Positions 1-64,000 of a stretch of DNA of 64,000 bases are shown piece by piece. Origin of the DNA: Desulfuribacillus stibiiarsenatis. Lineage in GTDB: Bacteria > Bacillota > Bacilli > Desulfuribacillales > Desulfuribacillaceae. Each line of letters begins with the position of its first letter. The stretch's first letter is position 1. Below the pieces are notes generated by a model that saw only the letters and a list, made by a program, of their open reading frames with translations, did not search any database and was not told where the DNA came from. A program made the position numbers and the translations under genes. The stretch is from the NCBI RefSeq assembly GCF_001742305.1, contig NZ_MJAT01000001.1, positions 124,001-188,000 of the forward strand, given 5' to 3'.

Positions 1-501
1 TTACCATTACATGAGTTAATTGTAAAATTAAATACAATCGCAGGTAAACACGGCGTCGGAAGAATCGACCATGTAGAAAACCGTTTAATCGGTATTAAGT
101 CTAGAGAAGTTTACGAAGCTCCAGGTGCCATGGTATTAATTCAAGCACATAAGGAAATCGAGTTCTTAACATTACCTAAGGAAATCATTCAGTTTAAGCC
201 TGTAATTGAGCAAAAATACGCGCAAATGATTTATGACGGCCTATGGTTCTCAGCGTTAAGAGATGTTCTTGATGGATTCATCAAAGCTAGCCAAAAGACA
301 GTAACAGGTACTGCAAGAGTGAAACTTCACAAAGGTACTGCATTTACTGTAGGTAGAAAATCAGAGCAATCTCTATACAACCATGAATTAGCTACTTATA
401 ATCCAGAAGATACATTCGATCATGACGCTGCCATTGGTTTTATTAAGCTTTGGGGTCTTCCAACTAAGGTATATGCAATGGTAAATAAGAAGAATAAGTA
501 A
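1..501 (+). CDS. argG: Argininosuccinate synthase, C-terminal part (5' end outside window)
   Basis: The reading frame is open from base 1, so the gene is cut by the window edge; about 166 C-terminal residues remain. The segment beginning with [20 protein letters not shown] is characteristic of the C-terminal half of argininosuccinate synthase, which joins citrulline and aspartate with ATP in arginine synthesis. It ends with a run of Asn and Lys residues at a TAA. argH follows 158 bp downstream on the same strand, as expected for an argGH unit. The catalytic N-terminal P-loop part is not visible. Confidence 0.95.
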
Positions 502-569
502 TTCGCAACGCTAGTTGGGATTACAACTTAACATAAATGGAACATACAGAATTTAAATACTAATGAAGG

Positions 570-632
570 AATGACTTACTTGGTGCTTGTATTGATTTGC
601 TGCGGCAATTGATATGCACTAAGTTAGTCATT
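570..632 (+). other. Long hairpin between argG and argH
   Basis: Arms at 570-586 and 616-632 are complementary over 17 positions with one mismatch and one G-T wobble. The 29-base loop holds a smaller ATTG/CAAT stem. A short T-rich stretch follows. It could be a weak terminator, an attenuator or an mRNA-processing structure that separates argG from argH. No T-box or ArgR operator is recognisable with confidence. Confidence 0.55.
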
Positions 633-659
633 TTAATATGTAGCGAAGGGGTTTTAACG

Positions 660-2030
660 ATGAAACTATGGGGCGGCCGATTCACAAAATCTACCCATAA
701 ATTAGTGGATGAATTCACAGCTTCTGTACTTTTCGACCAGAAGCTTTGGAATGAAGATATTAAGGGAAGTATTGCCCATGTCACTATGCTTGGGAAACAG
801 GGAATTATCCCACAAGCAGATGCAGAAACGATTAAGAATGGTTTGCTCGTCATCCGTGAACGCATTGAAAACGATGAATTTACATTCTCCGTTACTGATG
901 AAGATGTGCATATGAATATCGAGAAAGCCTTAATCGAAGAAATTGGTCCTGTCGGTGGTAAATTACATACAGGCAGAAGCCGTAACGATCAGGTTTCTAC
1001 AGATATGCACTTGTTCTTATGTTCTCGTATAAAAGAAATTGTTGAATTGCTGAAGGGATTACAACAGGTTCTTGTGCAAAAGGCTGAGACGAATATCGAT
1101 ATAGTCATTCCAGGATATACCCACTTACAACGTGCGCAACCGATTTTATTTGCTCATCATATGATGGCGTATTTTTGGATGTTTCAACGTGATGTGGAGC
1201 GTTTCGAAGACGCATACAAACGTGCCGACATATTACCATTAGGCGCAGGTGCAATGGCTGGGACAACTTTCCCGATTGACCGCCAGTTTGTTGCGGATCA
1301 ATTAGGATTTACTAATATTTATGAGAATAGTTTAGATGCAGTAAGCGATCGCGACTATATCTTAGAATTTTTATCTGCTGCTTCGATTACAATGATGCAC
1401 TTATCACGTTTTTGTGAAGAGTTGATTTTATGGTCAAGTACAGAGTTCCAGTTTATTGAACTTGACGATGCATTCTGTACTGGCAGTAGCATCATGCCGC
1501 AGAAGAAAAACCCTGACGTAGCAGAGTTAGTTCGCGGGAAAACGGGTCGTGTCTATGGACATTTGATGTCATTACTAACGATTATGAAGTCCTTGCCATT
1601 AGCGTACAACAAAGACTTACAAGAAGATAAAGAAGGCATGTTTGATGTGGTAGAAACCTTGAAAATGTCATTGACCCTATTTGCACCAATGATTGAAACG
1701 ATGAAAGTAAATGAAGATGTTTTGAAGAAGACTGTGAATCAAGATTTTGCGAACGCAACGGACCTAGCAGATTATCTTGTAAGAAAGCATTTACCGTTCC
1801 GTGATGCTCATGAAGTAATCGGAAAAATCGTGTTACATTGCATCCAGAATAAAAAATTCTTACCTGATTTAACGATAGAAGAATATAAGGAATTTTCGGA
1901 TTTATTCGATAAAGACGTGTATCAGGTCATTGATCCGATCAACGTTGTGAATGCTCGTAATGTCCTTGGTGGAACAGCCAAACCTCAAGTTCTTCAGGCT
2001 ATAGAAAAAGCGAAAATACTACTAGGATAA
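660..2030 (+). CDS. argH: Argininosuccinate lyase
   Basis: This 456-residue protein cleaves argininosuccinate to arginine and fumarate, the last step of arginine synthesis. The fumarase/aspartase-superfamily signature [12 protein letters not shown] lies at about residues 275-286 and contains the catalytic serine loop. The N-terminal motifs KLWGGRF and HTGRSRNDQ are typical of ArgH. I start at ATG 660, behind the SD-like GAAGGGG, rather than at the upstream ATG 597; homologs begin at MKLWGGRF. The length is normal and the gene appears intact. Confidence 0.97.
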
Positions 2031-2046
2031 AGAACATAAAAAATAT

Positions 2047-2090
2047 AAGCCCAGACTCACTTTTCAATTAAGTGCATTCTGGGCTTTCTT
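2047..2090 (+). terminator. Terminator after argH
   Basis: AAGCCCAGA and TCTGGGCTT form the outer stem, with an inner CACTT/AAGTG stem. The T-rich tail is short (TTTCTT). The structure lies just after the argH stop codon. Confidence 0.7.
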
Positions 2091-2190
2091 ATGTTAGATA
2101 AAGGTAAACTTAACATAGATTCTATTATCATTTATATAAATGACGTCTAATTGGAAGAACTTTATTACTTTTTTTATACTTGTAGTTTAT

Positions 2191-2217
2191 TAAGAAAGCT
2201 GTCAGAAAAACCGATAA
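2191..2217 (+). promoter_or_regulatory. Probable SigD (flagellar sigma) promoter
   Basis: TAAG at 2191-2194, a 15-base spacer, then ACCGATAA at 2210-2217. The Bacillus SigD consensus is TAAA-N15-GCCGATAT, so this matches 3 of 4 and 6 of 8 positions with the exact spacer. It sits about 70 bp ahead of the FliK-like gene, which fits a flagellar regulon. Confidence 0.6.
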
Positions 2218-2285
2218 TATAAGTGCTAAGTATTTTTCGAGATGATATTTTCTAATTATAATTCATGAAATGTTGGTGAACCAAT

Positions 2286-4721
2286 ATGGAAATCACAAGT
2301 CATATAGCTTCTAATGTTCGAACATCAGACCCTAAATCCGATTTGCGATCGGGGCAGGTGGTGTCGGCTACAGTTAAGGAACGAATTTCTGACAGTGAAG
2401 CTGTCCTATCTATTCGTGGGCAGGAAGTGAAAGCGACCTTTGAAGGGAAAATCCCAGAAGGTGATCGTTTATTAGTTGAAGTCAAAAATGCTGAAGGAAA
2501 CCAAATTGTAGTAAAAGCAATGGACGGGCAACAAGCACAGAGCCTAACTAAGCTTACGGCAGAAAGTGAGTTACAAGCAATTGCACAGAAATTTGGCGAA
2601 AAACTCACTCCAGAGCTTCGTCAAGCAATGCGTATGGTAATTGACTCAGGGATGCCGCTTTCTAAAGAATTAATTCAAGAGATTAAAAACTTTATTCATA
2701 CAAAAATTGATACTTCGACTGTTGAAAATGCAAAATATGCTGATCGAATGAATCAATTGGAGAACAAATTAGAGACACTGCAAGCTGCTCTAGCTAAAAA
2801 CATAAACATTTCTCAAGTTCATTTACAAGCCGTTCACGAAGCATTACATGGGTCGGGATTGACAGAAGCAATCAAAAATTTACAATTGCAGATTTCTAAC
2901 AACCAGGGCTCTATTGCACAACAAGGGACATATCTCAATCATGAGCTTATTCAAACCTTAGGAAATATCAGTGCAAAGGATTTTCTTGTAAGTGTAGTGA
3001 CGCAGAAAATGGCTGAAGTAGGCAATGAATTTAAGGATTTACGAAAAGAATTAACCAAAAACCTAGATAACCTATCTCGTTTAGTGGAACAGGGGGCACG
3101 CAATTCCTCCCAGTTAGCAATGCGCATAATTGAGCCAACCATTCAAATGCTTGATAAAGCCTTATTAAAAAGCGATATGTTCCTATTTACTGATATGAAA
3201 ACAGAGAAAGTTATGATGAAAGCTAGCTCCGATTTAGCGGCAGCTAAAAGTTTATTAGCAAATGGTGATCGCGAAGGGGCATTCAAGCTGATCCAACAAG
3301 TCCAATCACAAATCAGTTCATTAAATTGGAAACCATCAGCGGACCGCGTACAGAGGTTTGTGATGGAAGGTCAGAATCAAATAGATTTCTTGAAACAACC
3401 AGTAGAAAAGCAATTGAGCCAAGTAAGCAATCAGTTTGCGTTACAAGTAAATAAAGAAAGTATTACTAGCCGCGAAGTATTTGAGTTTATGCGTTCTGTA
3501 GGCCTTAATTACGAAGCTGATTCTGCACAAAAGTTAGTTTCAAATACGGCACAGAGTGTCCCTCAAGGTCTAGCGCAAGGGATGATAGGGCTGCAATCAA
3601 ATGGAATCAACCAGACAGCACAGCAAGCGCAGCAAAACGTCTTAAGTCAACAACAAAATCAGGCTAGTGCTGCCAATAAAATTATTGGAGAGATTCAGGA
3701 ATTATTGCAGAAACCAGCAATTGCTAAGGCGATTCATACAGCTGTTCAACAATTGAACTTGCAACAGAATACTCAGGCCAACCAAACAATTCAAATAAAC
3801 CAAACGAATCAAGAAGTATCAAACAACCCATCTCGTATCATAGGGGAGTCAAGTTTAGGACAGCAACAGATTCAGGCCGCTAACAATACAACAGTCAATC
3901 TGCAATCGACGGTCGAAGCAATGAAACAGTTACTTTCTAAAATCGATTTAGCAGTGCGCCAAAATTTAGATACACAACCTTTATTACAAGAGTTTCAAAA
4001 GACTTTTATAGGTGATGGAAAGCAACCCGGTGTTCCACAAGAAATAGCTCAACGGTTTGAGTTACTGAAAGAGGCTTTTCAGCGTAAAGATGGAAACTTC
4101 TCTCCAGCCATGCTAGCGCAAATGCAAGAAGAGCAAATGGGGAAACATCGTCAGAACCTGAAATCAATGTTAGTAGAGATGTTGAAGAATGGAGAAATGT
4201 TAAAAGGCTCAGCCCAGCAATCAGCAGAGCAAACGTTATCAAACTTGACAGGACAGCAATTATTGAGCAAAGTTGATTCTCAATCGAATGCTCAATCGAT
4301 GTTTTTTCACTTGCCTGTAATGTTAAAGGAACAAATTGAGAACATAAAGGTTTTCGTTAATGGAAAAAGCAATTCAGAGAAAATCGATTGGGAGAATTGT
4401 AGTCTCTACTTCTTACTAGAGACAAAGAAATTAGGCGACACGGGAGTTCATATATCGGTCGTCAATCGAAATCTTTCACTAACCGTAAAAAATGATAATC
4501 CTATGATGAAAAAACTATTTGATCCTATGATGGACCGCTTCACGCAAAAACTCGACGAAATTGGTTTTCGAGTGAAAGGAATGAAGTTTGCTCCACTTAC
4601 AGAACCAGTGTTATCGCAGAAAAGCTTAGCTAATGACAAAAAACTAGATAAAGAAACGAAGCAGAACAATGGATTTGCAGCATCTTATAATCAACAGAAG
4701 GGATTTGACTTCAAGATATGA
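2286..4721 (+). CDS. FliK-like flagellar hook-length control family protein (YlqG type)
   Basis: The protein has 811 residues. The long middle is rich in Gln, Asn and Ser, low in complexity and probably extended. The C-terminal ~130 residues (from about FFHLPVMLKEQIENIKVF onward) look like the folded C-terminal domain of FliK-type hook-length proteins, including the NPMMKKLFDPMMDRF stretch. The N-terminus shows a small beta-rich segment (GQVVSATVKERISDSEAVL). The next gene is an FlhB cytoplasmic-tail-like protein overlapping by 4 bp; the same pair (ylqG-ylqH) occurs in B. subtilis. FliK acts with FlhB in the flagellar export switch, but whether this copy is the main FliK or a paralog cannot be told here. 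A SigD-like promoter precedes it. Confidence 0.7.
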   Translation: MEITSHIASNVRTSDPKSDLRSGQVVSATVKERISDSEAVLSIRGQEVKATFEGKIPEGDRLLVEVKNAEGNQIVVKAMDGQQAQSLTKLTAESELQAIAQKFGEKLTPELRQAMRMVIDSGMPLSKELIQEIKNFIHTKIDTSTVENAKYADRMNQLENKLETLQAALAKNINISQVHLQAVHEALHGSGLTEAIKNLQLQISNNQGSIAQQGTYLNHELIQTLGNISAKDFLVSVVTQKMAEVGNEFKDLRKELTKNLDNLSRLVEQGARNSSQLAMRIIEPTIQMLDKALLKSDMFLFTDMKTEKVMMKASSDLAAAKSLLANGDREGAFKLIQQVQSQISSLNWKPSADRVQRFVMEGQNQIDFLKQPVEKQLSQVSNQFALQVNKESITSREVFEFMRSVGLNYEADSAQKLVSNTAQSVPQGLAQGMIGLQSNGINQTAQQAQQNVLSQQQNQASAANKIIGEIQELLQKPAIAKAIHTAVQQLNLQQNTQANQTIQINQTNQEVSNNPSRIIGESSLGQQQIQAANNTTVNLQSTVEAMKQLLSKIDLAVRQNLDTQPLLQEFQKTFIGDGKQPGVPQEIAQRFELLKEAFQRKDGNFSPAMLAQMQEEQMGKHRQNLKSMLVEMLKNGEMLKGSAQQSAEQTLSNLTGQQLLSKVDSQSNAQSMFFHLPVMLKEQIENIKVFVNGKSNSEKIDWENCSLYFLLETKKLGDTGVHISVVNRNLSLTVKNDNPMMKKLFDPMMDRFTQKLDEIGFRVKGMKFAPLTEPVLSQKSLANDKKLDKETKQNNGFAASYNQQKGFDFKI

Positions 4722-5011
4722 TGCAAAAATGGTTCAATCAGAAAAAGAAACGAGAACTTAGTGGTCCTTCTGCCGTTGCACTGCAATATAAAGAAGGAGA
4801 AGATGATAAACCAGTCGTCATTGCCCATGGACGTGGTGCTGTCGCACAAAGAATATTAGACTTAGCAAAAGAAAACGATGTGCCGATGCAAGAGGACGCA
4901 TCCCTTGTAAGTGACTTGATTGATATGGATTTAGGCTCGAGTGTTCCACCGCAGTTGTATCATGTAATCGCAGAGGTTTTGATTATGTTAGAAGAAATAG
5001 AAAACTCCTAA
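4718..5011 (+). CDS. FlhB cytoplasmic-tail-like protein (YlqH type)
   Basis: This 97-residue protein resembles the C-terminal cytoplasmic part of FlhB/EscU export-gate proteins: SAVALQYKEGEDDKPVVIAHGRG, then AQRILDLAKENDVPMQED and LGSSVPPQLYHVIAEVL. It has no membrane segments and lacks the NPTH autocleavage motif of true FlhB, so it corresponds to the domain after the cleavage site. Its start codon overlaps the end of the FliK-like gene (ATGA), indicating translational coupling and probable joint action. A SigD promoter starts 15 bp after its stop codon. Confidence 0.8.
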   Translation: MMQKWFNQKKKRELSGPSAVALQYKEGEDDKPVVIAHGRGAVAQRILDLAKENDVPMQEDASLVSDLIDMDLGSSVPPQLYHVIAEVLIMLEEIENS

Positions 5012-5025
5012 GCAATAAAAATGGT

Positions 5026-5052
5026 TAAACATATTTTTGGTAATGCCGATAA
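5026..5052 (+). promoter_or_regulatory. SigD-type promoter for fliS-flagellin
   Basis: TAAA at 5026-5029, exactly 15 bases, then GCCGATAA at 5045-5052: 11 of 12 consensus positions of the Bacillus SigD promoter (TAAA-N15-GCCGATAT). Transcription would begin near 5060, so the upstream ATG at 5021 cannot start fliS from this transcript. This supports the TTG start at 5123. Confidence 0.88.
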
Positions 5053-5122
5053 TTCATATAGTACTCATGGATGGAGACGTAAACACATGGATGTGGCCAA
5101 CAGGAAACTGGAGGTGTCACTA

Positions 5123-5593
5123 TTGACAAGCATAGTGGTAACAAAAGAAGAAGTATATAAGAAGAAACCAGAAGAACTAACAATGCTATTATACGAGGCA
5201 CTAGAAAAGAATTTGATAGAAGCGGCTCAAGGTATCGAGAGCAACCAGATGGGTTTGGCAAACAGCAAGCTCCAAAAGGCCAATGATATTATTCAGCGTT
5301 TAGGGGCTGGAATTAATTACGAAGCAGGAATTATAGCAGATCAGCTGCATGTTCTATATGAATATTTAGCAGAAAAAGTCATAGTAGCAAACCAGCACAA
5401 AAATCAGAATCTATGCAAGGAAGTTTTAGTTATAGTCAAAAGACTTTCTGATTCTTGGAAAGAAGCTATGGACTTAGCGAAAAAGGGAACAGCTGGCGTG
5501 AAACGAAAAACTGGTAGCTATGACGATCAAATTGATTTCGCGTCAAGTTATACAGCTGCAACAGCAGAGAAAGCTCTTGATTATAAAAAATAG
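5123..5593 (+). CDS. fliS: Flagellin export chaperone FliS
   Basis: The helical FliS pattern is visible: KKPEELTMLLYEALEKNLIEA, NSKLQKANDIIQRLGAGI and LHVLYEYLAEKVIVANQ. FliS binds the flagellin C-terminus in the cytoplasm and prevents premature polymerisation. I choose the TTG at 5123 (156 residues): it has a strong SD (GGAGGTG at 5110-5116) and lies downstream of the SigD promoter, while an ATG at 5021 would be upstream of the predicted transcript start. The C-terminal tail (about residues 120-156) is longer than in typical FliS. Flagellin follows 19 bp downstream, its direct client. Confidence 0.85.
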   Translation: MTSIVVTKEEVYKKKPEELTMLLYEALEKNLIEAAQGIESNQMGLANSKLQKANDIIQRLGAGINYEAGIIADQLHVLYEYLAEKVIVANQHKNQNLCKEVLVIVKRLSDSWKEAMDLAKKGTAGVKRKTGSYDDQIDFASSYTAATAEKALDYKK

Positions 5594-5612
5594 CATGGAG
5601 GGATGAACACTC

Positions 5613-6437
5613 GTGAGAATTAATAATAATATACAAGCGCTAAATGCGTATAATAATTTAAGTAAGAATCAGTTTAAAACATCTAGAAACCTAGAGAAAC
5701 TATCATCAGGCCTTCGCATTAACCGTGCATCAGATGATGCAGCTGGATTAGCGATTTCTGAGAAAATGCGTGGTCAGATTCGTGGGTTAAGTATGGCTGA
5801 GAAGAACGCTTTAGACGGGATTTCGGTTATTCAGACAGCAGAGGGTGCTTTGTCAAGTGTCCATGCGATGCTTCAGCGTATGAGAGAACTGGCGGTGCAA
5901 GCAGCAAATGACACTTACACTACTTCTGACCGAACAGAGATTCAAGAAGAGATTAATCAGCTATTAGCATCGATTGATGATGCTGCTCAAAACACAGAGT
6001 TTAACACGAAAAAGTTACTAGATGGTTCTTTTGCAACTTCTGGTACTGCTTTACAACTCCAAATTGGGGCTAATGCAGGCCAAAAAATTGCAGTTACAAT
6101 CGGTGAAATGGGTACTAGTGGATTAAGTTTAACGGGCCTAAGCGTATTAAACCATGATGACGCTAGCACTGCGATTGATACTGTAAATACGGCTATTGAA
6201 GCTGTTTCATCGCTCCGTTCCAAATTGGGAGCACTTCAAAACCGCCTGGAGCATACAATGAACAATCTTGCGACAGCCCGTGAAAACTTAACGGCTGCAG
6301 AATCACGCATCCGTGATGCTGATATGGCGTTAGAAATGACTGATTTTACACGAAATAATATTATTAACCAGGCAGCAACAGCGATGCTTGCACAAGCCAA
6401 CCAATTGCCACAAGGTGTATTACAATTACTTCAATAG
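5613..6437 (+). CDS. hag: Flagellin
   Basis: This 274-residue protein has the conserved D0/D1 ends: MRINNNIQALNAYNN at the N-terminus with SGLRINRASDDAAGLAISEKMR, and ESRIRDADMALEMTDFTRN with the terminal LPQGVLQLLQ. The variable central domain is short. The start codon is GTG at 5613, behind GGAGGG. It is exported through the flagellar channel and polymerises into the filament. It is preceded by its chaperone fliS and followed directly by a strong terminator, so fliS-hag is probably a two-gene SigD transcript. Confidence 0.97.
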   Translation: MRINNNIQALNAYNNLSKNQFKTSRNLEKLSSGLRINRASDDAAGLAISEKMRGQIRGLSMAEKNALDGISVIQTAEGALSSVHAMLQRMRELAVQAANDTYTTSDRTEIQEEINQLLASIDDAAQNTEFNTKKLLDGSFATSGTALQLQIGANAGQKIAVTIGEMGTSGLSLTGLSVLNHDDASTAIDTVNTAIEAVSSLRSKLGALQNRLEHTMNNLATARENLTAAESRIRDADMALEMTDFTRNNIINQAATAMLAQANQLPQGVLQLLQ

Positions 6438-6451
6438 AAATGGTACAATAG

Positions 6452-6479
6452 AAAGAGCAAGGTCTACTTGCTCTTTTTT
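6452..6479 (+). terminator. Strong terminator after flagellin
   Basis: A perfect 10-bp stem, AAAGAGCAAG/CTTGCTCTTT, has a 5-base loop GTCTA and a T run, just after the flagellin stop codon. Confidence 0.93.
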
Positions 6480-6518
6480 AGTACTATCAGATAGTATAAG
6501 TTATTAAATGTAGATAGT

Positions 6519-6578
6519 ATAAGTGCAACTAAGGCATTCTCTTCGCCAAAGCTTGGCGAATGCCAAGTTTACTTTATA
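6519..6578 (-). repeat. Dispersed repeat, 5' fragment (copy E)
   Basis: On the minus strand this reads from AAAGTAAACTT through a GGCATTCGCC-type hairpin (TTCGCC/GGCGAA, 7-base loop) to TTAGTTGCACTTAT. That end box and the AAAGnAAACTT start are shared with copies at 10.4, 14.6 and 49.6 kb. Only the 5' hairpin and the first GCACTTAT box are present; the 3' hairpin half is missing. Confidence 0.6.
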
Positions 6579-6641
6579 CAATAACAATATTTGAATTGAA
6601 ACATCTCCATAACTTTTGAATGCCGAAGAGGTGAAAACTAA

Positions 6642-7079
6642 ATGGAAGTAAATCGCATACAACGGACGGGTACTACGAAAGCGACTGCTAAATCCGAAGG
6701 GATGACAGAAAAAATAACTTTTACAGAAATCATGCAAGGGAAGCGCGATGCCGCTCAAGTGGAAAAGTTCAATCAAAGATTAGTAGAGATTGAAAAACAG
6801 GGTCAGCGCCTAGCGGAACATCGAACGGTTGAAGACTTAAATAAATTCAAGAAGCTTGTCAAAGATATGATGGATGACACTGTTAAGTTTGGTCTAAGTC
6901 TTGAAGAACGCCAAGGCTTTAATCGCCGTGGACGCAGTAAAATATATAAAATTATTAAAGAAGTAGATAAAAAGCTCCTAGAAGTTACAGATGCTGTGCT
7001 AGATTCTCAAAAGAAAAATCTCGAGGTGCTTTCCCTAGTAGGTGAAATTAAAGGTTTGTTAATCAATGTCTATACGTAA
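6642..7079 (+). CDS. YaaR family (DUF327) protein
   Basis: This 145-residue, mostly helical, charged protein has the DUF327/YaaR pattern: FTEIMQGKRD, a long central helix, FKKLVKDMMDDTVKFGLSL and RSKIYKIIKEVDKKLLEVTD. The function of the family is not established. In B. subtilis yaaR lies elsewhere (near holB), whereas here it sits beside flagellin. A GAGGTG ribosome site precedes the ATG. No SigD promoter with the right spacing was found: GCCGAAGA at 6622 lacks a partner. Confidence 0.8.
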   Translation: MEVNRIQRTGTTKATAKSEGMTEKITFTEIMQGKRDAAQVEKFNQRLVEIEKQGQRLAEHRTVEDLNKFKKLVKDMMDDTVKFGLSLEERQGFNRRGRSKIYKIIKEVDKKLLEVTDAVLDSQKKNLEVLSLVGEIKGLLINVYT

Positions 7080-7171
7080 GTAATAAAACTTATAATACGG
7101 GCGTATGAAATAATATGTGAAGTAAAATTGTGTCAAACCTTATCGTATACTCTAACTTAACAATAAATTAT

Positions 7172-7205
7172 AATCACTAGAGCACATACGCTACTAGTGA
7201 TTTTT
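7172..7205 (+). terminator. Terminator after the YaaR gene
   Basis: A 9-bp stem, AATCACTAG (7172-7180) with CTAGTGATT (7194-7202), is followed by T residues. Confidence 0.8.
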
Positions 7206-7306
7206 CTGTAGAAGATGGCTATTTTTGCTGAAATGGGCAGGGTTATTGAATATTGTGTCGAATAGAATATAAGTGTGATTTAGTAAGGGTTTACATAATT
7301 TATGTG

Positions 7307-7335
7307 TTGGTTGGTACGAGCCTATACGTTATAAT
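7307..7335 (+). promoter_or_regulatory. SigA-type promoter for ftsE operon
   Basis: The -35 is TTGGTT (7307-7312), followed by a 17-base spacer and a perfect -10 TATAAT (7330-7335). The leader to the ftsE ATG is about 120 nt. Confidence 0.65.
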
Positions 7336-7393
7336 AAAAATAATGAGATTGTGATTTTTGTAACAATGTTATACTTTTAACCCTAAACCTTTA

Positions 7394-7446
7394 CTTAAAC
7401 TTAAAATTTATTTTAAATGTAACCAAATCTTAAACTTAAACTTAAA
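7394..7446 (+). repeat. CTTAAA hexamer repeats in the ftsE leader
   Basis: CTTAAA occurs twice in tandem at 7394-7405 and three times in tandem at 7429-7446. The second array ends a few bases before the AAAGGAG ribosome site of ftsE. Confidence 0.75.
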
Positions 7447-7464
7447 CTCTAAAGGAGTATATAC

Positions 7465-8151
7465 ATGATTGAATTGTACGATGTCTGGAAGACTTACGGT
7501 AACGGGGTCGAAGCGCTTCGTGGTGTTAGTGTGAAAATCAAAAAAGGTGAGTTTGTATATGTAGTAGGCCCGAGCGGTGCTGGAAAATCGACATTTATAA
7601 AAATGCTATATAGAGAAGAGAAACCTTCCAAAGGAGCTATTTTTGTTAATGGTTTTAACGTTGATAAAATTAAAGAGCGTCAAATCCCGATGATTCGCCG
7701 CACAATTGGTGTGGTTTTTCAGGATTTCAAACTATTACCGAACCTAACTGCATTTGAAAATGTTGCATTTGCCCTGGAGGTTATTGAAACTCCTAAGAAA
7801 CAAATTGCAAGAAGAGTGTTGGAAATGTTAGATCAAGTTGGCTTAAAGGGGAAAGAGCATTCCAAACCAAATGAGTTATCGGGTGGGGAACAACAACGTG
7901 TTTCGATTGCAAGAGCACTTGTGAACAATCCTGCAATCATTATTGCTGATGAACCTACGGGGAACTTAGATCCAGATACCTCATGGGAAATTGTTCGTTT
8001 ATTAGAAGATATTAATTACAAAGGAACAACTGTAATCATGGCAACCCATAATAAAGATATCGTGAATCGTACGAAAAAACGCGTGCTAGCATTCGAAGGT
8101 GGAAAAATCGCCCGCGATGAACGTCGAGGGGGGTATGACGATGCGAATTAG
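7465..8151 (+). CDS. ftsE: Cell division ABC transporter ATPase FtsE
   Basis: FtsE is the cytoplasmic ATPase of the FtsEX complex, which activates peptidoglycan hydrolases across the membrane. The Walker A GPSGAGKST is at residues 35-43, the ABC signature LSGGEQQR starts at about residue 138, and the Walker B/ADEPTGNLD is at about 158-168. At 228 residues it is standard length. The AAAGGAG site is well placed before the ATG. It overlaps ftsX by 11 bp and heads an ftsE-ftsX-M23 unit. Confidence 0.97.
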   Translation: MIELYDVWKTYGNGVEALRGVSVKIKKGEFVYVVGPSGAGKSTFIKMLYREEKPSKGAIFVNGFNVDKIKERQIPMIRRTIGVVFQDFKLLPNLTAFENVAFALEVIETPKKQIARRVLEMLDQVGLKGKEHSKPNELSGGEQQRVSIARALVNNPAIIIADEPTGNLDPDTSWEIVRLLEDINYKGTTVIMATHNKDIVNRTKKRVLAFEGGKIARDERRGGYDDAN

Positions 8152-9028
8152 TACAGTAGGTCGCCATCTCCGTGAAGGTTATAAAAATCTTTCTCGTAAT
8201 TCATGGATGTCTTTTGCTGCTGTAGGGGCAGTTTCAGTATCGCTATTTATTTTGGGTGTATTTCTTCTCCTAGCGATGAATGTTAGTTATATGGCGGAAA
8301 AACTAGAAGAACAAGTAGAAATTCGAGTATTTGTGGATGAATTAGCAAATGAGAATGAAGTAGAGGCTATTGATGCCAAGTTAAGGTCCTTAGTAGATGT
8401 GAAGGAAGTTGTATTTATCTCTAAGGAAGAAGGCCTAGAGATTTTGAAGAAAGGCTTAGGAGAAGAGTCATCTGTCCTTGATGGTTTAGAAAATGAGAAT
8501 CCATTACGGGATGCATTTTATGTGAAAAGCTTCCATCCTCGTCAAGTCGGAGATTTAGCGAAAAAGATTGAGAAGATTCCTTTTGTCGCGGAAGTGAAAT
8601 ATGGACGTGACACTGTGGAAGCACTGTTTAGCGTGACAACGATTGTTCGAAATGTGGGACTTATATTTTCTATAGGACTCGCTTTTACATCATTATTTTT
8701 GATTGCGAATACAATACGTCTTACAATTTATGCAAGACGTAAAGAAATAGAGATTATGAAACTTTGCGGTGCTACCAATTGGTTTATTCGTTGGCCGTTT
8801 TTCTTGGAAGGCATGTGGATGGGTTTTCTGGGTTCGTTATTACCAATTCTTTTAATAGGAGTGGGATATTTCGAACTGCTTCGTAGGCAGAAAACTTCTA
8901 TTTATTTCTTAGAATTAATGCCATTTGATCCTTTTATTTATCAACTAGCAATACTGTTGACAGGATCTGGTGTATTCATCGGTGTTATTGGAAGTATGAT
9001 GTCTGTCCGTCGTTTTTTGAAGATTTAG
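8141..9028 (+). CDS. ftsX: Cell division permease-like protein FtsX
   Basis: This 295-residue membrane protein has the FtsX plan: a cytoplasmic N-terminus (LREGYKNLSRNSWM), TM1 at about 25-50, an extracellular loop of about 120 residues (containing VEIRVFVDE), then three C-terminal TM segments with the conserved RKEIEIMKLCGAT loop. I choose ATG 8141 behind GAGGGGGG; an in-frame ATG upstream at 8099 lies within ftsE. It passes the FtsE signal to an extracellular hydrolase activator, most likely the next gene. Confidence 0.95.
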   Translation: MRISTVGRHLREGYKNLSRNSWMSFAAVGAVSVSLFILGVFLLLAMNVSYMAEKLEEQVEIRVFVDELANENEVEAIDAKLRSLVDVKEVVFISKEEGLEILKKGLGEESSVLDGLENENPLRDAFYVKSFHPRQVGDLAKKIEKIPFVAEVKYGRDTVEALFSVTTIVRNVGLIFSIGLAFTSLFLIANTIRLTIYARRKEIEIMKLCGATNWFIRWPFFLEGMWMGFLGSLLPILLIGVGYFELLRRQKTSIYFLELMPFDPFIYQLAILLTGSGVFIGVIGSMMSVRRFLKI

Positions 9029-9108
9029 TCAAAAAGACCCTTATCTTGTCAAAACTTGTCTAGTATAGTAGAAATAGAGCGATTGGGACGGAGGAGTGAC
9101 TGTAATAT

Positions 9109-10287
9109 ATGAGGAATCTATCGATTTTAAAAGCACTACCTGTTTTACTAGTGTTAGCTCTAGTACTTACAATTGTTACCCCAATGCATGGCTCGGCAAA
9201 TCAAATGCTAGAGTTGCAAACTAAAATGGATGCGATTAAAAAGCGACAATCAGAGTCTCAAGCAAAAGCCAAAGATATTCAACAAGGTATTAACAGTGTG
9301 AAACAACAAGAGCGATCAGTAGTTACTCAAATTAATCAAATTCATCATGAAATCGAGTTAAAAGAATTAGAGTTAAATCAACTCACTTTAGATATTGAAC
9401 AAACAGAAACGCAAATTGAAATCACTACGCTTGAATTACAGGAAGCAGAGCAAAGAATTATTAACCGCGATAGTGTTCTTAAATCGCGCGTACGCTCTAT
9501 GTATGAAAATGGCCAAGTCTCTTATCTAGAGGTTTTACTAGGGTCTAGTGATTTCGTAGATTTCTTAAACCGTTATGAAGCTTTAAGTTTAATTGTTGAA
9601 CAAGATTTTAGGATTCTTAAAGAAGACCAACAAGATCGAGATATGATTCAAGTAAAGAAGGATGAAATCGAAGAACAATTTGCCCAGCTTCAAAGCTTGA
9701 AAGAACAGGCTGAATTTGCGAAAGCCGATTTATCAGATAAGGAAAAGAAACAAAAGGTTGAGCTAGCGGAGCTTAAAGATAACCGAAGTTCTTTGCAGAA
9801 ACAGCTAGATGAAGAAGAAGCAGCTCAAAAGAAATTGATTCAAGAATTAAATGAAGTTACAAAACAATTCCAAAGAATCTATCGAGGAACTGGTGCATTT
9901 ACACATCCAGTACCTGAGCATACGCGTATGTCATCGAATTATGGGACTCGAGTTGACCCTATTACTGGGAAGAAGGGTGTATGGCATAATGGTGTTGACT
10001 TCGCCGCTAAGACAGGCACCCCGATACTAGCTGCAGAGGATGGCGTAGTGATTTTATCAGGTTGGGTTCGTGGTTTTGGATATACTGTTATATTAGATCA
10101 TGGTAGCCAGATTACCACATTATATGGACACGCTAGCCAATTGTTAGTAAAAGAGGGGCAAACGGTACAGCGTGGACAGCAGATTGCAAAGGTTGGATCT
10201 ACGGGAAACTCCACTGGGCCTCACTTACACTTCACTGTATATGAGAATGGTAAAGACGTATCACCATGGAATTATATTAAACAATAA
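9109..10287 (+). CDS. EnvC-like secreted M23 peptidoglycan hydrolase or activator
   Basis: The protein has 392 residues: an N-terminal signal peptide or anchor (ALPVLLVLALVLTIVTP), a long coiled coil (about 30-250) and a C-terminal M23/LytM domain. The metal-site motifs appear intact: HNGVDFAAKTGTPI and GPHLHFTVY. Its position 80 bp after ftsX and the coiled-coil/M23 plan match hydrolases or activators controlled by FtsEX (EnvC in Gram-negatives, PcsB or CwlO by analogy). Because the zinc ligands are present, it may be an active endopeptidase rather than a degenerate activator. A terminator follows. Confidence 0.9.
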   Translation: MRNLSILKALPVLLVLALVLTIVTPMHGSANQMLELQTKMDAIKKRQSESQAKAKDIQQGINSVKQQERSVVTQINQIHHEIELKELELNQLTLDIEQTETQIEITTLELQEAEQRIINRDSVLKSRVRSMYENGQVSYLEVLLGSSDFVDFLNRYEALSLIVEQDFRILKEDQQDRDMIQVKKDEIEEQFAQLQSLKEQAEFAKADLSDKEKKQKVELAELKDNRSSLQKQLDEEEAAQKKLIQELNEVTKQFQRIYRGTGAFTHPVPEHTRMSSNYGTRVDPITGKKGVWHNGVDFAAKTGTPILAAEDGVVILSGWVRGFGYTVILDHGSQITTLYGHASQLLVKEGQTVQRGQQIAKVGSTGNSTGPHLHFTVYENGKDVSPWNYIKQ

Positions 10288-10303
10288 AACTTGCGAAGTT
10301 TGC

Positions 10304-10335
10304 AAAAAGGGTTTTCCGTTAAGGATACCCTTTTT
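10304..10335 (+). terminator. Terminator after the M23 gene
   Basis: AAAAAGGGT and ACCCTTTTT pair around a ~15-base loop and end in a T run, 16 bp after the stop codon. Confidence 0.85.
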
Positions 10336-10435
10336 CTTATTTCTCAACTTTTCTTTTCTTATATTAGAAAGTTTGTTAATATGATGTATAAGAAGATTCA
10401 TTTTATCCGAATATTAATCAGAAACATGTATACAA

Positions 10436-10636
10436 ATTTATCTCAGCGTATTACTAATACTCCCACTTTTTAAGTAGCAGAAAGTGCTGCTAAGCTTCAC
10501 CCACAAGGGGTACAGGCGAAATAAGTGCAACTAAAGTTCATCTGGAATAACATCCGTTTTCGTAAGGTTTTACCTTACAGAAAACTGGGTACTCTTGAGT
10601 AAAATTCCATCTGAACTAAGTTTTCTTTATATATAA
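10436..10636 (-). repeat. Dispersed palindromic repeat, long copy A
   Basis: The reverse complement of this segment aligns with 14588-14744. Shared blocks are TATAAAGAAAACTTAGTTCA, TTGCACTTATTTCGCCTGTA, CCCCTTGTGGGTGAAGCTT, AGTGGGAGTATTAGTAA and GCTGAGATAAATT. Copy A has an extra ~50 bases in the 5' palindrome, itself a nested hairpin (TAAGGT/ACCTTA). There is no transposase ORF and no obvious terminal inverted repeat. It fills the gap between the EnvC-like gene and ctpB, a 396-bp stretch with no gene. Confidence 0.85.
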
Positions 10637-10683
10637 ATATTTAGGGCAAAATATCTCTACCAACACAGAATAGGAGTGTCATA

Positions 10684-12126
10684 ATGAAATTGCAAATTCG
10701 CAAATTATTACTTCTCACGATGGTATGCGTTGCTTTAGGAGCAAGTTTTTATTATGTATATGACCAACAAGGCGCATCGGATTTTCCACCTTCGTCCCAT
10801 GCGGAACGCGTTGCAACTACAGAAGATTTAACGAATTATCCGAAGGATTTTGAGAAACTATTAAAGGCCTATAGAGAAATTGACCAACGATATATTGAAG
10901 ACGTTCCTACACAAAAGCTAATCGATGGTGCAATCCGTGGCATGTTAGAAGCATTAGATGACCCATATACTTCTTACATGAATCCAGAAGCAGCACAGGA
11001 ATTTGACCATTCGATTCAATCTTCGTTTGAAGGGATTGGTGCTGAAGTCGCATCAGAAGCTGGAAAAGTGAAAATTGTCTCGCCGATCAAGGGTTCTCCG
11101 GCAGAACGAGCGGGTTTGTTACCTGGGGATTTAGTGTTCACTGTGAATGGTGAAACAGTGGAAGGGCTAACGCTAATGGAAGCGATTTTGAAAATTCGCG
11201 GTCCGAAGGGTTCTAAAGTTGTTCTTCAAGTGCAAAGAGAAGGGCACCGAGAGCTTATTTCTGTTGAAATTATTCGTGATACGATTCCCATTGAAACAGT
11301 GCACGCAGAGATGATAGAAGGAACGATTGGAAAAATTGAGATTACACAATTCTCGCTGAAGACAGCGGATCGCTTTGCTGCTGAACTGAAGAATTTAAAA
11401 CAGCAGGGAATGAAAGGTCTAATTATTGACGTTCGCAATAATCCAGGGGGAGTATTAGAAACAGTAGTAAAGATATGTAGCCAGTTTATTCCGAATCAAG
11501 GGATTGTTCTACAGATTGAGAACCATAAAGGGGAACGTGAGGTCGTTCGTTCCACGTTGAAGCAAAGTGATTTCCCTGTAGTAGTACTTATGGATAAAGG
11601 AAGTGCTAGTGCTTCGGAGATATTAGCTGCTGCAGCACAAGAATCTGCTGGGTTTAAGGTTGTAGGTGTAAACTCCTTCGGCAAAGGTTCTGTACAGACG
11701 ACAGAAAAATTCTCCGATGGAAGTGAAATGAAGTTTACTATAGCGAAATGGCTTACACCGAAGGGGAACTGGATTAATAAAGTCGGTGTGACACCAGATA
11801 TTGAAGTGCAGCTACCGGAGGTTTTCACAACTGGTAGGATTCCTTCTGATGTAACGCTGAAATATGACGATAATAGTACCAATGTGCGAAGCCTGCAAAT
11901 CTTTTTACGCCATTTAGGTTTCCCAACGGATAGAGTTGATGGGTATTTCAGTCGTCAAACGGAAAAAGCTTTAACGGATTTTCAGCAGAGCAAAGGTTTG
12001 CCGATGGATGGGGTAGTATCAGAAAAAGTCGCGCAAGCCCTGAATCAAGCAGTTGTTGACTCTTTAAAGGCTTCCGATACGCAATTAGCAAAGGCGATTG
12101 AAGTGTTGAAACAACAGATGAAATAG
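10684..12126 (+). CDS. ctpB: C-terminal processing protease (S41) with PDZ and peptidoglycan-binding domains
   Basis: This 480-residue protein has an N-terminal membrane anchor (LLLLTMVCVALGASFYYVY), a PDZ domain at about 115-200 (GIGAEVAS, AERAGLLPGDLV) and an S41 protease core. The probable nucleophile serine is in GSASASEI (about 306-309) and the general-base lysine in GKGSVQ (about 333). The C-terminal ~75 residues form a peptidoglycan-binding repeat (VRSLQIFLRHLGF, DGYFSRQTEKALTDFQQ). The neighbours (ftsEX before, minJ and uvrBA after) match the B. subtilis ctpB locus. In B. subtilis CtpB cleaves SpoIVFA during sporulation; that role here is inference. Confidence 0.93.
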   Translation: MKLQIRKLLLLTMVCVALGASFYYVYDQQGASDFPPSSHAERVATTEDLTNYPKDFEKLLKAYREIDQRYIEDVPTQKLIDGAIRGMLEALDDPYTSYMNPEAAQEFDHSIQSSFEGIGAEVASEAGKVKIVSPIKGSPAERAGLLPGDLVFTVNGETVEGLTLMEAILKIRGPKGSKVVLQVQREGHRELISVEIIRDTIPIETVHAEMIEGTIGKIEITQFSLKTADRFAAELKNLKQQGMKGLIIDVRNNPGGVLETVVKICSQFIPNQGIVLQIENHKGEREVVRSTLKQSDFPVVVLMDKGSASASEILAAAAQESAGFKVVGVNSFGKGSVQTTEKFSDGSEMKFTIAKWLTPKGNWINKVGVTPDIEVQLPEVFTTGRIPSDVTLKYDDNSTNVRSLQIFLRHLGFPTDRVDGYFSRQTEKALTDFQQSKGLPMDGVVSEKVAQALNQAVVDSLKASDTQLAKAIEVLKQQMK

Positions 12127-12190
12127 CAACTCACTAAATTGTAACTGAGATTTTGTTAAGAAAGACAGAGATAAATTAGGGGGAGCGGGA

Positions 12191-13498
12191 ATGTTTCCGT
12201 TTGCAGATATTGGTTTGGCTATTTTGCACAACATGAAATTCTTGCTATTGAATCCATTCATTTATGTGGTAATTTTACTAATTACCTTGCAATATCGAAG
12301 GATGATTGAAAAAGAACGGAGTATGTACTCCGTTCGTATCAATTCAGTAGCAGACCAGACAATTCAATCGATTGGCTTTGGTTTTTTAGGTGGGTTGTTT
12401 GCAACGGCCTTACTACTAGTTGTCGGGGTCGTTTTAAATCCCTATGACATGGTTTACGTCTGGGTTGTCGCTGTGTTTGTTGCGCTGATTAACATACGTT
12501 ATTTATGTTTTTCATACGCAACAGGAATCTTAGGCATTCTGGCATTCGTGACCATGTTACTACCGAATGGCGAAACACTGCCATTGATTGGCGGTTTATG
12601 GACGGGTGTATCGCAGTTGAATGTTCCTATGCTAATCGCTCTCGTTGCGATATTACATCTTACGGAAGCTATGCTGATTTGGATTCATGGGGATAAAAAG
12701 GCAAGCCCAGTATTTTTAAGTGGGAGTAGAGGCAAGCTAGTCGGTGGATTTACGATGCAAAAGTTTTGGCTGGTCCCATTATTTATCATTGTTGCGATTG
12801 ACCCTGCAAGTTTACAAATGTCACCTAGTACTTCTCCAGATGGAGGGGGTACTATTCTTTTTCCAGATTGGTGGCCGTTACTGCCCCTTTCAACACTGCT
12901 TGGCAGTGGCGTGATTCTAGGCATGCTGCCTGTGCCAGCGGTGCTAGGCTATGGTGATATTGCAGTGTCACGCACACCACGACAAAAAGCAAAGCAAACG
13001 GCTAAATGGTTGGCTTTATATAGCGTAGTTTTACTTATGTTAGGACTTGTAAGCCAATACTCACCTTGGTTACTGCTATTGGCAGCATTGTTTTCCGCTG
13101 TAGCCCATGAGTCGATAATTGTTTTTACTCAGCGCAAGGAATTCTTAGACACACCTATGTATAGTAAGCCATTAAAGGGAGTTCGCATCCTACAAGTACT
13201 ACCGAATAGTACTGCACAAAAACTTGGACTTACATCAGGTGAAGTAATTCTTAAGGTGAACGGGTTTCCAATCTATCATAAATCTGAACTTCACTATGCA
13301 TTATCGTTACAGCCTGTGTATGTGAAACTTGAGATTGAAGATTTAAATGGTGAAATTAAATTTGCCCAAACCGCTTTGTATCAAGGAGAACACCATTCTT
13401 TAGGAATTATCTTAGTACCGGACGATGACGCAACCCATTATGTAAAAATAAATATCGATAATCCTTTAAAAATGTTATGGAAAAAATTCAGAAGATAA
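12191..13498 (+). CDS. minJ: MinJ-like multi-pass membrane protein with C-terminal PDZ domain
   Basis: This 435-residue protein has about seven or eight hydrophobic segments and a C-terminal PDZ domain (about 330-420: GVRILQVLPNSTAQKLGLTSGEVILKVNG, written in two parts, residues 335-350 and 351-365 roughly). In B. subtilis, MinJ (YvjD) has the same design and links DivIVA to MinD for division-site placement; the location between ctpB and uvrB is also the same. No minCD or divIVA is in the window. The symbol rests on architecture and synteny, so function is inferred. Confidence 0.8.
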   Translation: MFPFADIGLAILHNMKFLLLNPFIYVVILLITLQYRRMIEKERSMYSVRINSVADQTIQSIGFGFLGGLFATALLLVVGVVLNPYDMVYVWVVAVFVALINIRYLCFSYATGILGILAFVTMLLPNGETLPLIGGLWTGVSQLNVPMLIALVAILHLTEAMLIWIHGDKKASPVFLSGSRGKLVGGFTMQKFWLVPLFIIVAIDPASLQMSPSTSPDGGGTILFPDWWPLLPLSTLLGSGVILGMLPVPAVLGYGDIAVSRTPRQKAKQTAKWLALYSVVLLMLGLVSQYSPWLLLLAALFSAVAHESIIVFTQRKEFLDTPMYSKPLKGVRILQVLPNSTAQKLGLTSGEVILKVNGFPIYHKSELHYALSLQPVYVKLEIEDLNGEIKFAQTALYQGEHHSLGIILVPDDDATHYVKINIDNPLKMLWKKFRR

Positions 13499-13540
13499 TG
13501 ATAAAATAATTACAGAGAGATTTTTTGGGAGGAAGACTAG

Positions 13541-14455
13541 ATGCTAGAATCACATGAAATAAATACAATTCAAGAAGCGAGAAATCAAGGGCTAAAAACT
13601 TTTTTAATTCGTGTGAAGCTTCTTAAGGATACTCAGCTAAAAGGTGTACGTGCCTACATGGTATTTACCAAATTAGAAGAGTATGGTGAAATTTTAAAAA
13701 GCATACCAGCATCTGAATTACTGGAAAAGGGTGAATTCGAGCATTCTTTCGAGCTTGTATTTATTACAAAGGAACAAGAAGAGGGAATCATCGAAGATAT
13801 TCAAAACATTTCTGAAGTAGAAGATGTGACCATAGAACCAATTGGAGATTTCGCATCAACAAATTCTCCAAGAACTACGATGACTTCTTCAGACACGCAA
13901 ACAGTGGTTCTAGCAACGCCTAATAATATAAAAGAAGTAAATGCACCAGAAACAAATACAGTACAAAAAGAAACAGCAAAGAAAGAATCCCCGAAGAAAG
14001 AAGAACCAGTAGAAACATCGGAAACAGAAAAGAAATACATTGTATTTCAGGTAGGATCTGAAGAACTCGCTTTGCCAATCGATTATGTAATGTCGATTGA
14101 GCGCAGTATGAAAATTACTCGTGTGCCGAATGTGCATGCATTTATATTAGGGGTCATCAACTTACGTGGAATTGTCATTCCAGTCATTGACTTAAAGCAC
14201 AAGTTCACGTATACCTATTCCGAGATGACAGATGCTTCAAGGGTCATCATCTGCCGTTTTGAAAACATTGAAGTCGGGTTTGTGGTCGATTCTGCGAAGG
14301 ATGTATTAACTGTTAAGAACAAATTTATTGAAAATGCCCCTGATATTGAAAAGTCGGCAGCAACTGAATTTATTAAATCCTTAATTCACTTAGACAAGAG
14401 GATTATCATATTACTAGATGTAATGAAGTTGTTTAAAGGTAGCGATTTGAATTAA
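13541..14455 (+). CDS. CheA P2-like domain fused to a CheW domain
   Basis: The protein has 304 residues in three parts. Residues ~17-103 (FLIRVKLLKDTQLKGVRAYM, GEILKSIP, FELVFITKEQ) closely resemble the P2 domain of CheA, the docking site for CheY and CheB. Residues ~104-165 are a Thr/Lys/Glu-rich linker. Residues ~166-300 are a CheW/SH3-like coupling domain (FQVGSEELALPIDYVMSIER, NVHAFILGVINLRGIVIPVI). The phosphotransfer (P1), dimerisation and kinase domains of CheA are absent. It has a good SD (GGGAGGAAG) and no sign of truncation. It could bring CheY or CheB to receptor arrays. It is not CheV, which carries a receiver domain. Confidence 0.8.
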   Translation: MLESHEINTIQEARNQGLKTFLIRVKLLKDTQLKGVRAYMVFTKLEEYGEILKSIPASELLEKGEFEHSFELVFITKEQEEGIIEDIQNISEVEDVTIEPIGDFASTNSPRTTMTSSDTQTVVLATPNNIKEVNAPETNTVQKETAKKESPKKEEPVETSETEKKYIVFQVGSEELALPIDYVMSIERSMKITRVPNVHAFILGVINLRGIVIPVIDLKHKFTYTYSEMTDASRVIICRFENIEVGFVVDSAKDVLTVKNKFIENAPDIEKSAATEFIKSLIHLDKRIIILLDVMKLFKGSDLN

Positions 14456-14544
14456 ATTGCAAATCAAAATAAAGCAAATTAATTCAAATTATATCGAAAT
14501 AAATCAAATTTAATCAATGAGTTGTAACGATTGAACTTACGGAT

Positions 14545-14570
14545 AAAGGTGCTGAGAAATCAGCACTTTT
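14545..14570 (+). terminator. Terminator after the P2-CheW gene
   Basis: The stem GTGCTGA/TCAGCAC with a GAAA loop is extended by A-T pairs and ends in TTTT. Confidence 0.88.
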
Positions 14571-14587
14571 CCTGTTCCTCTATCAGA

Positions 14588-14744
14588 TTTTATATAAAGA
14601 AAACTTAGTTCAGATGGAGAGTTTTTACTCCACCTGAACTCTAGTTGCACTTATTTCGCCTGTACCCCTTGTGGGTGAAGCTTGACGGCACTTATCTCCC
14701 ACTTATTGAAGTGGGAGTATTAGTAAACGCTACTGAGATAAATT
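14588..14744 (+). repeat. Dispersed palindromic repeat, long copy B
   Basis: In order: AAAGAAAAC; a 13-bp 5' hairpin (AGTTCAGATGGAG/CTCCACCTGAACT, 1 mismatch); TTGCACTTATTTCG; a small ACCC/GGGT hairpin; GTGAAGCTTG; a second GGCACTTAT box; the hairpin CCCACTT/AAGTGGG; and the end block GTATTAGTAA...CTGAGATAAATT. It is nearly identical, in inverted orientation, to copy A 4 kb away. The hairpin near the 3' end recalls the structured right ends of IS200/IS605-type elements; that link is inference. Confidence 0.85.
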
Positions 14745-15004
14745 CTTAGTATAGCAGCAACTAAGGTATGCACTGTACCTTAAGGGTTTGGTGCATGCAT
14801 ATATTTTCATATAGCGAACCGATACATTATAATGATATACGTCATAATGCTATACTTAGAAATATGATATAATATTATGATAACAATTCTAAACAAAGAA
14901 TATTGCGCAGTAATTGTTAAATCAATCCAAATGTAAATTGGGTTTCTAACGAGGCTTAAGCGCATTGTGAGTCTCAACATATTATACGAGAGAGGTGATA
15001 GTGA

Positions 15005-16975
15005 ATGTTCGAAGTGGTCTCTGAATATCAGCCAAAGGGTGACCAACCAAAGGCAATTGAAGAAATCGTTCAATCTGTTGAACAGGAGAAACAACGATTT
15101 ACAACACTTTTAGGAGTTACTGGGTCGGGAAAGACATTTACTATGGCCCAGGCGATTGCCAAATTACAACGACCAACATTAGTGTTAGCCCATAATAAGA
15201 CGCTTGCGGCACAGCTTTGCAGTGAGTTTAAAGAATTTTTACCAAATAACGCTGTTGAGTATTTTGTAAGCTATTACGACTATTATCAACCAGAGGCATA
15301 TATTCCTCATTCTGACACTTATATTGAAAAAGATTCAAAAATTAACGATGAAATTGATAAATTACGACATTCAGCAACTAGCTCTTTATTTGAGCGTAGA
15401 GACGTTGTCATTGTAGCCAGCGTTTCAAGTATCTATGGTTTGGGATCTCCGGAAGATTATCGCAATCTTTTAGTTTCCTTGCGCGTAGGGATGGAGCAAA
15501 ATCGCGATGATGTGTTACGTAAGCTGGTATCGATTCAGTATGAGCGAAATGATATTAACTTTACCCGTGGTACTTTTAGAGTCCGTGGCGATACATTAGA
15601 GATATTTCCTGCATCTCGCAGTGAGCACGCGGTTCGTGTAGAATTTTTCGGAGATGAAATTGATCGTATAACAGAAATCGATGTCCTCACAGGAGAAATC
15701 ATCGGTGAACGTAAGCACATTGCAATTTTCCCGGCTTCCCACTTTGTTACTACAGAAGAGAACGTGAAACGTGCGGTTGTAGCGATTGAGAAGGAATTAG
15801 AAGAACGGCTGAAGGAGTTCCGAGATAATGGAAAGCTGCTAGAAGCGCAACGATTAGAGCAACGAACGCGCTACGACATGGAGATGATGTTAGAGGTAGG
15901 TTTCTGCTCTGGTATCGAGAACTACTCCAGACATTTAACAGGTAGAGAACCAGGTTCTACACCATACACCTTACTCGACTATTTTCCAGACGATTTTCTT
16001 GTCGTCGTGGATGAGTCACACGTCATGCTTCCGCAGGTTCGGGGGATGTATGAAGGAGACCGATCGCGCAAGCAAACATTAATTGATCACGGTTTCCGAC
16101 TTCCTTCTGCTGCCGATAACCGCCCTTTGCGATTTGAGGAATTTATGAAGCGGATTAACCAAGCGGTCTTCGTGTCTGCTACGCCAGGACCTTTTGAAAT
16201 TGAGACAAGCACAAAGGTTGTAGAACAGATTATTCGTCCAACGGGCTTGATTGATCCGGTCATTGATGTACGTCCGACGAAGGGGCAGATTGATGATTTA
16301 CTGCACGAAATTCGCCAACGTATTGAGAAAAAAGAGCGTGTACTAGTAACCACACTAACGAAAAAGATGTCTGAGGATTTAACCAGCTATATGGGCGACG
16401 TCGGGATTAAAGTCCGTTACCTCCACTCAGAGATTAAAACGATTGAACGTATGCAAATTCTTCGTGATCTTCGACTCGGAGTTTTTGATGTATTAATTGG
16501 AATCAACTTATTGAGAGAAGGTTTAGATTTGCCAGAGGTATCGTTAGTGGCAATCTTAGATGCAGATAAGGAAGGTTTCCTTCGTGGTGAACGGTCTCTG
16601 ATTCAGACGATTGGACGTGCTGCGCGTAACGTAAGTGGTACGGTCATCATGTATGGTGATAAAATGACAAATGCTATGGAAGTAGCGATTCGTGAAACCA
16701 ATCGACGGAGAGAAATCCAGGTTGCATATAACGAGGCGCATGGAATTACGCCTCAGACCATCAATAAATCGATCCGTGAAGTGATAGAGGCAACGAAGGC
16801 AGCGGAGAGTAAAGCAGAGTATTTACCAAAGAATCCATTGCAGACAATGACCAAAGATGAGAGAAAACAATATATTCAGAGATTAGAGGAGCAAATGAAG
16901 CAAGCGGCTAAGGATTTGCAGTTTGAACGTGCCGCCGATTTACGAGATTTAATTATAGAATTAAAAGGATCTTAA
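15005..16975 (+). CDS. uvrB: UvrABC excision nuclease subunit B
   Basis: This 656-residue DNA-repair helicase-like ATPase holds damaged DNA for incision by UvrC. The Walker A GVTGSGKT is at residues 37-44 and the beta-hairpin region with [10 protein letters not shown] lies near residue 95. The helicase motifs [11 protein letters not shown] and [16 protein letters not shown] are followed by QTIGRAARN. The C-terminal UVR domain contains [20 protein letters not shown]. Start ATG 15005 lies behind GAGAGGTGAT. uvrA follows after a 67-bp gap. Confidence 0.98.
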
Positions 16976-17042
16976 TCAATGAATTAAGGCTCCTAATCAT
17001 TGAATAAGGCTCTTAATCATACGACTGAAAGGTGATACTCTA

Positions 17043-19895
17043 ATGGCACTAGAAAATATTGTTGTTAAGGGGGCCCGCGCCCATAACCTTAAGAACATTG
17101 ATATTACAATCCCACGCGATAAATTTGTCGTGCTTACAGGTTTGAGTGGTTCCGGTAAGTCGTCTTTAGCCTTTGACACAATCTACGCAGAAGGGCAAAG
17201 AAGATATGTAGAATCTCTATCTGCTTACGCGCGCCAATTCTTGGGGCAAATGGACAAGCCGGATGTTGATTCAATAGAAGGTCTTTCTCCAGCCATATCA
17301 ATCGATCAAAAGACGACTAGCAGAAATCCACGCTCTACCGTGGGTACAGTTACTGAAATCTATGATTATTTACGCTTGCTTTTTGCAAGAATTGGACGAC
17401 CGTATTGTCCGCATTGTAACATCCAAATTGCTGCACAAACGGTTGAACAAATGGTAGACCAAATTCTGAGTTTACCAGAAAAAACAAAAATTCAAATTAT
17501 GGCTCCAGTCGTACGCGGACGTAAGGGTGAACATAATAAGCTCCTCGAACAGATTCAAAAAGAGGGGTTTGTTCGTGTGCGTATTAACGGTGAAATCTAT
17601 GATATTAGTGAAGCTCCAAAATTGGAAAAAAATAAAAAGCATTCGATTGAAGTAGTTGTCGACCGTATTGTCGTCAAAGAAGATATAGCCACACGATTGG
17701 CGGATTCGATTGAAACAGCTCTCAAACTCGGAGAAGGGCTATTACTAGTGGATGTTATCGGTCAGGAAGAATTGCTGTTTAGTCAGAAGTTAGCCTGTCC
17801 AGATTGTGGTTATAGTAGTGAGGAATTAGCGCCGAGAATGTTCTCGTTTAATAGCCCTTTTGGAGCCTGTGAAACCTGCAGTGGTCTTGGTACGAATATG
17901 GTGGTGGATGAAGATTTAATTGTTCCAGATGAGAAGCTATCCATCGAGCAGGGAGCAATAGTTCCTTGGGCGGGAGTTTCATCTAACTATTATCCGCAGC
18001 TCTTGCAATCTGTTTGCAAACATTTCTCGATAGACATCAATACGCCGTGGAAGGAATTGTCGTCCGAGCACAAGTCGATTATTTTAAAAGGTTCAGATGC
18101 AATTATTGAGTTTCACTATGAAAATGACTTTGGTGAATCGCGGAGAACAAAGGTCGGCTTTGAAGGTGTGATTGGTAACTTAGAAAGACGCTATAAGGAG
18201 ACGAGCTCTGATTATGTGCGCGAATTTATTGAGGGATTTATGAGTTCGCGTCCTTGTCCGAAGTGTAAAGGAGAACGTCTAAAGCCACAAAGTTTAGCAG
18301 TATACGTAGGAGATAAAAACATTTCTTACGTAACAAGTTTAACGATTCGTGATGCATTACAATTCTTTGAAAATCTGCAACTAACAGATAAAGAAATGGC
18401 AATTGCGCGCTTAGTTTTGAAAGAAATTCAAGAGAGATTAGGATTTTTAAGAGATGTTGGTCTAAACTATCTAAACTTGAGTCGTTCAGCAGGCACTTTG
18501 TCTGGGGGAGAAGCCCAACGTATTCGACTGGCTACACAAATTGGTTCTTCGTTAATGGGTGTACTGTACATCCTAGATGAGCCAAGTATTGGTCTGCATC
18601 AGCGTGATAATAACCGTTTAATTGCCACGTTGGAACGTATGCGCGATTTAGGAAATACTTTGATTGTCGTAGAGCATGACGAGGATACCATGCTAGCAGC
18701 CGATTGGATTATTGATATCGGGCCAGGGGCTGGAGTGCATGGCGGTCAAGTGATTGCCGAAGGGACTCCACAAGAGATTATGGAAAACCCGGATTCTATC
18801 ACAGGCCAATACCTTAGTGGTAGAAAGTACATCGCTTTGCCAGAGGAACGCCGTCGCCCGAATGGTAAGATACTAGTTGTTTATGGAGCAGAAGAGAATA
18901 ACCTGAAAAATGTTGATGTAGAAATTCCGATTGGCCTTTTCACATGCGTTACAGGGGTATCTGGTTCCGGGAAGAGTACCTTAATTAATGAGATTCTGCA
19001 TAAGAGCGTTGCGAAAGAACTACAGAACTCGAAACAAAAACCTGGAAAACACAAGCAAGTGACTGGTCTTGAACATTTAGATAAAGTCATTGATGTTGAT
19101 CAATCCCCAATTGGTCGTACACCGCGCTCCAACCCTGCAACTTATACTGGTGTGTTTGATGACATACGTGATGTATTTGCGGCAACTCAAGAAGCGAAGA
19201 TGCGCGGCTATAAAAAAGGGCGCTTTAGTTTCAATGTTAAAGGTGGGCGATGTGAAGCGTGTCGTGGGGACGGGATTATAAAAATTGAAATGCATTTCTT
19301 ACCTGACGTGTATGTTCCGTGTGAGGTGTGTAAAGGCAAACGCTATAACCGTGAAACCTTAGAGGTTAAGTATAAGGGAAAAACAATTGCAGATGTGCTA
19401 GATATGACGGTGGAAGATTCAGTAGAATTTTTCAAAAACATTCCGAAGATTCAACGAAAGCTGCAAACGATTCATGATGTTGGGTTAGGCTATATCCGTC
19501 TAGGGCAACCGGCGACTACATTGTCTGGGGGAGAAGCACAGAGAGTGAAGCTTGCGTCTGAATTGTATCGCAGAAGTACGGGAAGAACTTTATATATCCT
19601 CGATGAACCAACAACAGGTTTGCATATAGACGATATTGCCAGACTACTTCACGTACTACAGCGGTTAGTGGACAATGGTGATACGGTGCTTGTTATCGAG
19701 CATAACTTAGATGTCATCAAAGTAGCAGACTATATTATCGATTTAGGACCAGAAGGTGGCGATGGCGGAGGCCGCATTGTTGGTAGTGGTACGCCAGAAG
19801 AAATCGTAAAAATTAAAAAATCGTACACGGGACACTATTTAAAGCCAATTTTAGAACGAGACCGTTCGCGTAAGGAGCAACCAGTCATTTCATGA
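17043..19895 (+). CDS. uvrA: UvrABC excision nuclease subunit A
   Basis: This 950-residue damage sensor has two ABC ATPase halves: Walker A motifs GLSGSGKSS (33-41) and GVSGSGKST (about 638-646) and two LSGGEAQR signatures. Zinc motifs are [19 protein letters not shown] with CETCSGLG, and [20 protein letters not shown] with CEVCKGKR. Length is normal. The stop codon overlaps the start of the transglycosylase gene (ATGA). Confidence 0.98.
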
Positions 19896-20671
19896 TCAAA
19901 GGTATATGGAATACGATAACATTAATAATAAAGGGGATTCTCATCCTATTGGGGCTATTTGTTACGTATCATAGCGTGTCTGTTGGAATATATCTAGCGA
20001 CATATCCACAGCTATTAACGAATAATGTGCTAGAGATTACCGATGGGGAAAGCCAGATCATTACGTTTCCAAGACAATTGCCAGTTGCGAATGAGAGTGA
20101 ATTTGGCATACAATATGTTACCAAAGATGAGATATCTCCGGCTCTTTTTATGGCGATAGTGGCCATAGAAGATGCGCGCTTTTATGAGCATAGTGGTGTA
20201 GACTACTATGCCATATTACGGGCTGTCTATTATAACGCGTTTGCCAAGGAATATCTGCAAGGTGGCAGTACAATTACACAACAACTGGCCAAAAACTTAT
20301 ATCTAAATCCGGATAAACGATTATCACGCAAACTTGCAGAAGTATATTTAGCTAGAAAGCTGGAAGCACAGTTTCCTAAAGACGATATTCTAGAAATGTA
20401 TGTGAACCAAAGCTACTATGGGCAAGGGATGTATGGGGTCGAACGAGCAGCTAATTATTATTTTCGGAAAAAAGCTCGACAACTAGACTATGCGGAGGCT
20501 AGTTTTCTTGCTGGCTTGCTACAAGCGCCATCCTTCTATAGCAACCCAAATAACCGTGAATTAGCGTATGTGCGTCAGGATTTAGTGCTTAAGCTAATGG
20601 TCAATCAGAACTTGATCCGCCAAGATGAAGCGGAGAAATCATTAGAAAGCTTTAGAAAAAGATTTCAGTAA
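19892..20671 (+). CDS. Monofunctional peptidoglycan glycosyltransferase (GT51)
   Basis: This 259-residue protein has one N-terminal membrane anchor ([20 protein letters not shown]) and a GT51 domain. The catalytic glutamate lies in [12 protein letters not shown] (about residue 93) and the second motif [12 protein letters not shown] at about 126-137. There is no transpeptidase domain, so it polymerises glycan strands from lipid II without cross-linking. It overlaps uvrA by 4 bp, an unusual partner that suggests co-translation. Confidence 0.9.
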
Positions 20672-20807
20672 ATTGATAAGATAAATAATATAATGAAAAT
20701 AAAATGGTAGGACAAATTGGTAGGATTTTTTCCGATTTTAAATAATACACATGAGTATAAGCTTAGTATTATTGATTCGTGGAAAATGCAAAGAATGGAG
20801 GGACAGT

Positions 20808-21017
20808 ATGAAAAGGCTATTTCGATCGAAGCGATATAAGATGATTGGCGGCGTATGTGGAGGCATTGCTGAGTATTTCCGAATGGATCCGACAATTGTG
20901 CGCGTAATTTATGTCATGCTAAGCTTATTTACCACACTGTTTCCGGGTATAATACTGTATATTGCATTACTATTTATTATGCCATTGGATGATTCGGAGG
21001 AGTATATTGATGTTTAA
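20808..21017 (+). CDS. PspC domain membrane protein (YvlC type)
   Basis: This 69-residue protein carries a PspC domain: MIGGVCGGIAEYFRMDPTIV followed by a hydrophobic helix (IVRVIYVMLSLFTTLFPGII). I start at ATG 20808 behind GGAGGGA rather than at an upstream in-frame ATG. The PspC plus YvlD pair recalls the B. subtilis yvlABCD envelope-stress operon. The next gene overlaps it by 8 bp. Confidence 0.88.
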   Translation: MKRLFRSKRYKMIGGVCGGIAEYFRMDPTIVRVIYVMLSLFTTLFPGIILYIALLFIMPLDDSEEYIDV

Positions 21018-21357
21018 AAGAAGAATATTGAGAATCTTAGGTAGTGCAGCGGCCTTATTAGTCGCAGAACAAGTACTGCCAGGTATGGAATTGGCAGACT
21101 ATAAAATTGCTTTACTTGCTGCCGTCATATTTGCCATTATCAACGTAACAATCAAGCCAATCGTTAAATTGTTTGCGTTTCCGATTACATTTTTTACCTT
21201 GGGACTTTTTTCTTTTGTGATTAATGCTGGATTTTTTCTATTAGTTTCGCGCTTAATTGAAGGATTTGAAGTGGATGGATTTCTTACGGCCCTACTTGGA
21301 TCAATTCTTGTAAGCTTTATCAATAGTGTATTGCACTCAATTATTGACAAAAAATAA
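21010..21357 (+). CDS. YvlD-type small membrane protein (phage holin family IV)
   Basis: This 115-residue protein has four predicted hydrophobic helices and the YvlD pattern (INVTIKPIVKLFAFPITFFT, FSFVINAGFFLLVSRLIEGF). The start at 21010 is preceded by GGAGGAG. Despite the family name it is not evidence of a phage: the pairing with a PspC protein points to membrane-stress defence. Confidence 0.88.
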   Translation: MFKRRILRILGSAAALLVAEQVLPGMELADYKIALLAAVIFAIINVTIKPIVKLFAFPITFFTLGLFSFVINAGFFLLVSRLIEGFEVDGFLTALLGSILVSFINSVLHSIIDKK

Positions 21358-21417
21358 ATCCTTATAGATTAAAAGTTCTAGGACTTTTGATTCATTCTTT
21401 CTGAAAAAGCAGGAATA

Positions 21418-21445
21418 TTGTCATTTCGTGTAGAATAAGTATCTT
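21418..21445 (+). promoter_or_regulatory. Possible promoter for the LysM/G5/M23 gene
   Basis: TTGTCA, a 16-base spacer and TATCTT. It is the best SigA-like match in the gap, but the -10 is imperfect. Confidence 0.35.
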
Positions 21446-21522
21446 GGTGATTTGTGAAATTCTTTAACTTAAGTGCTTATTGGTAGAAGTGCTTCCGGTA
21501 GAAAGGGTGAATTTTTTTCTTT

Positions 21523-23475
21523 ATGAAACAGAAACAACCTCACGAGAAGAAACGTACCGAAACAACAAACAGACAACGTAGACACACAAAACAGAATAGT
21601 GGGAAAGCAGAAATTACAATTTCACAAGCAGTAATTAATGAGATAGAAAAGACAAATGCTTTCAGAACTCAATCAACTGAAAATGAAAATGCTGGGAAGA
21701 AATCTCAGCAGAATTTGGCATATCAAGAAATTGAAAAGAAAAAAGTTAAAGATAAAAATGCAAATAAACAAGAGGTTTATATAAAAGAAGATAGGGTTGT
21801 AAACGTTGAAAAACTCAATGAGCAAAGAATATATGCTCAAAAACTGGTCGGTGAGAAGTTTAAGACTTTGATTCAAGTCTACAAAGAATATATACCAAAT
21901 ATAGACATATCTAAGTGGAAATCGGTTGTTCCAGAAGATGTAAAGAGTTCAACGTTGAATAGAATTAAGGCTGTTCGAAGTAAAGCTCAGTCTACATTAC
22001 GTTTGGCTCAAGCGAAAGGAAGCTCAATCGCTTCATCGATAAGCTCGATGAAAGTAGTAGAAGACTTGAAATCTCATCAAGCTTTGAAGCAGTTGAAAGA
22101 AGTGAAAATTCTCCAAAACAAAGTCTTTATTATGTCATGCGTCGCGTTGTGTGTACTATTTGCTAGTTTAGGTATTGGCTATCAAGTGAAAGAAGCTAGG
22201 CATCAAGAAATGCTAGAAGCTAGTAAGGCCTATAAAGTGTATGTAGATGGAGCGTACATAGGTTTAGTCAGTGATGAAACGTTAATTAACGACTACTTAG
22301 CGAGTAATCTCAATACTTTGCAAGCTGCAGAAAACTTAGATACGCAAGTGGCTAATGAAATTAAAACAGAAGTCTATTATGATTTGAACAACGTTCCTCA
22401 AGATGAACAAGTCATGCAAAAAATGAAAGATTTAGTAGAGTTTCAAACCCGTGCATTTACGATTTATGTAAACGAATCACCAGTCGTTAAAGTAGCGAGT
22501 GCACAAGAAGCTCAAGATGTAATCGAAAAAGTTAGAACCGCTTATGTTTCAGATAAAGAAAACACTACATTAAAATTAGCTGTCATTAATGACAATGTTA
22601 CGATTAAAGAAGAATGGACCAATGGACAGCTTTACGAAGTAGAAGATGCTACCAAGATTCTACTTACTGGAACGAATAAGCATGTGACGTATGAAGTATC
22701 AAAAGGGGATAGCCTTTCTGTCATTGCAAAAAAGACTAAAGTTACAGTCAGTGAGATTGTGTCTGCAAATCCGCAGAAGCTAAAGTCTGAAGAAACGATT
22801 ATTCATCCTGGAGATCAGTTAGTGCTAACGGTTCCAGAGCCGTATGTAAATGTAGAAATCGTAGAAGAAATTCTAGAAGTGGAAGAAATTCCTTTTGAAG
22901 TAAACTATGTTAAAGATAACAAAATGTATACTTGGGAATCTAGAGTTCAAACACGAGGACAACGCGGTGAAAAAGAAGTTCTATACCGCATTACGAAAGT
23001 CAATGGTAATGAAGTAGAAAGAAAGATTATTAGTGAGAAGGTCATTTCTGAGCCGATTGACCAAGTAGTATACAAAGGTACGTTAGGTGCACCAGCTAAT
23101 GGTACAGGGCAACTGATTTGGCCTACACAAGGTGGTTCGATTAGCTCACCATACGGTGGAGCTAGACGACATTCAGGAATCGATGTTCCAAGACCTACCG
23201 GTACTGCAGTTTATGCAGCAGATGATGGTACTGTAATATTTGCTGGATGGAATGGCGGATATGGACGTTTAGTTCGTATCACTCATACGAATTCCATGCA
23301 AACTTACTATGCTCATCTAAACTCAATTAATGTAGAAGTCGGACAGAGCGTGAAAAAGGGAGAAGTAATAGGGTCAATTGGTAGTACAGGGAACTCTACA
23401 GGACCACATTTGCATTTCGAAGTACGTATCAATGGTGGAACTGTGAACCCCCTAAACTATTATAAATCTCGTTAA
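21523..23475 (+). CDS. Membrane-anchored wall hydrolase: LysM, G5 and M23 domains
   Basis: The protein has 650 residues. Residues 1-~200 are hydrophilic, Lys/Gln-rich and cytoplasmic in position. A single membrane segment follows (VFIMSCVALCVLFASLGIGY, about 204-224). Then come a LysM domain (YEVSKGDSLSVIAKKTKVTV, about 390-435), a G5 domain (about 440-520) and a C-terminal M23 endopeptidase with zinc motifs HSGIDVPRPTG and GPHLHFEVRING. G5 binds wall glycans and LysM binds peptidoglycan, so the enzyme should cut cross-links in the wall. The SD (GAAAGGGTGA) is about 12 bases from the ATG, longer than usual. The long cytoplasmic tail is atypical for this class. Confidence 0.9.
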   Translation: MKQKQPHEKKRTETTNRQRRHTKQNSGKAEITISQAVINEIEKTNAFRTQSTENENAGKKSQQNLAYQEIEKKKVKDKNANKQEVYIKEDRVVNVEKLNEQRIYAQKLVGEKFKTLIQVYKEYIPNIDISKWKSVVPEDVKSSTLNRIKAVRSKAQSTLRLAQAKGSSIASSISSMKVVEDLKSHQALKQLKEVKILQNKVFIMSCVALCVLFASLGIGYQVKEARHQEMLEASKAYKVYVDGAYIGLVSDETLINDYLASNLNTLQAAENLDTQVANEIKTEVYYDLNNVPQDEQVMQKMKDLVEFQTRAFTIYVNESPVVKVASAQEAQDVIEKVRTAYVSDKENTTLKLAVINDNVTIKEEWTNGQLYEVEDATKILLTGTNKHVTYEVSKGDSLSVIAKKTKVTVSEIVSANPQKLKSEETIIHPGDQLVLTVPEPYVNVEIVEEILEVEEIPFEVNYVKDNKMYTWESRVQTRGQRGEKEVLYRITKVNGNEVERKIISEKVISEPIDQVVYKGTLGAPANGTGQLIWPTQGGSISSPYGGARRHSGIDVPRPTGTAVYAADDGTVIFAGWNGGYGRLVRITHTNSMQTYYAHLNSINVEVGQSVKKGEVIGSIGSTGNSTGPHLHFEVRINGGTVNPLNYYKSR

Positions 23476-23507
23476 GAAGAAATAAGATAACATCATACAG
23501 AAAGCTC

Positions 23508-23536
23508 AGCGGCACATCATGTGTCGCTTTTGTTTT
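23508..23536 (+). terminator. Terminator after the M23 gene
   Basis: AGCGGCACAT pairs with ATGTGTCGCT (one mismatch), followed by a T-rich tail. Confidence 0.85.
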
Positions 23537-23716
23537 AATATATATTTGTCTTATGTAAGAAAATAAATTTTCAATTTCTTGAAACAAAACTGGACATTCT
23601 TACGTATATATTGCGAGGAAATAGCAGGAATATAAGGATTTATGTAGAAATTAGTCAGTAGACGTGACCAAAAACGTGAGCAAAAATTATCAGGAGAGAT
23701 TAGGAGAGATGATAAA

Positions 23717-26383
23717 GTGATCAAAAAACATTTCAGAACTACAGTGTGCATAGCAACGATGGTAGCTATTATCATCACAATCCTGCCTTTGGGTATTATC
23801 CAAGCGCAGACAACGTATTCCCCATTTCATGATGTTCCTACGACTCATTGGGCTTTACCACATATTGTAAAAAGTGAAATTCGTGGTGTCGTCTCTGGGT
23901 ATGGTAACGGTGTGTTTAAGCCAGATCAGACGGTTACTCAGCTTGAGGCTGTGGTCATGGCAGTAAGAGCTATGGGGCTTGAGAAAGACGCGAATGACGT
24001 GAATCAATACGTGGATACATCAGCGCTTTCGCTTCCTACAACATGGAATGCGAGAGGATTTGCAAGTGTTGCGATTAAGAAGAATTTAATTGACACATCA
24101 ACCTTTAGGCACGATGCGGGTGCTTCTCGTGCATGGACAGCACAACTGTTGATTCGTATGATTGGCATGCAAGGTCAACTAGATTCATTAGCTAAAACTA
24201 CTTTTAAGGATGATAATCTCATTCCAATATGGGCTAAGCCATCTGTAGCGTTAGCAGTAGAAAAGGGTATTATCTCAGGTATGGCAAATCCTACGGGGGG
24301 ATTTGATTATAAGCCTAATGATGCCGTGACGAGAGCACAATTAGCGACATTGATTAGTCGTTCCGATCGCTATATGAATGATGTGCAAGGACAATTACCG
24401 CTTGGCACAATCGAGAAGATTGATAATAATCAAATCACAATCGTGAAAAAGGATAATACAAAAGCAGTATATAGAATTACAACAACATCGTCCCTATATA
24501 ATGCGAACTATTCACCAATAACAACAACTCAGCTGGTAGTAAATGAGCCAGTGCGTTTCCAAGCAAATGCTGCTGGAGATATCAGGTACATAGAAATCGT
24601 CAATCGGTCCGATTATAACAACCTTCCACAAGCAACAAAGGCCGATGCTATCAACGGGAGTATTGTACAGGTATACCCTGAGCAAAAAGTAATTATTGTC
24701 AAACAAGAAAACAATACGTTGTATACCGGTTCTATAGTGAATGATACAATCTTAAGAAATAGTGCGCAAAATAGAAGTATTGTGTTTGCTGATCTTCAAG
24801 TAGGTGACACGTTAGAATTAACGGTAAATGGGAGTGCCATCTCGACATTGAATGTCACGAAAGCAGCACAGTCAGGCCTGTTAAAAGGTTTAATTTTTGC
24901 TGTTGATATTGAAAAAGGGCTGTTAACATTAGAAAACAGTGGTCGATTCTCCACATACACGTTTGATGATACGGTAAGTGTAGAATATGCGGCCGTCCGA
25001 TTTGCAACAATTCGAGACCTGAAAAAAGGTGACGAAATCGAAATTCAAATCGAAAATGAGAAAGTAAAGAAAGTGAAATTGATTACACCATTCCAACAAA
25101 CGAACTTCTCAGGTTCAATCGTTGCTGTTGCGACTTCAGATAACATTGTCACAATACTAACATCAGAAGCTACTCCTAAAGCCTATCGAGTGAACAATAA
25201 TACGGTATTTAGCATCCCAGATATTGTGAGCGGTGGCATTAAAGATCTAGAAATTGGCGATCAAGTCACGGTTGCGATTGATGGACAATTTATCAGTAAA
25301 ATATCGGTGACAAACCGTCCAACGCAAGAGTCTGTGAAAGGGCAAATCGTCCTAATAAACACAACTTTAAGCATGATTACGATTGAATTGGCGAATAAAG
25401 AGTTACGTTCCTATAAATATGATAATACATTAGAACTTCAAATCGAGAGTGTGAGTAATCCGAGATTATCAGATTTGAGTGAGGGTACTTACGTAGCACT
25501 ACGAGTAGACAAAAACACAATTCGTAAAATTACTGTCAATAATACGATTTCAGGAATCATCGAGGGATATGACAAGACACGTAATACAGTAACCATAAAG
25601 CATGATGGTGGTACGACGACATACACTTTAGATACAGGCTATGACATTCATATTTTCGATATCAACCGCCCTGTGTTAGAAGATTTAACTAGAGGAATGG
25701 AAGTCATAATCACGCTGAATCAAAACAGAATTCGTAAAATTGAAGTGAATAAGAGTATTACTTCGATGGTTACGGCAGTTATAACAGATTGGGATCGTCT
25801 AGAAATAGAAGACCCTACAAAAACAGGGGATAAAGTACGTTATTATATCTATGATAGTGTGAAATTTATTATTCCTGGTATAACAAATCCGAAGTTATCG
25901 GATTTCAAAGTGAAGGATGCAGTGAAAATCGACTTCGTTGGTTATGATATTAAACAAATCCAAGTATTGCCAACAATGGTTGGGTCAGTTGTTAGCGTAG
26001 ATACAGCGAGAAATATCATAGATGTTCGCAGTCGTACGGAGAATAAGAATGTGGCTATTAATAATAAACTAGAAGTATTCTCACCAGCAGAAGTACTCAT
26101 GTCTATTTCGAATCTAAAGGCTAATGATTATGTAAAAGTAATCACCATGAACGATAAAACGAAAATCTACCAGACAACTGCTGTAGATGTAGAATTCTAC
26201 AGTGTAACACAAAACCGAGTATATTATTACGATAGCGCCCGTAGCTTTAGAAATATGGAGCTAGATCGTGATGTGCAAATCTGGAAAGATAACACGTATT
26301 ATCTACCAGGAGATTTGAAGCAAGGGAACCAGATTACTATGTATCACTTGAACAATCAGATTATTGGGATACGAGTGAAATAA
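23717..26383 (+). CDS. SLH-domain surface protein with tandem beta modules
   Basis: The 888-residue protein starts with GTG behind AGGAGA. A signal peptide (TTVCIATMVAIIITILPLGI) is followed by three S-layer homology regions (about 36-215; FHDVPTTHWALPHI, FKPDQTVTQLEAVV, YKPNDAVTRAQLATLI), which would anchor it to pyruvylated wall polymer. From about 230 to the end there are about eight modules of 65-80 residues. Each has a G-x-I-V/I-x-V start, a run of alternating hydrophobic residues, a DLxxGDxV-type turn and an ending like IxKIxVN. I recognise no enzyme domain. It is probably a structural envelope protein. Confidence 0.88.
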   Translation: MIKKHFRTTVCIATMVAIIITILPLGIIQAQTTYSPFHDVPTTHWALPHIVKSEIRGVVSGYGNGVFKPDQTVTQLEAVVMAVRAMGLEKDANDVNQYVDTSALSLPTTWNARGFASVAIKKNLIDTSTFRHDAGASRAWTAQLLIRMIGMQGQLDSLAKTTFKDDNLIPIWAKPSVALAVEKGIISGMANPTGGFDYKPNDAVTRAQLATLISRSDRYMNDVQGQLPLGTIEKIDNNQITIVKKDNTKAVYRITTTSSLYNANYSPITTTQLVVNEPVRFQANAAGDIRYIEIVNRSDYNNLPQATKADAINGSIVQVYPEQKVIIVKQENNTLYTGSIVNDTILRNSAQNRSIVFADLQVGDTLELTVNGSAISTLNVTKAAQSGLLKGLIFAVDIEKGLLTLENSGRFSTYTFDDTVSVEYAAVRFATIRDLKKGDEIEIQIENEKVKKVKLITPFQQTNFSGSIVAVATSDNIVTILTSEATPKAYRVNNNTVFSIPDIVSGGIKDLEIGDQVTVAIDGQFISKISVTNRPTQESVKGQIVLINTTLSMITIELANKELRSYKYDNTLELQIESVSNPRLSDLSEGTYVALRVDKNTIRKITVNNTISGIIEGYDKTRNTVTIKHDGGTTTYTLDTGYDIHIFDINRPVLEDLTRGMEVIITLNQNRIRKIEVNKSITSMVTAVITDWDRLEIEDPTKTGDKVRYYIYDSVKFIIPGITNPKLSDFKVKDAVKIDFVGYDIKQIQVLPTMVGSVVSVDTARNIIDVRSRTENKNVAINNKLEVFSPAEVLMSISNLKANDYVKVITMNDKTKIYQTTAVDVEFYSVTQNRVYYYDSARSFRNMELDRDVQIWKDNTYYLPGDLKQGNQITMYHLNNQIIGIRVK

Positions 26384-26640
26384 TAAGCAAAAAACAAAAG
26401 AGATTAACAAAAGAGATAATCAAAAGTAAGAAATAAGAGAAAGAAATACTTGAAATGAGAAGGCTCTATGGGTGAATCCTGTAGAGCTTTTTCAATCGAG
26501 TGTGGCAGTTTTCAATATGATATGTCAGGTTTTCTATACGTATCCGTTATGTTATACTATCAAAAGTATAAGTTTTTTAAAATTAGCACGAACTGGAAAA
26601 TTGTTTTGCAAGTAGAATCTACGGAGATAGGAGATATTAT
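26384..26640. other. 257-bp intergenic region before lgt
   Basis: A weak AT-rich hairpin (TTATACT/AGTATAA near 26552-26571) with a following T run may be a terminator or leader hairpin. An ORF across 26468-26680 has no family pattern and overlaps lgt, so I treat it as noise. Confidence 0.5.
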
Positions 26641-27456
26641 ATGCTTTTTTCAGTCATTGATAGTGTGGCATTACAGTTAGGGCCCATTCAAATTCATTGG
26701 TATGGTTTAATTATAGGCTCAGGGATCTTTCTTGCGTTATATATTGCGCTTAGGGAAGTTAAGCGCTTGGGATTAAATCCAGATCATTATATTGATGTCG
26801 TATTAGTAGGTGTACCTGTAGCGGTGATTTTCGCAAGAATCTATTATGTAGCTTTTCAATGGGATTATTACGGACAGAATCCTGGTGAAATTTTTGCCAT
26901 TTGGCAAGGTGGATTAGCGATTCATGGTGCCTTAATCGGTACAATATTAACAGGCTATATTTATGTCCGCATGAAGAAGATCTCGTTTTGGAACATGGGT
27001 GATATCGCAGCTCCTTCGATTCTACTTGGGCAAGCGATTGGTCGATGGGGAAATTTTATTAATCAAGAGGCTCATGGAGGACCGATTACTGAAGAGACAC
27101 AATGGATTATTAATATTTTGCCCAATTGGATTGCTGAGCAAATGAATATTGGTGGTACTTATTATCATCCAACATTTTTATATGAATCACTATGGAGTAT
27201 TGCAGGGGTATTGTTGATTATTTTCGTTTTAAGATATCAGACTTGGATTCGTCGTGGGGAAATATTCTTAAGCTATTTGCTTTGGTATTCAGTCGGAAGA
27301 TTCTTCATTGAAGGTATGCGGACAGACAGTTTAATGATTACTGAATCTCTTCGTACAGCCCAGGTCATAAGTATTGTATTAATTCTATTATCTGTGTTTG
27401 CCCTATGGTATCGAAGAAAGTACGGTTATGCAGATGAGAAATATGGGGTGGAATAA
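26641..27456 (+). CDS. lgt: Prolipoprotein diacylglyceryl transferase
   Basis: This 271-residue membrane enzyme adds diacylglycerol to the lipobox cysteine of prelipoproteins. Lgt motifs are [26 protein letters not shown] (with the catalytic-region His), [14 protein letters not shown] and the C-terminal [13 protein letters not shown]. The start has a GGAGATAGGAG site. ppaX follows after 3 bp, as in B. subtilis; hprK, usually upstream, is absent. Confidence 0.97.
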
Positions 27457-27459
27457 AGT

Positions 27460-28095
27460 ATGAAGTATCCTTATATATTATTTGATTTAGATGGCACGTT
27501 AATTGACTCCAATGAGCTAATCCTAACTTCTTTCATGTATTCACTAGAGCAATTCAACCCAGGGAAATATACCCGTGAAGACGTGCAGAACATTATGGGA
27601 AAACCCCTTCTTGAGATGATGACAACATTCAATGCGGAAAATGCTGAAGAATTGGTAAGAGTCTACAGAAAGCATAACTTAGAGCATCATGATTCATTAG
27701 TTACGTCATTTCCAAATGTTGTGGAGACGTTGAAAACCTTGCACGAAAATGGTCATAAAATGGCCCTAGTAACTACGAAACAACGCCAAGCCGCAATGAA
27801 GGGTTTAGCGTTGTTTGGACTCGATCAATATCTAGAAGCCACGGTTTGTTTGGATGACACGGATAAACATAAGCCTGACCCAGAACCGTTACGATTGGCA
27901 ATGCAAGCAATTCATGCAGATCCAGAAAAGACAATCATGGTCGGAGACAATCCGGCGGATATACTAGGGGCTCATAATACTGGTGTGGCAAGTTGTGCAG
28001 TTTCCTGGTCTATGAGGGGTGCCGAGTATTTGAAGCAATATAACCCTGATTATTTGATTGATGATATGCTCGAGCTCCTAGATATAGTGAAGTAG
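27460..28095 (+). CDS. ppaX: Pyrophosphatase PpaX (HAD family)
   Basis: This 211-residue HAD hydrolase has the nucleophile motif FDLDGTLIDS, a helical cap domain, motif III lysine in DKHKPDPEPL and motif IV MVGDNPADILGA. In B. subtilis PpaX hydrolyses pyrophosphate released by HPr-Ser-P dephosphorylation, and the lgt-ppaX pairing supports the name. A phosphoglycolate phosphatase is the main alternative. Confidence 0.85.
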   Translation: MKYPYILFDLDGTLIDSNELILTSFMYSLEQFNPGKYTREDVQNIMGKPLLEMMTTFNAENAEELVRVYRKHNLEHHDSLVTSFPNVVETLKTLHENGHKMALVTTKQRQAAMKGLALFGLDQYLEATVCLDDTDKHKPDPEPLRLAMQAIHADPEKTIMVGDNPADILGAHNTGVASCAVSWSMRGAEYLKQYNPDYLIDDMLELLDIVK

Positions 28096-28203
28096 TTTTC
28101 CTAGCCCATTGTAAGATTGTTAAAATTATATTTTCAATAAATCTAGACTTATCTAGACGAAATTAACTTAAATTCAAATGTATTTGTATACTTTTATTAA
28201 CAA

Positions 28204-28827
28204 TTAAAACGACAGACGATAGAGTGGGAATAGCTCTTCTATCGTTTGTTCTGCTTTATCTAAGAAACGATTACTATCCATATTCACAACTAACTCTTTC
28301 GAGAGGTCAATACCACAGGTTAGCTCACTCTTTTTCACGTGCTTTAATTGCTCGGAAAACTCTTGAAAAGTATCAACGGTCATCCGACTATGAGGTGTGC
28401 CATAAGGAACCGTATGATCTAATGACCACCGAAAGTTAGCTGGTATCGACTGGCGAATCATTGGAAGTTGACTATCCATATTGTTCGCGAAGATTGCCTT
28501 GTGATTCGATTCGTAAATTAGCGCGAATTGTATGTATACATGGTCCTTCCATAGGCCAACCTGGAAATGCGGAAGAGACTTATATCCTCGAGGATTTGTG
28601 GAAAAGGACACCCAAGTATCATCTGGTGGATTCACTGTTCGGCGGGCATGACGCGCCACGTGTGGATAAAAAGGTTGTCCCAGCTTTGCGCTTAAAAATG
28701 GTGCGATTCGGTCACCAATCGCATGCAGTTTTGGTCGAACATGTGTGATAATTGCGCCCATTCTAGGATCAAGACCTGGTATTTCTAAGATTTCGAAGTC
28801 GGATGCAGTAAATCCGGTGAAAGACAT
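28204..28827 (-). CDS. YktB family (DUF1054) protein
   Basis: A 207-residue protein with the DUF1054 pattern: GFTASDFEILEIPGLDPRM, HVARHARRTVNPPDDTWVSF, KSLPHFQVGLW. Start ATG reads on the minus strand behind AAAGGGG. Function is unknown for the family. It is convergent with ppaX and divergent from the phosphodiesterase gene. Confidence 0.88.
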   Translation of the reverse strand: MSFTGFTASDFEILEIPGLDPRMGAIITHVRPKLHAIGDRIAPFLSAKLGQPFYPHVARHARRTVNPPDDTWVSFSTNPRGYKSLPHFQVGLWKDHVYIQFALIYESNHKAIFANNMDSQLPMIRQSIPANFRWSLDHTVPYGTPHSRMTVDTFQEFSEQLKHVKKSELTCGIDLSKELVVNMDSNRFLDKAEQTIEELFPLYRLSF

Positions 28828-28960
28828 TCGTTTTACCCCTTTCAGTATATTACTACTATTGTGTCATATTTAGTGTTGAAATATAGATACATCTTGTGGA
28901 TACGATATAAATGATAACATGAAATCAAATTCCTATGGTAATTGCAGTTATATATTTTCG

Positions 28961-29060
28961 ATGAGTCTCTATATATGCAATAGAGTCTCTATGTATGCAA
29001 TAGAATCTCTATGTATGCAATAGAATCTCTATGTATGCAATAGAATCTCTATATATGCAG
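28961..29060 (+). repeat. Five tandem copies of a 20-bp repeat
   Basis: Unit TAGAATCTCTATGTATGCAA repeats with an exact 20-bp period. Units at 28981, 29001 and 29021 are identical except for one base, and the outer two vary at two or three positions. The array lies in the 289-bp divergent gap, about 55 bp ahead of the phosphodiesterase ATG. There are no unique spacers, so it is not a CRISPR. Confidence 0.95.
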
Positions 29061-29116
29061 TAGAACTGTATACATTATAGTTCTGTTTATATGATGTAAT
29101 GAATTGAGGTGATTAT

Positions 29117-29644
29117 ATGAAACGGATTGGAATCATTTCAGATACCCATGGTCAATTAAGAACAGAAGTGTTAGAAGCTTTACGAGGCGTTGATGAAATC
29201 ATTCACGCAGGTGATGTAGTAGGTGACGAGGTTCTACGAGAATTGCAACGGATCGCACCCGTTCATGCCGTTCGCGGAAATAATGACTACGGAGAATGGG
29301 CTATGTGCTTACCCAAAACACAAATGCTTGAGCACGAAGGATTTACATTATATGTCCTTCACATACTGCAAGAGATGGACATAGCACCAGGCGCTGCTGG
29401 AGTGAATATAATAATTAGTGGGCACACCCATAAGCCTCTAATCGAGGAAAAGGGAAACATCCTATATATAAATCCGGGAAGTTGTGGACCGCGTAGATTT
29501 TCTTTACCAGTCTCCGCTGTAATTTTAGAAATTGAATCGAAAAACTGCATTGCACATTATATAGACTTACAGGATTCAGCGAAAAACTACTCATATACCT
29601 TTGCATTACAATCATACAACCAAATCATCAGACTATATCCCTAG
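29117..29644 (+). CDS. YfcE/MJ0936-type metallophosphodiesterase
   Basis: This 175-residue calcineurin-like phosphoesterase has the metal-binding motifs IISDTHGQ, HAGDVV, VRGNNDYG and SGHTHKP. The usual second HG motif appears as VLHILQ, so one ligand position looks altered. It ends with a short family tail. The substrate is not predictable; relatives cleave simple phosphodiesters. Start ATG follows GAGGTGAT. Confidence 0.85.
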   Translation: MKRIGIISDTHGQLRTEVLEALRGVDEIIHAGDVVGDEVLRELQRIAPVHAVRGNNDYGEWAMCLPKTQMLEHEGFTLYVLHILQEMDIAPGAAGVNIIISGHTHKPLIEEKGNILYINPGSCGPRRFSLPVSAVILEIESKNCIAHYIDLQDSAKNYSYTFALQSYNQIIRLYP

Positions 29645-29750
29645 AAAAATCTACATTAGGCATAGTCATATGCCGGAATTTCTAGCTACTTTTGATTATT
29701 TTTGTATGCTATAACAGGAATACTATATTTTTTGTCGAAACATGGAGCAT

Positions 29751-29930
29751 ATGAGAGACAAAAATTTAGGAAAATGTAAGGTGGAATGGTACGTGGTCGA
29801 CAAGAAAACTTGTGTCTCCTGTTGGAAAAACGAACTATGCAAATGCAGTGTAAGCATGTGTCCGTTTTGGGAGGCAAGCATCCAAGGTCAACAGGTATGT
29901 AGTGACTCGGATTTGATGAAAGCACAATAA
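29751..29930 (+). CDS. Small cysteine-rich protein, function unknown
   Basis: The 59-residue ORF has seven cysteines, most in TCVSCWKNELCKCSVSMC, followed by a later QQVC. The spacing (CxxC, CxC) suggests a small zinc or iron-sulfur fold or a knuckle protein. I prefer ATG 29751 because a GGAG lies 3 bases upstream; an in-frame ATG at 29742 has no site at all. A terminator-like hairpin 20 bp downstream supports transcription. I recognise no family. Confidence 0.45.
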   Translation: MRDKNLGKCKVEWYVVDKKTCVSCWKNELCKCSVSMCPFWEASIQGQQVCSDSDLMKAQ

Positions 29931-29949
29931 AAGAGTTCGTCGTTCTGAT

Positions 29950-29985
29950 AGTACTCCTTTTCTATTGAGAGAGGGGTGCTATTTT
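29950..29985 (+). terminator. Terminator-like hairpin after the Cys-rich ORF
   Basis: AGTACTCCTTTT pairs with GAGAGGGGTGCT through several G-T wobbles, followed by ATTTT. Confidence 0.5.
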
Positions 29986-30101
29986 GCGTTTACGGTCTTA
30001 TATACAGATGGTTCCTATAATTATTTATAGATTTATCTATTGTACATAGCAATGCTTTAGCAACACTTCAGTAATTTCTATATTTTCAGAAAATTCTCAT
30101 C

Positions 30102-30131
30102 TTGACACTATCTCACACCTCATGATAGGAT
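30102..30131 (+). promoter_or_regulatory. SigA-type promoter for the his operon
   Basis: A perfect -35 TTGACA, an 18-base spacer and -10 TAGGAT, 80 bp ahead of the hisZ ATG. Confidence 0.6.
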
Positions 30132-30211
30132 AATAGAAATATATTCTTCGCTTTATTATATTAGCAGACTAAAGCGTAAAAGTGCTAGTTTTTCTTGGGG
30201 GGGAGCAGAGA

Positions 30212-31444
30212 ATGGCAAAACCATTAGTATTTGAGAAGCCATTTGGAGTTAGAGATTATTTGCCGAGTGAAGTACAGTGGAAGAAAGAAGTTGAGCGTAG
30301 AATTAGCTCTTGCATGGAACGATGGGGCTATAAAGAAATTATTACCCCGGCATTAGAATATTTAGATACGGTCGGAGATTCAAGCAATATCTTGCAAAAC
30401 CGTTTATATAAGCTGATTGACCGCAATGGGAAAACTCTTGTATTACGACCTGATATGACAACACCAATTGCTAGAGTTGCAGCATCACTTTTAAAAGATG
30501 AGCCGCTCCCGTTGCGCCTATGCTATAATGCAACGATTTATAGAATGCAGGAAAAAGAAGCTGGAAGAGACACGGAATTCTTCCAATCGGGTGTAGAATT
30601 GATAGGGATTGAACAACCATACGCAGATGCAGAGGTGATTGCTTTAGCGGCTGAATCGCTAATCGCTGCTGGACTGTATGATTTCAAAATTGCGATTGGA
30701 GAAACGACGTTCTTACAATCCTTACTATCAGAAAAAGCGCCTCAACATCTAGAAGAATTGAAAAGCTTACTATTAAAGCAGGATTATGTAGGTTGGAAGA
30801 CCTTTGTCGAAACGATTGATTTAGATGAGTCATCGAAAGAGTGTTTACGAGCTTTACCTCGACTGCAGGGTGGCAGGGAAATGATTGCCAAAGCAAAAGG
30901 CATGGTCCAAGATGCCAAAGGACTGGAAGCTCTCGATCACTTGGAAGCTGTATGGTCGATATTAGAGCAATATGGCGTCGCGCAATACGTCCATATTGAT
31001 TTTACTACGTTACGAGGGCAGAACTATTACACAGGTATGATTTTTGAAGTATATACACCATCTGTAGGATTTCCGATTTGTGGAGGCGGTCGATATGATG
31101 ACCTTTTACACGAATTTGGTAGAAAAGCACCTGCTGTCGGATTTGGTATGTGGCTCGAACGTTTAATTGATGCTTTAAACATGGAGACGAATGCAGCAGA
31201 TACTTATTTATTTATTTTTGACCATGAGAATGTTAAGGAATCGCAGGCAGTCATTGAACAAGCAAAACGATGGCGCAATGTGGGCTGCAAAGTAGAAATA
31301 ATCGGTGTAGCGAAAGAACAAAGCAATGCTTGCGTCATCGAGCGCCAAGCGACGAAAAAATATCGAGAAGTATGGACATATGATATGTGGGCATCACAAC
31401 ATCCGACACACACCAAGGAGGATGAATCTACATGGAAAAACTAG
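30212..31444 (+). CDS. hisZ: ATP phosphoribosyltransferase regulatory subunit HisZ
   Basis: HisZ is a catalytically inactive histidyl-tRNA synthetase paralog that forms an octamer with short HisG. Class II motifs are visible: [20 protein letters not shown] (N-terminal), [13 protein letters not shown] and [14 protein letters not shown] use ATG 30212 (410 residues) because of the strong GGGGGGGA site just upstream. It overlaps hisG by 13 bp. A true HisRS would carry a C-terminal anticodon-binding domain; this C-terminus is short. Confidence 0.95.
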
Positions 31445-32055
31445 TGGTAGCTCTGCCGAAAGGACGCATCATGGAAGAGGCCGTTGATTTGTTACGTCAA
31501 TGTGGTTTTTCGCTTCCGAAAAATGGTGATTTGTCGCGCAAGTTAATTATTGAAGATGACGAATCGCAATTAACTTTTATACTAGCAAAACCATCAGACG
31601 TGCCAATCTATGTGGAGTATGGAGCGGCGGACTTAGGTGTCGTGGGGAAAGATGTATTATTAGAAGAAAGTCGCGATGTGTATGAATTGCTAGATTTGCA
31701 AATTGCCGGTTGTCGACTGTCAGTTGCCGGAATTCCAGGCACACAAACACGGATGATTCCGAGAATTGCGACGAAATTCCCTAAGGTGGCCTTCGATTAT
31801 TTCCGTCGTCAAGGGAAGCAAGTAGAGATTATAAAACTTAATGGGTCGATTGAAATCGCACCATTGATTGGTTTATCCGACCGGATCGTAGATATTGTAT
31901 CAACAGGAAGAACCTTGAAGGAAAATGGTCTAGTAGAAATGGAAGAGATTATGACAATCACCAGCCGTTTAATTGCCAATCGTATGAGTTATCGTATGAA
32001 GCATCCAATGATTACACATATTGTAGATACTCTTGAAAAAATCATAAAGAAATAA
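31432..32055 (+). CDS. hisG: ATP phosphoribosyltransferase, short form
   Basis: The 207-residue HisG_S form catalyses the first step of histidine synthesis (ATP + PRPP). It has the [14 protein letters not shown] start and the signature [19 protein letters not shown]. It lacks the C-terminal regulatory ACT-like domain of the long form, so it depends on HisZ, encoded just upstream. Confidence 0.97.
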
Positions 32056-32082
32056 AGTCATCAATCATAGAGGAGGGAATAT

Positions 32083-33363
32083 ATGGTCCAAGTTCAAATC
32101 ATTGAAAGCAAAGACTTCTCCTATAATCGAAACGTAGAAACAGGCAATCAAGAGCAAATGAACGCAGTACTTCATATTATTAACGAAGTGAAAACCCATG
32201 GAGATCAGGCGGTCAAAGCGTTTACCAAGCAATTTGACCGAGTCGATATAGAGGAATTACTCGTAAGCGAAGAAGAGATCCAGGCAGCCTATGCAAAGGT
32301 TTCTCAAGAATATATACAAACGATTCGTGAAGCGCGTGATAACATTCGTCGCTACCATGAAAAGCAAAAGCAAAGCTCTTGGTTCACAACAGAAGAAAAT
32401 GGTACAGTTCTTGGTCAGAAGGTAACTCCTCTAGATCGAGTTGGCGTATATGTACCTGGTGGAACAGCGGCATATCCATCATCTGTACTGATGAACGTAA
32501 TTCCTGCTCAAATTGCTGGCGTACGTGAGATTGTCATGTGCACACCACCGGGGAAAGACGGAATTCCGCCAATTATATTAGTTGCGGCAAAGGAATGCGG
32601 CGTAACACATATATATCGCATTGGTGGGGCACAGGCAGTCGCTGCCTTGGCCTATGGCACGGAATCAATTCCAAAGGTAGACAAAATCACTGGACCTGGG
32701 AACATCTATGTAGCGATTGCCAAGAAGATGGTGTTCGGTATGGTAGATATCGATATGATTGCAGGACCGAGTGAAATCCTCGTTGCATGTGACGAATCAG
32801 CAGATGCTTCGTATGCTGCGGCAGATATGCTTTCGCAAGCAGAACATGATGTGTTGGCTGCTGCGTACTGCGTGACCTTATCCCGACAAAAAGCAGAAGA
32901 GATTCATCGCGAGTTAGAGATTCAGCTCGCGCAATTAAATAGAAACGAAATTGCCAAGCAATCGATTGAGAACCAAGCGAGAATTATCATTGCTCCAAAT
33001 CGCGCAGAAATGGTGCGCGTCATTAATGAAATTGCCCCTGAACATTTAGAAATGATGGTAGAAGAGCCATTTTCTTACCTTGGGGAAATTCGACATGCGG
33101 GAGCGATTTTCTTGGGACGTTATAGCTCAGAGCCTGTTGGTGATTATTTTGCAGGACCGAATCATGTACTGCCGACCAGTGGGACAGCACGTTTTTCATC
33201 CCCGTTGTCGGTGGATGATTTTATCAAAAAATCAAGCGTTATATACTATAGTAAGCAAGCAATGATTGAGCACGGCAGAAAAATTGCAGGCTTTGCCAAT
33301 GAAGAAGGACTAGATGCACATGCCAAGGCAGTGGCGATACGCATCGAAAAGGAGGGGCTGTAA
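32083..33363 (+). CDS. hisD: Histidinol dehydrogenase
   Basis: A 426-residue enzyme oxidising histidinol to histidine, the last two steps. Motifs include GVYVPGGTAAYPSSVLMN, GGAQAVAALAYGT, the zinc-site region SQAEHDVLA and APEHLE. SD GGAGGGA precedes the ATG. hisB starts one base after the stop codon. Confidence 0.97.
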   Translation: MVQVQIIESKDFSYNRNVETGNQEQMNAVLHIINEVKTHGDQAVKAFTKQFDRVDIEELLVSEEEIQAAYAKVSQEYIQTIREARDNIRRYHEKQKQSSWFTTEENGTVLGQKVTPLDRVGVYVPGGTAAYPSSVLMNVIPAQIAGVREIVMCTPPGKDGIPPIILVAAKECGVTHIYRIGGAQAVAALAYGTESIPKVDKITGPGNIYVAIAKKMVFGMVDIDMIAGPSEILVACDESADASYAAADMLSQAEHDVLAAAYCVTLSRQKAEEIHRELEIQLAQLNRNEIAKQSIENQARIIIAPNRAEMVRVINEIAPEHLEMMVEEPFSYLGEIRHAGAIFLGRYSSEPVGDYFAGPNHVLPTSGTARFSSPLSVDDFIKKSSVIYYSKQAMIEHGRKIAGFANEEGLDAHAKAVAIRIEKEGL

Positions 33364-33966
33364 ATGGCGGAAAAAGCTACCTTGCGTCAGGCAGAAATTC
33401 AACGTACGACACAAGAGACGAGTATTTATGTGAATTTAAATATTGATGGCACAGGTAAAAGAGAAATTGATACGGATGTACCATTTATGTCACATATGCT
33501 CGACCTATGGGCAAAGCATGGGCTCTTTGATTTGCAGGTAAAGGGTCATGGAGATGTAGAGATTGATGATCATCATACTACGGAAGATATGGGAATCACA
33601 TTAGGCCAAGCGTTTGCTAAGGCAATTGGTGATAAGGCAGGCATTAAGCGCTATGGGCAAGGTCTTGTGCCGATGGATGAGTCCTTAGCTGAAGTGATTG
33701 TAGATTTGAGTAATCGCCCTCATTTAGAGTACCATGCACAATATCCAACCGACACAGTTGGGACATTTCCGGTGGAGCTTGTGGAAGAATTTTTATGGAA
33801 ATTTGCTTTAGAAGCGCGAATTACCTTACACGTGCGCGTTCAGTACGGAAAGAATACGCATCACATGATTGAAGCGATTTTTAAAGCGCTTGGTCGTGCA
33901 TTAGATGATGCAACCCAATATGACCCTCGTATCCAGGGTGTTTTATCGACAAAGGGGGCGTTGTAA
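33364..33966 (+). CDS. hisB: Imidazoleglycerol-phosphate dehydratase
   Basis: A 200-residue monofunctional HisB with duplicated manganese-binding motifs: [25 protein letters not shown] and [18 protein letters not shown]. No phosphatase domain is fused, which agrees with a separate PHP phosphatase at the end of the operon. Confidence 0.97.
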
Positions 33967-34575
33967 TTGATCGCAGTGATCGATTATGGAATGGGAAACC
34001 TTAGAAGTGTAACGAAGGCCCTGGAAAAGCTTGGATATGCAACGAAAATTGTTGCAGACCCGCAGGAACTAAAGGGTGCAGACGGGGTGATTTTACCTGG
34101 GGTTGGCGCTTTTGGCGATGCAATGGAGAACTTGCAGGAGCAGAATTTCATTCCTGCAATTCACGAATATGTACAATCTGGGAAACCGTTTCTGGGAATC
34201 TGCCTAGGGATGCAGTTGCTGTTTGACAGTAGTGAAGAAATGGGCGAGCATCAAGGGTTAGGCCTTATCCCAGGGAAGGTTGTGCGCTTTCAAGGAGACT
34301 TTAAAGTGCCACAGATAGGCTGGAATGAGCTCAAGTTATATCATGAAACCCATTACCTATTTGAAGGTATTCCAGGCAGTCGCTTTGTGTACTTTGTTCA
34401 TTCTTATCATGCGAAAGTGGAAAATCACGACCATGTCTTAGCATCTACTGACTATTTCGGAGAAGTTACGGCGATTGTTGGGCGCGATAATGTAGTAGGT
34501 ATGCAATTCCATCCCGAGAAAAGCAGTGAAGTAGGGCTTAAGCTATTAGAAAACTTTGCGAAGCAATGTAGATAA
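33967..34575 (+). CDS. hisH: Imidazole glycerol phosphate synthase, glutaminase subunit
   Basis: A 202-residue class I glutamine amidotransferase with nucleophile Cys in GICLGMQLLF and the His/Glu pair in MQFHPEKSS. It feeds ammonia to HisF. It starts with TTG immediately after the hisB stop codon; the GGGGGC stretch upstream is a weak site, so coupling to hisB is likely. Confidence 0.96.
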   Translation: MIAVIDYGMGNLRSVTKALEKLGYATKIVADPQELKGADGVILPGVGAFGDAMENLQEQNFIPAIHEYVQSGKPFLGICLGMQLLFDSSEEMGEHQGLGLIPGKVVRFQGDFKVPQIGWNELKLYHETHYLFEGIPGSRFVYFVHSYHAKVENHDHVLASTDYFGEVTAIVGRDNVVGMQFHPEKSSEVGLKLLENFAKQCR

Positions 34576-34607
34576 AATTTATAATTAATATAAACGGAGG
34601 AGCAAAC

Positions 34608-35360
34608 ATGAATTTTACAGTGTACCCTGCTATTGATATGAGGGGTGGGAAATGTGTACGTCTATTTAAAGGGGATTTTGCCCAAGAGACGGTATATCAT
34701 GAGGACCCAGTGTCCGTTTATAAACAATGGGTGGAGCAAGGGGCGAAGTTTGTCCATGTAGTTGACTTAGACGGAGCTAAGGATGGAAAACCTGCCCACT
34801 TAGAAGTTGCTACGGCAATGGTGCAGGCAGGCCAACAAGATGGTCACCAAACGCCTGTCCAATATGGCGGTGGAATTCGTTCTATGGAAACTTTGGCGCA
34901 GATTTTAGACGCCGGTATTGATCGTGCAATTATTGGTACATCAGCGGTAGAAGATAAGCAATTTGTAAAACAGGCGTTAGAAACCTATGGCGGCGAGCGT
35001 GTTGTGATTGGCCTTGATTGCCGGAATGGTTACGTAGCAACGAAAGGCTGGTTAGAAACGGCAGAAGTGAAAGCTGTCGATGTAGCGCGTGAGCTGAAGG
35101 AGTGGGGTGCGAAGATATTTGTATACACGGATATTTCGCGTGATGGCACATTAACGGGACCGAACATAGAGGAAATGCTGCATTTTGCGGAGGAAGCGGA
35201 AGTAGAAGTGATAGCTTCTGGTGGAGTCAGTAATTTACAGGATATTAAGGATTTAGCTGACCAAAAAGCACAAGGAATCGTTGGCGCAATTGTTGGAAAG
35301 GCGCTCTATACAAATGCGGTGACACTTCAACAAGTGAAGGAAGAAGGGATCGAATGTTAA
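34608..35360 (+). CDS. hisA: ProFAR isomerase
   Basis: A 250-residue (beta/alpha)8 barrel isomerase with [27 protein letters not shown], the catalytic Asp regions [10 protein letters not shown] and [14 protein letters not shown], and ASGGVSN. SD CGGAGGAG. It overlaps hisF by 7 bp. Confidence 0.96.
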
Positions 35361-36112
35361 CGAAACGAATCATCCCGTGCTTAGATGTGAAAGATGGTCG
35401 AGTCGTCAAAGGGATTCAGTTTGTCAACTTGCGTGATGCAGGAGATCCTGTTGAGCTAGCGGCTTTCTACGATCAAGAAGGGGCAGACGAGTTAGTATTT
35501 CTAGATATCTCTGCGTCCCATGAGGGTCGTGCAACGATGATACAAGTGGTGGAACGTACAGCGTCTGAGGTATTTATTCCCTTCACTGTAGGTGGCGGTA
35601 TATCATCTGTGGAAGATATTAAAGGTATTTTGCGCGCTGGAGCAGATAAGGTATCTCTGAATACGCAAGCAGTCCTGAATCCACAACTCGTTTCTGACGC
35701 TGCTAAGCGTTTCGGAAGTCAATGCATTGTAGTCGCCATTGATGCCAGATATCGTCCAGAGAGTGATGATTTTGAGGTGCTTACCCATGGTGGACGCAAG
35801 CAAACGGAATGGGAAGCGGTTGCGTGGGCGAAGGAAGTACAGCGCCTTGGTGCAGGAGAAATATTACTGACGAGTATGGATGCTGATGGTTCGAAGGATG
35901 GATTTGATATCGAACTGACAAAGCGCATTAGCGCAGCAGTTACTATCCCTGTGATTGCTTCTGGTGGAGCAGGAAATCAAGAGCATTTTGCAGAAGTATT
36001 CGAGCAAACGGGTGCCGATGCAGCATTGGCAGCGTCTATTTTTCACTATAAAGAAACTTCGGTAAAAGAAGTGAAAGCGTATTTAAAAGAGAAGGGAGTC
36101 GTCGTGCGATAA
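35354..36112 (+). CDS. hisF: Imidazole glycerol phosphate synthase, cyclase subunit
   Basis: A 252-residue barrel, paralog of His[41 protein letters not shown] and [14 protein letters not shown]. It closes the imidazole ring using ammonia from HisH. The stop codon overlaps the hisIE start by one base. Confidence 0.97.
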
Positions 36113-36840
36113 TGAGTGATTCGATTATGTCTATGAATGCGATTGATGTAACACGTGCATTACAAACGATTGATTTTTCCAAAGCAGAGGGGCTTATCCC
36201 AGCGATTGTGCAGGATGTAGATACGAAAGAAGTATTGATGCTGGCATATGTCAATCGCGAGTCGTTACAGAAGACTGTAGAAACGAGAACGACATGGTTC
36301 TGGAGCCGTAGCCGTAATGAGCTATGGAATAAAGGTGCAACTTCTGGGAACACGCAAGAGGTGGTAGACATACGCTTTGATTGTGATGAAGATACCATTC
36401 TTATGCTTGTAAAAGCGAATGGTCCAGCTTGTCATACGGGCAGAGAAACATGCTTTTATCGTTCATTCTTTGACGGGTGGCCGAAACAAGCAGAGGATAA
36501 CGGAGATGTGGAAACGCCGATCGCATCGACGATGGTTCCTGCTAAGAAAACAATGTCGTTGCATTTCTTGTATCAATTAGAGCAATATATTCATGAGCGC
36601 AAACATACTCGTCCAGAGGGCTCATATACTACGTACTTATTTGATAAAGGGATTGATAAAATCCTTAAGAAGATTGCCGAAGAAAGTGGCGAAGTGATTA
36701 TTGCTGCGAAGAATAACGACACCACAGAACTGGTCTATGAATCAGCAGACTTAATGTATCACTTAATCGTATTGCTGCAGAATCAAGGAATTTCTCTCGA
36801 TCAAATTGCTGAAGAATTATCAAAACGACATAAAAAGTAA
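36112..36840 (+). CDS. hisI: Bifunctional PRA-CH / PRA-PH
   Basis: A 242-residue fusion (hisIE type). The N-terminal HisI cyclohydrolase has [20 protein letters not shown] and [14 protein letters not shown] (zinc cysteines). The C-terminal HisE pyrophosphohydrolase has [17 protein letters not shown] and [13 protein letters not shown]. The two catalyse steps 2 and 3 of histidine synthesis. Confidence 0.96.
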
Positions 36841-36865
36841 GATATTCAATTAAAGGTGTGATTGC

Positions 36866-37690
36866 ATGAAAAGACAACCTTACTTAGTGGATTATCATAC
36901 TCATAACTACCGTTGCGGACATGCGATCGGGGAGCTTCGAGAGTACGTGGAAAGAGCTGTAGAGCTTGGGTTCCATGAGATCGGACTTTCCGATCATTTT
37001 CCTTTATTCCATATTCCTGCAGAACGAAGATTGCCAGAGATTACGATGGAAATGCATCAGTTAGAAGAGTATGTGCAAGAGGCAATAGCTCTGAAACAGG
37101 AGTTCGCCCAACAGATTGATGTCAAAGTTGGCATTGAAGCCGATTACGTGCCAGAGTGGGAAGACTACTTAGCGAACCAATTAAGACAATATCCATTTGA
37201 TTATGTGCTTGGTTCAGTGCATTTTATTGGTGAGTGGGATCATTCTGATAGTCGTTGCACCCACGAATGGGACAACCGCGACGTAGATCAAGTGTATCGT
37301 CATTACTACGCATTAGTTAAAGCAGCAGCCGAGTCTAAGATATACGATTCGATTGCCCACTTCGATGTAATCAAGCGCTTTAACCATCATCCGACAAGTG
37401 ACATGACAGAAAACATCCGAGAGGCTCTACTAGCTGTGAAAGCCGCTAATATTTGCGTGGAAGTCAACACTTCTGGCGAGTTTATGCCTGTAAAGGAAAT
37501 ATTCCCTTCGAAAACAATCTTACATATGTGCAAGGAATTAGACATACCCATTACAGTAGGGTCTGATTCCCATCGACCACATAATGTAGGCACAAACATC
37601 GAGAGGATATACGGGGAATTACGCGATTTAGGGTTTACTGAAATTGCAGGATTTGACCAAAGACGTAGATATCGAATTTCTCTCTTGTAA
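36866..37690 (+). CDS. hisK: PHP-type histidinol-phosphatase
   Basis: A 274-residue PHP-domain phosphatase: YHTHNYRCGHAIGELREYVE, IGLSDHFPLF, GIEADYVPEW, GSVHFI and GSDSHRPHNVG supply the metal ligands. It completes the pathway before HisD. With hisC not in the window, the aminotransferase must be encoded elsewhere. Confidence 0.9.
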   Translation: MKRQPYLVDYHTHNYRCGHAIGELREYVERAVELGFHEIGLSDHFPLFHIPAERRLPEITMEMHQLEEYVQEAIALKQEFAQQIDVKVGIEADYVPEWEDYLANQLRQYPFDYVLGSVHFIGEWDHSDSRCTHEWDNRDVDQVYRHYYALVKAAAESKIYDSIAHFDVIKRFNHHPTSDMTENIREALLAVKAANICVEVNTSGEFMPVKEIFPSKTILHMCKELDIPITVGSDSHRPHNVGTNIERIYGELRDLGFTEIAGFDQRRRYRISLL

Positions 37691-37769
37691 CATTTATGAT
37701 ATACTATCTAAAGTAAACGGACCCAGCGAAACAACAGTTTCACAAAATACATTGGGCGGAGGATGCACT

Positions 37770-39440
37770 ATGAATGCTAACAATAAAATCATCCCTCTCA
37801 AAGTTAATTCTAACTTTTTCTACGAGCGTGCTGTTCGTTGTTTAGATAAAATGAATTATAAGGGAGCTATTAAATATTTTCGTCGCGCGGTAGAACATGA
37901 TCCGACGAGTGCTTTAAACCATTGTAACTTAGCCGGGGTATTATCAGAAATCGGTGAGTTCCAGGAAAGCAATAAAATCCTTTTCCATGTTGTGAGTAAT
38001 ATAGATCCTAAGGCAGTCGAGTGCTTTTATTATATAGCGAATAACTATGCCAACATGGGCGAGTTTGAGCGTGCGGCTACGTATGCGAACAAATATCTTG
38101 ACGCGGATTTCGATGGTGAATTTGCAGCAGATGCGGAAGAAATGCTAGAGTTTTTCGGAGATGATGAATCAGAAGAACCTGCTCAGAATGACCTTGCAAG
38201 AAGACTGTTAGAAGAGGGGAAGTTCAAGGATGCCGCGAAGGAACTTGTGAAAGTGTTGGAAGAGAATCCAGACTACCAGGTGGCGCGCAATAATTTGGCT
38301 CTTACGTACTTCTACACGGGTGAGACTGACCAAGCGATTATAGAGTCGCATAAGGTGTTGAAATCAGAACCGAATAATATGCATGCTCATTGTAATCTCG
38401 CAGTATTTTATCATGAATTGGGACATCAAGAAGGAATGGAACGGGAATTGAACTTTTTGAAAAAGGTCATTCCAATCCATGACGATCATATATACAAGCT
38501 GGCATTGACTTTAGGAATGTTAGGAGAGCATGAACGCTCATACTACTATTTCCGACGTCTATTGAAAAACGAATTGACAGATGATCCGCAAATGTTCTTT
38601 ATGACCGGTGTTGCGGCGGCAAACACTGGCCGTTATGATATGGCGATTAGCTATTGGCGCCGAACGATGCGCCTGGATTCGAAATCAGAAATTCCAGGAT
38701 TTTATATTCAACTGATAGAACGTGCCATGCAAGAAGAAATCGAGCTTCAAGCGATTGGTTATTTCTACAGCTTACCTTTTGAGGATTATTTAAGAAGACT
38801 CGAGTTAAAGTCGAACAAAGGCATTACCACCGAGATTTTTAAGGATCCAGTGATTAAAATGTCAATGTATTGGGCCCTAGATTATAGTGATGATAAGACG
38901 AAATCGAATGTGATTCGTCTATTAAGTCTTGTGTTTGACAGTGAAGTGCAAGAGAATTTCGAGAAGTTTTTGTTAAAGCCTGAAGAAAGTGATGAAGTGA
39001 AGAAGTTAATTCTGATTCTTTTTCATCAATTCGATTTGGCAGGTCCATATCGGGTGTATATAAAGAAAAAACTTACGAATGTTACACAGGAGCAGGTAAG
39101 TAAGATGTATCTGACTTGGCGCCCAGAATGGCTTCAAGTATTAGAGTTAGCAATTAAGAGCCTGGATGAAAAAAAGCAAGAGTCGACGATATATATCGCG
39201 GACTTAGAGGCAATCTGGATTGATTTCTTAACGAAAAAGGGGAAAGAACTTGGCGAGCGATTCCACACTAATAGTTGGGTGGCAGCCTTAGAATATGCAG
39301 TTCACAAACTCCACAATTTGAAAATTACGCAAAAGGAACTTGCAAATAAATATAATATTTCAGTCACTTCTCTTTCTAGCAAATATCATGAATTATACGA
39401 AACTTGCCAACGGTTGCATAAGAGAAACAAGACCCAGTGA
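37770..39440 (+). CDS. Large TPR-repeat protein (YvcD-like)
   Basis: I use ATG 37770 (556 residues) behind GGCGGAGG; the longer in-frame ATG at 37644 lies inside hisK. Tetratricopeptide-type repeats span about residues 15-350 (YKGAIKYFRRAVEHDPTSAL, ALTYFYTGETDQAIIESHKV). The C-terminal part is helical and ends with an HTH-like stretch (QKELANKYNISVTSLSSKY). B. subtilis has a TPR protein, YvcD, in the same place, between the his genes and trxB. The role is unknown; the HTH-like end could contact nucleic acid. Confidence 0.85.
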   Translation: MNANNKIIPLKVNSNFFYERAVRCLDKMNYKGAIKYFRRAVEHDPTSALNHCNLAGVLSEIGEFQESNKILFHVVSNIDPKAVECFYYIANNYANMGEFERAATYANKYLDADFDGEFAADAEEMLEFFGDDESEEPAQNDLARRLLEEGKFKDAAKELVKVLEENPDYQVARNNLALTYFYTGETDQAIIESHKVLKSEPNNMHAHCNLAVFYHELGHQEGMERELNFLKKVIPIHDDHIYKLALTLGMLGEHERSYYYFRRLLKNELTDDPQMFFMTGVAAANTGRYDMAISYWRRTMRLDSKSEIPGFYIQLIERAMQEEIELQAIGYFYSLPFEDYLRRLELKSNKGITTEIFKDPVIKMSMYWALDYSDDKTKSNVIRLLSLVFDSEVQENFEKFLLKPEESDEVKKLILILFHQFDLAGPYRVYIKKKLTNVTQEQVSKMYLTWRPEWLQVLELAIKSLDEKKQESTIYIADLEAIWIDFLTKKGKELGERFHTNSWVAALEYAVHKLHNLKITQKELANKYNISVTSLSSKYHELYETCQRLHKRNKTQ

Positions 39441-39484
39441 AACGTAAGCAAGCGATAGGATGATAGAAGAGCAGGGGGATTACA

Positions 39485-40411
39485 ATGAGTGTAACGAATG
39501 ATTCGGCAATCTATGATGTCATCATTATTGGTGCAGGGCCTGCAGGGATGTCTGCAGCTTTATACGCGGCGAGAGCCGGTCTAGCAACTTTAATTATCGA
39601 ACAGGGGATGCCAGGCGGTCAGGCAGCTACCACAGATAGTATAGAGAATTACCCTGGGATAAAACATATCTCGGGGCCTGATTTATGTCTGAAGATGTTT
39701 GAACAAATACAGGATTTCGGTGTGAAAATCATCTCTGGTACAGCAACACATCTAGGCGGTATTGCCAATAACAGACAAATCACAGTGGATCAGAAGATAT
39801 ATACGGCGAAGAAAATCATCCTTGCCATGGGGGCAACGTATCGTAAATTAGGGATTCCAGGGGAAACAGAGCTTCGAGGGATGGGAGTTTCCTATTGTGC
39901 CACCTGTGATGGAGCATTCTTCCGCGACAAAGAAGTTGTTGTAATTGGTGGCGGTGAATCAGCCGTAGAAGAAGCAGTTTTTCTAACGAAATTTGTGAAA
40001 CGTGTATCGCTTGTCCACCGTCGTGACACCCTCCGAGCATCTAGAATTGCTCAAAAGCGAGCAAAAGAAAATATTAAAATCTGTTGGTTCTTCCATACAA
40101 TTGTGACAGAAATTCAAGGGAAAGATGCGGTCCAAGCTGTCGTCTTGAAGGATTTAGTCACGAATCAAGAAAGAGTCTATGATTGCGATGGAGTGTTTAT
40201 TTACGGTGGTCTTGATCCGAATAGCCAGCTTGTTAGTGGTTTAGGCATTAGGGACGAACAAGGATATATCATCACCAATGAGCACATGGAAACGGTAATC
40301 GAAGGTATTTATGCTATCGGAGACATTCGCCAGAAACATCTTCGACAGGTTGTCACAGCAGTGGCAGATGGCGCCATCGCGGCTACAGCAATCGTACATT
40401 CTCTAAACTAA
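39485..40411 (+). CDS. trxB: Thioredoxin reductase
   Basis: A 308-residue FAD/NADPH enzyme: [18 protein letters not shown] (FAD), redox-active CATC at residues 138-141 ([11 protein letters not shown]), [13 protein letters not shown] (NADPH) and a terminal [13 protein letters not shown]-binding stretch. It reduces thioredoxin. SD AGGGGGA. Its place before rapZ-yvcK-whiA matches B. subtilis, but selB replaces yvcI. Confidence 0.93.
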
Positions 40412-40423
40412 GCAGGTGAATTT

Positions 40424-42361
40424 ATGAGTAATCGACATATTATCATGGGTACAGCAGGTCATATTGATCATGGAAAAACGACCTTGATTCGTGCCCTGAC
40501 AGGTAAAGAAACAGATTATATTAAGGAAGAGAAGGAACGGGGCATTTCAATAGACATTGGATTTGCACCTTTACAGCTTTCCGACGGGCGGACGATTGGT
40601 GTCATCGATGTGCCTGGGCATGAAAAGTTCATTAAAAATATGCTTGCCGGAATCGGTGGCATCGACTTCGTGCTGCTGATTATTGATGTAAATGAAGGAG
40701 TTATGCCTCAAACGACAGAGCATTTTCACATCCTTGAGCTTTTGGGTATCGAACAAGGCATTATCGTTCTTACGAAGGTAGATATAGCAGAACCTGATTG
40801 GGTTGAGTTTGTCAAAGAGGATATCCGCGAGCAATTCGCTCAGACCATCTTTCGTAACGCACCTATCGTATCAGTTTCCGCAGTGACGGGAGCGGGGATT
40901 GATGAGTTAAAGCAGCATATTGCAGAAATCGCGGATACGGTAAAGACGAAAGAGGCAATTGCATCGTTTCGTCTGCCGGTTGACCGTGTATTCTCGATTG
41001 CAGGCTTTGGCACGGTAGTGACTGGTACGGCTGTATCAGGATCGATTCGCGTTGGGGATAAAATTGAGTTGTTGCCTGCTGGTAAAGACGCTAGAATTCG
41101 TGGCATCCAGCACCATAGCAATAAAACCGACATTGGGTACGCTGGCCAGCGTCTAGCATTAAACGTTGTCGGGTTAGACGTTGCGGACATTGAACGCGGC
41201 ATGGTCATCTCGGAAACGAATATGTACAAGCCAACCACCCTTATCGACGTGCGTGTGCAAATGATTAACCCTTCACCAAGAGAATTGCAAAATCGCGCAA
41301 GAATTCGTATCTATACAGGTAGTAGTGAAGTCTTTGGGCGGATTATATTATTAGAGAAAGATGTACTGGAATCTGGGGAATCGGGCCTTGCTCAAATTAA
41401 ACTTGAAGAACCAATTGTAGTGGAGCCGAAAGATCGTTTCATCATTCGTTTCTATTCACCAATGGAGACAATTGGCGGCGGTGTTGTCATTGAGCCACAT
41501 CCAACGAAGTTCTATAAACGTTTGAAGCCAGAGGTCATTAAGGAGCTAGAAGCAAAAGAAAAAGGTGGTCTTGCTGAACGTATCCTTGATAGCTTGCGCA
41601 GATTGGGTGTAGCAAACGCGAAACAGCTGGTAACAGAAACCAAAGTATCCAGTCAAGTGATTATCGATAATGAACTGAAAAAACTCCTAGAAAATCAGCA
41701 AATTCAATATATAGCATCTGTTGACATGTATGTCCTGCGTGCAGAATTTCACTTCTTGTTAAAGACAACCCTATCACTAATAGAGACATATTATCAGAAG
41801 AACTGTTATACCCGCTTTGTTCCAAAGGGTCAAATCCACAGTGAGATTACTAGTGCTACAAGAAAAAGTACATATAAGCCAAAAATTCTGGAAGCAATCT
41901 GGGAACAACCAGAGTTCAAGGAGAAAATAGAATCGATAGGCGAATCTTTAGCGTTCGTTGATTATCAAGTGGAGCTTTCTGAACACGAGCGTCAAATCCT
42001 TAATAAAATTGAGGAATTGTATGTCGCATCAGGGGTAACGCCACCAAATAACCAAGATGTATTAGAGGGCAACATCGATATCAAGGATCATCAACAGCTT
42101 CTCAATCTATTGATGTATTTAGTAGAGCAAAAGCGCCTAGTACTTGTAACAGATGATATGTTTTTCCATGCACAAGTGATTCTTGACCTTCATCAGACAA
42201 TCCAAAAGATAACGCAAGAGAAAGAAAAATTCACAGTCAGCGAATTCCGTGATGCCATTGGGGCAAGTAGAAAATTTGCTGTAGCGCTATTAGAATATTT
42301 TGATCGCGAAAAGATTACTCGCCGTATCGGCGATGAACGTTTGCTAATGAAGAAGCTATAA
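40424..42361 (+). CDS. selB: Selenocysteine-specific elongation factor SelB
   Basis: This 645-residue GTPase delivers Sec-tRNA to UGA codons marked by a SECIS hairpin. G motifs: [14 protein letters not shown] (G1), [12 protein letters not shown] (G3) and TKVD (G4). An EF-Tu-like barrel region follows, and the C-terminal ~270 residues fit the winged-helix repeats that bind SECIS RNA ([20 protein letters not shown]). Length is typical of SelB. Start ATG follows AGGTGA. No selA, selC or selD and no convincing in-frame UGA selenoprotein is in the window, so the rest of the pathway must be elsewhere. Confidence 0.95.
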
Positions 42362-42365
42362 ACGA

Positions 42366-42390
42366 TAGGGCGTGCATTCACGTCCTTTTT
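42366..42390 (+). terminator. Terminator after selB
   Basis: AGGGCGTG and CACGTCCT pair with one G-T wobble, followed by TTTTT. Confidence 0.82.
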
Positions 42391-42498
42391 CTACGCACTA
42401 TATTTGTACTGTATTAAAAAAATATATGACGCATTTACTTGCTATAAGTAGAGCCATATAGAGTATAATAAAAGAAACATAAAAAGCGAGGTGGGATG

Positions 42499-43350
42499 AT
42501 GAAATTGCTAGTTGTGACAGGTATGTCAGGTGCAGGAAAAACGGTCGCAGTTCAAGCGCTTGAAGACGTTGGATATTTCTGTATTGATAACATTCCACCA
42601 GTTTTGATTCCGAAATTTGCAGAGCTAGTCGAGCAATCGGAAGGAAAACTGAAGAAAATAGCGTTTGTCGTAGACTTGAGAAGTAGAGAATTCTTCCCTA
42701 GTCTGATGGCCGCACTACGCGACTTAGATCGCGACGGGAAAATTACTGCACAGGTACTATTTCTTGATGCCACAGATGAAGTATTAGTAAAGCGATATAA
42801 AGAGACTAGAAGACGTCATCCGCTTGCCCCTGAAGGTAATTTAGTCGAGGGAATTAAGGAAGAACGGAAAAAGCTCAATGAAATAAAAGGGATTGCCAAT
42901 ATAATTCTTGATACGTCCCAGTTAAAACCACAACAGTTGAAAGAGAAAATTACGGGATTCTTTTCCGATAATGAGAAGCAAGAGATGCAAATATCGATTG
43001 TATCCTTTGGGTTTAAGCATGGGGTTCCAATTGATGCGGATTTAATGTTTGACGTGCGCTTCTTGCCAAACCCTCATTATGTAGACGAATTACGCCCACA
43101 CACCGGACAAAACCCGGCAGTTTATGATTATGTTATGCAGTGGCCGCAAACACAGACGTTTTTAGAGAAACTACTGAATTTATTAGATTTCTTGATTCCA
43201 CAGTATAAGAAAGAAGGCAAAGCATCACTGTCCATTGCCATCGGATGCACAGGCGGAAGACATCGTTCCGTAGCAACAACAGAGTACTTGGCAGAGTATC
43301 TTCGTAATAAGAATTTATCGGTGCAAGTCACCCATCGGGACGGAACTTAG
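42499..43350 (+). CDS. rapZ: RNase adaptor / nucleotide-binding protein RapZ (YvcJ)
   Basis: About 283 residues; P-loop GMSGAGKT at about 7-14, and C-terminal motifs VSFGFKHGVPIDADLMFDVR and AIGCTGGRHRSVATTEYL. YvcJ binds GTP and, in B. subtilis, affects competence; RapZ controls GlmZ RNA in E. coli. The ATGATG allows 42496 or 42499; the second gives better spacing to GAGGTGGG. yvcK follows with a 1-bp gap. Confidence 0.93.
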   Translation: MKLLVVTGMSGAGKTVAVQALEDVGYFCIDNIPPVLIPKFAELVEQSEGKLKKIAFVVDLRSREFFPSLMAALRDLDRDGKITAQVLFLDATDEVLVKRYKETRRRHPLAPEGNLVEGIKEERKKLNEIKGIANIILDTSQLKPQQLKEKITGFFSDNEKQEMQISIVSFGFKHGVPIDADLMFDVRFLPNPHYVDELRPHTGQNPAVYDYVMQWPQTQTFLEKLLNLLDFLIPQYKKEGKASLSIAIGCTGGRHRSVATTEYLAEYLRNKNLSVQVTHRDGT

Positions 43351-43351
43351 T

Positions 43352-44575
43352 ATGAGAGCAAGAAATTCGAACCATTTTCGAAGGATTCGAAGGTATAAAC
43401 GCACCTATGGTTTAATGTTTACGACCTTTGGAATTATTTTAATGGCGTTAGGCATTGCCATTTTATTTGAAAATTATTGGATTGCAGAAAAACCGCTATC
43501 GATAACTATCACTATCGCTACGCTAATCACAGTTTTTGGACTGATTATTACAATTTTTGGTTTTCTACATTATCATTACGGGATTCGCTTTCAATTTTTA
43601 CGGAAGAACAATGAACTTCTTAAGGTTGTCGTGATAGGTGGTGGTACAGGACTGTCAATGTTGTTACGGGGTCTAAAGGAGTATAAGCTTGACCTATCGG
43701 CGATTGTGACAGTAGCCGACGACGGTGGCAGCTCTGGTAGATTAAGAGATGAAATGGATATGATCCCACCAGGAGATATTCGAAACGTACTCATTGCTTT
43801 AGCAGATACGGAGCCGCTCCTAGAGAAATTGCTACAGCACCGGTTCAACCGTGGTAAGAATCTTTCCGGCCATAGTATAGGAAACCTTTTGCTTGCCGCA
43901 TTGCAAGAAATTACTGGAGACTTTAAATCGGGTATCCGTGAGATGAGCCGTGTTCTAGCCGTTCGCGGACAGGTCATACCTGTGGCGGAAGAATTGATTC
44001 AATTAGTTGCCAAGATGAAAGACGGACGAATCATTCGTGGAGAATCATCAATTCCTAAGGCGAATGGCACCATCCAAAGGGTTTTTTTGGAGCCAAAGGA
44101 TGTTGCTCCAACACCTGAAGCTTTGCAGGCTTTGCAAAAGGCTGATGTGATTATTGTGGGCCCAGGAAGTTTATATACAAGTGTGCTACCTGTCTTAATG
44201 GTGCAAGGTATTACTGAAGCAATTCGAAATTCTACAGCCTCTAAGGTATATATCTGTAATGTCATGACCCAACCAGGGGAGACAGACCGTTATACTGCAT
44301 ACGACCATGTGAAAGCTATTTATGAGCATGTGGGGTATCAGCTGTTTGATACGATTATCTGTCATTCAGGAAAAGTCGACGAAGAAGTTAGCAAACAATA
44401 TGACGAGCAAGGAGCTGCCCCAGTAGCAGTGCATAAAGAGAAATTAGAACGTTTAGGGTTAAAAGTAATTGCGAAAGACCTAGTCAAGCATCAAACCTAC
44501 TTACGCCATGATGCGAAGAAAGTCAGTCAATTAATCCTACAGGTCATATCGCGTAAACCTATAGAACCTGATTAA
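43352..44575 (+). CDS. yvcK: YvcK-type gluconeogenesis factor with N-terminal membrane segments
   Basis: The protein has 407 residues. The CofD/YvcK-like nucleotide-sugar-binding core starts at about residue 90: VVVIGGGTGLSMLLRGLKEY, VTVADDGGSSGRLRDE, PPGDIRNVLIAL. YvcK is needed for growth on gluconeogenic carbon and for wall homeostasis. B. subtilis YvcK is soluble and shorter (about 317). Here residues 20-85 contain two hydrophobic helices (GLMFTTFGIILMALGIAIL, ITIATLITVFGLIITIFGFL), so this version should be membrane-bound. It sits 1 bp after rapZ. Confidence 0.92.
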   Translation: MRARNSNHFRRIRRYKRTYGLMFTTFGIILMALGIAILFENYWIAEKPLSITITIATLITVFGLIITIFGFLHYHYGIRFQFLRKNNELLKVVVIGGGTGLSMLLRGLKEYKLDLSAIVTVADDGGSSGRLRDEMDMIPPGDIRNVLIALADTEPLLEKLLQHRFNRGKNLSGHSIGNLLLAALQEITGDFKSGIREMSRVLAVRGQVIPVAEELIQLVAKMKDGRIIRGESSIPKANGTIQRVFLEPKDVAPTPEALQALQKADVIIVGPGSLYTSVLPVLMVQGITEAIRNSTASKVYICNVMTQPGETDRYTAYDHVKAIYEHVGYQLFDTIICHSGKVDEEVSKQYDEQGAAPVAVHKEKLERLGLKVIAKDLVKHQTYLRHDAKKVSQLILQVISRKPIEPD

Positions 44576-44623
44576 ACCAAGGTGCCAGTCGTGCTCTAAT
44601 ATACGGAATTAGGTGATGAATCA

Positions 44624-45574
44624 ATGTCATTTGCAGCTCAGACAAAAAAAGAATTAACCTTTATCAATGCATCAGATTGCTGTAAAAAGGCAGAACTTTC
44701 TGCTCTGACGAGAATGAATGGGAGTATAGGAATCGGGCAAAAGCGAATGTATGTAGACATCAAGACGGAAAATGCCGCAATTGCACGCAGAATTTACTCC
44801 TTATGTAAAGATTTGTTCAGCATTACTCCTGAACTTCTCGTAAGGAAGAAGATGCGTCTTAAGAAGAATAATACGTATATCGTAAGAATCTCGGCAGAAG
44901 TGAAGCATATATTAGAAGAATTATACATCGTCGATGATGCGCTAAATCCTCTAGAGGGTATTGACCAACGACTAATTAAGAAGAAGTGTTGTAAGAAGGC
45001 CTATTTGCGCGGTGCGTTCCTTGCTGGTGGATCTGTCAATCATCCTGATGGCGCTTCCTATCATCTAGAGATTGCTTCTAGCTATCAAAATCATTGTCTA
45101 GAGTTGTGTAAAATTGCTAACTCGTTTCGATTGAAAGCAAAATGCATAGAGCGCAAAAAAGGATATATTTTATATATCAAAGAAAGTGAGCTAATCTCTG
45201 CGTTTATGAGTTTAGTTGGTGCCCATCAGGCATTGCTGCGTTTTGAAGATGTGAGGATTATTAAGGATATGCGAAACTCCGTCAATCGACTTGTCAATTG
45301 CGAGACCGCGAACTTGAACAAGACAATTGATGCGGCAATGAAACAAATCGAGAACATTAAATATATTGATGAAATGATTGGAATCGATAATTTGCCAGAC
45401 AAACTGCGGGAAGTAGCAGAGTTAAGAATGCAGCATCCAGATATCAATTTAACAGAGCTTGGGGAAATGTTAGGGAAAAAAGTTAGCAAGTCAGGAGTAA
45501 ACCATCGATTGAGAAAATTAAATGAGATGGCAGAACATTTGCGAAGTAGAAGTGGTGCGCCCAGAGGGAATTGA
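44624..45574 (+). CDS. whiA: WhiA DNA-binding / sporulation-division regulator
   Basis: A 316-residue protein with an N-terminal LAGLIDADG-like fold ([17 protein letters not shown]) and a C-terminal HTH ([20 protein letters not shown]). In B. subtilis it affects division and chromosome segregation. The last ~7 residues (SGAPRGN) and the stop codon are encoded on the antisense of the tRNA-Arg gene, which overlaps convergently by 22 bp. Start follows TTAGGTGATG. Confidence 0.96.
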
Positions 45575-45627
45575 ACCCCCGCGCCTGGCTCCGGAGGCCA
45601 GCGCTCTATCCGCTGAGCTATGGGCGC
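45553..45627 (-). tRNA. tRNA-Arg (anticodon CCG)
   Basis: The minus strand folds as a cloverleaf: acceptor GCGCCCA/TGGGCGC, D-arm GCTC/GAGC, anticodon stem CTGGC/GCCAG with loop CTCCGGA (anticodon CCG, reading CGG), a T-arm with TTCAATT, and an encoded CCA at 45553-45555. The variable loop is short (4 bases). Its 3' end overlaps the whiA coding end. Confidence 0.95.
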
Positions 45628-45633
45628 GTATAA

Positions 45634-45670
45634 AGAAGTGTGAGTATTAGTAATGCAGTTGAGATAAAAA
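45634..45670 (+). repeat. Dispersed repeat, 3' end fragment (copy D)
   Basis: AAGTGTGAGTATTAGTAATG then CAGTTGAGATAAA matches the 3' end block of copies A, B and C. It lies directly upstream of the tRNA-Arg gene (minus strand), where that gene's promoter should be. Confidence 0.6.
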
Positions 45671-45730
45671 GACGAAAAATGGGAGCACGTCCATAAAAGA
45701 CGTGTAATTTTAATTATATAGGAGGAGCTT

Positions 45731-46447
45731 ATGGACGGTCAAGAAGTTAATTTTCTTATAGCTTTTTTGTTTGGATTTGCATCAATTACATCTCCGTGTC
45801 TACTACCCATTATGCCAGGATTTCTTTCTTTTATAACAGGTATGACAATGAAAGATTTACAAGAAACGGGGGTAAAGAAGAACCCGTTTAAACAGAAGGC
45901 TTTCTTATATGCTTTAGCTTTTGTCGCTGGGTTTTCTGTAGTATTCATATCACTTGGTGCGACAGCTAGTATAGTTGGGCAATATCTATTAAGTCATTTG
46001 CCGATTCTAACGAAAGTAGCAGCTGTCTTTGTCTTTTTATTTGGTCTACATATGGCAGGAATTTTCCGTTTTACAAAATTAATGGTAACAAAACGATTAG
46101 AGTTTAATACAGTAAAAGGTGGAAGTTTCATAGGAGCCTTTCTACTTGGGGTTGCATTTTCCATCGGATGGACACCATGTGTGGGACCGATACTCGCAAC
46201 AATTTTGGTTATGGCATCGAATGCAGAAACAGCAACGCAAGGGGCACTGCTTTTATCGGCGTACTCTTTAGGCAACGCGGTTCCATTTTTATTAATTGCT
46301 ATATTTATAAATGCCTTCCAACGACAGTTAGTTAAGTACAGCAGGTACCTACCATACGTTGAGAAAATCAGTGGATATCTCTTAATGCTTGTAGGGATTT
46401 CTCTGTACTTCGGCTGGCTGCAAAGACTTGCTTACTTATTTTATTAA
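45731..46447 (+). CDS. ccdA: Cytochrome c biogenesis protein CcdA
   Basis: A 238-residue membrane protein with six hydrophobic segments and the paired conserved cysteines in SITSPCLLPIMPGF and SIGWTPCVGPILA. It carries electrons from thioredoxin across the membrane to extracytoplasmic thiol proteins. SD AGGAGGAG. It stands alone here, without resB, resC or a thioredoxin-like partner. Confidence 0.93.
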   Translation: MDGQEVNFLIAFLFGFASITSPCLLPIMPGFLSFITGMTMKDLQETGVKKNPFKQKAFLYALAFVAGFSVVFISLGATASIVGQYLLSHLPILTKVAAVFVFLFGLHMAGIFRFTKLMVTKRLEFNTVKGGSFIGAFLLGVAFSIGWTPCVGPILATILVMASNAETATQGALLLSAYSLGNAVPFLLIAIFINAFQRQLVKYSRYLPYVEKISGYLLMLVGISLYFGWLQRLAYLFY

Positions 46448-46550
46448 AAATTAAATATTAGTCCCATCCAACTAGATACGTAATCTATTCATAGAAAGCT
46501 CCGAACTGCAAAGACTAATAGCAAAATTTATGAAAAGTGGAGGGATTCAT

Positions 46551-47576
46551 GTGCAAAAGGTAAACGTTGCGATTAACGGTTTTGGAAGAATTGGTCGCTT
46601 AGTTTCAAGAATATTATTAGAGGAGAAGTATAGCAATCACTTACAGCTAGTAGCTATCAATGATTTGACGAACATTGAAACCCTAGCACATTTGCTGAAA
46701 TTTGACTCCATCCACGGAACTTACAACAAGGATATTACAATCGAAAGCGATGCTATCGTCATTGACGGACACAAGATTCATATTTGCAAAGAACCAAATC
46801 CTGAAAAGTTGCCATGGAAAGAAATGGGTGTTGATGTTGTCATAGAAGCTACGGGGCGATTTAAGGATCGAGAAGGAGTCGCGAAGCATTTAACAGCAGG
46901 CGCTAAAAAGGTGGTCGTTTCAGCTCCGACAAAAGGCGAAGATATCATGATGGTGATGGGTGTCAATGATCACTTGTATGATTCATCTAACCATCATGTG
47001 ATATCCGCTGCATCTTGCACAACTACATGCCTATCGCCAGTGATTAAAGTGTTACATGAAACATTAGAAATCGAACGTGGCCTAATGACAACCATCCATT
47101 CCTACACGAATGATCAAGTGCTATTAGATTTTGCCCACTCTGATTTGCGCAGAGCCCGAGCAGGAGCATTGTCCATGATTCCTACGAGTACCGGTGCAGC
47201 CCAAGCAGTAGGGAAGATTATTCCAGAGTTATCCGGCAAACTAAGTGGTATGGCAATCCGTGTACCGACTCCGAATGTTTCGTGCATTGATTTAGTACTC
47301 AATGTGAAAAAGGACACTTCGAAGGAAGAAGTGAATCGAATCCTGCAAGAAGCCTCTCAAGGCGAAATGAAATCTGTTATGTATTACTCGGAGCTGCCAT
47401 TAGTATCGATAGATTATAACGGTAGTAGCTATGCTACAATCGTGGATGCTTTATCGACAATTGTCATGGATGGAACAATGGTAAAAGTCATTCTTTGGTA
47501 TGACAACGAATGGGGCTATTCCAGCCGCCTAATTGAATTAATTTCTCATATTGCACAAAAGGATGCAAAGATTTAG
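46551..47576 (+). CDS. gap: Glyceraldehyde-3-phosphate dehydrogenase
   Basis: About 341 residues. N-terminal NAD fold VAINGFGRIGRLVSRILLE; the acidic residue in AINDLT favours NAD. The catalytic Cys is about C156 in SAASCTTTCLSP; the common motif is SNASCTTNC, so two positions differ from most family members. C-terminal LWYDNEWGYSSRLIELI. I start at GTG 46551 behind GGAGGG. It heads gap-pgk/tpi-gpmI-eno; no cggR repressor gene precedes it. Confidence 0.93.
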   Translation: MQKVNVAINGFGRIGRLVSRILLEEKYSNHLQLVAINDLTNIETLAHLLKFDSIHGTYNKDITIESDAIVIDGHKIHICKEPNPEKLPWKEMGVDVVIEATGRFKDREGVAKHLTAGAKKVVVSAPTKGEDIMMVMGVNDHLYDSSNHHVISAASCTTTCLSPVIKVLHETLEIERGLMTTIHSYTNDQVLLDFAHSDLRRARAGALSMIPTSTGAAQAVGKIIPELSGKLSGMAIRVPTPNVSCIDLVLNVKKDTSKEEVNRILQEASQGEMKSVMYYSELPLVSIDYNGSSYATIVDALSTIVMDGTMVKVILWYDNEWGYSSRLIELISHIAQKDAKI

Positions 47577-47642
47577 AATAGTTAGTTGAGAGTTTAATAA
47601 AGAAAACTGATATAAAGCAAATAAATGGCGGAGGGTAATCGA

Positions 47643-49583
47643 ATGGCATGTAATAAGTTGTCAATTAAAGATATAGATTTACAAGGAAAACTTGTGTTTT
47701 GTCGCGTAGATTTCAATGTTCCAATCAATGCTGAAGGAAAAATTACAGACGATACGAGGATCGTGAAAGCGCTTCCTACGATTCAATATATGATTGCCAA
47801 AGGGGCTAAGGTGGTTTTAGCAAGCCACCTTGGTCGTCCTAAAGGACAAAAAAACCCTGAGTATAGTTTAAAACCAGTAGCCAAGCGTTTAATGAAATTA
47901 TTACATACCGATGTGAAGATGGCGGAGGATTGTATTGGTCCAGAAGTCGAAGCAATGAAACAAATGATGAAGCCAGGAGATGTACTTCTCTTGGAGAATG
48001 TTCGTTTTGAAGCGGAAGAAGAAAAGAACGGCGATGCCCTAGCCCAGGAATTTGCCAAAAATATAGATGTATTCGTTAATGACGCTTTTGGTACGGCCCA
48101 CCGCGCCCATGCTTCCACAGCAGGGATCGCGAAATTCGTGCCAGTTTCCGTAGCAGGTTTCTTATTAATTACAGAAGTAACGATGTTAGGCGAAGCCCTT
48201 GCTCAACCGAAACGTCCTTTCACAGCGATCATTGGAGGGGCCAAGATAAGCGATAAAATCCTTGTCATCGATAACCTTTTAGACCGTGTAGATAAGCTAA
48301 TGATTGGTGGCGGAATGGCCAACACATTTTTGAAGGCACTAGGCTACGAATTAGGCAAATCATTAGTAGAAGATGAAAGAATTTCAATCGCCCAGGATAT
48401 GATTGCTAAGGCGAAAAGCAAGAAAGTGGAGCTTCTGTTACCAACCGACGTAACAATTGCAAAAGAGTTCTCGGCTGACACGGAATACCGTAATGCGAAG
48501 ATTGAGGAAATCCCAGCGGACTGGATGGCACTAGATATAGGGAGAGAGACCATAGAGTTGTACACGAAGGCAATTCAAGAATCAGCCACAATTATCTGGA
48601 ACGGTCCTATGGGAGTTTTTGAATTAGAACCATTTGCGATTGGAACAAGTAGTGTAGCGAAAGCTTTAGCTGACCATGATGCGTTTACGATTGTCGGTGG
48701 TGGTGACTCCGTTGCGGCTGTAGAACATGCGGGATTAGCAGATAAGATGGACCACATTTCCACAGGTGGTGGGGCTTCGCTCAACATGCTTGAGGGTAAA
48801 AGGCTGCCAGGGGTTGAAATATTAAATGACCGTCTAACCCTAAGAAAGCCAATCATTGCAGCCAACTGGAAGATGTTCAAGACAATCGCAGAAACAGAAG
48901 TCTATATTGACAAATTGATGGCAAAAGAGTTGCCGAAACAGGTTGATATCGTATTGTGTCCCCCATTTACAGGTCTTGAGAGTGCAGCGATGGCTGTGAC
49001 AGGAACAGAAATTAAAATCGGTGCACAAAACATGCATTTCGAGGCAAGTGGTGCTTATACAGGTGAGATTAGTCCAGTTATGCTTGGGGACTTAAATGTT
49101 CAGTATGTCATTCTCGGTCATTCCGAACGTAGAAAATTCTTCCATGAGACCAATGAAATCATAAATAAGAAAGTGCATACCGCATTTAAATATGATTTAA
49201 CACCAATTTTATGTGTGGGTGAAACGATTGAAGAGAAAGAAGCCGGGAAAACGCTAGAAGTCTTAAAGCAGCAAATCGACCAAGGGATAGCATGGTTAAC
49301 GGCAAACCAAGTGGCGAAAATGGTTATTGCCTATGAGCCAGTATGGGCGATTGGAACAGGTAAGTCGCCAACACCTGCGGATGCAAACGACTCGGTAAAA
49401 GCGATTCGTAAATATATACAAGAAATCTATGATATGGAAACAGCACAACAAGTGCGAATTCAATACGGTGGCAGTGTGAAGCCTGAGAATATTAAGGATT
49501 TCTTGACACAGTCAGACATTGATGGAGCACTTGTTGGTGGAGCGAGCTTGGCGGCAGACTCTTTTTATAGCATGCTTGTCTAA
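47643..49583 (+). CDS. pgk-tpi: Phosphoglycerate kinase-triosephosphate isomerase fusion
   Basis: One open frame of 646 residues. Residues 1-~397 are PGK: FCRVDFNVPINAEGKITDDT, SHLGRPKG, and the nucleotide-site VGGGDSVAAVE, ending in LPGVEILNDR like a normal PGK end. Residues ~400-646 are TIM: RKPIIAANWKMFK (catalytic Lys ~410), LGHSERRKFF (His ~492), AYEPVWAIGTG (Glu ~565) and YGGSVKPEN. All catalytic residues are present in both halves. No in-frame ATG, GTG or TTG lies at the junction to start a separate TIM. I use ATG 47643 behind GCGGAGGG. A PGK-TIM fusion is known in Thermotoga maritima. Confidence 0.95.
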   Translation: MACNKLSIKDIDLQGKLVFCRVDFNVPINAEGKITDDTRIVKALPTIQYMIAKGAKVVLASHLGRPKGQKNPEYSLKPVAKRLMKLLHTDVKMAEDCIGPEVEAMKQMMKPGDVLLLENVRFEAEEEKNGDALAQEFAKNIDVFVNDAFGTAHRAHASTAGIAKFVPVSVAGFLLITEVTMLGEALAQPKRPFTAIIGGAKISDKILVIDNLLDRVDKLMIGGGMANTFLKALGYELGKSLVEDERISIAQDMIAKAKSKKVELLLPTDVTIAKEFSADTEYRNAKIEEIPADWMALDIGRETIELYTKAIQESATIIWNGPMGVFELEPFAIGTSSVAKALADHDAFTIVGGGDSVAAVEHAGLADKMDHISTGGGASLNMLEGKRLPGVEILNDRLTLRKPIIAANWKMFKTIAETEVYIDKLMAKELPKQVDIVLCPPFTGLESAAMAVTGTEIKIGAQNMHFEASGAYTGEISPVMLGDLNVQYVILGHSERRKFFHETNEIINKKVHTAFKYDLTPILCVGETIEEKEAGKTLEVLKQQIDQGIAWLTANQVAKMVIAYEPVWAIGTGKSPTPADANDSVKAIRKYIQEIYDMETAQQVRIQYGGSVKPENIKDFLTQSDIDGALVGGASLAADSFYSMLV

Positions 49584-49590
49584 TGCGACA

Positions 49591-49625
49591 ACTCCCTCTT
49601 ATGATGTTGAAGAGGGAGTCTTGTT
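49591..49625 (+). terminator. Hairpin after pgk-tpi
   Basis: A 10-bp stem, ACTCCCTCTT/AAGAGGGAGT, with a weak T tail (CTTGTT). It may reduce rather than stop read-through to gpmI. Confidence 0.65.
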
Positions 49626-49633
49626 AAAACCGA

Positions 49634-49731
49634 AGATAAAGAAAACATTAGTTGCACTTATTTCGAAGCTTGGCGGCACTTATGTCCCACGTATAGAAGT
49701 GGGAGCATTAGCAACGCCGCTGAGATAAATA
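49634..49731 (+). repeat. Dispersed palindromic repeat, copy C
   Basis: It contains AAAGAAAAC, TTAGTTGCACTTATTTCG, AAGCTTGGCGGCACTTAT, the hairpin CCCACG...AAGTGGGAG, and GCATTAGCAACGCCGCTGAG with ATAAAT. It lacks the 5' palindrome and the ACCC/GGGT hairpin of copies A and B. It ends within 15 bases of the gpmI start. Confidence 0.82.
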
Positions 49732-49745
49732 GGGAGATGAACAAG

Positions 49746-51287
49746 TTGATAAATCGTGCGAAACCGATTGCACTCATTATTCTCGATGGATTTGGACTAC
49801 GAGACGAAGTTGATGCTAATGCAGTGAAGCAAGCGAACACACCAAATTTCGACCAGTTGCAAAAAGACTATCCGTTTGTATCAATGGGCGCAAGTGGAGA
49901 ACATGTGGGTTTACCAGATGGACAGATGGGGAACTCAGAAGTTGGTCATCTCAATATAGGCGCTGGGAGAATAGTGTACCAAGAGCTAACGAGAATTAGC
50001 AAAGCGATTCAGACTGGCGAATTTTTCGAAAATCCTGCCCTTGTGGATGCTATTCATTGTGCAAAACAGAATCACAAAAACCTTCACGTCATGGGCTTGT
50101 TGTCCGACGGTGGTGTTCATTCTCATAATGAACACCTATATGCCCTTTTGCAATTAGCAAAAAAAGAAGGCATAAGCGAAGTGTACATCCATGCATTTCT
50201 TGATGGCAGGGACACGTCTCCAGAGTCAGGAGCGAGGTATGTTCGTGAGCTAGAAGACCAAATTGAGACGATTGGAATTGGCAAGATAGCTACGATTCAG
50301 GGCCGTTATTACGCAATGGACCGTGATCGTCGTTGGGATCGTGTCCAAAAGGCGTATCGTTCGATGGTTCTTGGTGAGGGTTTGCCTACCAATAAACCAT
50401 TTCAAGCGATGGAGGATTTCTATCGCAATGAAATCTATGATGAGTTTGTTTTGCCTACGGTAATCGTGAACGAAGAGCAATTACCGATTACAACTATCCA
50501 AGAGGGCGACTCTGTAATTTTCTTTAACTTTCGACCGGACCGTGCAATTCAATTAACTCGTGCGTTTACAGAGATACATTTCCCTGAAATCGATCGTGGT
50601 AAGGAGCCACCGAAGGTGCATTTTGTTTGTCTAACAGAATATAGTGAGACAATTCAGGCACGTGTTGCGTTCGAGCCGACGAACCTTGTCAATACATTAG
50701 GAGAAGTATTGCAGAATCATCAACTTACCCAACTGCGAATTGCAGAAACTGAAAAGTTCAAGCACGTAACATCATTCTTTAGTGGTGGGCGTGAACAAGG
50801 GTTTCAAGGGGAAACTAGATTATTAATTGACTCGCCGAGGGTTGCTACCTATGATTTAAAACCAGAAATGAGTGCCTATGAAGTGACGGAAGCAGTTTGT
50901 CAACAAATTGACCAAGATGCCTTTGATGTGATAATTCTCAACTTTGCGAATGCTGACATGGTTGGTCATACGGGTCAGCTACCAGCTGCTATCAAGGCGA
51001 TTGAAGCTGTGGATGAATGTCTGGGGAAGGTTGTTCAATCTGTTCTATCCAAGGGTGGAATTGCGCTCATCACCGCTGATCATGGCAACGCAGATATGAT
51101 GCGTTATCCAGATGGAGGCGTGCATACGGCCCATACAGTCAACCGTGTTCCAATGATTATTACCAAATCAGGTCTTCAGCTCCGTGAGGACGGAATATTG
51201 GCTGATATAGCTCCTACAATTTTGCAGTTATTAGGAATTGAGCAGCCAAAAGAGATGACAGGCAATACATTAATATTGAATTTTTAA
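49746..51287 (+). CDS. gpmI: 2,3-bisphosphoglycerate-independent phosphoglycerate mutase
   Basis: About 513 residues. Alkaline-phosphatase-fold metal motifs: [12 protein letters not shown], the phospho-serine region [14 protein letters not shown], and C-terminal [11 protein letters not shown] and ADHGNADMM. It interconverts 3- and 2-phosphoglycerate. I prefer the TTG at 49746, 9 bases after AGGGAG; the in-frame ATG at 49737 directly abuts that site. Repeat copy C lies just upstream, so the ribosome site may be supplied by the repeat's edge. Confidence 0.94.
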
Positions 51288-51342
51288 ATAGTTACGATAG
51301 AATAGAGAAAAACAAAAACTAGAGTTAAATGGAGGATTATGA

Positions 51343-52629
<1,287 letters not shown>

Positions 52630-52646
52630 TAAGTAAAAAGTAAGAC

Positions 52647-52675
52647 TTGCCCTATAATTTTGAATATGGTATAGT
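52647..52675 (+). promoter_or_regulatory. Promoter for secG
   Basis: TTGCCC, a 17-base spacer, then an extended -10 TGGTATAGT, about 40 bp before the secG ATG. Confidence 0.6.
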
Positions 52676-52712
52676 ATTTCTTGTTGAATAAACACCTGTA
52701 ATAGGAGGTGCC

Positions 52713-52946
52713 ATGATGGTTGTATTATTAAAAGTTTTATTAGCTTTAGTATCATTAGCACTAATCGCTGTTGTATTATTACAACCTGGAAAGAGTGCCG
52801 GTTTATCTGGTGCGATCACGGGCGGAGCGGAACAAATGATGGGAACTAAAGCAAAAGGTTACGAGCGCGTACTTGAAAGAATTACGAAATTCGTAGCAAT
52901 CGGTTTTTTATTACTGAGCTTTATAGTTGCATATCTTGTGCAGTAA
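52713..52946 (+). CDS. secG: Preprotein translocase subunit SecG
   Basis: A 77-residue protein with two hydrophobic helices separated by the conserved LLQPGKSAGLSGAITGGAEQ loop. It is the small accessory subunit of SecYEG. AGGAGGTG precedes ATGATG (52713 or 52716). It heads the secG-est-rnr-smpB-ssrA order known in Bacillus. Confidence 0.96.
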   Translation: MMVVLLKVLLALVSLALIAVVLLQPGKSAGLSGAITGGAEQMMGTKAKGYERVLERITKFVAIGFLLLSFIVAYLVQ

Positions 52947-52967
52947 TGGAAAATATCAACTCACCAT

Positions 52968-52986
52968 ATCATATGGTGGGTTTTTT
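52968..52986 (+). terminator. Terminator after secG
   Basis: TCACCAT...ATGGTGGG stem followed by TTTTTT. Confidence 0.88.
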
Positions 52987-53101
52987 ACTTGTATAAGTGT
53001 ATGAAAAGTGTAATATATATTTGTTTCGTGATATACTAAATTCAATAATGGAAAAAATTATGATGTAAATGTTATGACTTTGAATAAATGGAGGTAAGCG
53101 C

Positions 53102-53803
53102 ATGAAAGCATGTTTGTTAATCCATGGGTTTACAGGTTCGCCCTTTGAGATAGAGCCGTTGGCGGAAGCTCTTCGCCAACAAGGTTACATAGTGGAAACA
53201 CCTGTCCTTGCAGGTCATGGTCATGATGAGGACTTGCAGGATGTGTATTGGACAGATTGGATTCAATCAGCAGAAGATGCATTAAGAGAAATGATTGAAC
53301 GGTATGAAACTGTATACTTGATTGGCTTCTCCATGGGTGCACTCATTTCAGCTTACCTTTCTACCAAATATCCTGTGAAGAAACTAGTACTGTTAAGCCC
53401 GGCGATTTATTGCATCAATTATAAGCAATTGTTCTGCACGATGTCAGAAGCGATCAAAAAGAAGTTTGCCGGCGACAAGATTGAAGGACTTGCCAGTGAA
53501 CTCAAAAAATATTTGCAAAAGGCTACCAATACACCGATTCGCAGTGTCATTCATTTTCGACAACTAGCCGAACAGTTAACGCCATCTTTTGCATATGTTA
53601 CAGCCCCGACACTTATAATTCAAGGCCATAAGGATGTAATCGTTGAACCAAGCAGTGCTACGAAAGCTTATGAGACGATTCAAAGTGTTGATAAGAAGCT
53701 AGTATTCTTAGATTTGTCTCCGCACATAGTATGCCATGGCGAAGAATCAGAACTGGTGAATCAACATGTGATTGAATTTCTAGCATCAGGGAGCAGCGCA
53801 TGA
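53102..53803 (+). CDS. Alpha/beta hydrolase, carboxylesterase type
   Basis: A 233-residue serine hydrolase: oxyanion region LIHGFTGSPFEIEPL, nucleophile elbow GFSMG, and an acid/base pair plausibly in GHKDVIV and LSPHIVC. It resembles the Est30/YvaK esterases encoded between secG and rnr in bacilli. The next gene is a paralog and overlaps by 4 bp (ATGA). Confidence 0.85.
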   Translation: MKACLLIHGFTGSPFEIEPLAEALRQQGYIVETPVLAGHGHDEDLQDVYWTDWIQSAEDALREMIERYETVYLIGFSMGALISAYLSTKYPVKKLVLLSPAIYCINYKQLFCTMSEAIKKKFAGDKIEGLASELKKYLQKATNTPIRSVIHFRQLAEQLTPSFAYVTAPTLIIQGHKDVIVEPSSATKAYETIQSVDKKLVFLDLSPHIVCHGEESELVNQHVIEFLASGSSA

Positions 53804-54549
53804 TTGTGGGAAAAAGCCGAGATTCATTTTTTTTACCAGGTGGGAACATTGGGATTTTATTGATTCATGGTTTCACAGGGTCTCCGGCGGAAATGCATGC
53901 GATGGGGGAATATTTACACCGTTTGGGATATACCGTATATGCTCCACTTTTAGCTGGACACGGAACAACTGTCCAAGATATGGCGAAAACATGTTGGACT
54001 GACTGGTGGCAGAGTGTAACACAAGGATATGAGAAACTCAAACTTGAAGGATGCACAGAAATTATCGGCTGCGGATTATCGATGGGTGGAATTCTTACAT
54101 TGAAGCTAGCGTTGAACTATCCTCTGAAGGCACTCGTCACAATGTGCGCACCCATCTACTTAACGGACTCGCGCGCGTATTTATCGGGACTGCTTAAGTA
54201 CGTGAAGAAGTATCAAGATAAAAACAATACGCACCCATACGAAGACATGGAAGCTTACCAACTCGCATATCAACAAATGCCGTTGGCTTGTATTCCTAGC
54301 TTATTAGAGTTAATCAATCAAGTAAGACCCTTGATTCGTCATATAGAAACACCGGCACTAGTCTTGCAGTCAGAACTAGATCAAACCGTTCAACCGAAAA
54401 GTGGCGAATATATTTTTCAAGAATTGAGGTCTTGGAAAAAAGAATATATTACATATTCGAAATCGGGGCATATTATTACTATCGACAAAGAGAGGAAGCA
54501 TGTGTTTCAGGATGTTGCCAACTTCCTTGGATTTGTATGTAAAATGTAG
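53800..54549 (+). CDS. Alpha/beta hydrolase, Est30/YvaK-like carboxylesterase
   Basis: A 249-residue protein: LLIHGFTGSPAEMHAMGEYL, nucleophile elbow GLSMGG, YAPLLAGHGTTVQDM, acid in SELDQTV and catalytic His in SKSGHIITID. It is closer to YvaK than its upstream neighbour. The two appear to be a tandem duplication that has diverged (shared LIHGFTGSP and LAGHG blocks). Natural substrate unknown. Confidence 0.88.
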   Translation: MIVGKSRDSFFLPGGNIGILLIHGFTGSPAEMHAMGEYLHRLGYTVYAPLLAGHGTTVQDMAKTCWTDWWQSVTQGYEKLKLEGCTEIIGCGLSMGGILTLKLALNYPLKALVTMCAPIYLTDSRAYLSGLLKYVKKYQDKNNTHPYEDMEAYQLAYQQMPLACIPSLLELINQVRPLIRHIETPALVLQSELDQTVQPKSGEYIFQELRSWKKEYITYSKSGHIITIDKERKHVFQDVANFLGFVCKM

Positions 54550-54567
54550 AATAGACGAGGTGATTTC

Positions 54568-56892
54568 GTGTTAGATCGTGAGAATTTGTTGGAATACATG
54601 AGGGAATTAGAATATAGACCGATGACTGTCGATGAACTTTATGAATCATTTGACGGTGAAGATAGCGAAGACCTTAAAGATCTTATGAAATTATTGAACG
54701 ATCTAGAAAGTGAAGGTAAGGTTATTCGTACCCGGGCGAATACATATGGTCTACCTGACCGCATGAACTTGGTGGTCGGTAAAGTACAAGCCCATGCCAA
54801 GGGTTTTTGTTTCGTTATGTCTGAGGATAAATCGTACCCAGATATTTATGTCAGTTCGGAGAATACCAATAATGCGATGCATAAGGATCGCGTATTAGTT
54901 AGACTTCTTTCTACGAAGGAAGGCGCTCGTCAAGAAGGCCAAATCATTCGTATTATCGAGCGCGCTAATAAACTAGTAGTAGGTACGTTTTTTTCTAGTC
55001 GCAACTATGGTTTCGTAGTACCTGACGACAAGCGACTTGCGAACAAAGATATATTTATTCCGAAGGAAGAAATTCTCGATGCGCAAGATGGATATAAGGT
55101 CGTTATTGAGATTACGCAATACCCAGAAGGACGCAATAGTGCAGAGGGGAAAATCATAGAAGTACTCGGACATATCAACACGCCAGGTGTAGATATCTTA
55201 TCTGTGATACGTAAACACGGGATTCCTGAGAAGTTCCCGCCAGAAGCACTCGCTGAGGCAGAGCAAGTTCCAGATACGATCTCTGAAGCAGAACTTGAAG
55301 GTAGAAAAGACTTAAGAAACAAAAAAATCGTGACCATCGATGGCGAGGATGCGAAAGATTTAGACGATGCCGTATCGATAGAAAAACTAGAAAACGGAAA
55401 CTTTCTATTAGGCGTTAGTATTGCGGATGTCAGCTATTATGTAAAAGAAGACTCCGCCCTTGATCAAGAAGCATTCCGCCGCGGAAATAGTACATACCTA
55501 GTCGATCGCGTGATACCGATGCTACCAGAGCGTTTATCGAATGGTATTTGCAGCTTAAATCCACGAGTCGATCGATTAACAATGACCTGTGAGATGGAAA
55601 TCAATGAAGAGGGAAAAGTCGTGCGTTATGAGATTTTCCCTAGTGTAATTCGCACTCAAGAGAGAATGACTTACACCAATGTACGTAAAATCGTCGAAGA
55701 TCAAGATCCAGAGCTAATGGAACGCTACAGTGACTTAGTAGAAGAGCTCATGATGCTTGCGCAACTCAAGGATATCCTAAGAAATCGACGTATGGAACGT
55801 GGAGCCATCGACTTTGATTTCGAAGAGACGAAAATCATCGTAGATTTAGAAGGAAAACCAATCGATTTAGTGAAAAGAGAGCGTAGCACAGCGGAGAAGA
55901 TTATCGAAGAATGTATGTTGATTGCGAACGAAACCGTAGCAGAGCACTTCCATTGGTTAAACATTCCGTTTATCTATCGTGTCCATGAAGATCCAGCGAT
56001 GGAGAAACTCTTTGCATTTAATGAGTTCGTGCATAACTTTGGATACTTCTTACGTGGTCTAAGTAACAAGGTTCACCCGAAAGCATTACAACAAATTATT
56101 GAACAAGTATCGGGAACCAATGAAGAGAAGATTATCAACACCGTATTATTACGTTCCATGAAACAAGCTCGATATGATGTGGAGAGCATCGGACACTTTG
56201 GACTAGCTGCTCAATATTATACGCACTTCACATCGCCGATTCGTCGTTATGCGGATTTAATTGTTCACCGCATGATTCGCAAGACATTAACATCACCGGC
56301 TATGTCAGATCAAAGTCTTAGTAAATTAGCGAAGAAACTTCAAGTAATTGGTGAACAAACATCTGAGAGAGAACGTATTTCTATCGATGCGGAACGAGAA
56401 ACCAATGACCTGAAGAAAGTCGAATACATGGAAGATCGCGTTGGTGAGGAATTTGACGGCATTGTTACCAGTGTGGCGAATTTTGGGATGTTCGTTGAGC
56501 TTGAGAACTCTGTTGAAGGTATGGTGCATATCAGTTATCTCACAGATGACTATTATAACTACCATGAAAAAGCCTATAGCTTAATAGGCGAACGTACAGG
56601 TCGGACCTATCGCATTGGAGACCCAGTACGTGTACGTTTAATTAAAGCGAGCAAACAAGAGCGAACATTAGACTTCTCTGTCATCGCCGGCCCGCCAAAG
56701 AAAAGGGAACGCAAAGCACCTAAGACAATTGAAGTTTCTAGCGAACCAGAACGTAAGAAGGGTAAACGTAAGAGCCATAGCACATCTGAGTTTGCCGGTT
56801 ATTCTCCGCGTGATAAGCGTGCCAAAGGAAAAATTGATGACAAAAAGCCGAAAAAGAAGAAAAAAGCAAATGGAAAAAAACGCAGAGATTAA
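54568..56892 (+). CDS. rnr: Ribonuclease R
   Basis: A 774-residue 3'-5' exoribonuclease with an N-terminal winged helix, cold-shock domains (GKVQAHAKGFCFVMSED), the RNB core (IDGEDAKDLDDAVSIEKLEN, with the metal aspartates), an S1 domain (DGIVTSVANFGMFVELENSV) and a Lys-rich tail. It degrades structured RNA and non-stop mRNA during tmRNA rescue, consistent with smpB and ssrA nearby. It starts with GTG behind GAGGTGA. Confidence 0.97.
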   Translation: MLDRENLLEYMRELEYRPMTVDELYESFDGEDSEDLKDLMKLLNDLESEGKVIRTRANTYGLPDRMNLVVGKVQAHAKGFCFVMSEDKSYPDIYVSSENTNNAMHKDRVLVRLLSTKEGARQEGQIIRIIERANKLVVGTFFSSRNYGFVVPDDKRLANKDIFIPKEEILDAQDGYKVVIEITQYPEGRNSAEGKIIEVLGHINTPGVDILSVIRKHGIPEKFPPEALAEAEQVPDTISEAELEGRKDLRNKKIVTIDGEDAKDLDDAVSIEKLENGNFLLGVSIADVSYYVKEDSALDQEAFRRGNSTYLVDRVIPMLPERLSNGICSLNPRVDRLTMTCEMEINEEGKVVRYEIFPSVIRTQERMTYTNVRKIVEDQDPELMERYSDLVEELMMLAQLKDILRNRRMERGAIDFDFEETKIIVDLEGKPIDLVKRERSTAEKIIEECMLIANETVAEHFHWLNIPFIYRVHEDPAMEKLFAFNEFVHNFGYFLRGLSNKVHPKALQQIIEQVSGTNEEKIINTVLLRSMKQARYDVESIGHFGLAAQYYTHFTSPIRRYADLIVHRMIRKTLTSPAMSDQSLSKLAKKLQVIGEQTSERERISIDAERETNDLKKVEYMEDRVGEEFDGIVTSVANFGMFVELENSVEGMVHISYLTDDYYNYHEKAYSLIGERTGRTYRIGDPVRVRLIKASKQERTLDFSVIAGPPKKRERKAPKTIEVSSEPERKKGKRKSHSTSEFAGYSPRDKRAKGKIDDKKPKKKKKANGKKRRD

Positions 56893-56945
56893 AGAGTTTT
56901 GAAATCTCACCAATTGGGATTGAATTTGAATATTGATACATTCTG

Positions 56946-56974
56946 GGCTATACCTTCAAGTGGTATAGTCTTTT
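56946..56974 (+). terminator. Terminator after rnr
   Basis: GGCTATACC/GGTATAGTC stem (one mismatch), then TTTT. Confidence 0.75.
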
Positions 56975-57124
56975 CCATTCCTTTCGCTAATGATTAAGGA
57001 ATCCATCTATAAACTATTGTTTGCACAGACAGGCGAAAATCAGTAGAATAGAAACAAGGATATCCTTATGGTAACGAAAGAAGGTTTTGGGAATATCTGA
57101 TAGGTTTTAGCAGGAAGGAGCCGC

Positions 57125-57598
57125 ATGATGGCGAAACAAATCGGAATAAAAGAAGTCGCGAAAAATAAAAAAGCCTACCATGATTACTTTATAGAGGAAA
57201 AATTCGAAGCAGGCATTATGCTGACTGGTACAGAAATTAAGTCGATTCGTGCTGGGAAAGCGAATCTAAAGGATAGCTTTGCAACCATTAAGAACGCAGA
57301 AGTGTTTTTACATAATATGCATATAAGTCCATATGAGCAAGCCAATCGATTCAACCACGACCCAACTAGAGCTAGAAAACTTTTGTTACACAAATTAGAA
57401 ATTTCGAAACTGATAGGTCAGACGAAGGAAAGGGGCTACTCCCTTGTACCTCTTTCCTTATACTTGAAGAACGGCTTTGCAAAGCTGGAGCTAGGTTTAG
57501 CAAAAGGGAAGAAACTATACGATAAACGCCATGAAGAAGCGAAGAAAGACGCTAAGCGAGAAATCGAAAGAGCATTCAGAGAACGTCAAAAAATGTAG
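57125..57598 (+). CDS. smpB: SsrA-binding protein SmpB
   Basis: A 157-residue tmRNA partner: [36 protein letters not shown], and the C-terminal basic tail [25 protein letters not shown] precedes ATGATG. In most bacilli ssrA follows directly; here about 4.4 kb of other genes separate them. Confidence 0.97.
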
Positions 57599-57712
57599 TG
57601 TTAGCAACAAAAAATTCAACTAAAACAAATAAACAAGTTAAAAACATAAAATAACAGCCAGAACTACTCCATAAGAGTAAAAGTTGAAAAAGTAAATGGG
57701 AGAAGGATGCAA

Positions 57713-58138
57713 ATGGCTAAAATATTACAAGTAGCCGATATGCATAAATGTATCGGCTGCTATTCGTGTATGCTTGCATGTGCAAGAGTTGTGAAGAAGA
57801 GCTTATCCCCTTCGCGGGCAGCGCTACAAGTCCGCACCGCGGGAGGATTTCAAAGCAGATTTATTGCTGAGATTTGTCGTGGATGTATTGATGCACCTTG
57901 TGCTGCTGCCTGCAACTGCGGAGCTTTGACGCCGCGTGAAGGTGGTGGGGTACACTTTCGACCGACTAAGTGTATCGGTTGTCAAGATTGCGTGAAAGCC
58001 TGTATTGTCGACGTCATTCAATTTGATGATTGTAAGAAGAAACCATTGATATGTATTCAGTGCGGCACCTGCGTACGTTTCTGCCCTCATAATGTTCTAG
58101 AAATGGAGGAGAGAAAATATGACGCGTCAGGGAATTAG
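57713..58138 (+). CDS. Polyferredoxin with four 4Fe-4S motifs
   Basis: About 141 residues. Four cysteine sets are visible: CIGCYSCMLAC, CRGCIDAPCAAAC, CIGCQDCVKAC and CIQCGTCVRFC, each continued by the usual partner cysteine. It resembles HycB-type electron carriers. It overlaps the oxidoreductase gene by 20 bp, so it is very likely its electron acceptor. Start ATG 57713 is better spaced to GGGAGAAGG than ATG 57707. Confidence 0.9.
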   Translation: MAKILQVADMHKCIGCYSCMLACARVVKKSLSPSRAALQVRTAGGFQSRFIAEICRGCIDAPCAAACNCGALTPREGGGVHFRPTKCIGCQDCVKACIVDVIQFDDCKKKPLICIQCGTCVRFCPHNVLEMEERKYDASGN

Positions 58139-59864
58139 AGTACTGGAAATTAACCTAACAGAAGCAAATATACAAATCCATCTACGCAAAGATTTACTTG
58201 CTTATCTTGGTGGCACAGGAGTAGCGGCAAAATTGTTTGAGGAATATGGCAGATTCGACCTTGACCCATTGGCAGAAGAACAGCCTGTCATATTTGCCAA
58301 TGGACCGTTTGCGACAATTTATCCAGTGGCGACAAAAGTCATAGCTGTATTTCGTTCCCCTTTAACAGGAGAGTATGGAGAAAGTCACGCTGGTTTACGT
58401 CTTGCCCTTGCTATGCGCGGTGCTGGATACGATGCGATTGTAATCCATGGGAAATCCCCAAAGCCGACATTCTTAGTGGTAAGCAATGATGGAGTGAAAT
58501 TTAAAAACGCGTCAGCAATCTGGGGTATGGGCGCCGGAGAAGTAGGGAATTTACTAAGGAAGCTAGCTCCAGGTGCAGGTCATCGAAGTGCTATTCGCAT
58601 AGGTCCTGCAGGCGAACGCATGGTTTCCTTTGCCAATGTGAATGTGGATACCTATCGCCATTTTGGTCGATTAGGCATTGGTGCAGTATTTGGTGCGAAG
58701 AATCTTAAAGCTATAGTTGTGCACGGGAACCAAGATCATGAAGTTGATTCGATGCAAGAATATAAGAAAGTATATGAAGAACTTTATGATCAAGTCGTAG
58801 ACACAGATATTATGGATAAATACCACGGACTCGGAACAGCTATCAATGTTATTCCGCTTAATGAACTGGGTGGTTTACCAACGAATAACTTGCAGTCTGG
58901 GCGTTTTGAGCATGCAGAAGAAATTAGTGGTGAAGCTTTTGCTGAGAAGTCTTTACTCCGTCAAGTTGCATGCTCCGGTTGCCCGATTGGATGTATTCAT
59001 ATTGGACTGCATCGTCAACAATTTGGTGAGGCTTATGAATACGAATCGAAAAGCATTTCCTACGACCATGAGCTAATCTTTGCCCTTGGCTCATTTCTAG
59101 GAATGTCGAGTCAGGAAAAGGTTTACCAACTTATCGATCGTGTCGAAGAGCTTGGCCTTGATGCAATTTCTGCAGGTGTAGTGCTTGGTTGGGTGATTGA
59201 AGCGTTTGAGAAGAATATGATTGACCAAGAAACATTAGGAACGACCGTTGCTTTTGACAATGTGGAAGGATGCATACACGTACTAGAAGGGATAGTTAAG
59301 CAGCCCAATGATTTCTACCGAGCTTTAGCAAATGGGACAGACGCAGTAGCGGAACAATATGGTGGTCTTGAATTTGCTATGACCATGGGCAAGACAGAAA
59401 TGGCTGGATACCATACAGGTCATGCACATGTCATCGGACAATCGATAGGCGCAAGGCATTCCCACTTAGATAATGCGGGTTATGCAGTCGATCAGAAGTT
59501 TCGTAAGGATCAGGACCAACCAGAAGTATATAAAAAGATGGTGCAACAGTTAGTGGAAGAAGAGCAATGGCGAAATGTGGTTACTTCCCTGGGGATATGC
59601 TTGTTCGCAAGAAATATCTATACACCAGACGTGATTATAAGAGCCCTTGAGGCGATTGGCATTACCACGACTCAAAACCAATTGAATGAGCTCGGTAAAA
59701 AGATTTATCAATTGAAACATAAGTTACGAACGAAATTAGGTTTCAAAATTGACGACTTAAGATTTCCGAAGAGATTTTTTGACACACCGTCTCTAACTGG
59801 TACATTGACCCCAGAGACAATCAACAACATGCTTGACGAATATAAGAAATACGTAAATAAATAA
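58119..59864 (+). CDS. aor: Aldehyde ferredoxin oxidoreductase (tungsten type)
   Basis: A 581-residue protein of the AOR family. The 4Fe-4S cysteines fit C285-x2-C288-x3-C292 (CSGCPIGC) and C494 (LGICLFAR). Pterin-binding stretches include SPLTGEYGESHAGLRLALAM and AIRIGPAGERMVSFANVNVD. AOR oxidises aldehydes to acids with ferredoxin, or reduces acids. The overlapping polyferredoxin gene supports this. Substrate unknown. No tungstate transporter or cofactor genes are in the window. Confidence 0.9.
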   Translation: MTRQGIRVLEINLTEANIQIHLRKDLLAYLGGTGVAAKLFEEYGRFDLDPLAEEQPVIFANGPFATIYPVATKVIAVFRSPLTGEYGESHAGLRLALAMRGAGYDAIVIHGKSPKPTFLVVSNDGVKFKNASAIWGMGAGEVGNLLRKLAPGAGHRSAIRIGPAGERMVSFANVNVDTYRHFGRLGIGAVFGAKNLKAIVVHGNQDHEVDSMQEYKKVYEELYDQVVDTDIMDKYHGLGTAINVIPLNELGGLPTNNLQSGRFEHAEEISGEAFAEKSLLRQVACSGCPIGCIHIGLHRQQFGEAYEYESKSISYDHELIFALGSFLGMSSQEKVYQLIDRVEELGLDAISAGVVLGWVIEAFEKNMIDQETLGTTVAFDNVEGCIHVLEGIVKQPNDFYRALANGTDAVAEQYGGLEFAMTMGKTEMAGYHTGHAHVIGQSIGARHSHLDNAGYAVDQKFRKDQDQPEVYKKMVQQLVEEEQWRNVVTSLGICLFARNIYTPDVIIRALEAIGITTTQNQLNELGKKIYQLKHKLRTKLGFKIDDLRFPKRFFDTPSLTGTLTPETINNMLDEYKKYVNK

Positions 59865-59881
59865 ACAAGTGCCATATGATT

Positions 59882-59933
59882 ATCACTTTCTCCCTTGAGC
59901 ATCAATACAATATAAGGGAGGGAGTGATTTTTT
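59882..59933 (+). terminator. Terminator hairpin after aor, containing the ribosome site of a small ORF
   Basis: ATCACTTTCTCCCTT pairs with AAGGGAGGGAGTGAT (two mismatches), followed by TTTTTT. The 3' arm is also a good SD for the ATG at 59934, so the same structure could stop transcription and hide the ribosome site. Confidence 0.75.
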
Positions 59934-60053
59934 ATGTTTTCGGAAGATAATCAATATTATGTTTTGCTTGTAGTAACAATTTTACTTGTTGGAATTATGA
60001 TATTTACAGAACCTAGAGAAACTGACAACGGTAGAGAACTTATCTATTTTTAA
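59934..60053 (+). CDS. 39-residue membrane peptide (tentative)
   Basis: The ORF begins MFSEDNQYYVLLVVTILLVG and ends with a charged tail (TEPRETDNGRELIYF). It has one hydrophobic helix. The SD AGGGAGGGAG is inside the preceding terminator stem. Similar single-helix peptides are common in spore-forming bacteria, but I recognise no family. It could be chance. Confidence 0.45.
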   Translation: MFSEDNQYYVLLVVTILLVGIMIFTEPRETDNGRELIYF

Positions 60054-60101
60054 AAAATTATAGATTAGCTGTGCCATGAAAATACCGTTTAGAATGGGGC
60101 G

Positions 60102-60398
60102 ATGGGCTTGCGAAAAGAGTTAGATTGCAAAAAGAAAAAGTCAAACGAAATAAAACAGGACAATAACTCGAATAATAACGGCAATAGTAATACGTTAAGC
60201 CCTGCCTCGATGCTAGTTATACTTGCAGTTCTGTCTGGATCTTTAACAGTTGACTCAATTTCTATAGATAAGGACAAAACAGTACAGGTTCTGCTAGCAG
60301 GTAGCCTAAGGAGGAAAACAGAACTTGACAAAATGTTAGATGCTATTGGTGAAATGCCATTTGAAACGGTCTTAAAGGCAATGATGAGTAAAATATAA
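60102..60398 (+). CDS. Unknown 98-residue protein
   Basis: The N-terminal ~30 residues are Lys/Asn-rich and low complexity. A hydrophobic stretch follows (SPASMLVILAVLSGSLTVDS), then a conserved-looking amphipathic tail with GSLRRKTELDKMLDAIGEMP. The ribosome site is weak. It lies 21 bp before the Lon-like gene and may be co-transcribed. Not recognised. Confidence 0.55.
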   Translation: MGLRKELDCKKKKSNEIKQDNNSNNNGNSNTLSPASMLVILAVLSGSLTVDSISIDKDKTVQVLLAGSLRRKTELDKMLDAIGEMPFETVLKAMMSKI

Positions 60399-60419
60399 AA
60401 CTATTTATCGAGGTGAAAT

Positions 60420-61235
60420 ATGGGACAAGATATACATGATGACGATAATTTTAGTTTCCGATTAACTCGCAAGGAGTGGCGTGTTACATTTTTGATAATT
60501 ATTCTTCCGATTATTCTTATTCTTGTCTTAGGGTCTATATTAATAATACCTTACTATGCTGATTTTGTCGGATCAGGAGAAATTACATCTATTTCGGAAA
60601 TCGGAGTGCAAGGTAGCGTGAATTTTGTAAGTATTTATGCTGGGTATACGGAGAACTATTTTGATAAATTTCTAGTCATGGCGATTACTGAGAATCGTGT
60701 CGTCTTCACGCCAATTGATAAGGAAATTATTGAAGATTATGAGTGGGAATTAGAATATGGAAAAGAGATATTACATGATGTCATAGAAAATGCTATTAAT
60801 ATTGCAATCGAAGAAAGCGGACAAGCTAGTGAGTTGTTTGAAGAACGGTGGGACGAAATTGTTGCAAGCACAGAAGAATTTTATGGCGATTCTATTGGCT
60901 TAATGCTAGCCATAGGACTCACGGAGGAATTAAACGATGAAGATTTCTCAAGAGGAGGCAAATATAAAATAGCAGGAACTGGAACTGTGGAGGAGGACGG
61001 TTATATAGGATCCATAGGGTTCTTGAAGGAGAAAATTTTGGCGGCAGAGGAGAATCATGTAGATTATTTTCTAATCCCTAAAGACAAGGAGTTTTTTAAC
61101 GAATATGGTTTTGAGTATGGGATCAGTAATGAAGTAGAGGCGTATAAAATTAAGGAAGAAACAAATATTAAGGTTGAGATTATCCCAGTAGAAACAATTA
61201 ATGAAGCGTTATCTTTTCTACGATCACTACCGTAG
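60420..61235 (+). CDS. Membrane-anchored Lon-type (S16) protease domain protein
   Basis: The protein has 271 residues: a short cytoplasmic N-terminus, one membrane helix (about 22-47, FLIIILPIILILVLGSILII), a middle domain and a C-terminal domain like that of Lon and YlbL. The serine of GDSIGL (S158) and the lysine of IGFLKEK (K205) align with the S16 Ser-Lys dyad, and KYKIAGTGTVEEDGYIGSIG matches the strand between them. There is no AAA+ ATPase and no PDZ domain, unlike YlbL. SD GAGGTGA. Substrate unknown. Confidence 0.75.
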   Translation: MGQDIHDDDNFSFRLTRKEWRVTFLIIILPIILILVLGSILIIPYYADFVGSGEITSISEIGVQGSVNFVSIYAGYTENYFDKFLVMAITENRVVFTPIDKEIIEDYEWELEYGKEILHDVIENAINIAIEESGQASELFEERWDEIVASTEEFYGDSIGLMLAIGLTEELNDEDFSRGGKYKIAGTGTVEEDGYIGSIGFLKEKILAAEENHVDYFLIPKDKEFFNEYGFEYGISNEVEAYKIKEETNIKVEIIPVETINEALSFLRSLP

Positions 61236-61268
61236 AATCAATAATTATGAAACAAAGGAGATGTGAAG

Positions 61269-61898
61269 ATGAGGTCGCATTCGAATTCTATGAGTAAAGT
61301 ATTAGTTATTCTTTTGCAAACATTGATTGTTTTTCAAATTATTATGACCCTATTTACTGCGTTGGAGGTTGTTAACCTAGATACGTTTGACCAAATGTTT
61401 GAAATTGCACTTTTGGTTGGAACGATTTTTACTTGGTTAGCCATAGTATCATTCATTGTATCGCTAATTTGGTTATATAAAGTCCATAAAGATTTACGCG
61501 AGGGAAACCATAATTACCCTATTTCACCAGGGGGTTCGGTAATTCACAATATAATACCAATTTACAATATCTATGGAGCTTGGAAAGTTTTTCGTACCAT
61601 TGGTAATTATTTTCAAGAAAAAGGACATCAAATTGCTGAATATGGAAGAAAAGTCAACTCTTCTATCTTGTACATTTATTTATTAATTTTCGTTGCTATA
61701 GTTCTATCTGCGATAACACTTGGCAATATAGATTTTGAAACGTTGGAAGAACTTCCTCGAGCAGATTGGACAGTACTTGCCAATGATATAATCATGGTTA
61801 TCATGTTGATTTTAAGTTTAGCACTTACCAAGGCTGTTTTTAAAGGGTTATATCAGCTTTTGCAACTGAAGAGAGAAATACCAAAAGATACTCTTTAG
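61269..61898 (+). CDS. Multi-pass membrane protein, DUF4328-like
   Basis: About 209 residues with four predicted membrane segments. The stretch SLIWLYKVHKDLREGN followed by SPGGSVIHNIIPIYNIYGAW is the DUF4328 pattern. I start at ATG 61269, 8 bases after AGGAG. It may form a unit with the Lon-like protease gene 33 bp upstream. Function unknown. Confidence 0.65.
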   Translation: MRSHSNSMSKVLVILLQTLIVFQIIMTLFTALEVVNLDTFDQMFEIALLVGTIFTWLAIVSFIVSLIWLYKVHKDLREGNHNYPISPGGSVIHNIIPIYNIYGAWKVFRTIGNYFQEKGHQIAEYGRKVNSSILYIYLLIFVAIVLSAITLGNIDFETLEELPRADWTVLANDIIMVIMLILSLALTKAVFKGLYQLLQLKREIPKDTL

Positions 61899-61941
61899 CA
61901 TACTATACAAATAGGTCACTGCTAATGCCAACGAGTGCCAC

Positions 61942-61970
61942 TTGTACAACACTCGCAGAGATGGTATAAT
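61942..61970 (+). promoter_or_regulatory. Promoter for ssrA
   Basis: TTGTAC, a 17-base spacer and a perfect TATAAT with an upstream TG (TGGTATAAT). Transcription would start about 75 nt before the mature tmRNA 5' end. Confidence 0.7.
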
Positions 61971-62050
61971 TACTATTACAGTTGTGAAAGAACTGACTCG
62001 TTTTGAGTGCTGTCTAACCCACTTTATGTGGCGATGGCCCCAAAATGCCA

Positions 62051-62403
62051 GGGGGCGTTTTGGATTCGACGGGGATAGTTCGAGCATGAGCTGCGAGTAG
62101 GGGACCGTGCCCTCTTTAACAACATGGAAGCCAACAATAATTGGCAAACAAGAATTCGCTTTAGCTGCTTAATATAAAGTAGCTGCCTCACCACTCCATC
62201 GCCTGTGTGGCGTGAATGGGGCTCATAAATGCAGGCTAGTCATAGGGCATGCCGATGGTTCTGTGGCGAAACTTCATCGGATAGTCTAGAAGAATCCTGT
62301 CGTTGGGATACCTTTTAGGCGAATAACGAAATGACGACTACACTCGTAGACGCTGATGTGGCGATATCTTCGGACACGGGTTCGATTCCCGTCGCCTCCA
62401 CCA
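62051..62403 (+). ncRNA. ssrA: Transfer-messenger RNA
   Basis: The 353-nt sequence has a tRNA-Ala-like end: acceptor GGGGGCG (62051-62057) pairs with CGCCTCC (62393-62399), discriminator A and encoded CCA (to 62403), and the T-arm GGGTTCGATTCCC. The 5' region TTTGGATTCGACGGGGAT is the classical tmRNA start. The tag frame ends ...GKQEFALAA with stop TAA at 62170-62172; the exact resume codon is not certain. It rescues stalled ribosomes with SmpB. Confidence 0.97.
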
Positions 62404-62450
62404 TTAAAACCCTCGACCACGATGGTTGGTGGAGTGAATATTGAATGTGA

Positions 62451-62480
62451 AATCCCTTGCAGAGATGCAAGGGATTTTTA
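62451..62480 (+). terminator. Terminator after ssrA
   Basis: A perfect 11-bp stem AATCCCTTGCA/TGCAAGGGATT with GAGA loop, then TTTT. Confidence 0.92.
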
Positions 62481-62506
62481 GTTTTAGAACATTTGACACT
62501 AATTTG

Positions 62507-62515
62507 TGGTATAAT
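62507..62515 (+). promoter_or_regulatory. Extended -10 promoter for the antitoxin gene
   Basis: TGGTATAAT. No good -35 at normal spacing, which is common for extended -10 promoters. Confidence 0.5.
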
Positions 62516-62553
62516 ATTTAGTAAAGGATAGGATTAGCAAAGGAGTTGATGAT

Positions 62554-62754
62554 ATGTCTCCAGAACAGCAATCTCGTCGAGTAACAGCAGTTAAGCTTGC
62601 CAATGCAGTGAATAAAATAGAAGGTGCTACAGTAACATCTCAAGCGAAAATGCTTTCAGCTAAATGGGCGCGAGGAGAGATTTCGGGTGCAGAAATGAAA
62701 GCTGCACTAGTTGCAGAGCACGCGCATTCAGCTGTAGGTAAACCTCATGAATGA
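62554..62754 (+). CDS. VbhA-like antitoxin of a Fic module
   Basis: This 66-residue ORF has the arrangement of small Fic inhibitors: a helical segment with NAVNKIEGATVT, where the EG matches the end of the inhibitory [S/T]xxxE[G/N] motif although the first Ser/Thr is not evident, then the AKWARGEISGAEMKAALV tail of VbhA-family antitoxins. SD AAAGGAG. It overlaps the Fic gene start by 8 bp (ATGAATGA). It is intact, unlike its partner. Confidence 0.75.
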   Translation: MSPEQQSRRVTAVKLANAVNKIEGATVTSQAKMLSAKWARGEISGAEMKAALVAEHAHSAVGKPHE

Positions 62755-63441
62755 TCCCTATCTATATGAGGGAAGCTCTGTTCTGCACAATTTATTGAAT
62801 ATCCATGATGAAAAGAAATTAGAACTTGATGAAGCCGAACTCTCTCGAGCGAATATGATGTTACTGTACGAAAAGGGCTTTGATGATTTTTCTACACGAT
62901 ACATAAAATCTTATTCGAAGATGTGTATGACTGGGCAGGAGAATTTCGTACTATAAACATCCAAAAACATTAGCGTACGGTATGCTGATGTTAGTGACAT
63001 CAAGAGAGAATTGGATTTGCATGGAAAGTTATAGATAAAATCCGATAGGATAAATTGAGTCGAGAGAACTTTGCTGCTCAAATTGCGAGAAAAATCCCCA
63101 CACTATGGCAGGCACATCCTTTCCGTGAGGGTAACACACGAACTATCGTAATACTGATGACTTTTTTTATTGAACATTACGGTTTTCACTTTGATAAAGA
63201 CCTTTTAGCTGTTAGTGCGGGATATGTCCGCAACGCTTTTGTAATGGCTAGCTTTGGTGAATATTCAGAATTTGAACACCTTGAGAATATACTGCTGGAT
63301 GCAATCTGTACGGAGCCAATTGAGTATAAGGATGATTTAGAACAGGAGGAATCAATTCACGGGGCGAAATATCAGACGAAAGACTACACACCTGTTGCAC
63401 ATGAATACCGTGATGATAACGGAGAAGATAAGAAACAATAG
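62747..63441 (+). pseudogene. Decayed Fic-family AMP-transferase toxin
   Basis: Fic signatures survive in four frames. Segment 1 (62747-~62910) has NDPYLYEGSSVLHNLLNI. Segment 2 (62911-62970) reads LFEDVYDWAGEFRTINIQK. Segment 3 (62972-63016) reads SVRYADVSDIKRELD. Segment 4 (63019-63441) has AWKVIDKIR, an amber TAG at 63046-63048 where Trp is expected, then DKLSRENFAAQIAR and the active-site motif HPFREGNTR. At least three frameshifts and one nonsense codon are needed, so no active toxin can be made. The active motif itself is intact. Confidence 0.9.
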
Positions 63442-63510
63442 CTATATAGATTATGGAACACATCTAAATCCACGATTAACAGAGTTTGTGAAGTGAATAT
63501 TGAATTTGGG

Positions 63511-63538
63511 AGTCTCACTAGAAAAGTGGGGCTTTTTT
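63511..63538 (+). terminator. Terminator after the fic remnant
   Basis: AGTCTCAC pairs with GTGGGGCT (G-T wobbles), followed by TTTTTT. Confidence 0.7.
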
Positions 63539-63668
63539 ACATGCTATATTTAACCTTTGAAGCAATGATATTAAAATCGAACGAAAGGATTCTGCAAAGG
63601 GTTAATAGGGTATTGGTATCTGAGATAGCGATAAATACTATTGATACATGGAATTTTGTGTATATCTC

Positions 63669-63677
63669 TGGTATAAT
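63669..63677 (+). promoter_or_regulatory. Extended -10 promoter for the DUF4011 gene
   Basis: TGGTATAAT, about 60 bp before the ATG at 63738; same extended -10 as at the antitoxin. Confidence 0.5.
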
Positions 63678-63737
63678 GTGTTAAAATTACTGACGTTAAT
63701 GGTTAAGAGGTTCCGTTAATTCTGAGAGGTGCAAGCT

Positions 63738-64000
63738 ATGGCAAATATTGATTTCAAATTAGACATTTGGAAAAAGAAACTATTGGATTTAGGTAAGAGA
63801 AACCGATTAATTAACTTTCGAGAGTCTAAGCGTTCTAGTTTAAATATTACATCACCTGAGTTGGAAGATCTCTTTCAGCGCCTTGTTGGGGATGAAGATA
63901 CTTTGACATTCCCTTATCCAATGGATAAGCAATTGGATGAAGAAGATTCTTATGAAGCAAGAACAGAAATCATTGGTGGTGACCTCGAAACAGATCATAC
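63738..64000 (+). CDS. DUF4011-type large helicase protein, N-terminal fragment (cut by window end)
   Basis: The open frame runs off the window after 87 codons. The start MANIDFKLDIWKKKLLDLGK followed by RNRLINFRESKRSSLNI matches the N-terminal DUF4011 pattern (WxxxLLDLxxRNRLLNF...). In known proteins DUF4011 precedes a superfamily I helicase, often with a C-terminal Vsr-like or DUF3320 region, and total lengths are 1000-2000 residues. SD GAGAGGTG. The remaining domains are not visible here. Confidence 0.75.
   Translation, partial: MANIDFKLDIWKKKLLDLGKRNRLINFRESKRSSLNITSPELEDLFQRLVGDEDTLTFPYPMDKQLDEEDSYEARTEIIGGDLETDH

Follow-up and report, generated by a model that had tools for sequence, protein, structure and literature searches.

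What could a P2 domain do when it is carried by a CheW protein and not by the CheA kinase? It is established that P2 docks CheY next to the P1 domain of CheA, and that CheW, in the rings it makes with P5, links receptors to CheA (PMC4742279, PMC10782961). In the window analysed here, a stretch of 64,000 nucleotides from Desulfuribacillus stibiiarsenatis, a motile bacterium of the class Bacilli, one gene encodes both modules in a single protein (Table 1). The preliminary description of this locus had reported a P2-like N-terminal fold joined directly to a C-terminal CheW domain through a flexible linker, without a kinase, in a gene with clear ends and a good ribosome-binding site. This observation is confirmed: the gene is an intact frame of 304 codons preceded by a well-placed GGGAGG, and its parts are as described.

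Table 1. Coordinates in the window of the P2-CheW fusion gene, its parts and its upstream neighbour
Feature	Position	Strand	Remarks
P2-CheW fusion gene	13541..14455	+	304 aa plus stop; intact ORF, ATG start, TAA stop
Shine-Dalgarno-like GGGAGG	13527..13532	+	8 nt 5' of the fusion ATG; read from sequence
P2 response-regulator-binding domain	13601..13840	+	residues 21-100; Pfam PF07194, 1u0s_A sequence and fold match
Flexible linker	13841..14029	+	residues 101-163, rich in T/S/E/K/P; pLDDT <50 at 105-160
CheW domain	14036..14437	+	residues 166-299; Pfam PF01584; groups with stand-alone CheW
Hydrophobic protein with C-terminal PDZ domain	12191..13498	+	PDZ_6 1.5e-05, below curated cut-off

The P2 domain that forms the N-terminal half is intact and of the type found in T. 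maritima and Bacillus. PF07194 matches it with an E-value of 2e-25 (89.1 bits, the cut-off being 23) over 80 of 81 profile positions, and phmmer searches of the PDB retrieve the P2 domain of T. maritima CheA (1u0s_A), which was crystallised with CheY in that entry, at 5.6e-11 with the whole fusion and at 2e-10 with the P2 domain alone. An AlphaFold2 model built on an input alignment of 19 sequences recovers the same fold, its P2 part (pLDDT 80-94) superposing on 1u0s_A with a Z of 14.2 and an rmsd of 1.0 Å over 85 of 86 residues. Both the profile search and the structure prediction, which the preliminary description had proposed as checks, identify the N-terminal region as P2. Twenty-one of the 24 columns with at least 75% conservation among CheA P2s are present in it.

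About 60 linker residues, predicted to be disordered, lead to a complete CheW domain, matched by PF01584 at 4.2e-35 over profile positions 2-135 of 138. CheW structures in the PDB are matched by the fusion at 1.6e-22 (phmmer), and the CheW part of the model, whose confidence is lower than that of P2, has the CheW fold, with Z of 17-19 on several CheW structures. R209, the equivalent of E. coli CheW Arg62, is kept, and in an ungapped alignment Ser185 stands at the position equivalent to E. coli Glu38; the CheWs of T. maritima, which belong to class F1 too, likewise do without the Glu at this position (PMC3828127). Across the 304 residues, no Pfam domain other than P2 and CheW exceeds its cut-off, and HATPase, dimerisation, Hpt and receiver domains have no match.

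The protein probably provides the receptor array with a site for CheY docking that does not depend on the kinase. From its domains we infer both binding and function, with about an even chance of being right, as those of an auxiliary CheW-type coupling protein that has its own CheY/CheB docking module and feeds CheY to neighbouring CheA. Its CheW half would occupy CheW positions in the receptor-CheA-CheW lattice, and the tethered P2 would bind unphosphorylated CheY, perhaps also CheB. CheY held in this way would be kept within reach of the phosphorylated P1 of a neighbouring CheA, and P2 would release CheY-P; how many docking sites the array contains would thereby not depend on how many kinases it has.

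The main rival to such delivery is a sink or buffer, in which array-bound P2 would compete with the P2 of CheA and withhold CheY or CheB from phosphotransfer, resulting in damped output or slower adaptation. The same anatomy would fit, and a role as phosphate sink has been suggested for CheV, a related fusion (PMC4742279). P2 holds no phosphate, however, so that it could hide a regulator but not drain phosphate, and since the array tether would moreover put CheY beside the P1 of the kinase, delivery is favoured over sequestration, which we regard as unlikely.

The source genome encodes partners for such a coupling protein: a CheA that contains P2 and is accompanied by a CheW, several CheYs as well as CheBs, and about 25 chemoreceptors. 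CheW domains occur at nine places in all, including the fusion, a CheV-like protein and three CheAs, and P2 matches are found in two of these three CheAs and in the fusion. The CheY-like proteins number at least three (65-86% identity to the query used) and, together with the CheV-like protein (L047) and three chemosensory clusters, they give some room for a receptor- or regulator-specific adaptor, in which the CheW half would serve a subset of the receptors and P2 would select one CheY paralogue or the receiver of CheB or CheV. The P2 tree, which is based on no more than 91 columns and contains one long branch, points the same way, as the P2 halves of the window's fusion and of its orthologue in a second genus pair there (96/81) on a branch of their own, apart from all sampled CheA P2s. 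Nevertheless, the window's P2 is about as similar to other CheA P2s as to that of the flagellar-type CheA in its own genome (43% identity), which indicates no special partner, and no receptor gene adjoins the fusion gene; partner specificity of this kind is a rather doubtful explanation.

The orthologue (P0002, 311 aa, in G001) belongs to another genus of the same family and is 52-54% identical to the window's protein. The same domain order, which the preliminary description had suggested looking for in relatives, is conserved in it, with both domains above the Pfam cut-offs (P2 at 3.5e-23, CheW at 5.7e-35). Its surroundings are conserved as well, the series ftsE, ftsX, M23-type peptidase, ctpB-like peptidase, hydrophobic PDZ protein, fusion, uvrB and uvrA being common to both genera (L015/L049). 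That a second genus has kept it speaks for a real gene. The P2 domains of the two genera are 53% identical, the linkers 15% and the CheW domains 73%. Dividing the changes at codon positions 1 and 2 by those at position 3, a crude statistic with third positions near saturation, gives 0.45, 1.12 and 0.30, respectively, compared with 0.46 for the P2 of the genome's flagellar-type CheA. By this measure, P2 is under about the same constraint in the fusion as inside CheA, with a linker apparently free to drift.

These values bear on whether the protein is mainly an extra CheW, with P2 as a passenger of little function. Such a reading would fit the lower identity of P2 relative to CheW and the loss of several P2 consensus residues in the second genus, but it is improbable given that the crude constraint on P2 equals that on its CheA-embedded counterpart, unlike that on the free linker, and that P2 evolves fast in CheA too. 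The P2 of the second genus keeps 14 of the 24 consensus columns and forms a long branch in the tree, and as a consequence of this drift CheY binding may be altered there. For a coupler with its own docking site, this drift is counted as adverse, as are the Gly found in both fusions at a position where nearly all CheA P2s have Glu, the location of the gene outside every che cluster, and the fact that some systems can do without P2 in phosphotransfer (PMC10782961); the strength of both domains by profile and fold and the similar constraint on P2 in the fusion and in CheA are counted in its support.

That the gene is what remains of a cheA after breakage or an internal deletion, a doubt which the preliminary description had raised and which the order of P2 then a CheW-like domain (CheA minus P3-P4) would suit, is extremely improbable and was rejected, since a cheA that had lost P3-P4 should have left a CheW half resembling P5, whereas this one matches stand-alone flagellar-type CheWs at 1e-29 to 1e-36 and CheA P5s no better than about 1e-4, falls among the former and away from the P5 rows in a 63-row tree (with only five P5 rows includable and weak deep branches), and belongs to an intact frame at a locus conserved in another genus. 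The source genome has three full-length CheAs elsewhere. The best reading of these comparisons is that a P2 of the CheA type has been joined to a CheW of the stand-alone type.

How widespread is this join? A search of 399 genomes of the class found it in two, both of the same family, at a threshold of 1e-36, the E-value reached only by a two-domain match. With a two-sequence profile, 398 genomes of the phylum gave CheW-only matches besides the window's own gene and no second fusion; this search is a weaker test than that of the class, and its sample did not contain the genome of the second genus. Scanning of genome contigs yielded no relative with the fusion protein as query, and only ordinary Paenibacillus CheWs beside P2-bearing CheAs with the two-sequence alignment; no place in the plasmid and phage collections covered 80% of the fusion query. 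In P2 profile searches of 300 class and 398 phylum genomes, the best matches listed, about 150 for each search, fall in frames of at least 480 aa that are nearly all CheA-sized. The exceptions among them are the fusion gene of the window and its orthologue, some frames that contig ends interrupt, and one of 317 aa in a single genome (G283). As these searches give best matches only, divergent fusions could be missed. As the samples cover a selection of the genomes of this phylum and the listings cover the best matches, the safe claim is that the P2-CheW fusion is rare and, judging from sequence searches, probably confined to one family among close kin. The open-access papers searched, among them one that surveys CheA architectures (PMC10782961) and one on CheV (PMC4742279), gave no account of a P2-CheW protein; as far as these papers go, an undescribed family is plausible.

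Two other sets of frames were considered in these searches. The 317-aa frame was rejected as a fusion, being the front half of a frame-broken cheA (L108 1600-3596 (-)) that is split between P2 and the kinase by an assembly frameshift or in a broken gene. Likewise, no P2-CheW protein was seen among the long CheW frames of two genomes (G670 and G413); that of G413, from the same phylum, encodes a 518-aa protein with three tandem CheW domains beside cheB (L131 1035-2591 (-)), and a similar frame is found in G529.

Several known systems resemble the fusion in part. Like it, CheV uses a CheW domain to bring a second signalling module into the array, and has been proposed to act as an extra adaptor in addition to a phosphate sink (PMC4742279), but in CheV the CheW domain comes first and is followed by a receiver, whereas the fusion has the docking site of a receiver N-terminal to CheW. 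CheA (P1-P2-P3-P4-P5) has the same type of P2, also placed before a CheW-like domain; in contrast, the fusion has no P1, dimerisation or kinase domains and its CheW half is not P5-like. In Rhodobacter/Cereibacter sphaeroides, CheA3 and CheA4 likewise split CheA functions among array proteins sharing CheW-like domains (PMC10782961), although CheA3 retains an active Hpt and acts as a half kinase, unlike the fusion, which has no catalytic or phosphotransfer domain. Finally, ParP of Vibrio is not a kinase and enters the array through its C-terminus (PMC5706961), as the fusion would, but it links arrays to the pole anchor ParC and is not known to have a P2 domain. The fusion would extend this short list (CheV, ParP, split CheAs) of cases in which arrays gain functions via module swaps on a CheW scaffold.

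Tentatively, and with somewhat less than an even chance, the protein may represent a lineage-specific coupler that separates CheY/CheB docking from the kinase, with docking, coupling and catalysis tuned separately. If true, a CheW-type scaffold, and not the copy number of CheA, would determine how many docking sites the array has. The role of P2 is hard to separate from that of its kinase, and a natural P2-CheW protein without a kinase allows array-localised CheY docking to be tested alone.

Immediately upstream, the gene of the hydrophobic PDZ protein ends 42 nt before the fusion (7 nt in the second genus), and the two are possibly co-transcribed; given this adjacency, the PDZ protein might be a functional partner of the fusion. 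In layout and gene neighbourhood it presumably resembles MinJ of Bacillus. No exact sigma-D-like motif occurs in the window, and no convincing promoter lies directly 5' of the fusion gene. Elsewhere in both genomes, the flagellar operon (L048, G000 C12:277000-285000; L132, G001 C1:546500-558500) carries flhF-flhG-cheB-cheW-cheC without cheA, the flagellar-type cheA being located at another place with a second cheW (L044, L089).

Two further observations concern other genes of the window. Positions 47625-49583 (+) encode a 652-aa fusion of phosphoglycerate kinase and triosephosphate isomerase (PGK 3.5e-164, TIM 4e-95); such fusions are known from Thermotoga and, to our knowledge, would not be expected in the class Bacilli. 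At 57707-59864 (+), the gene of a small ferredoxin-like iron-sulphur protein overlaps a gene of the aldehyde ferredoxin oxidoreductase type.
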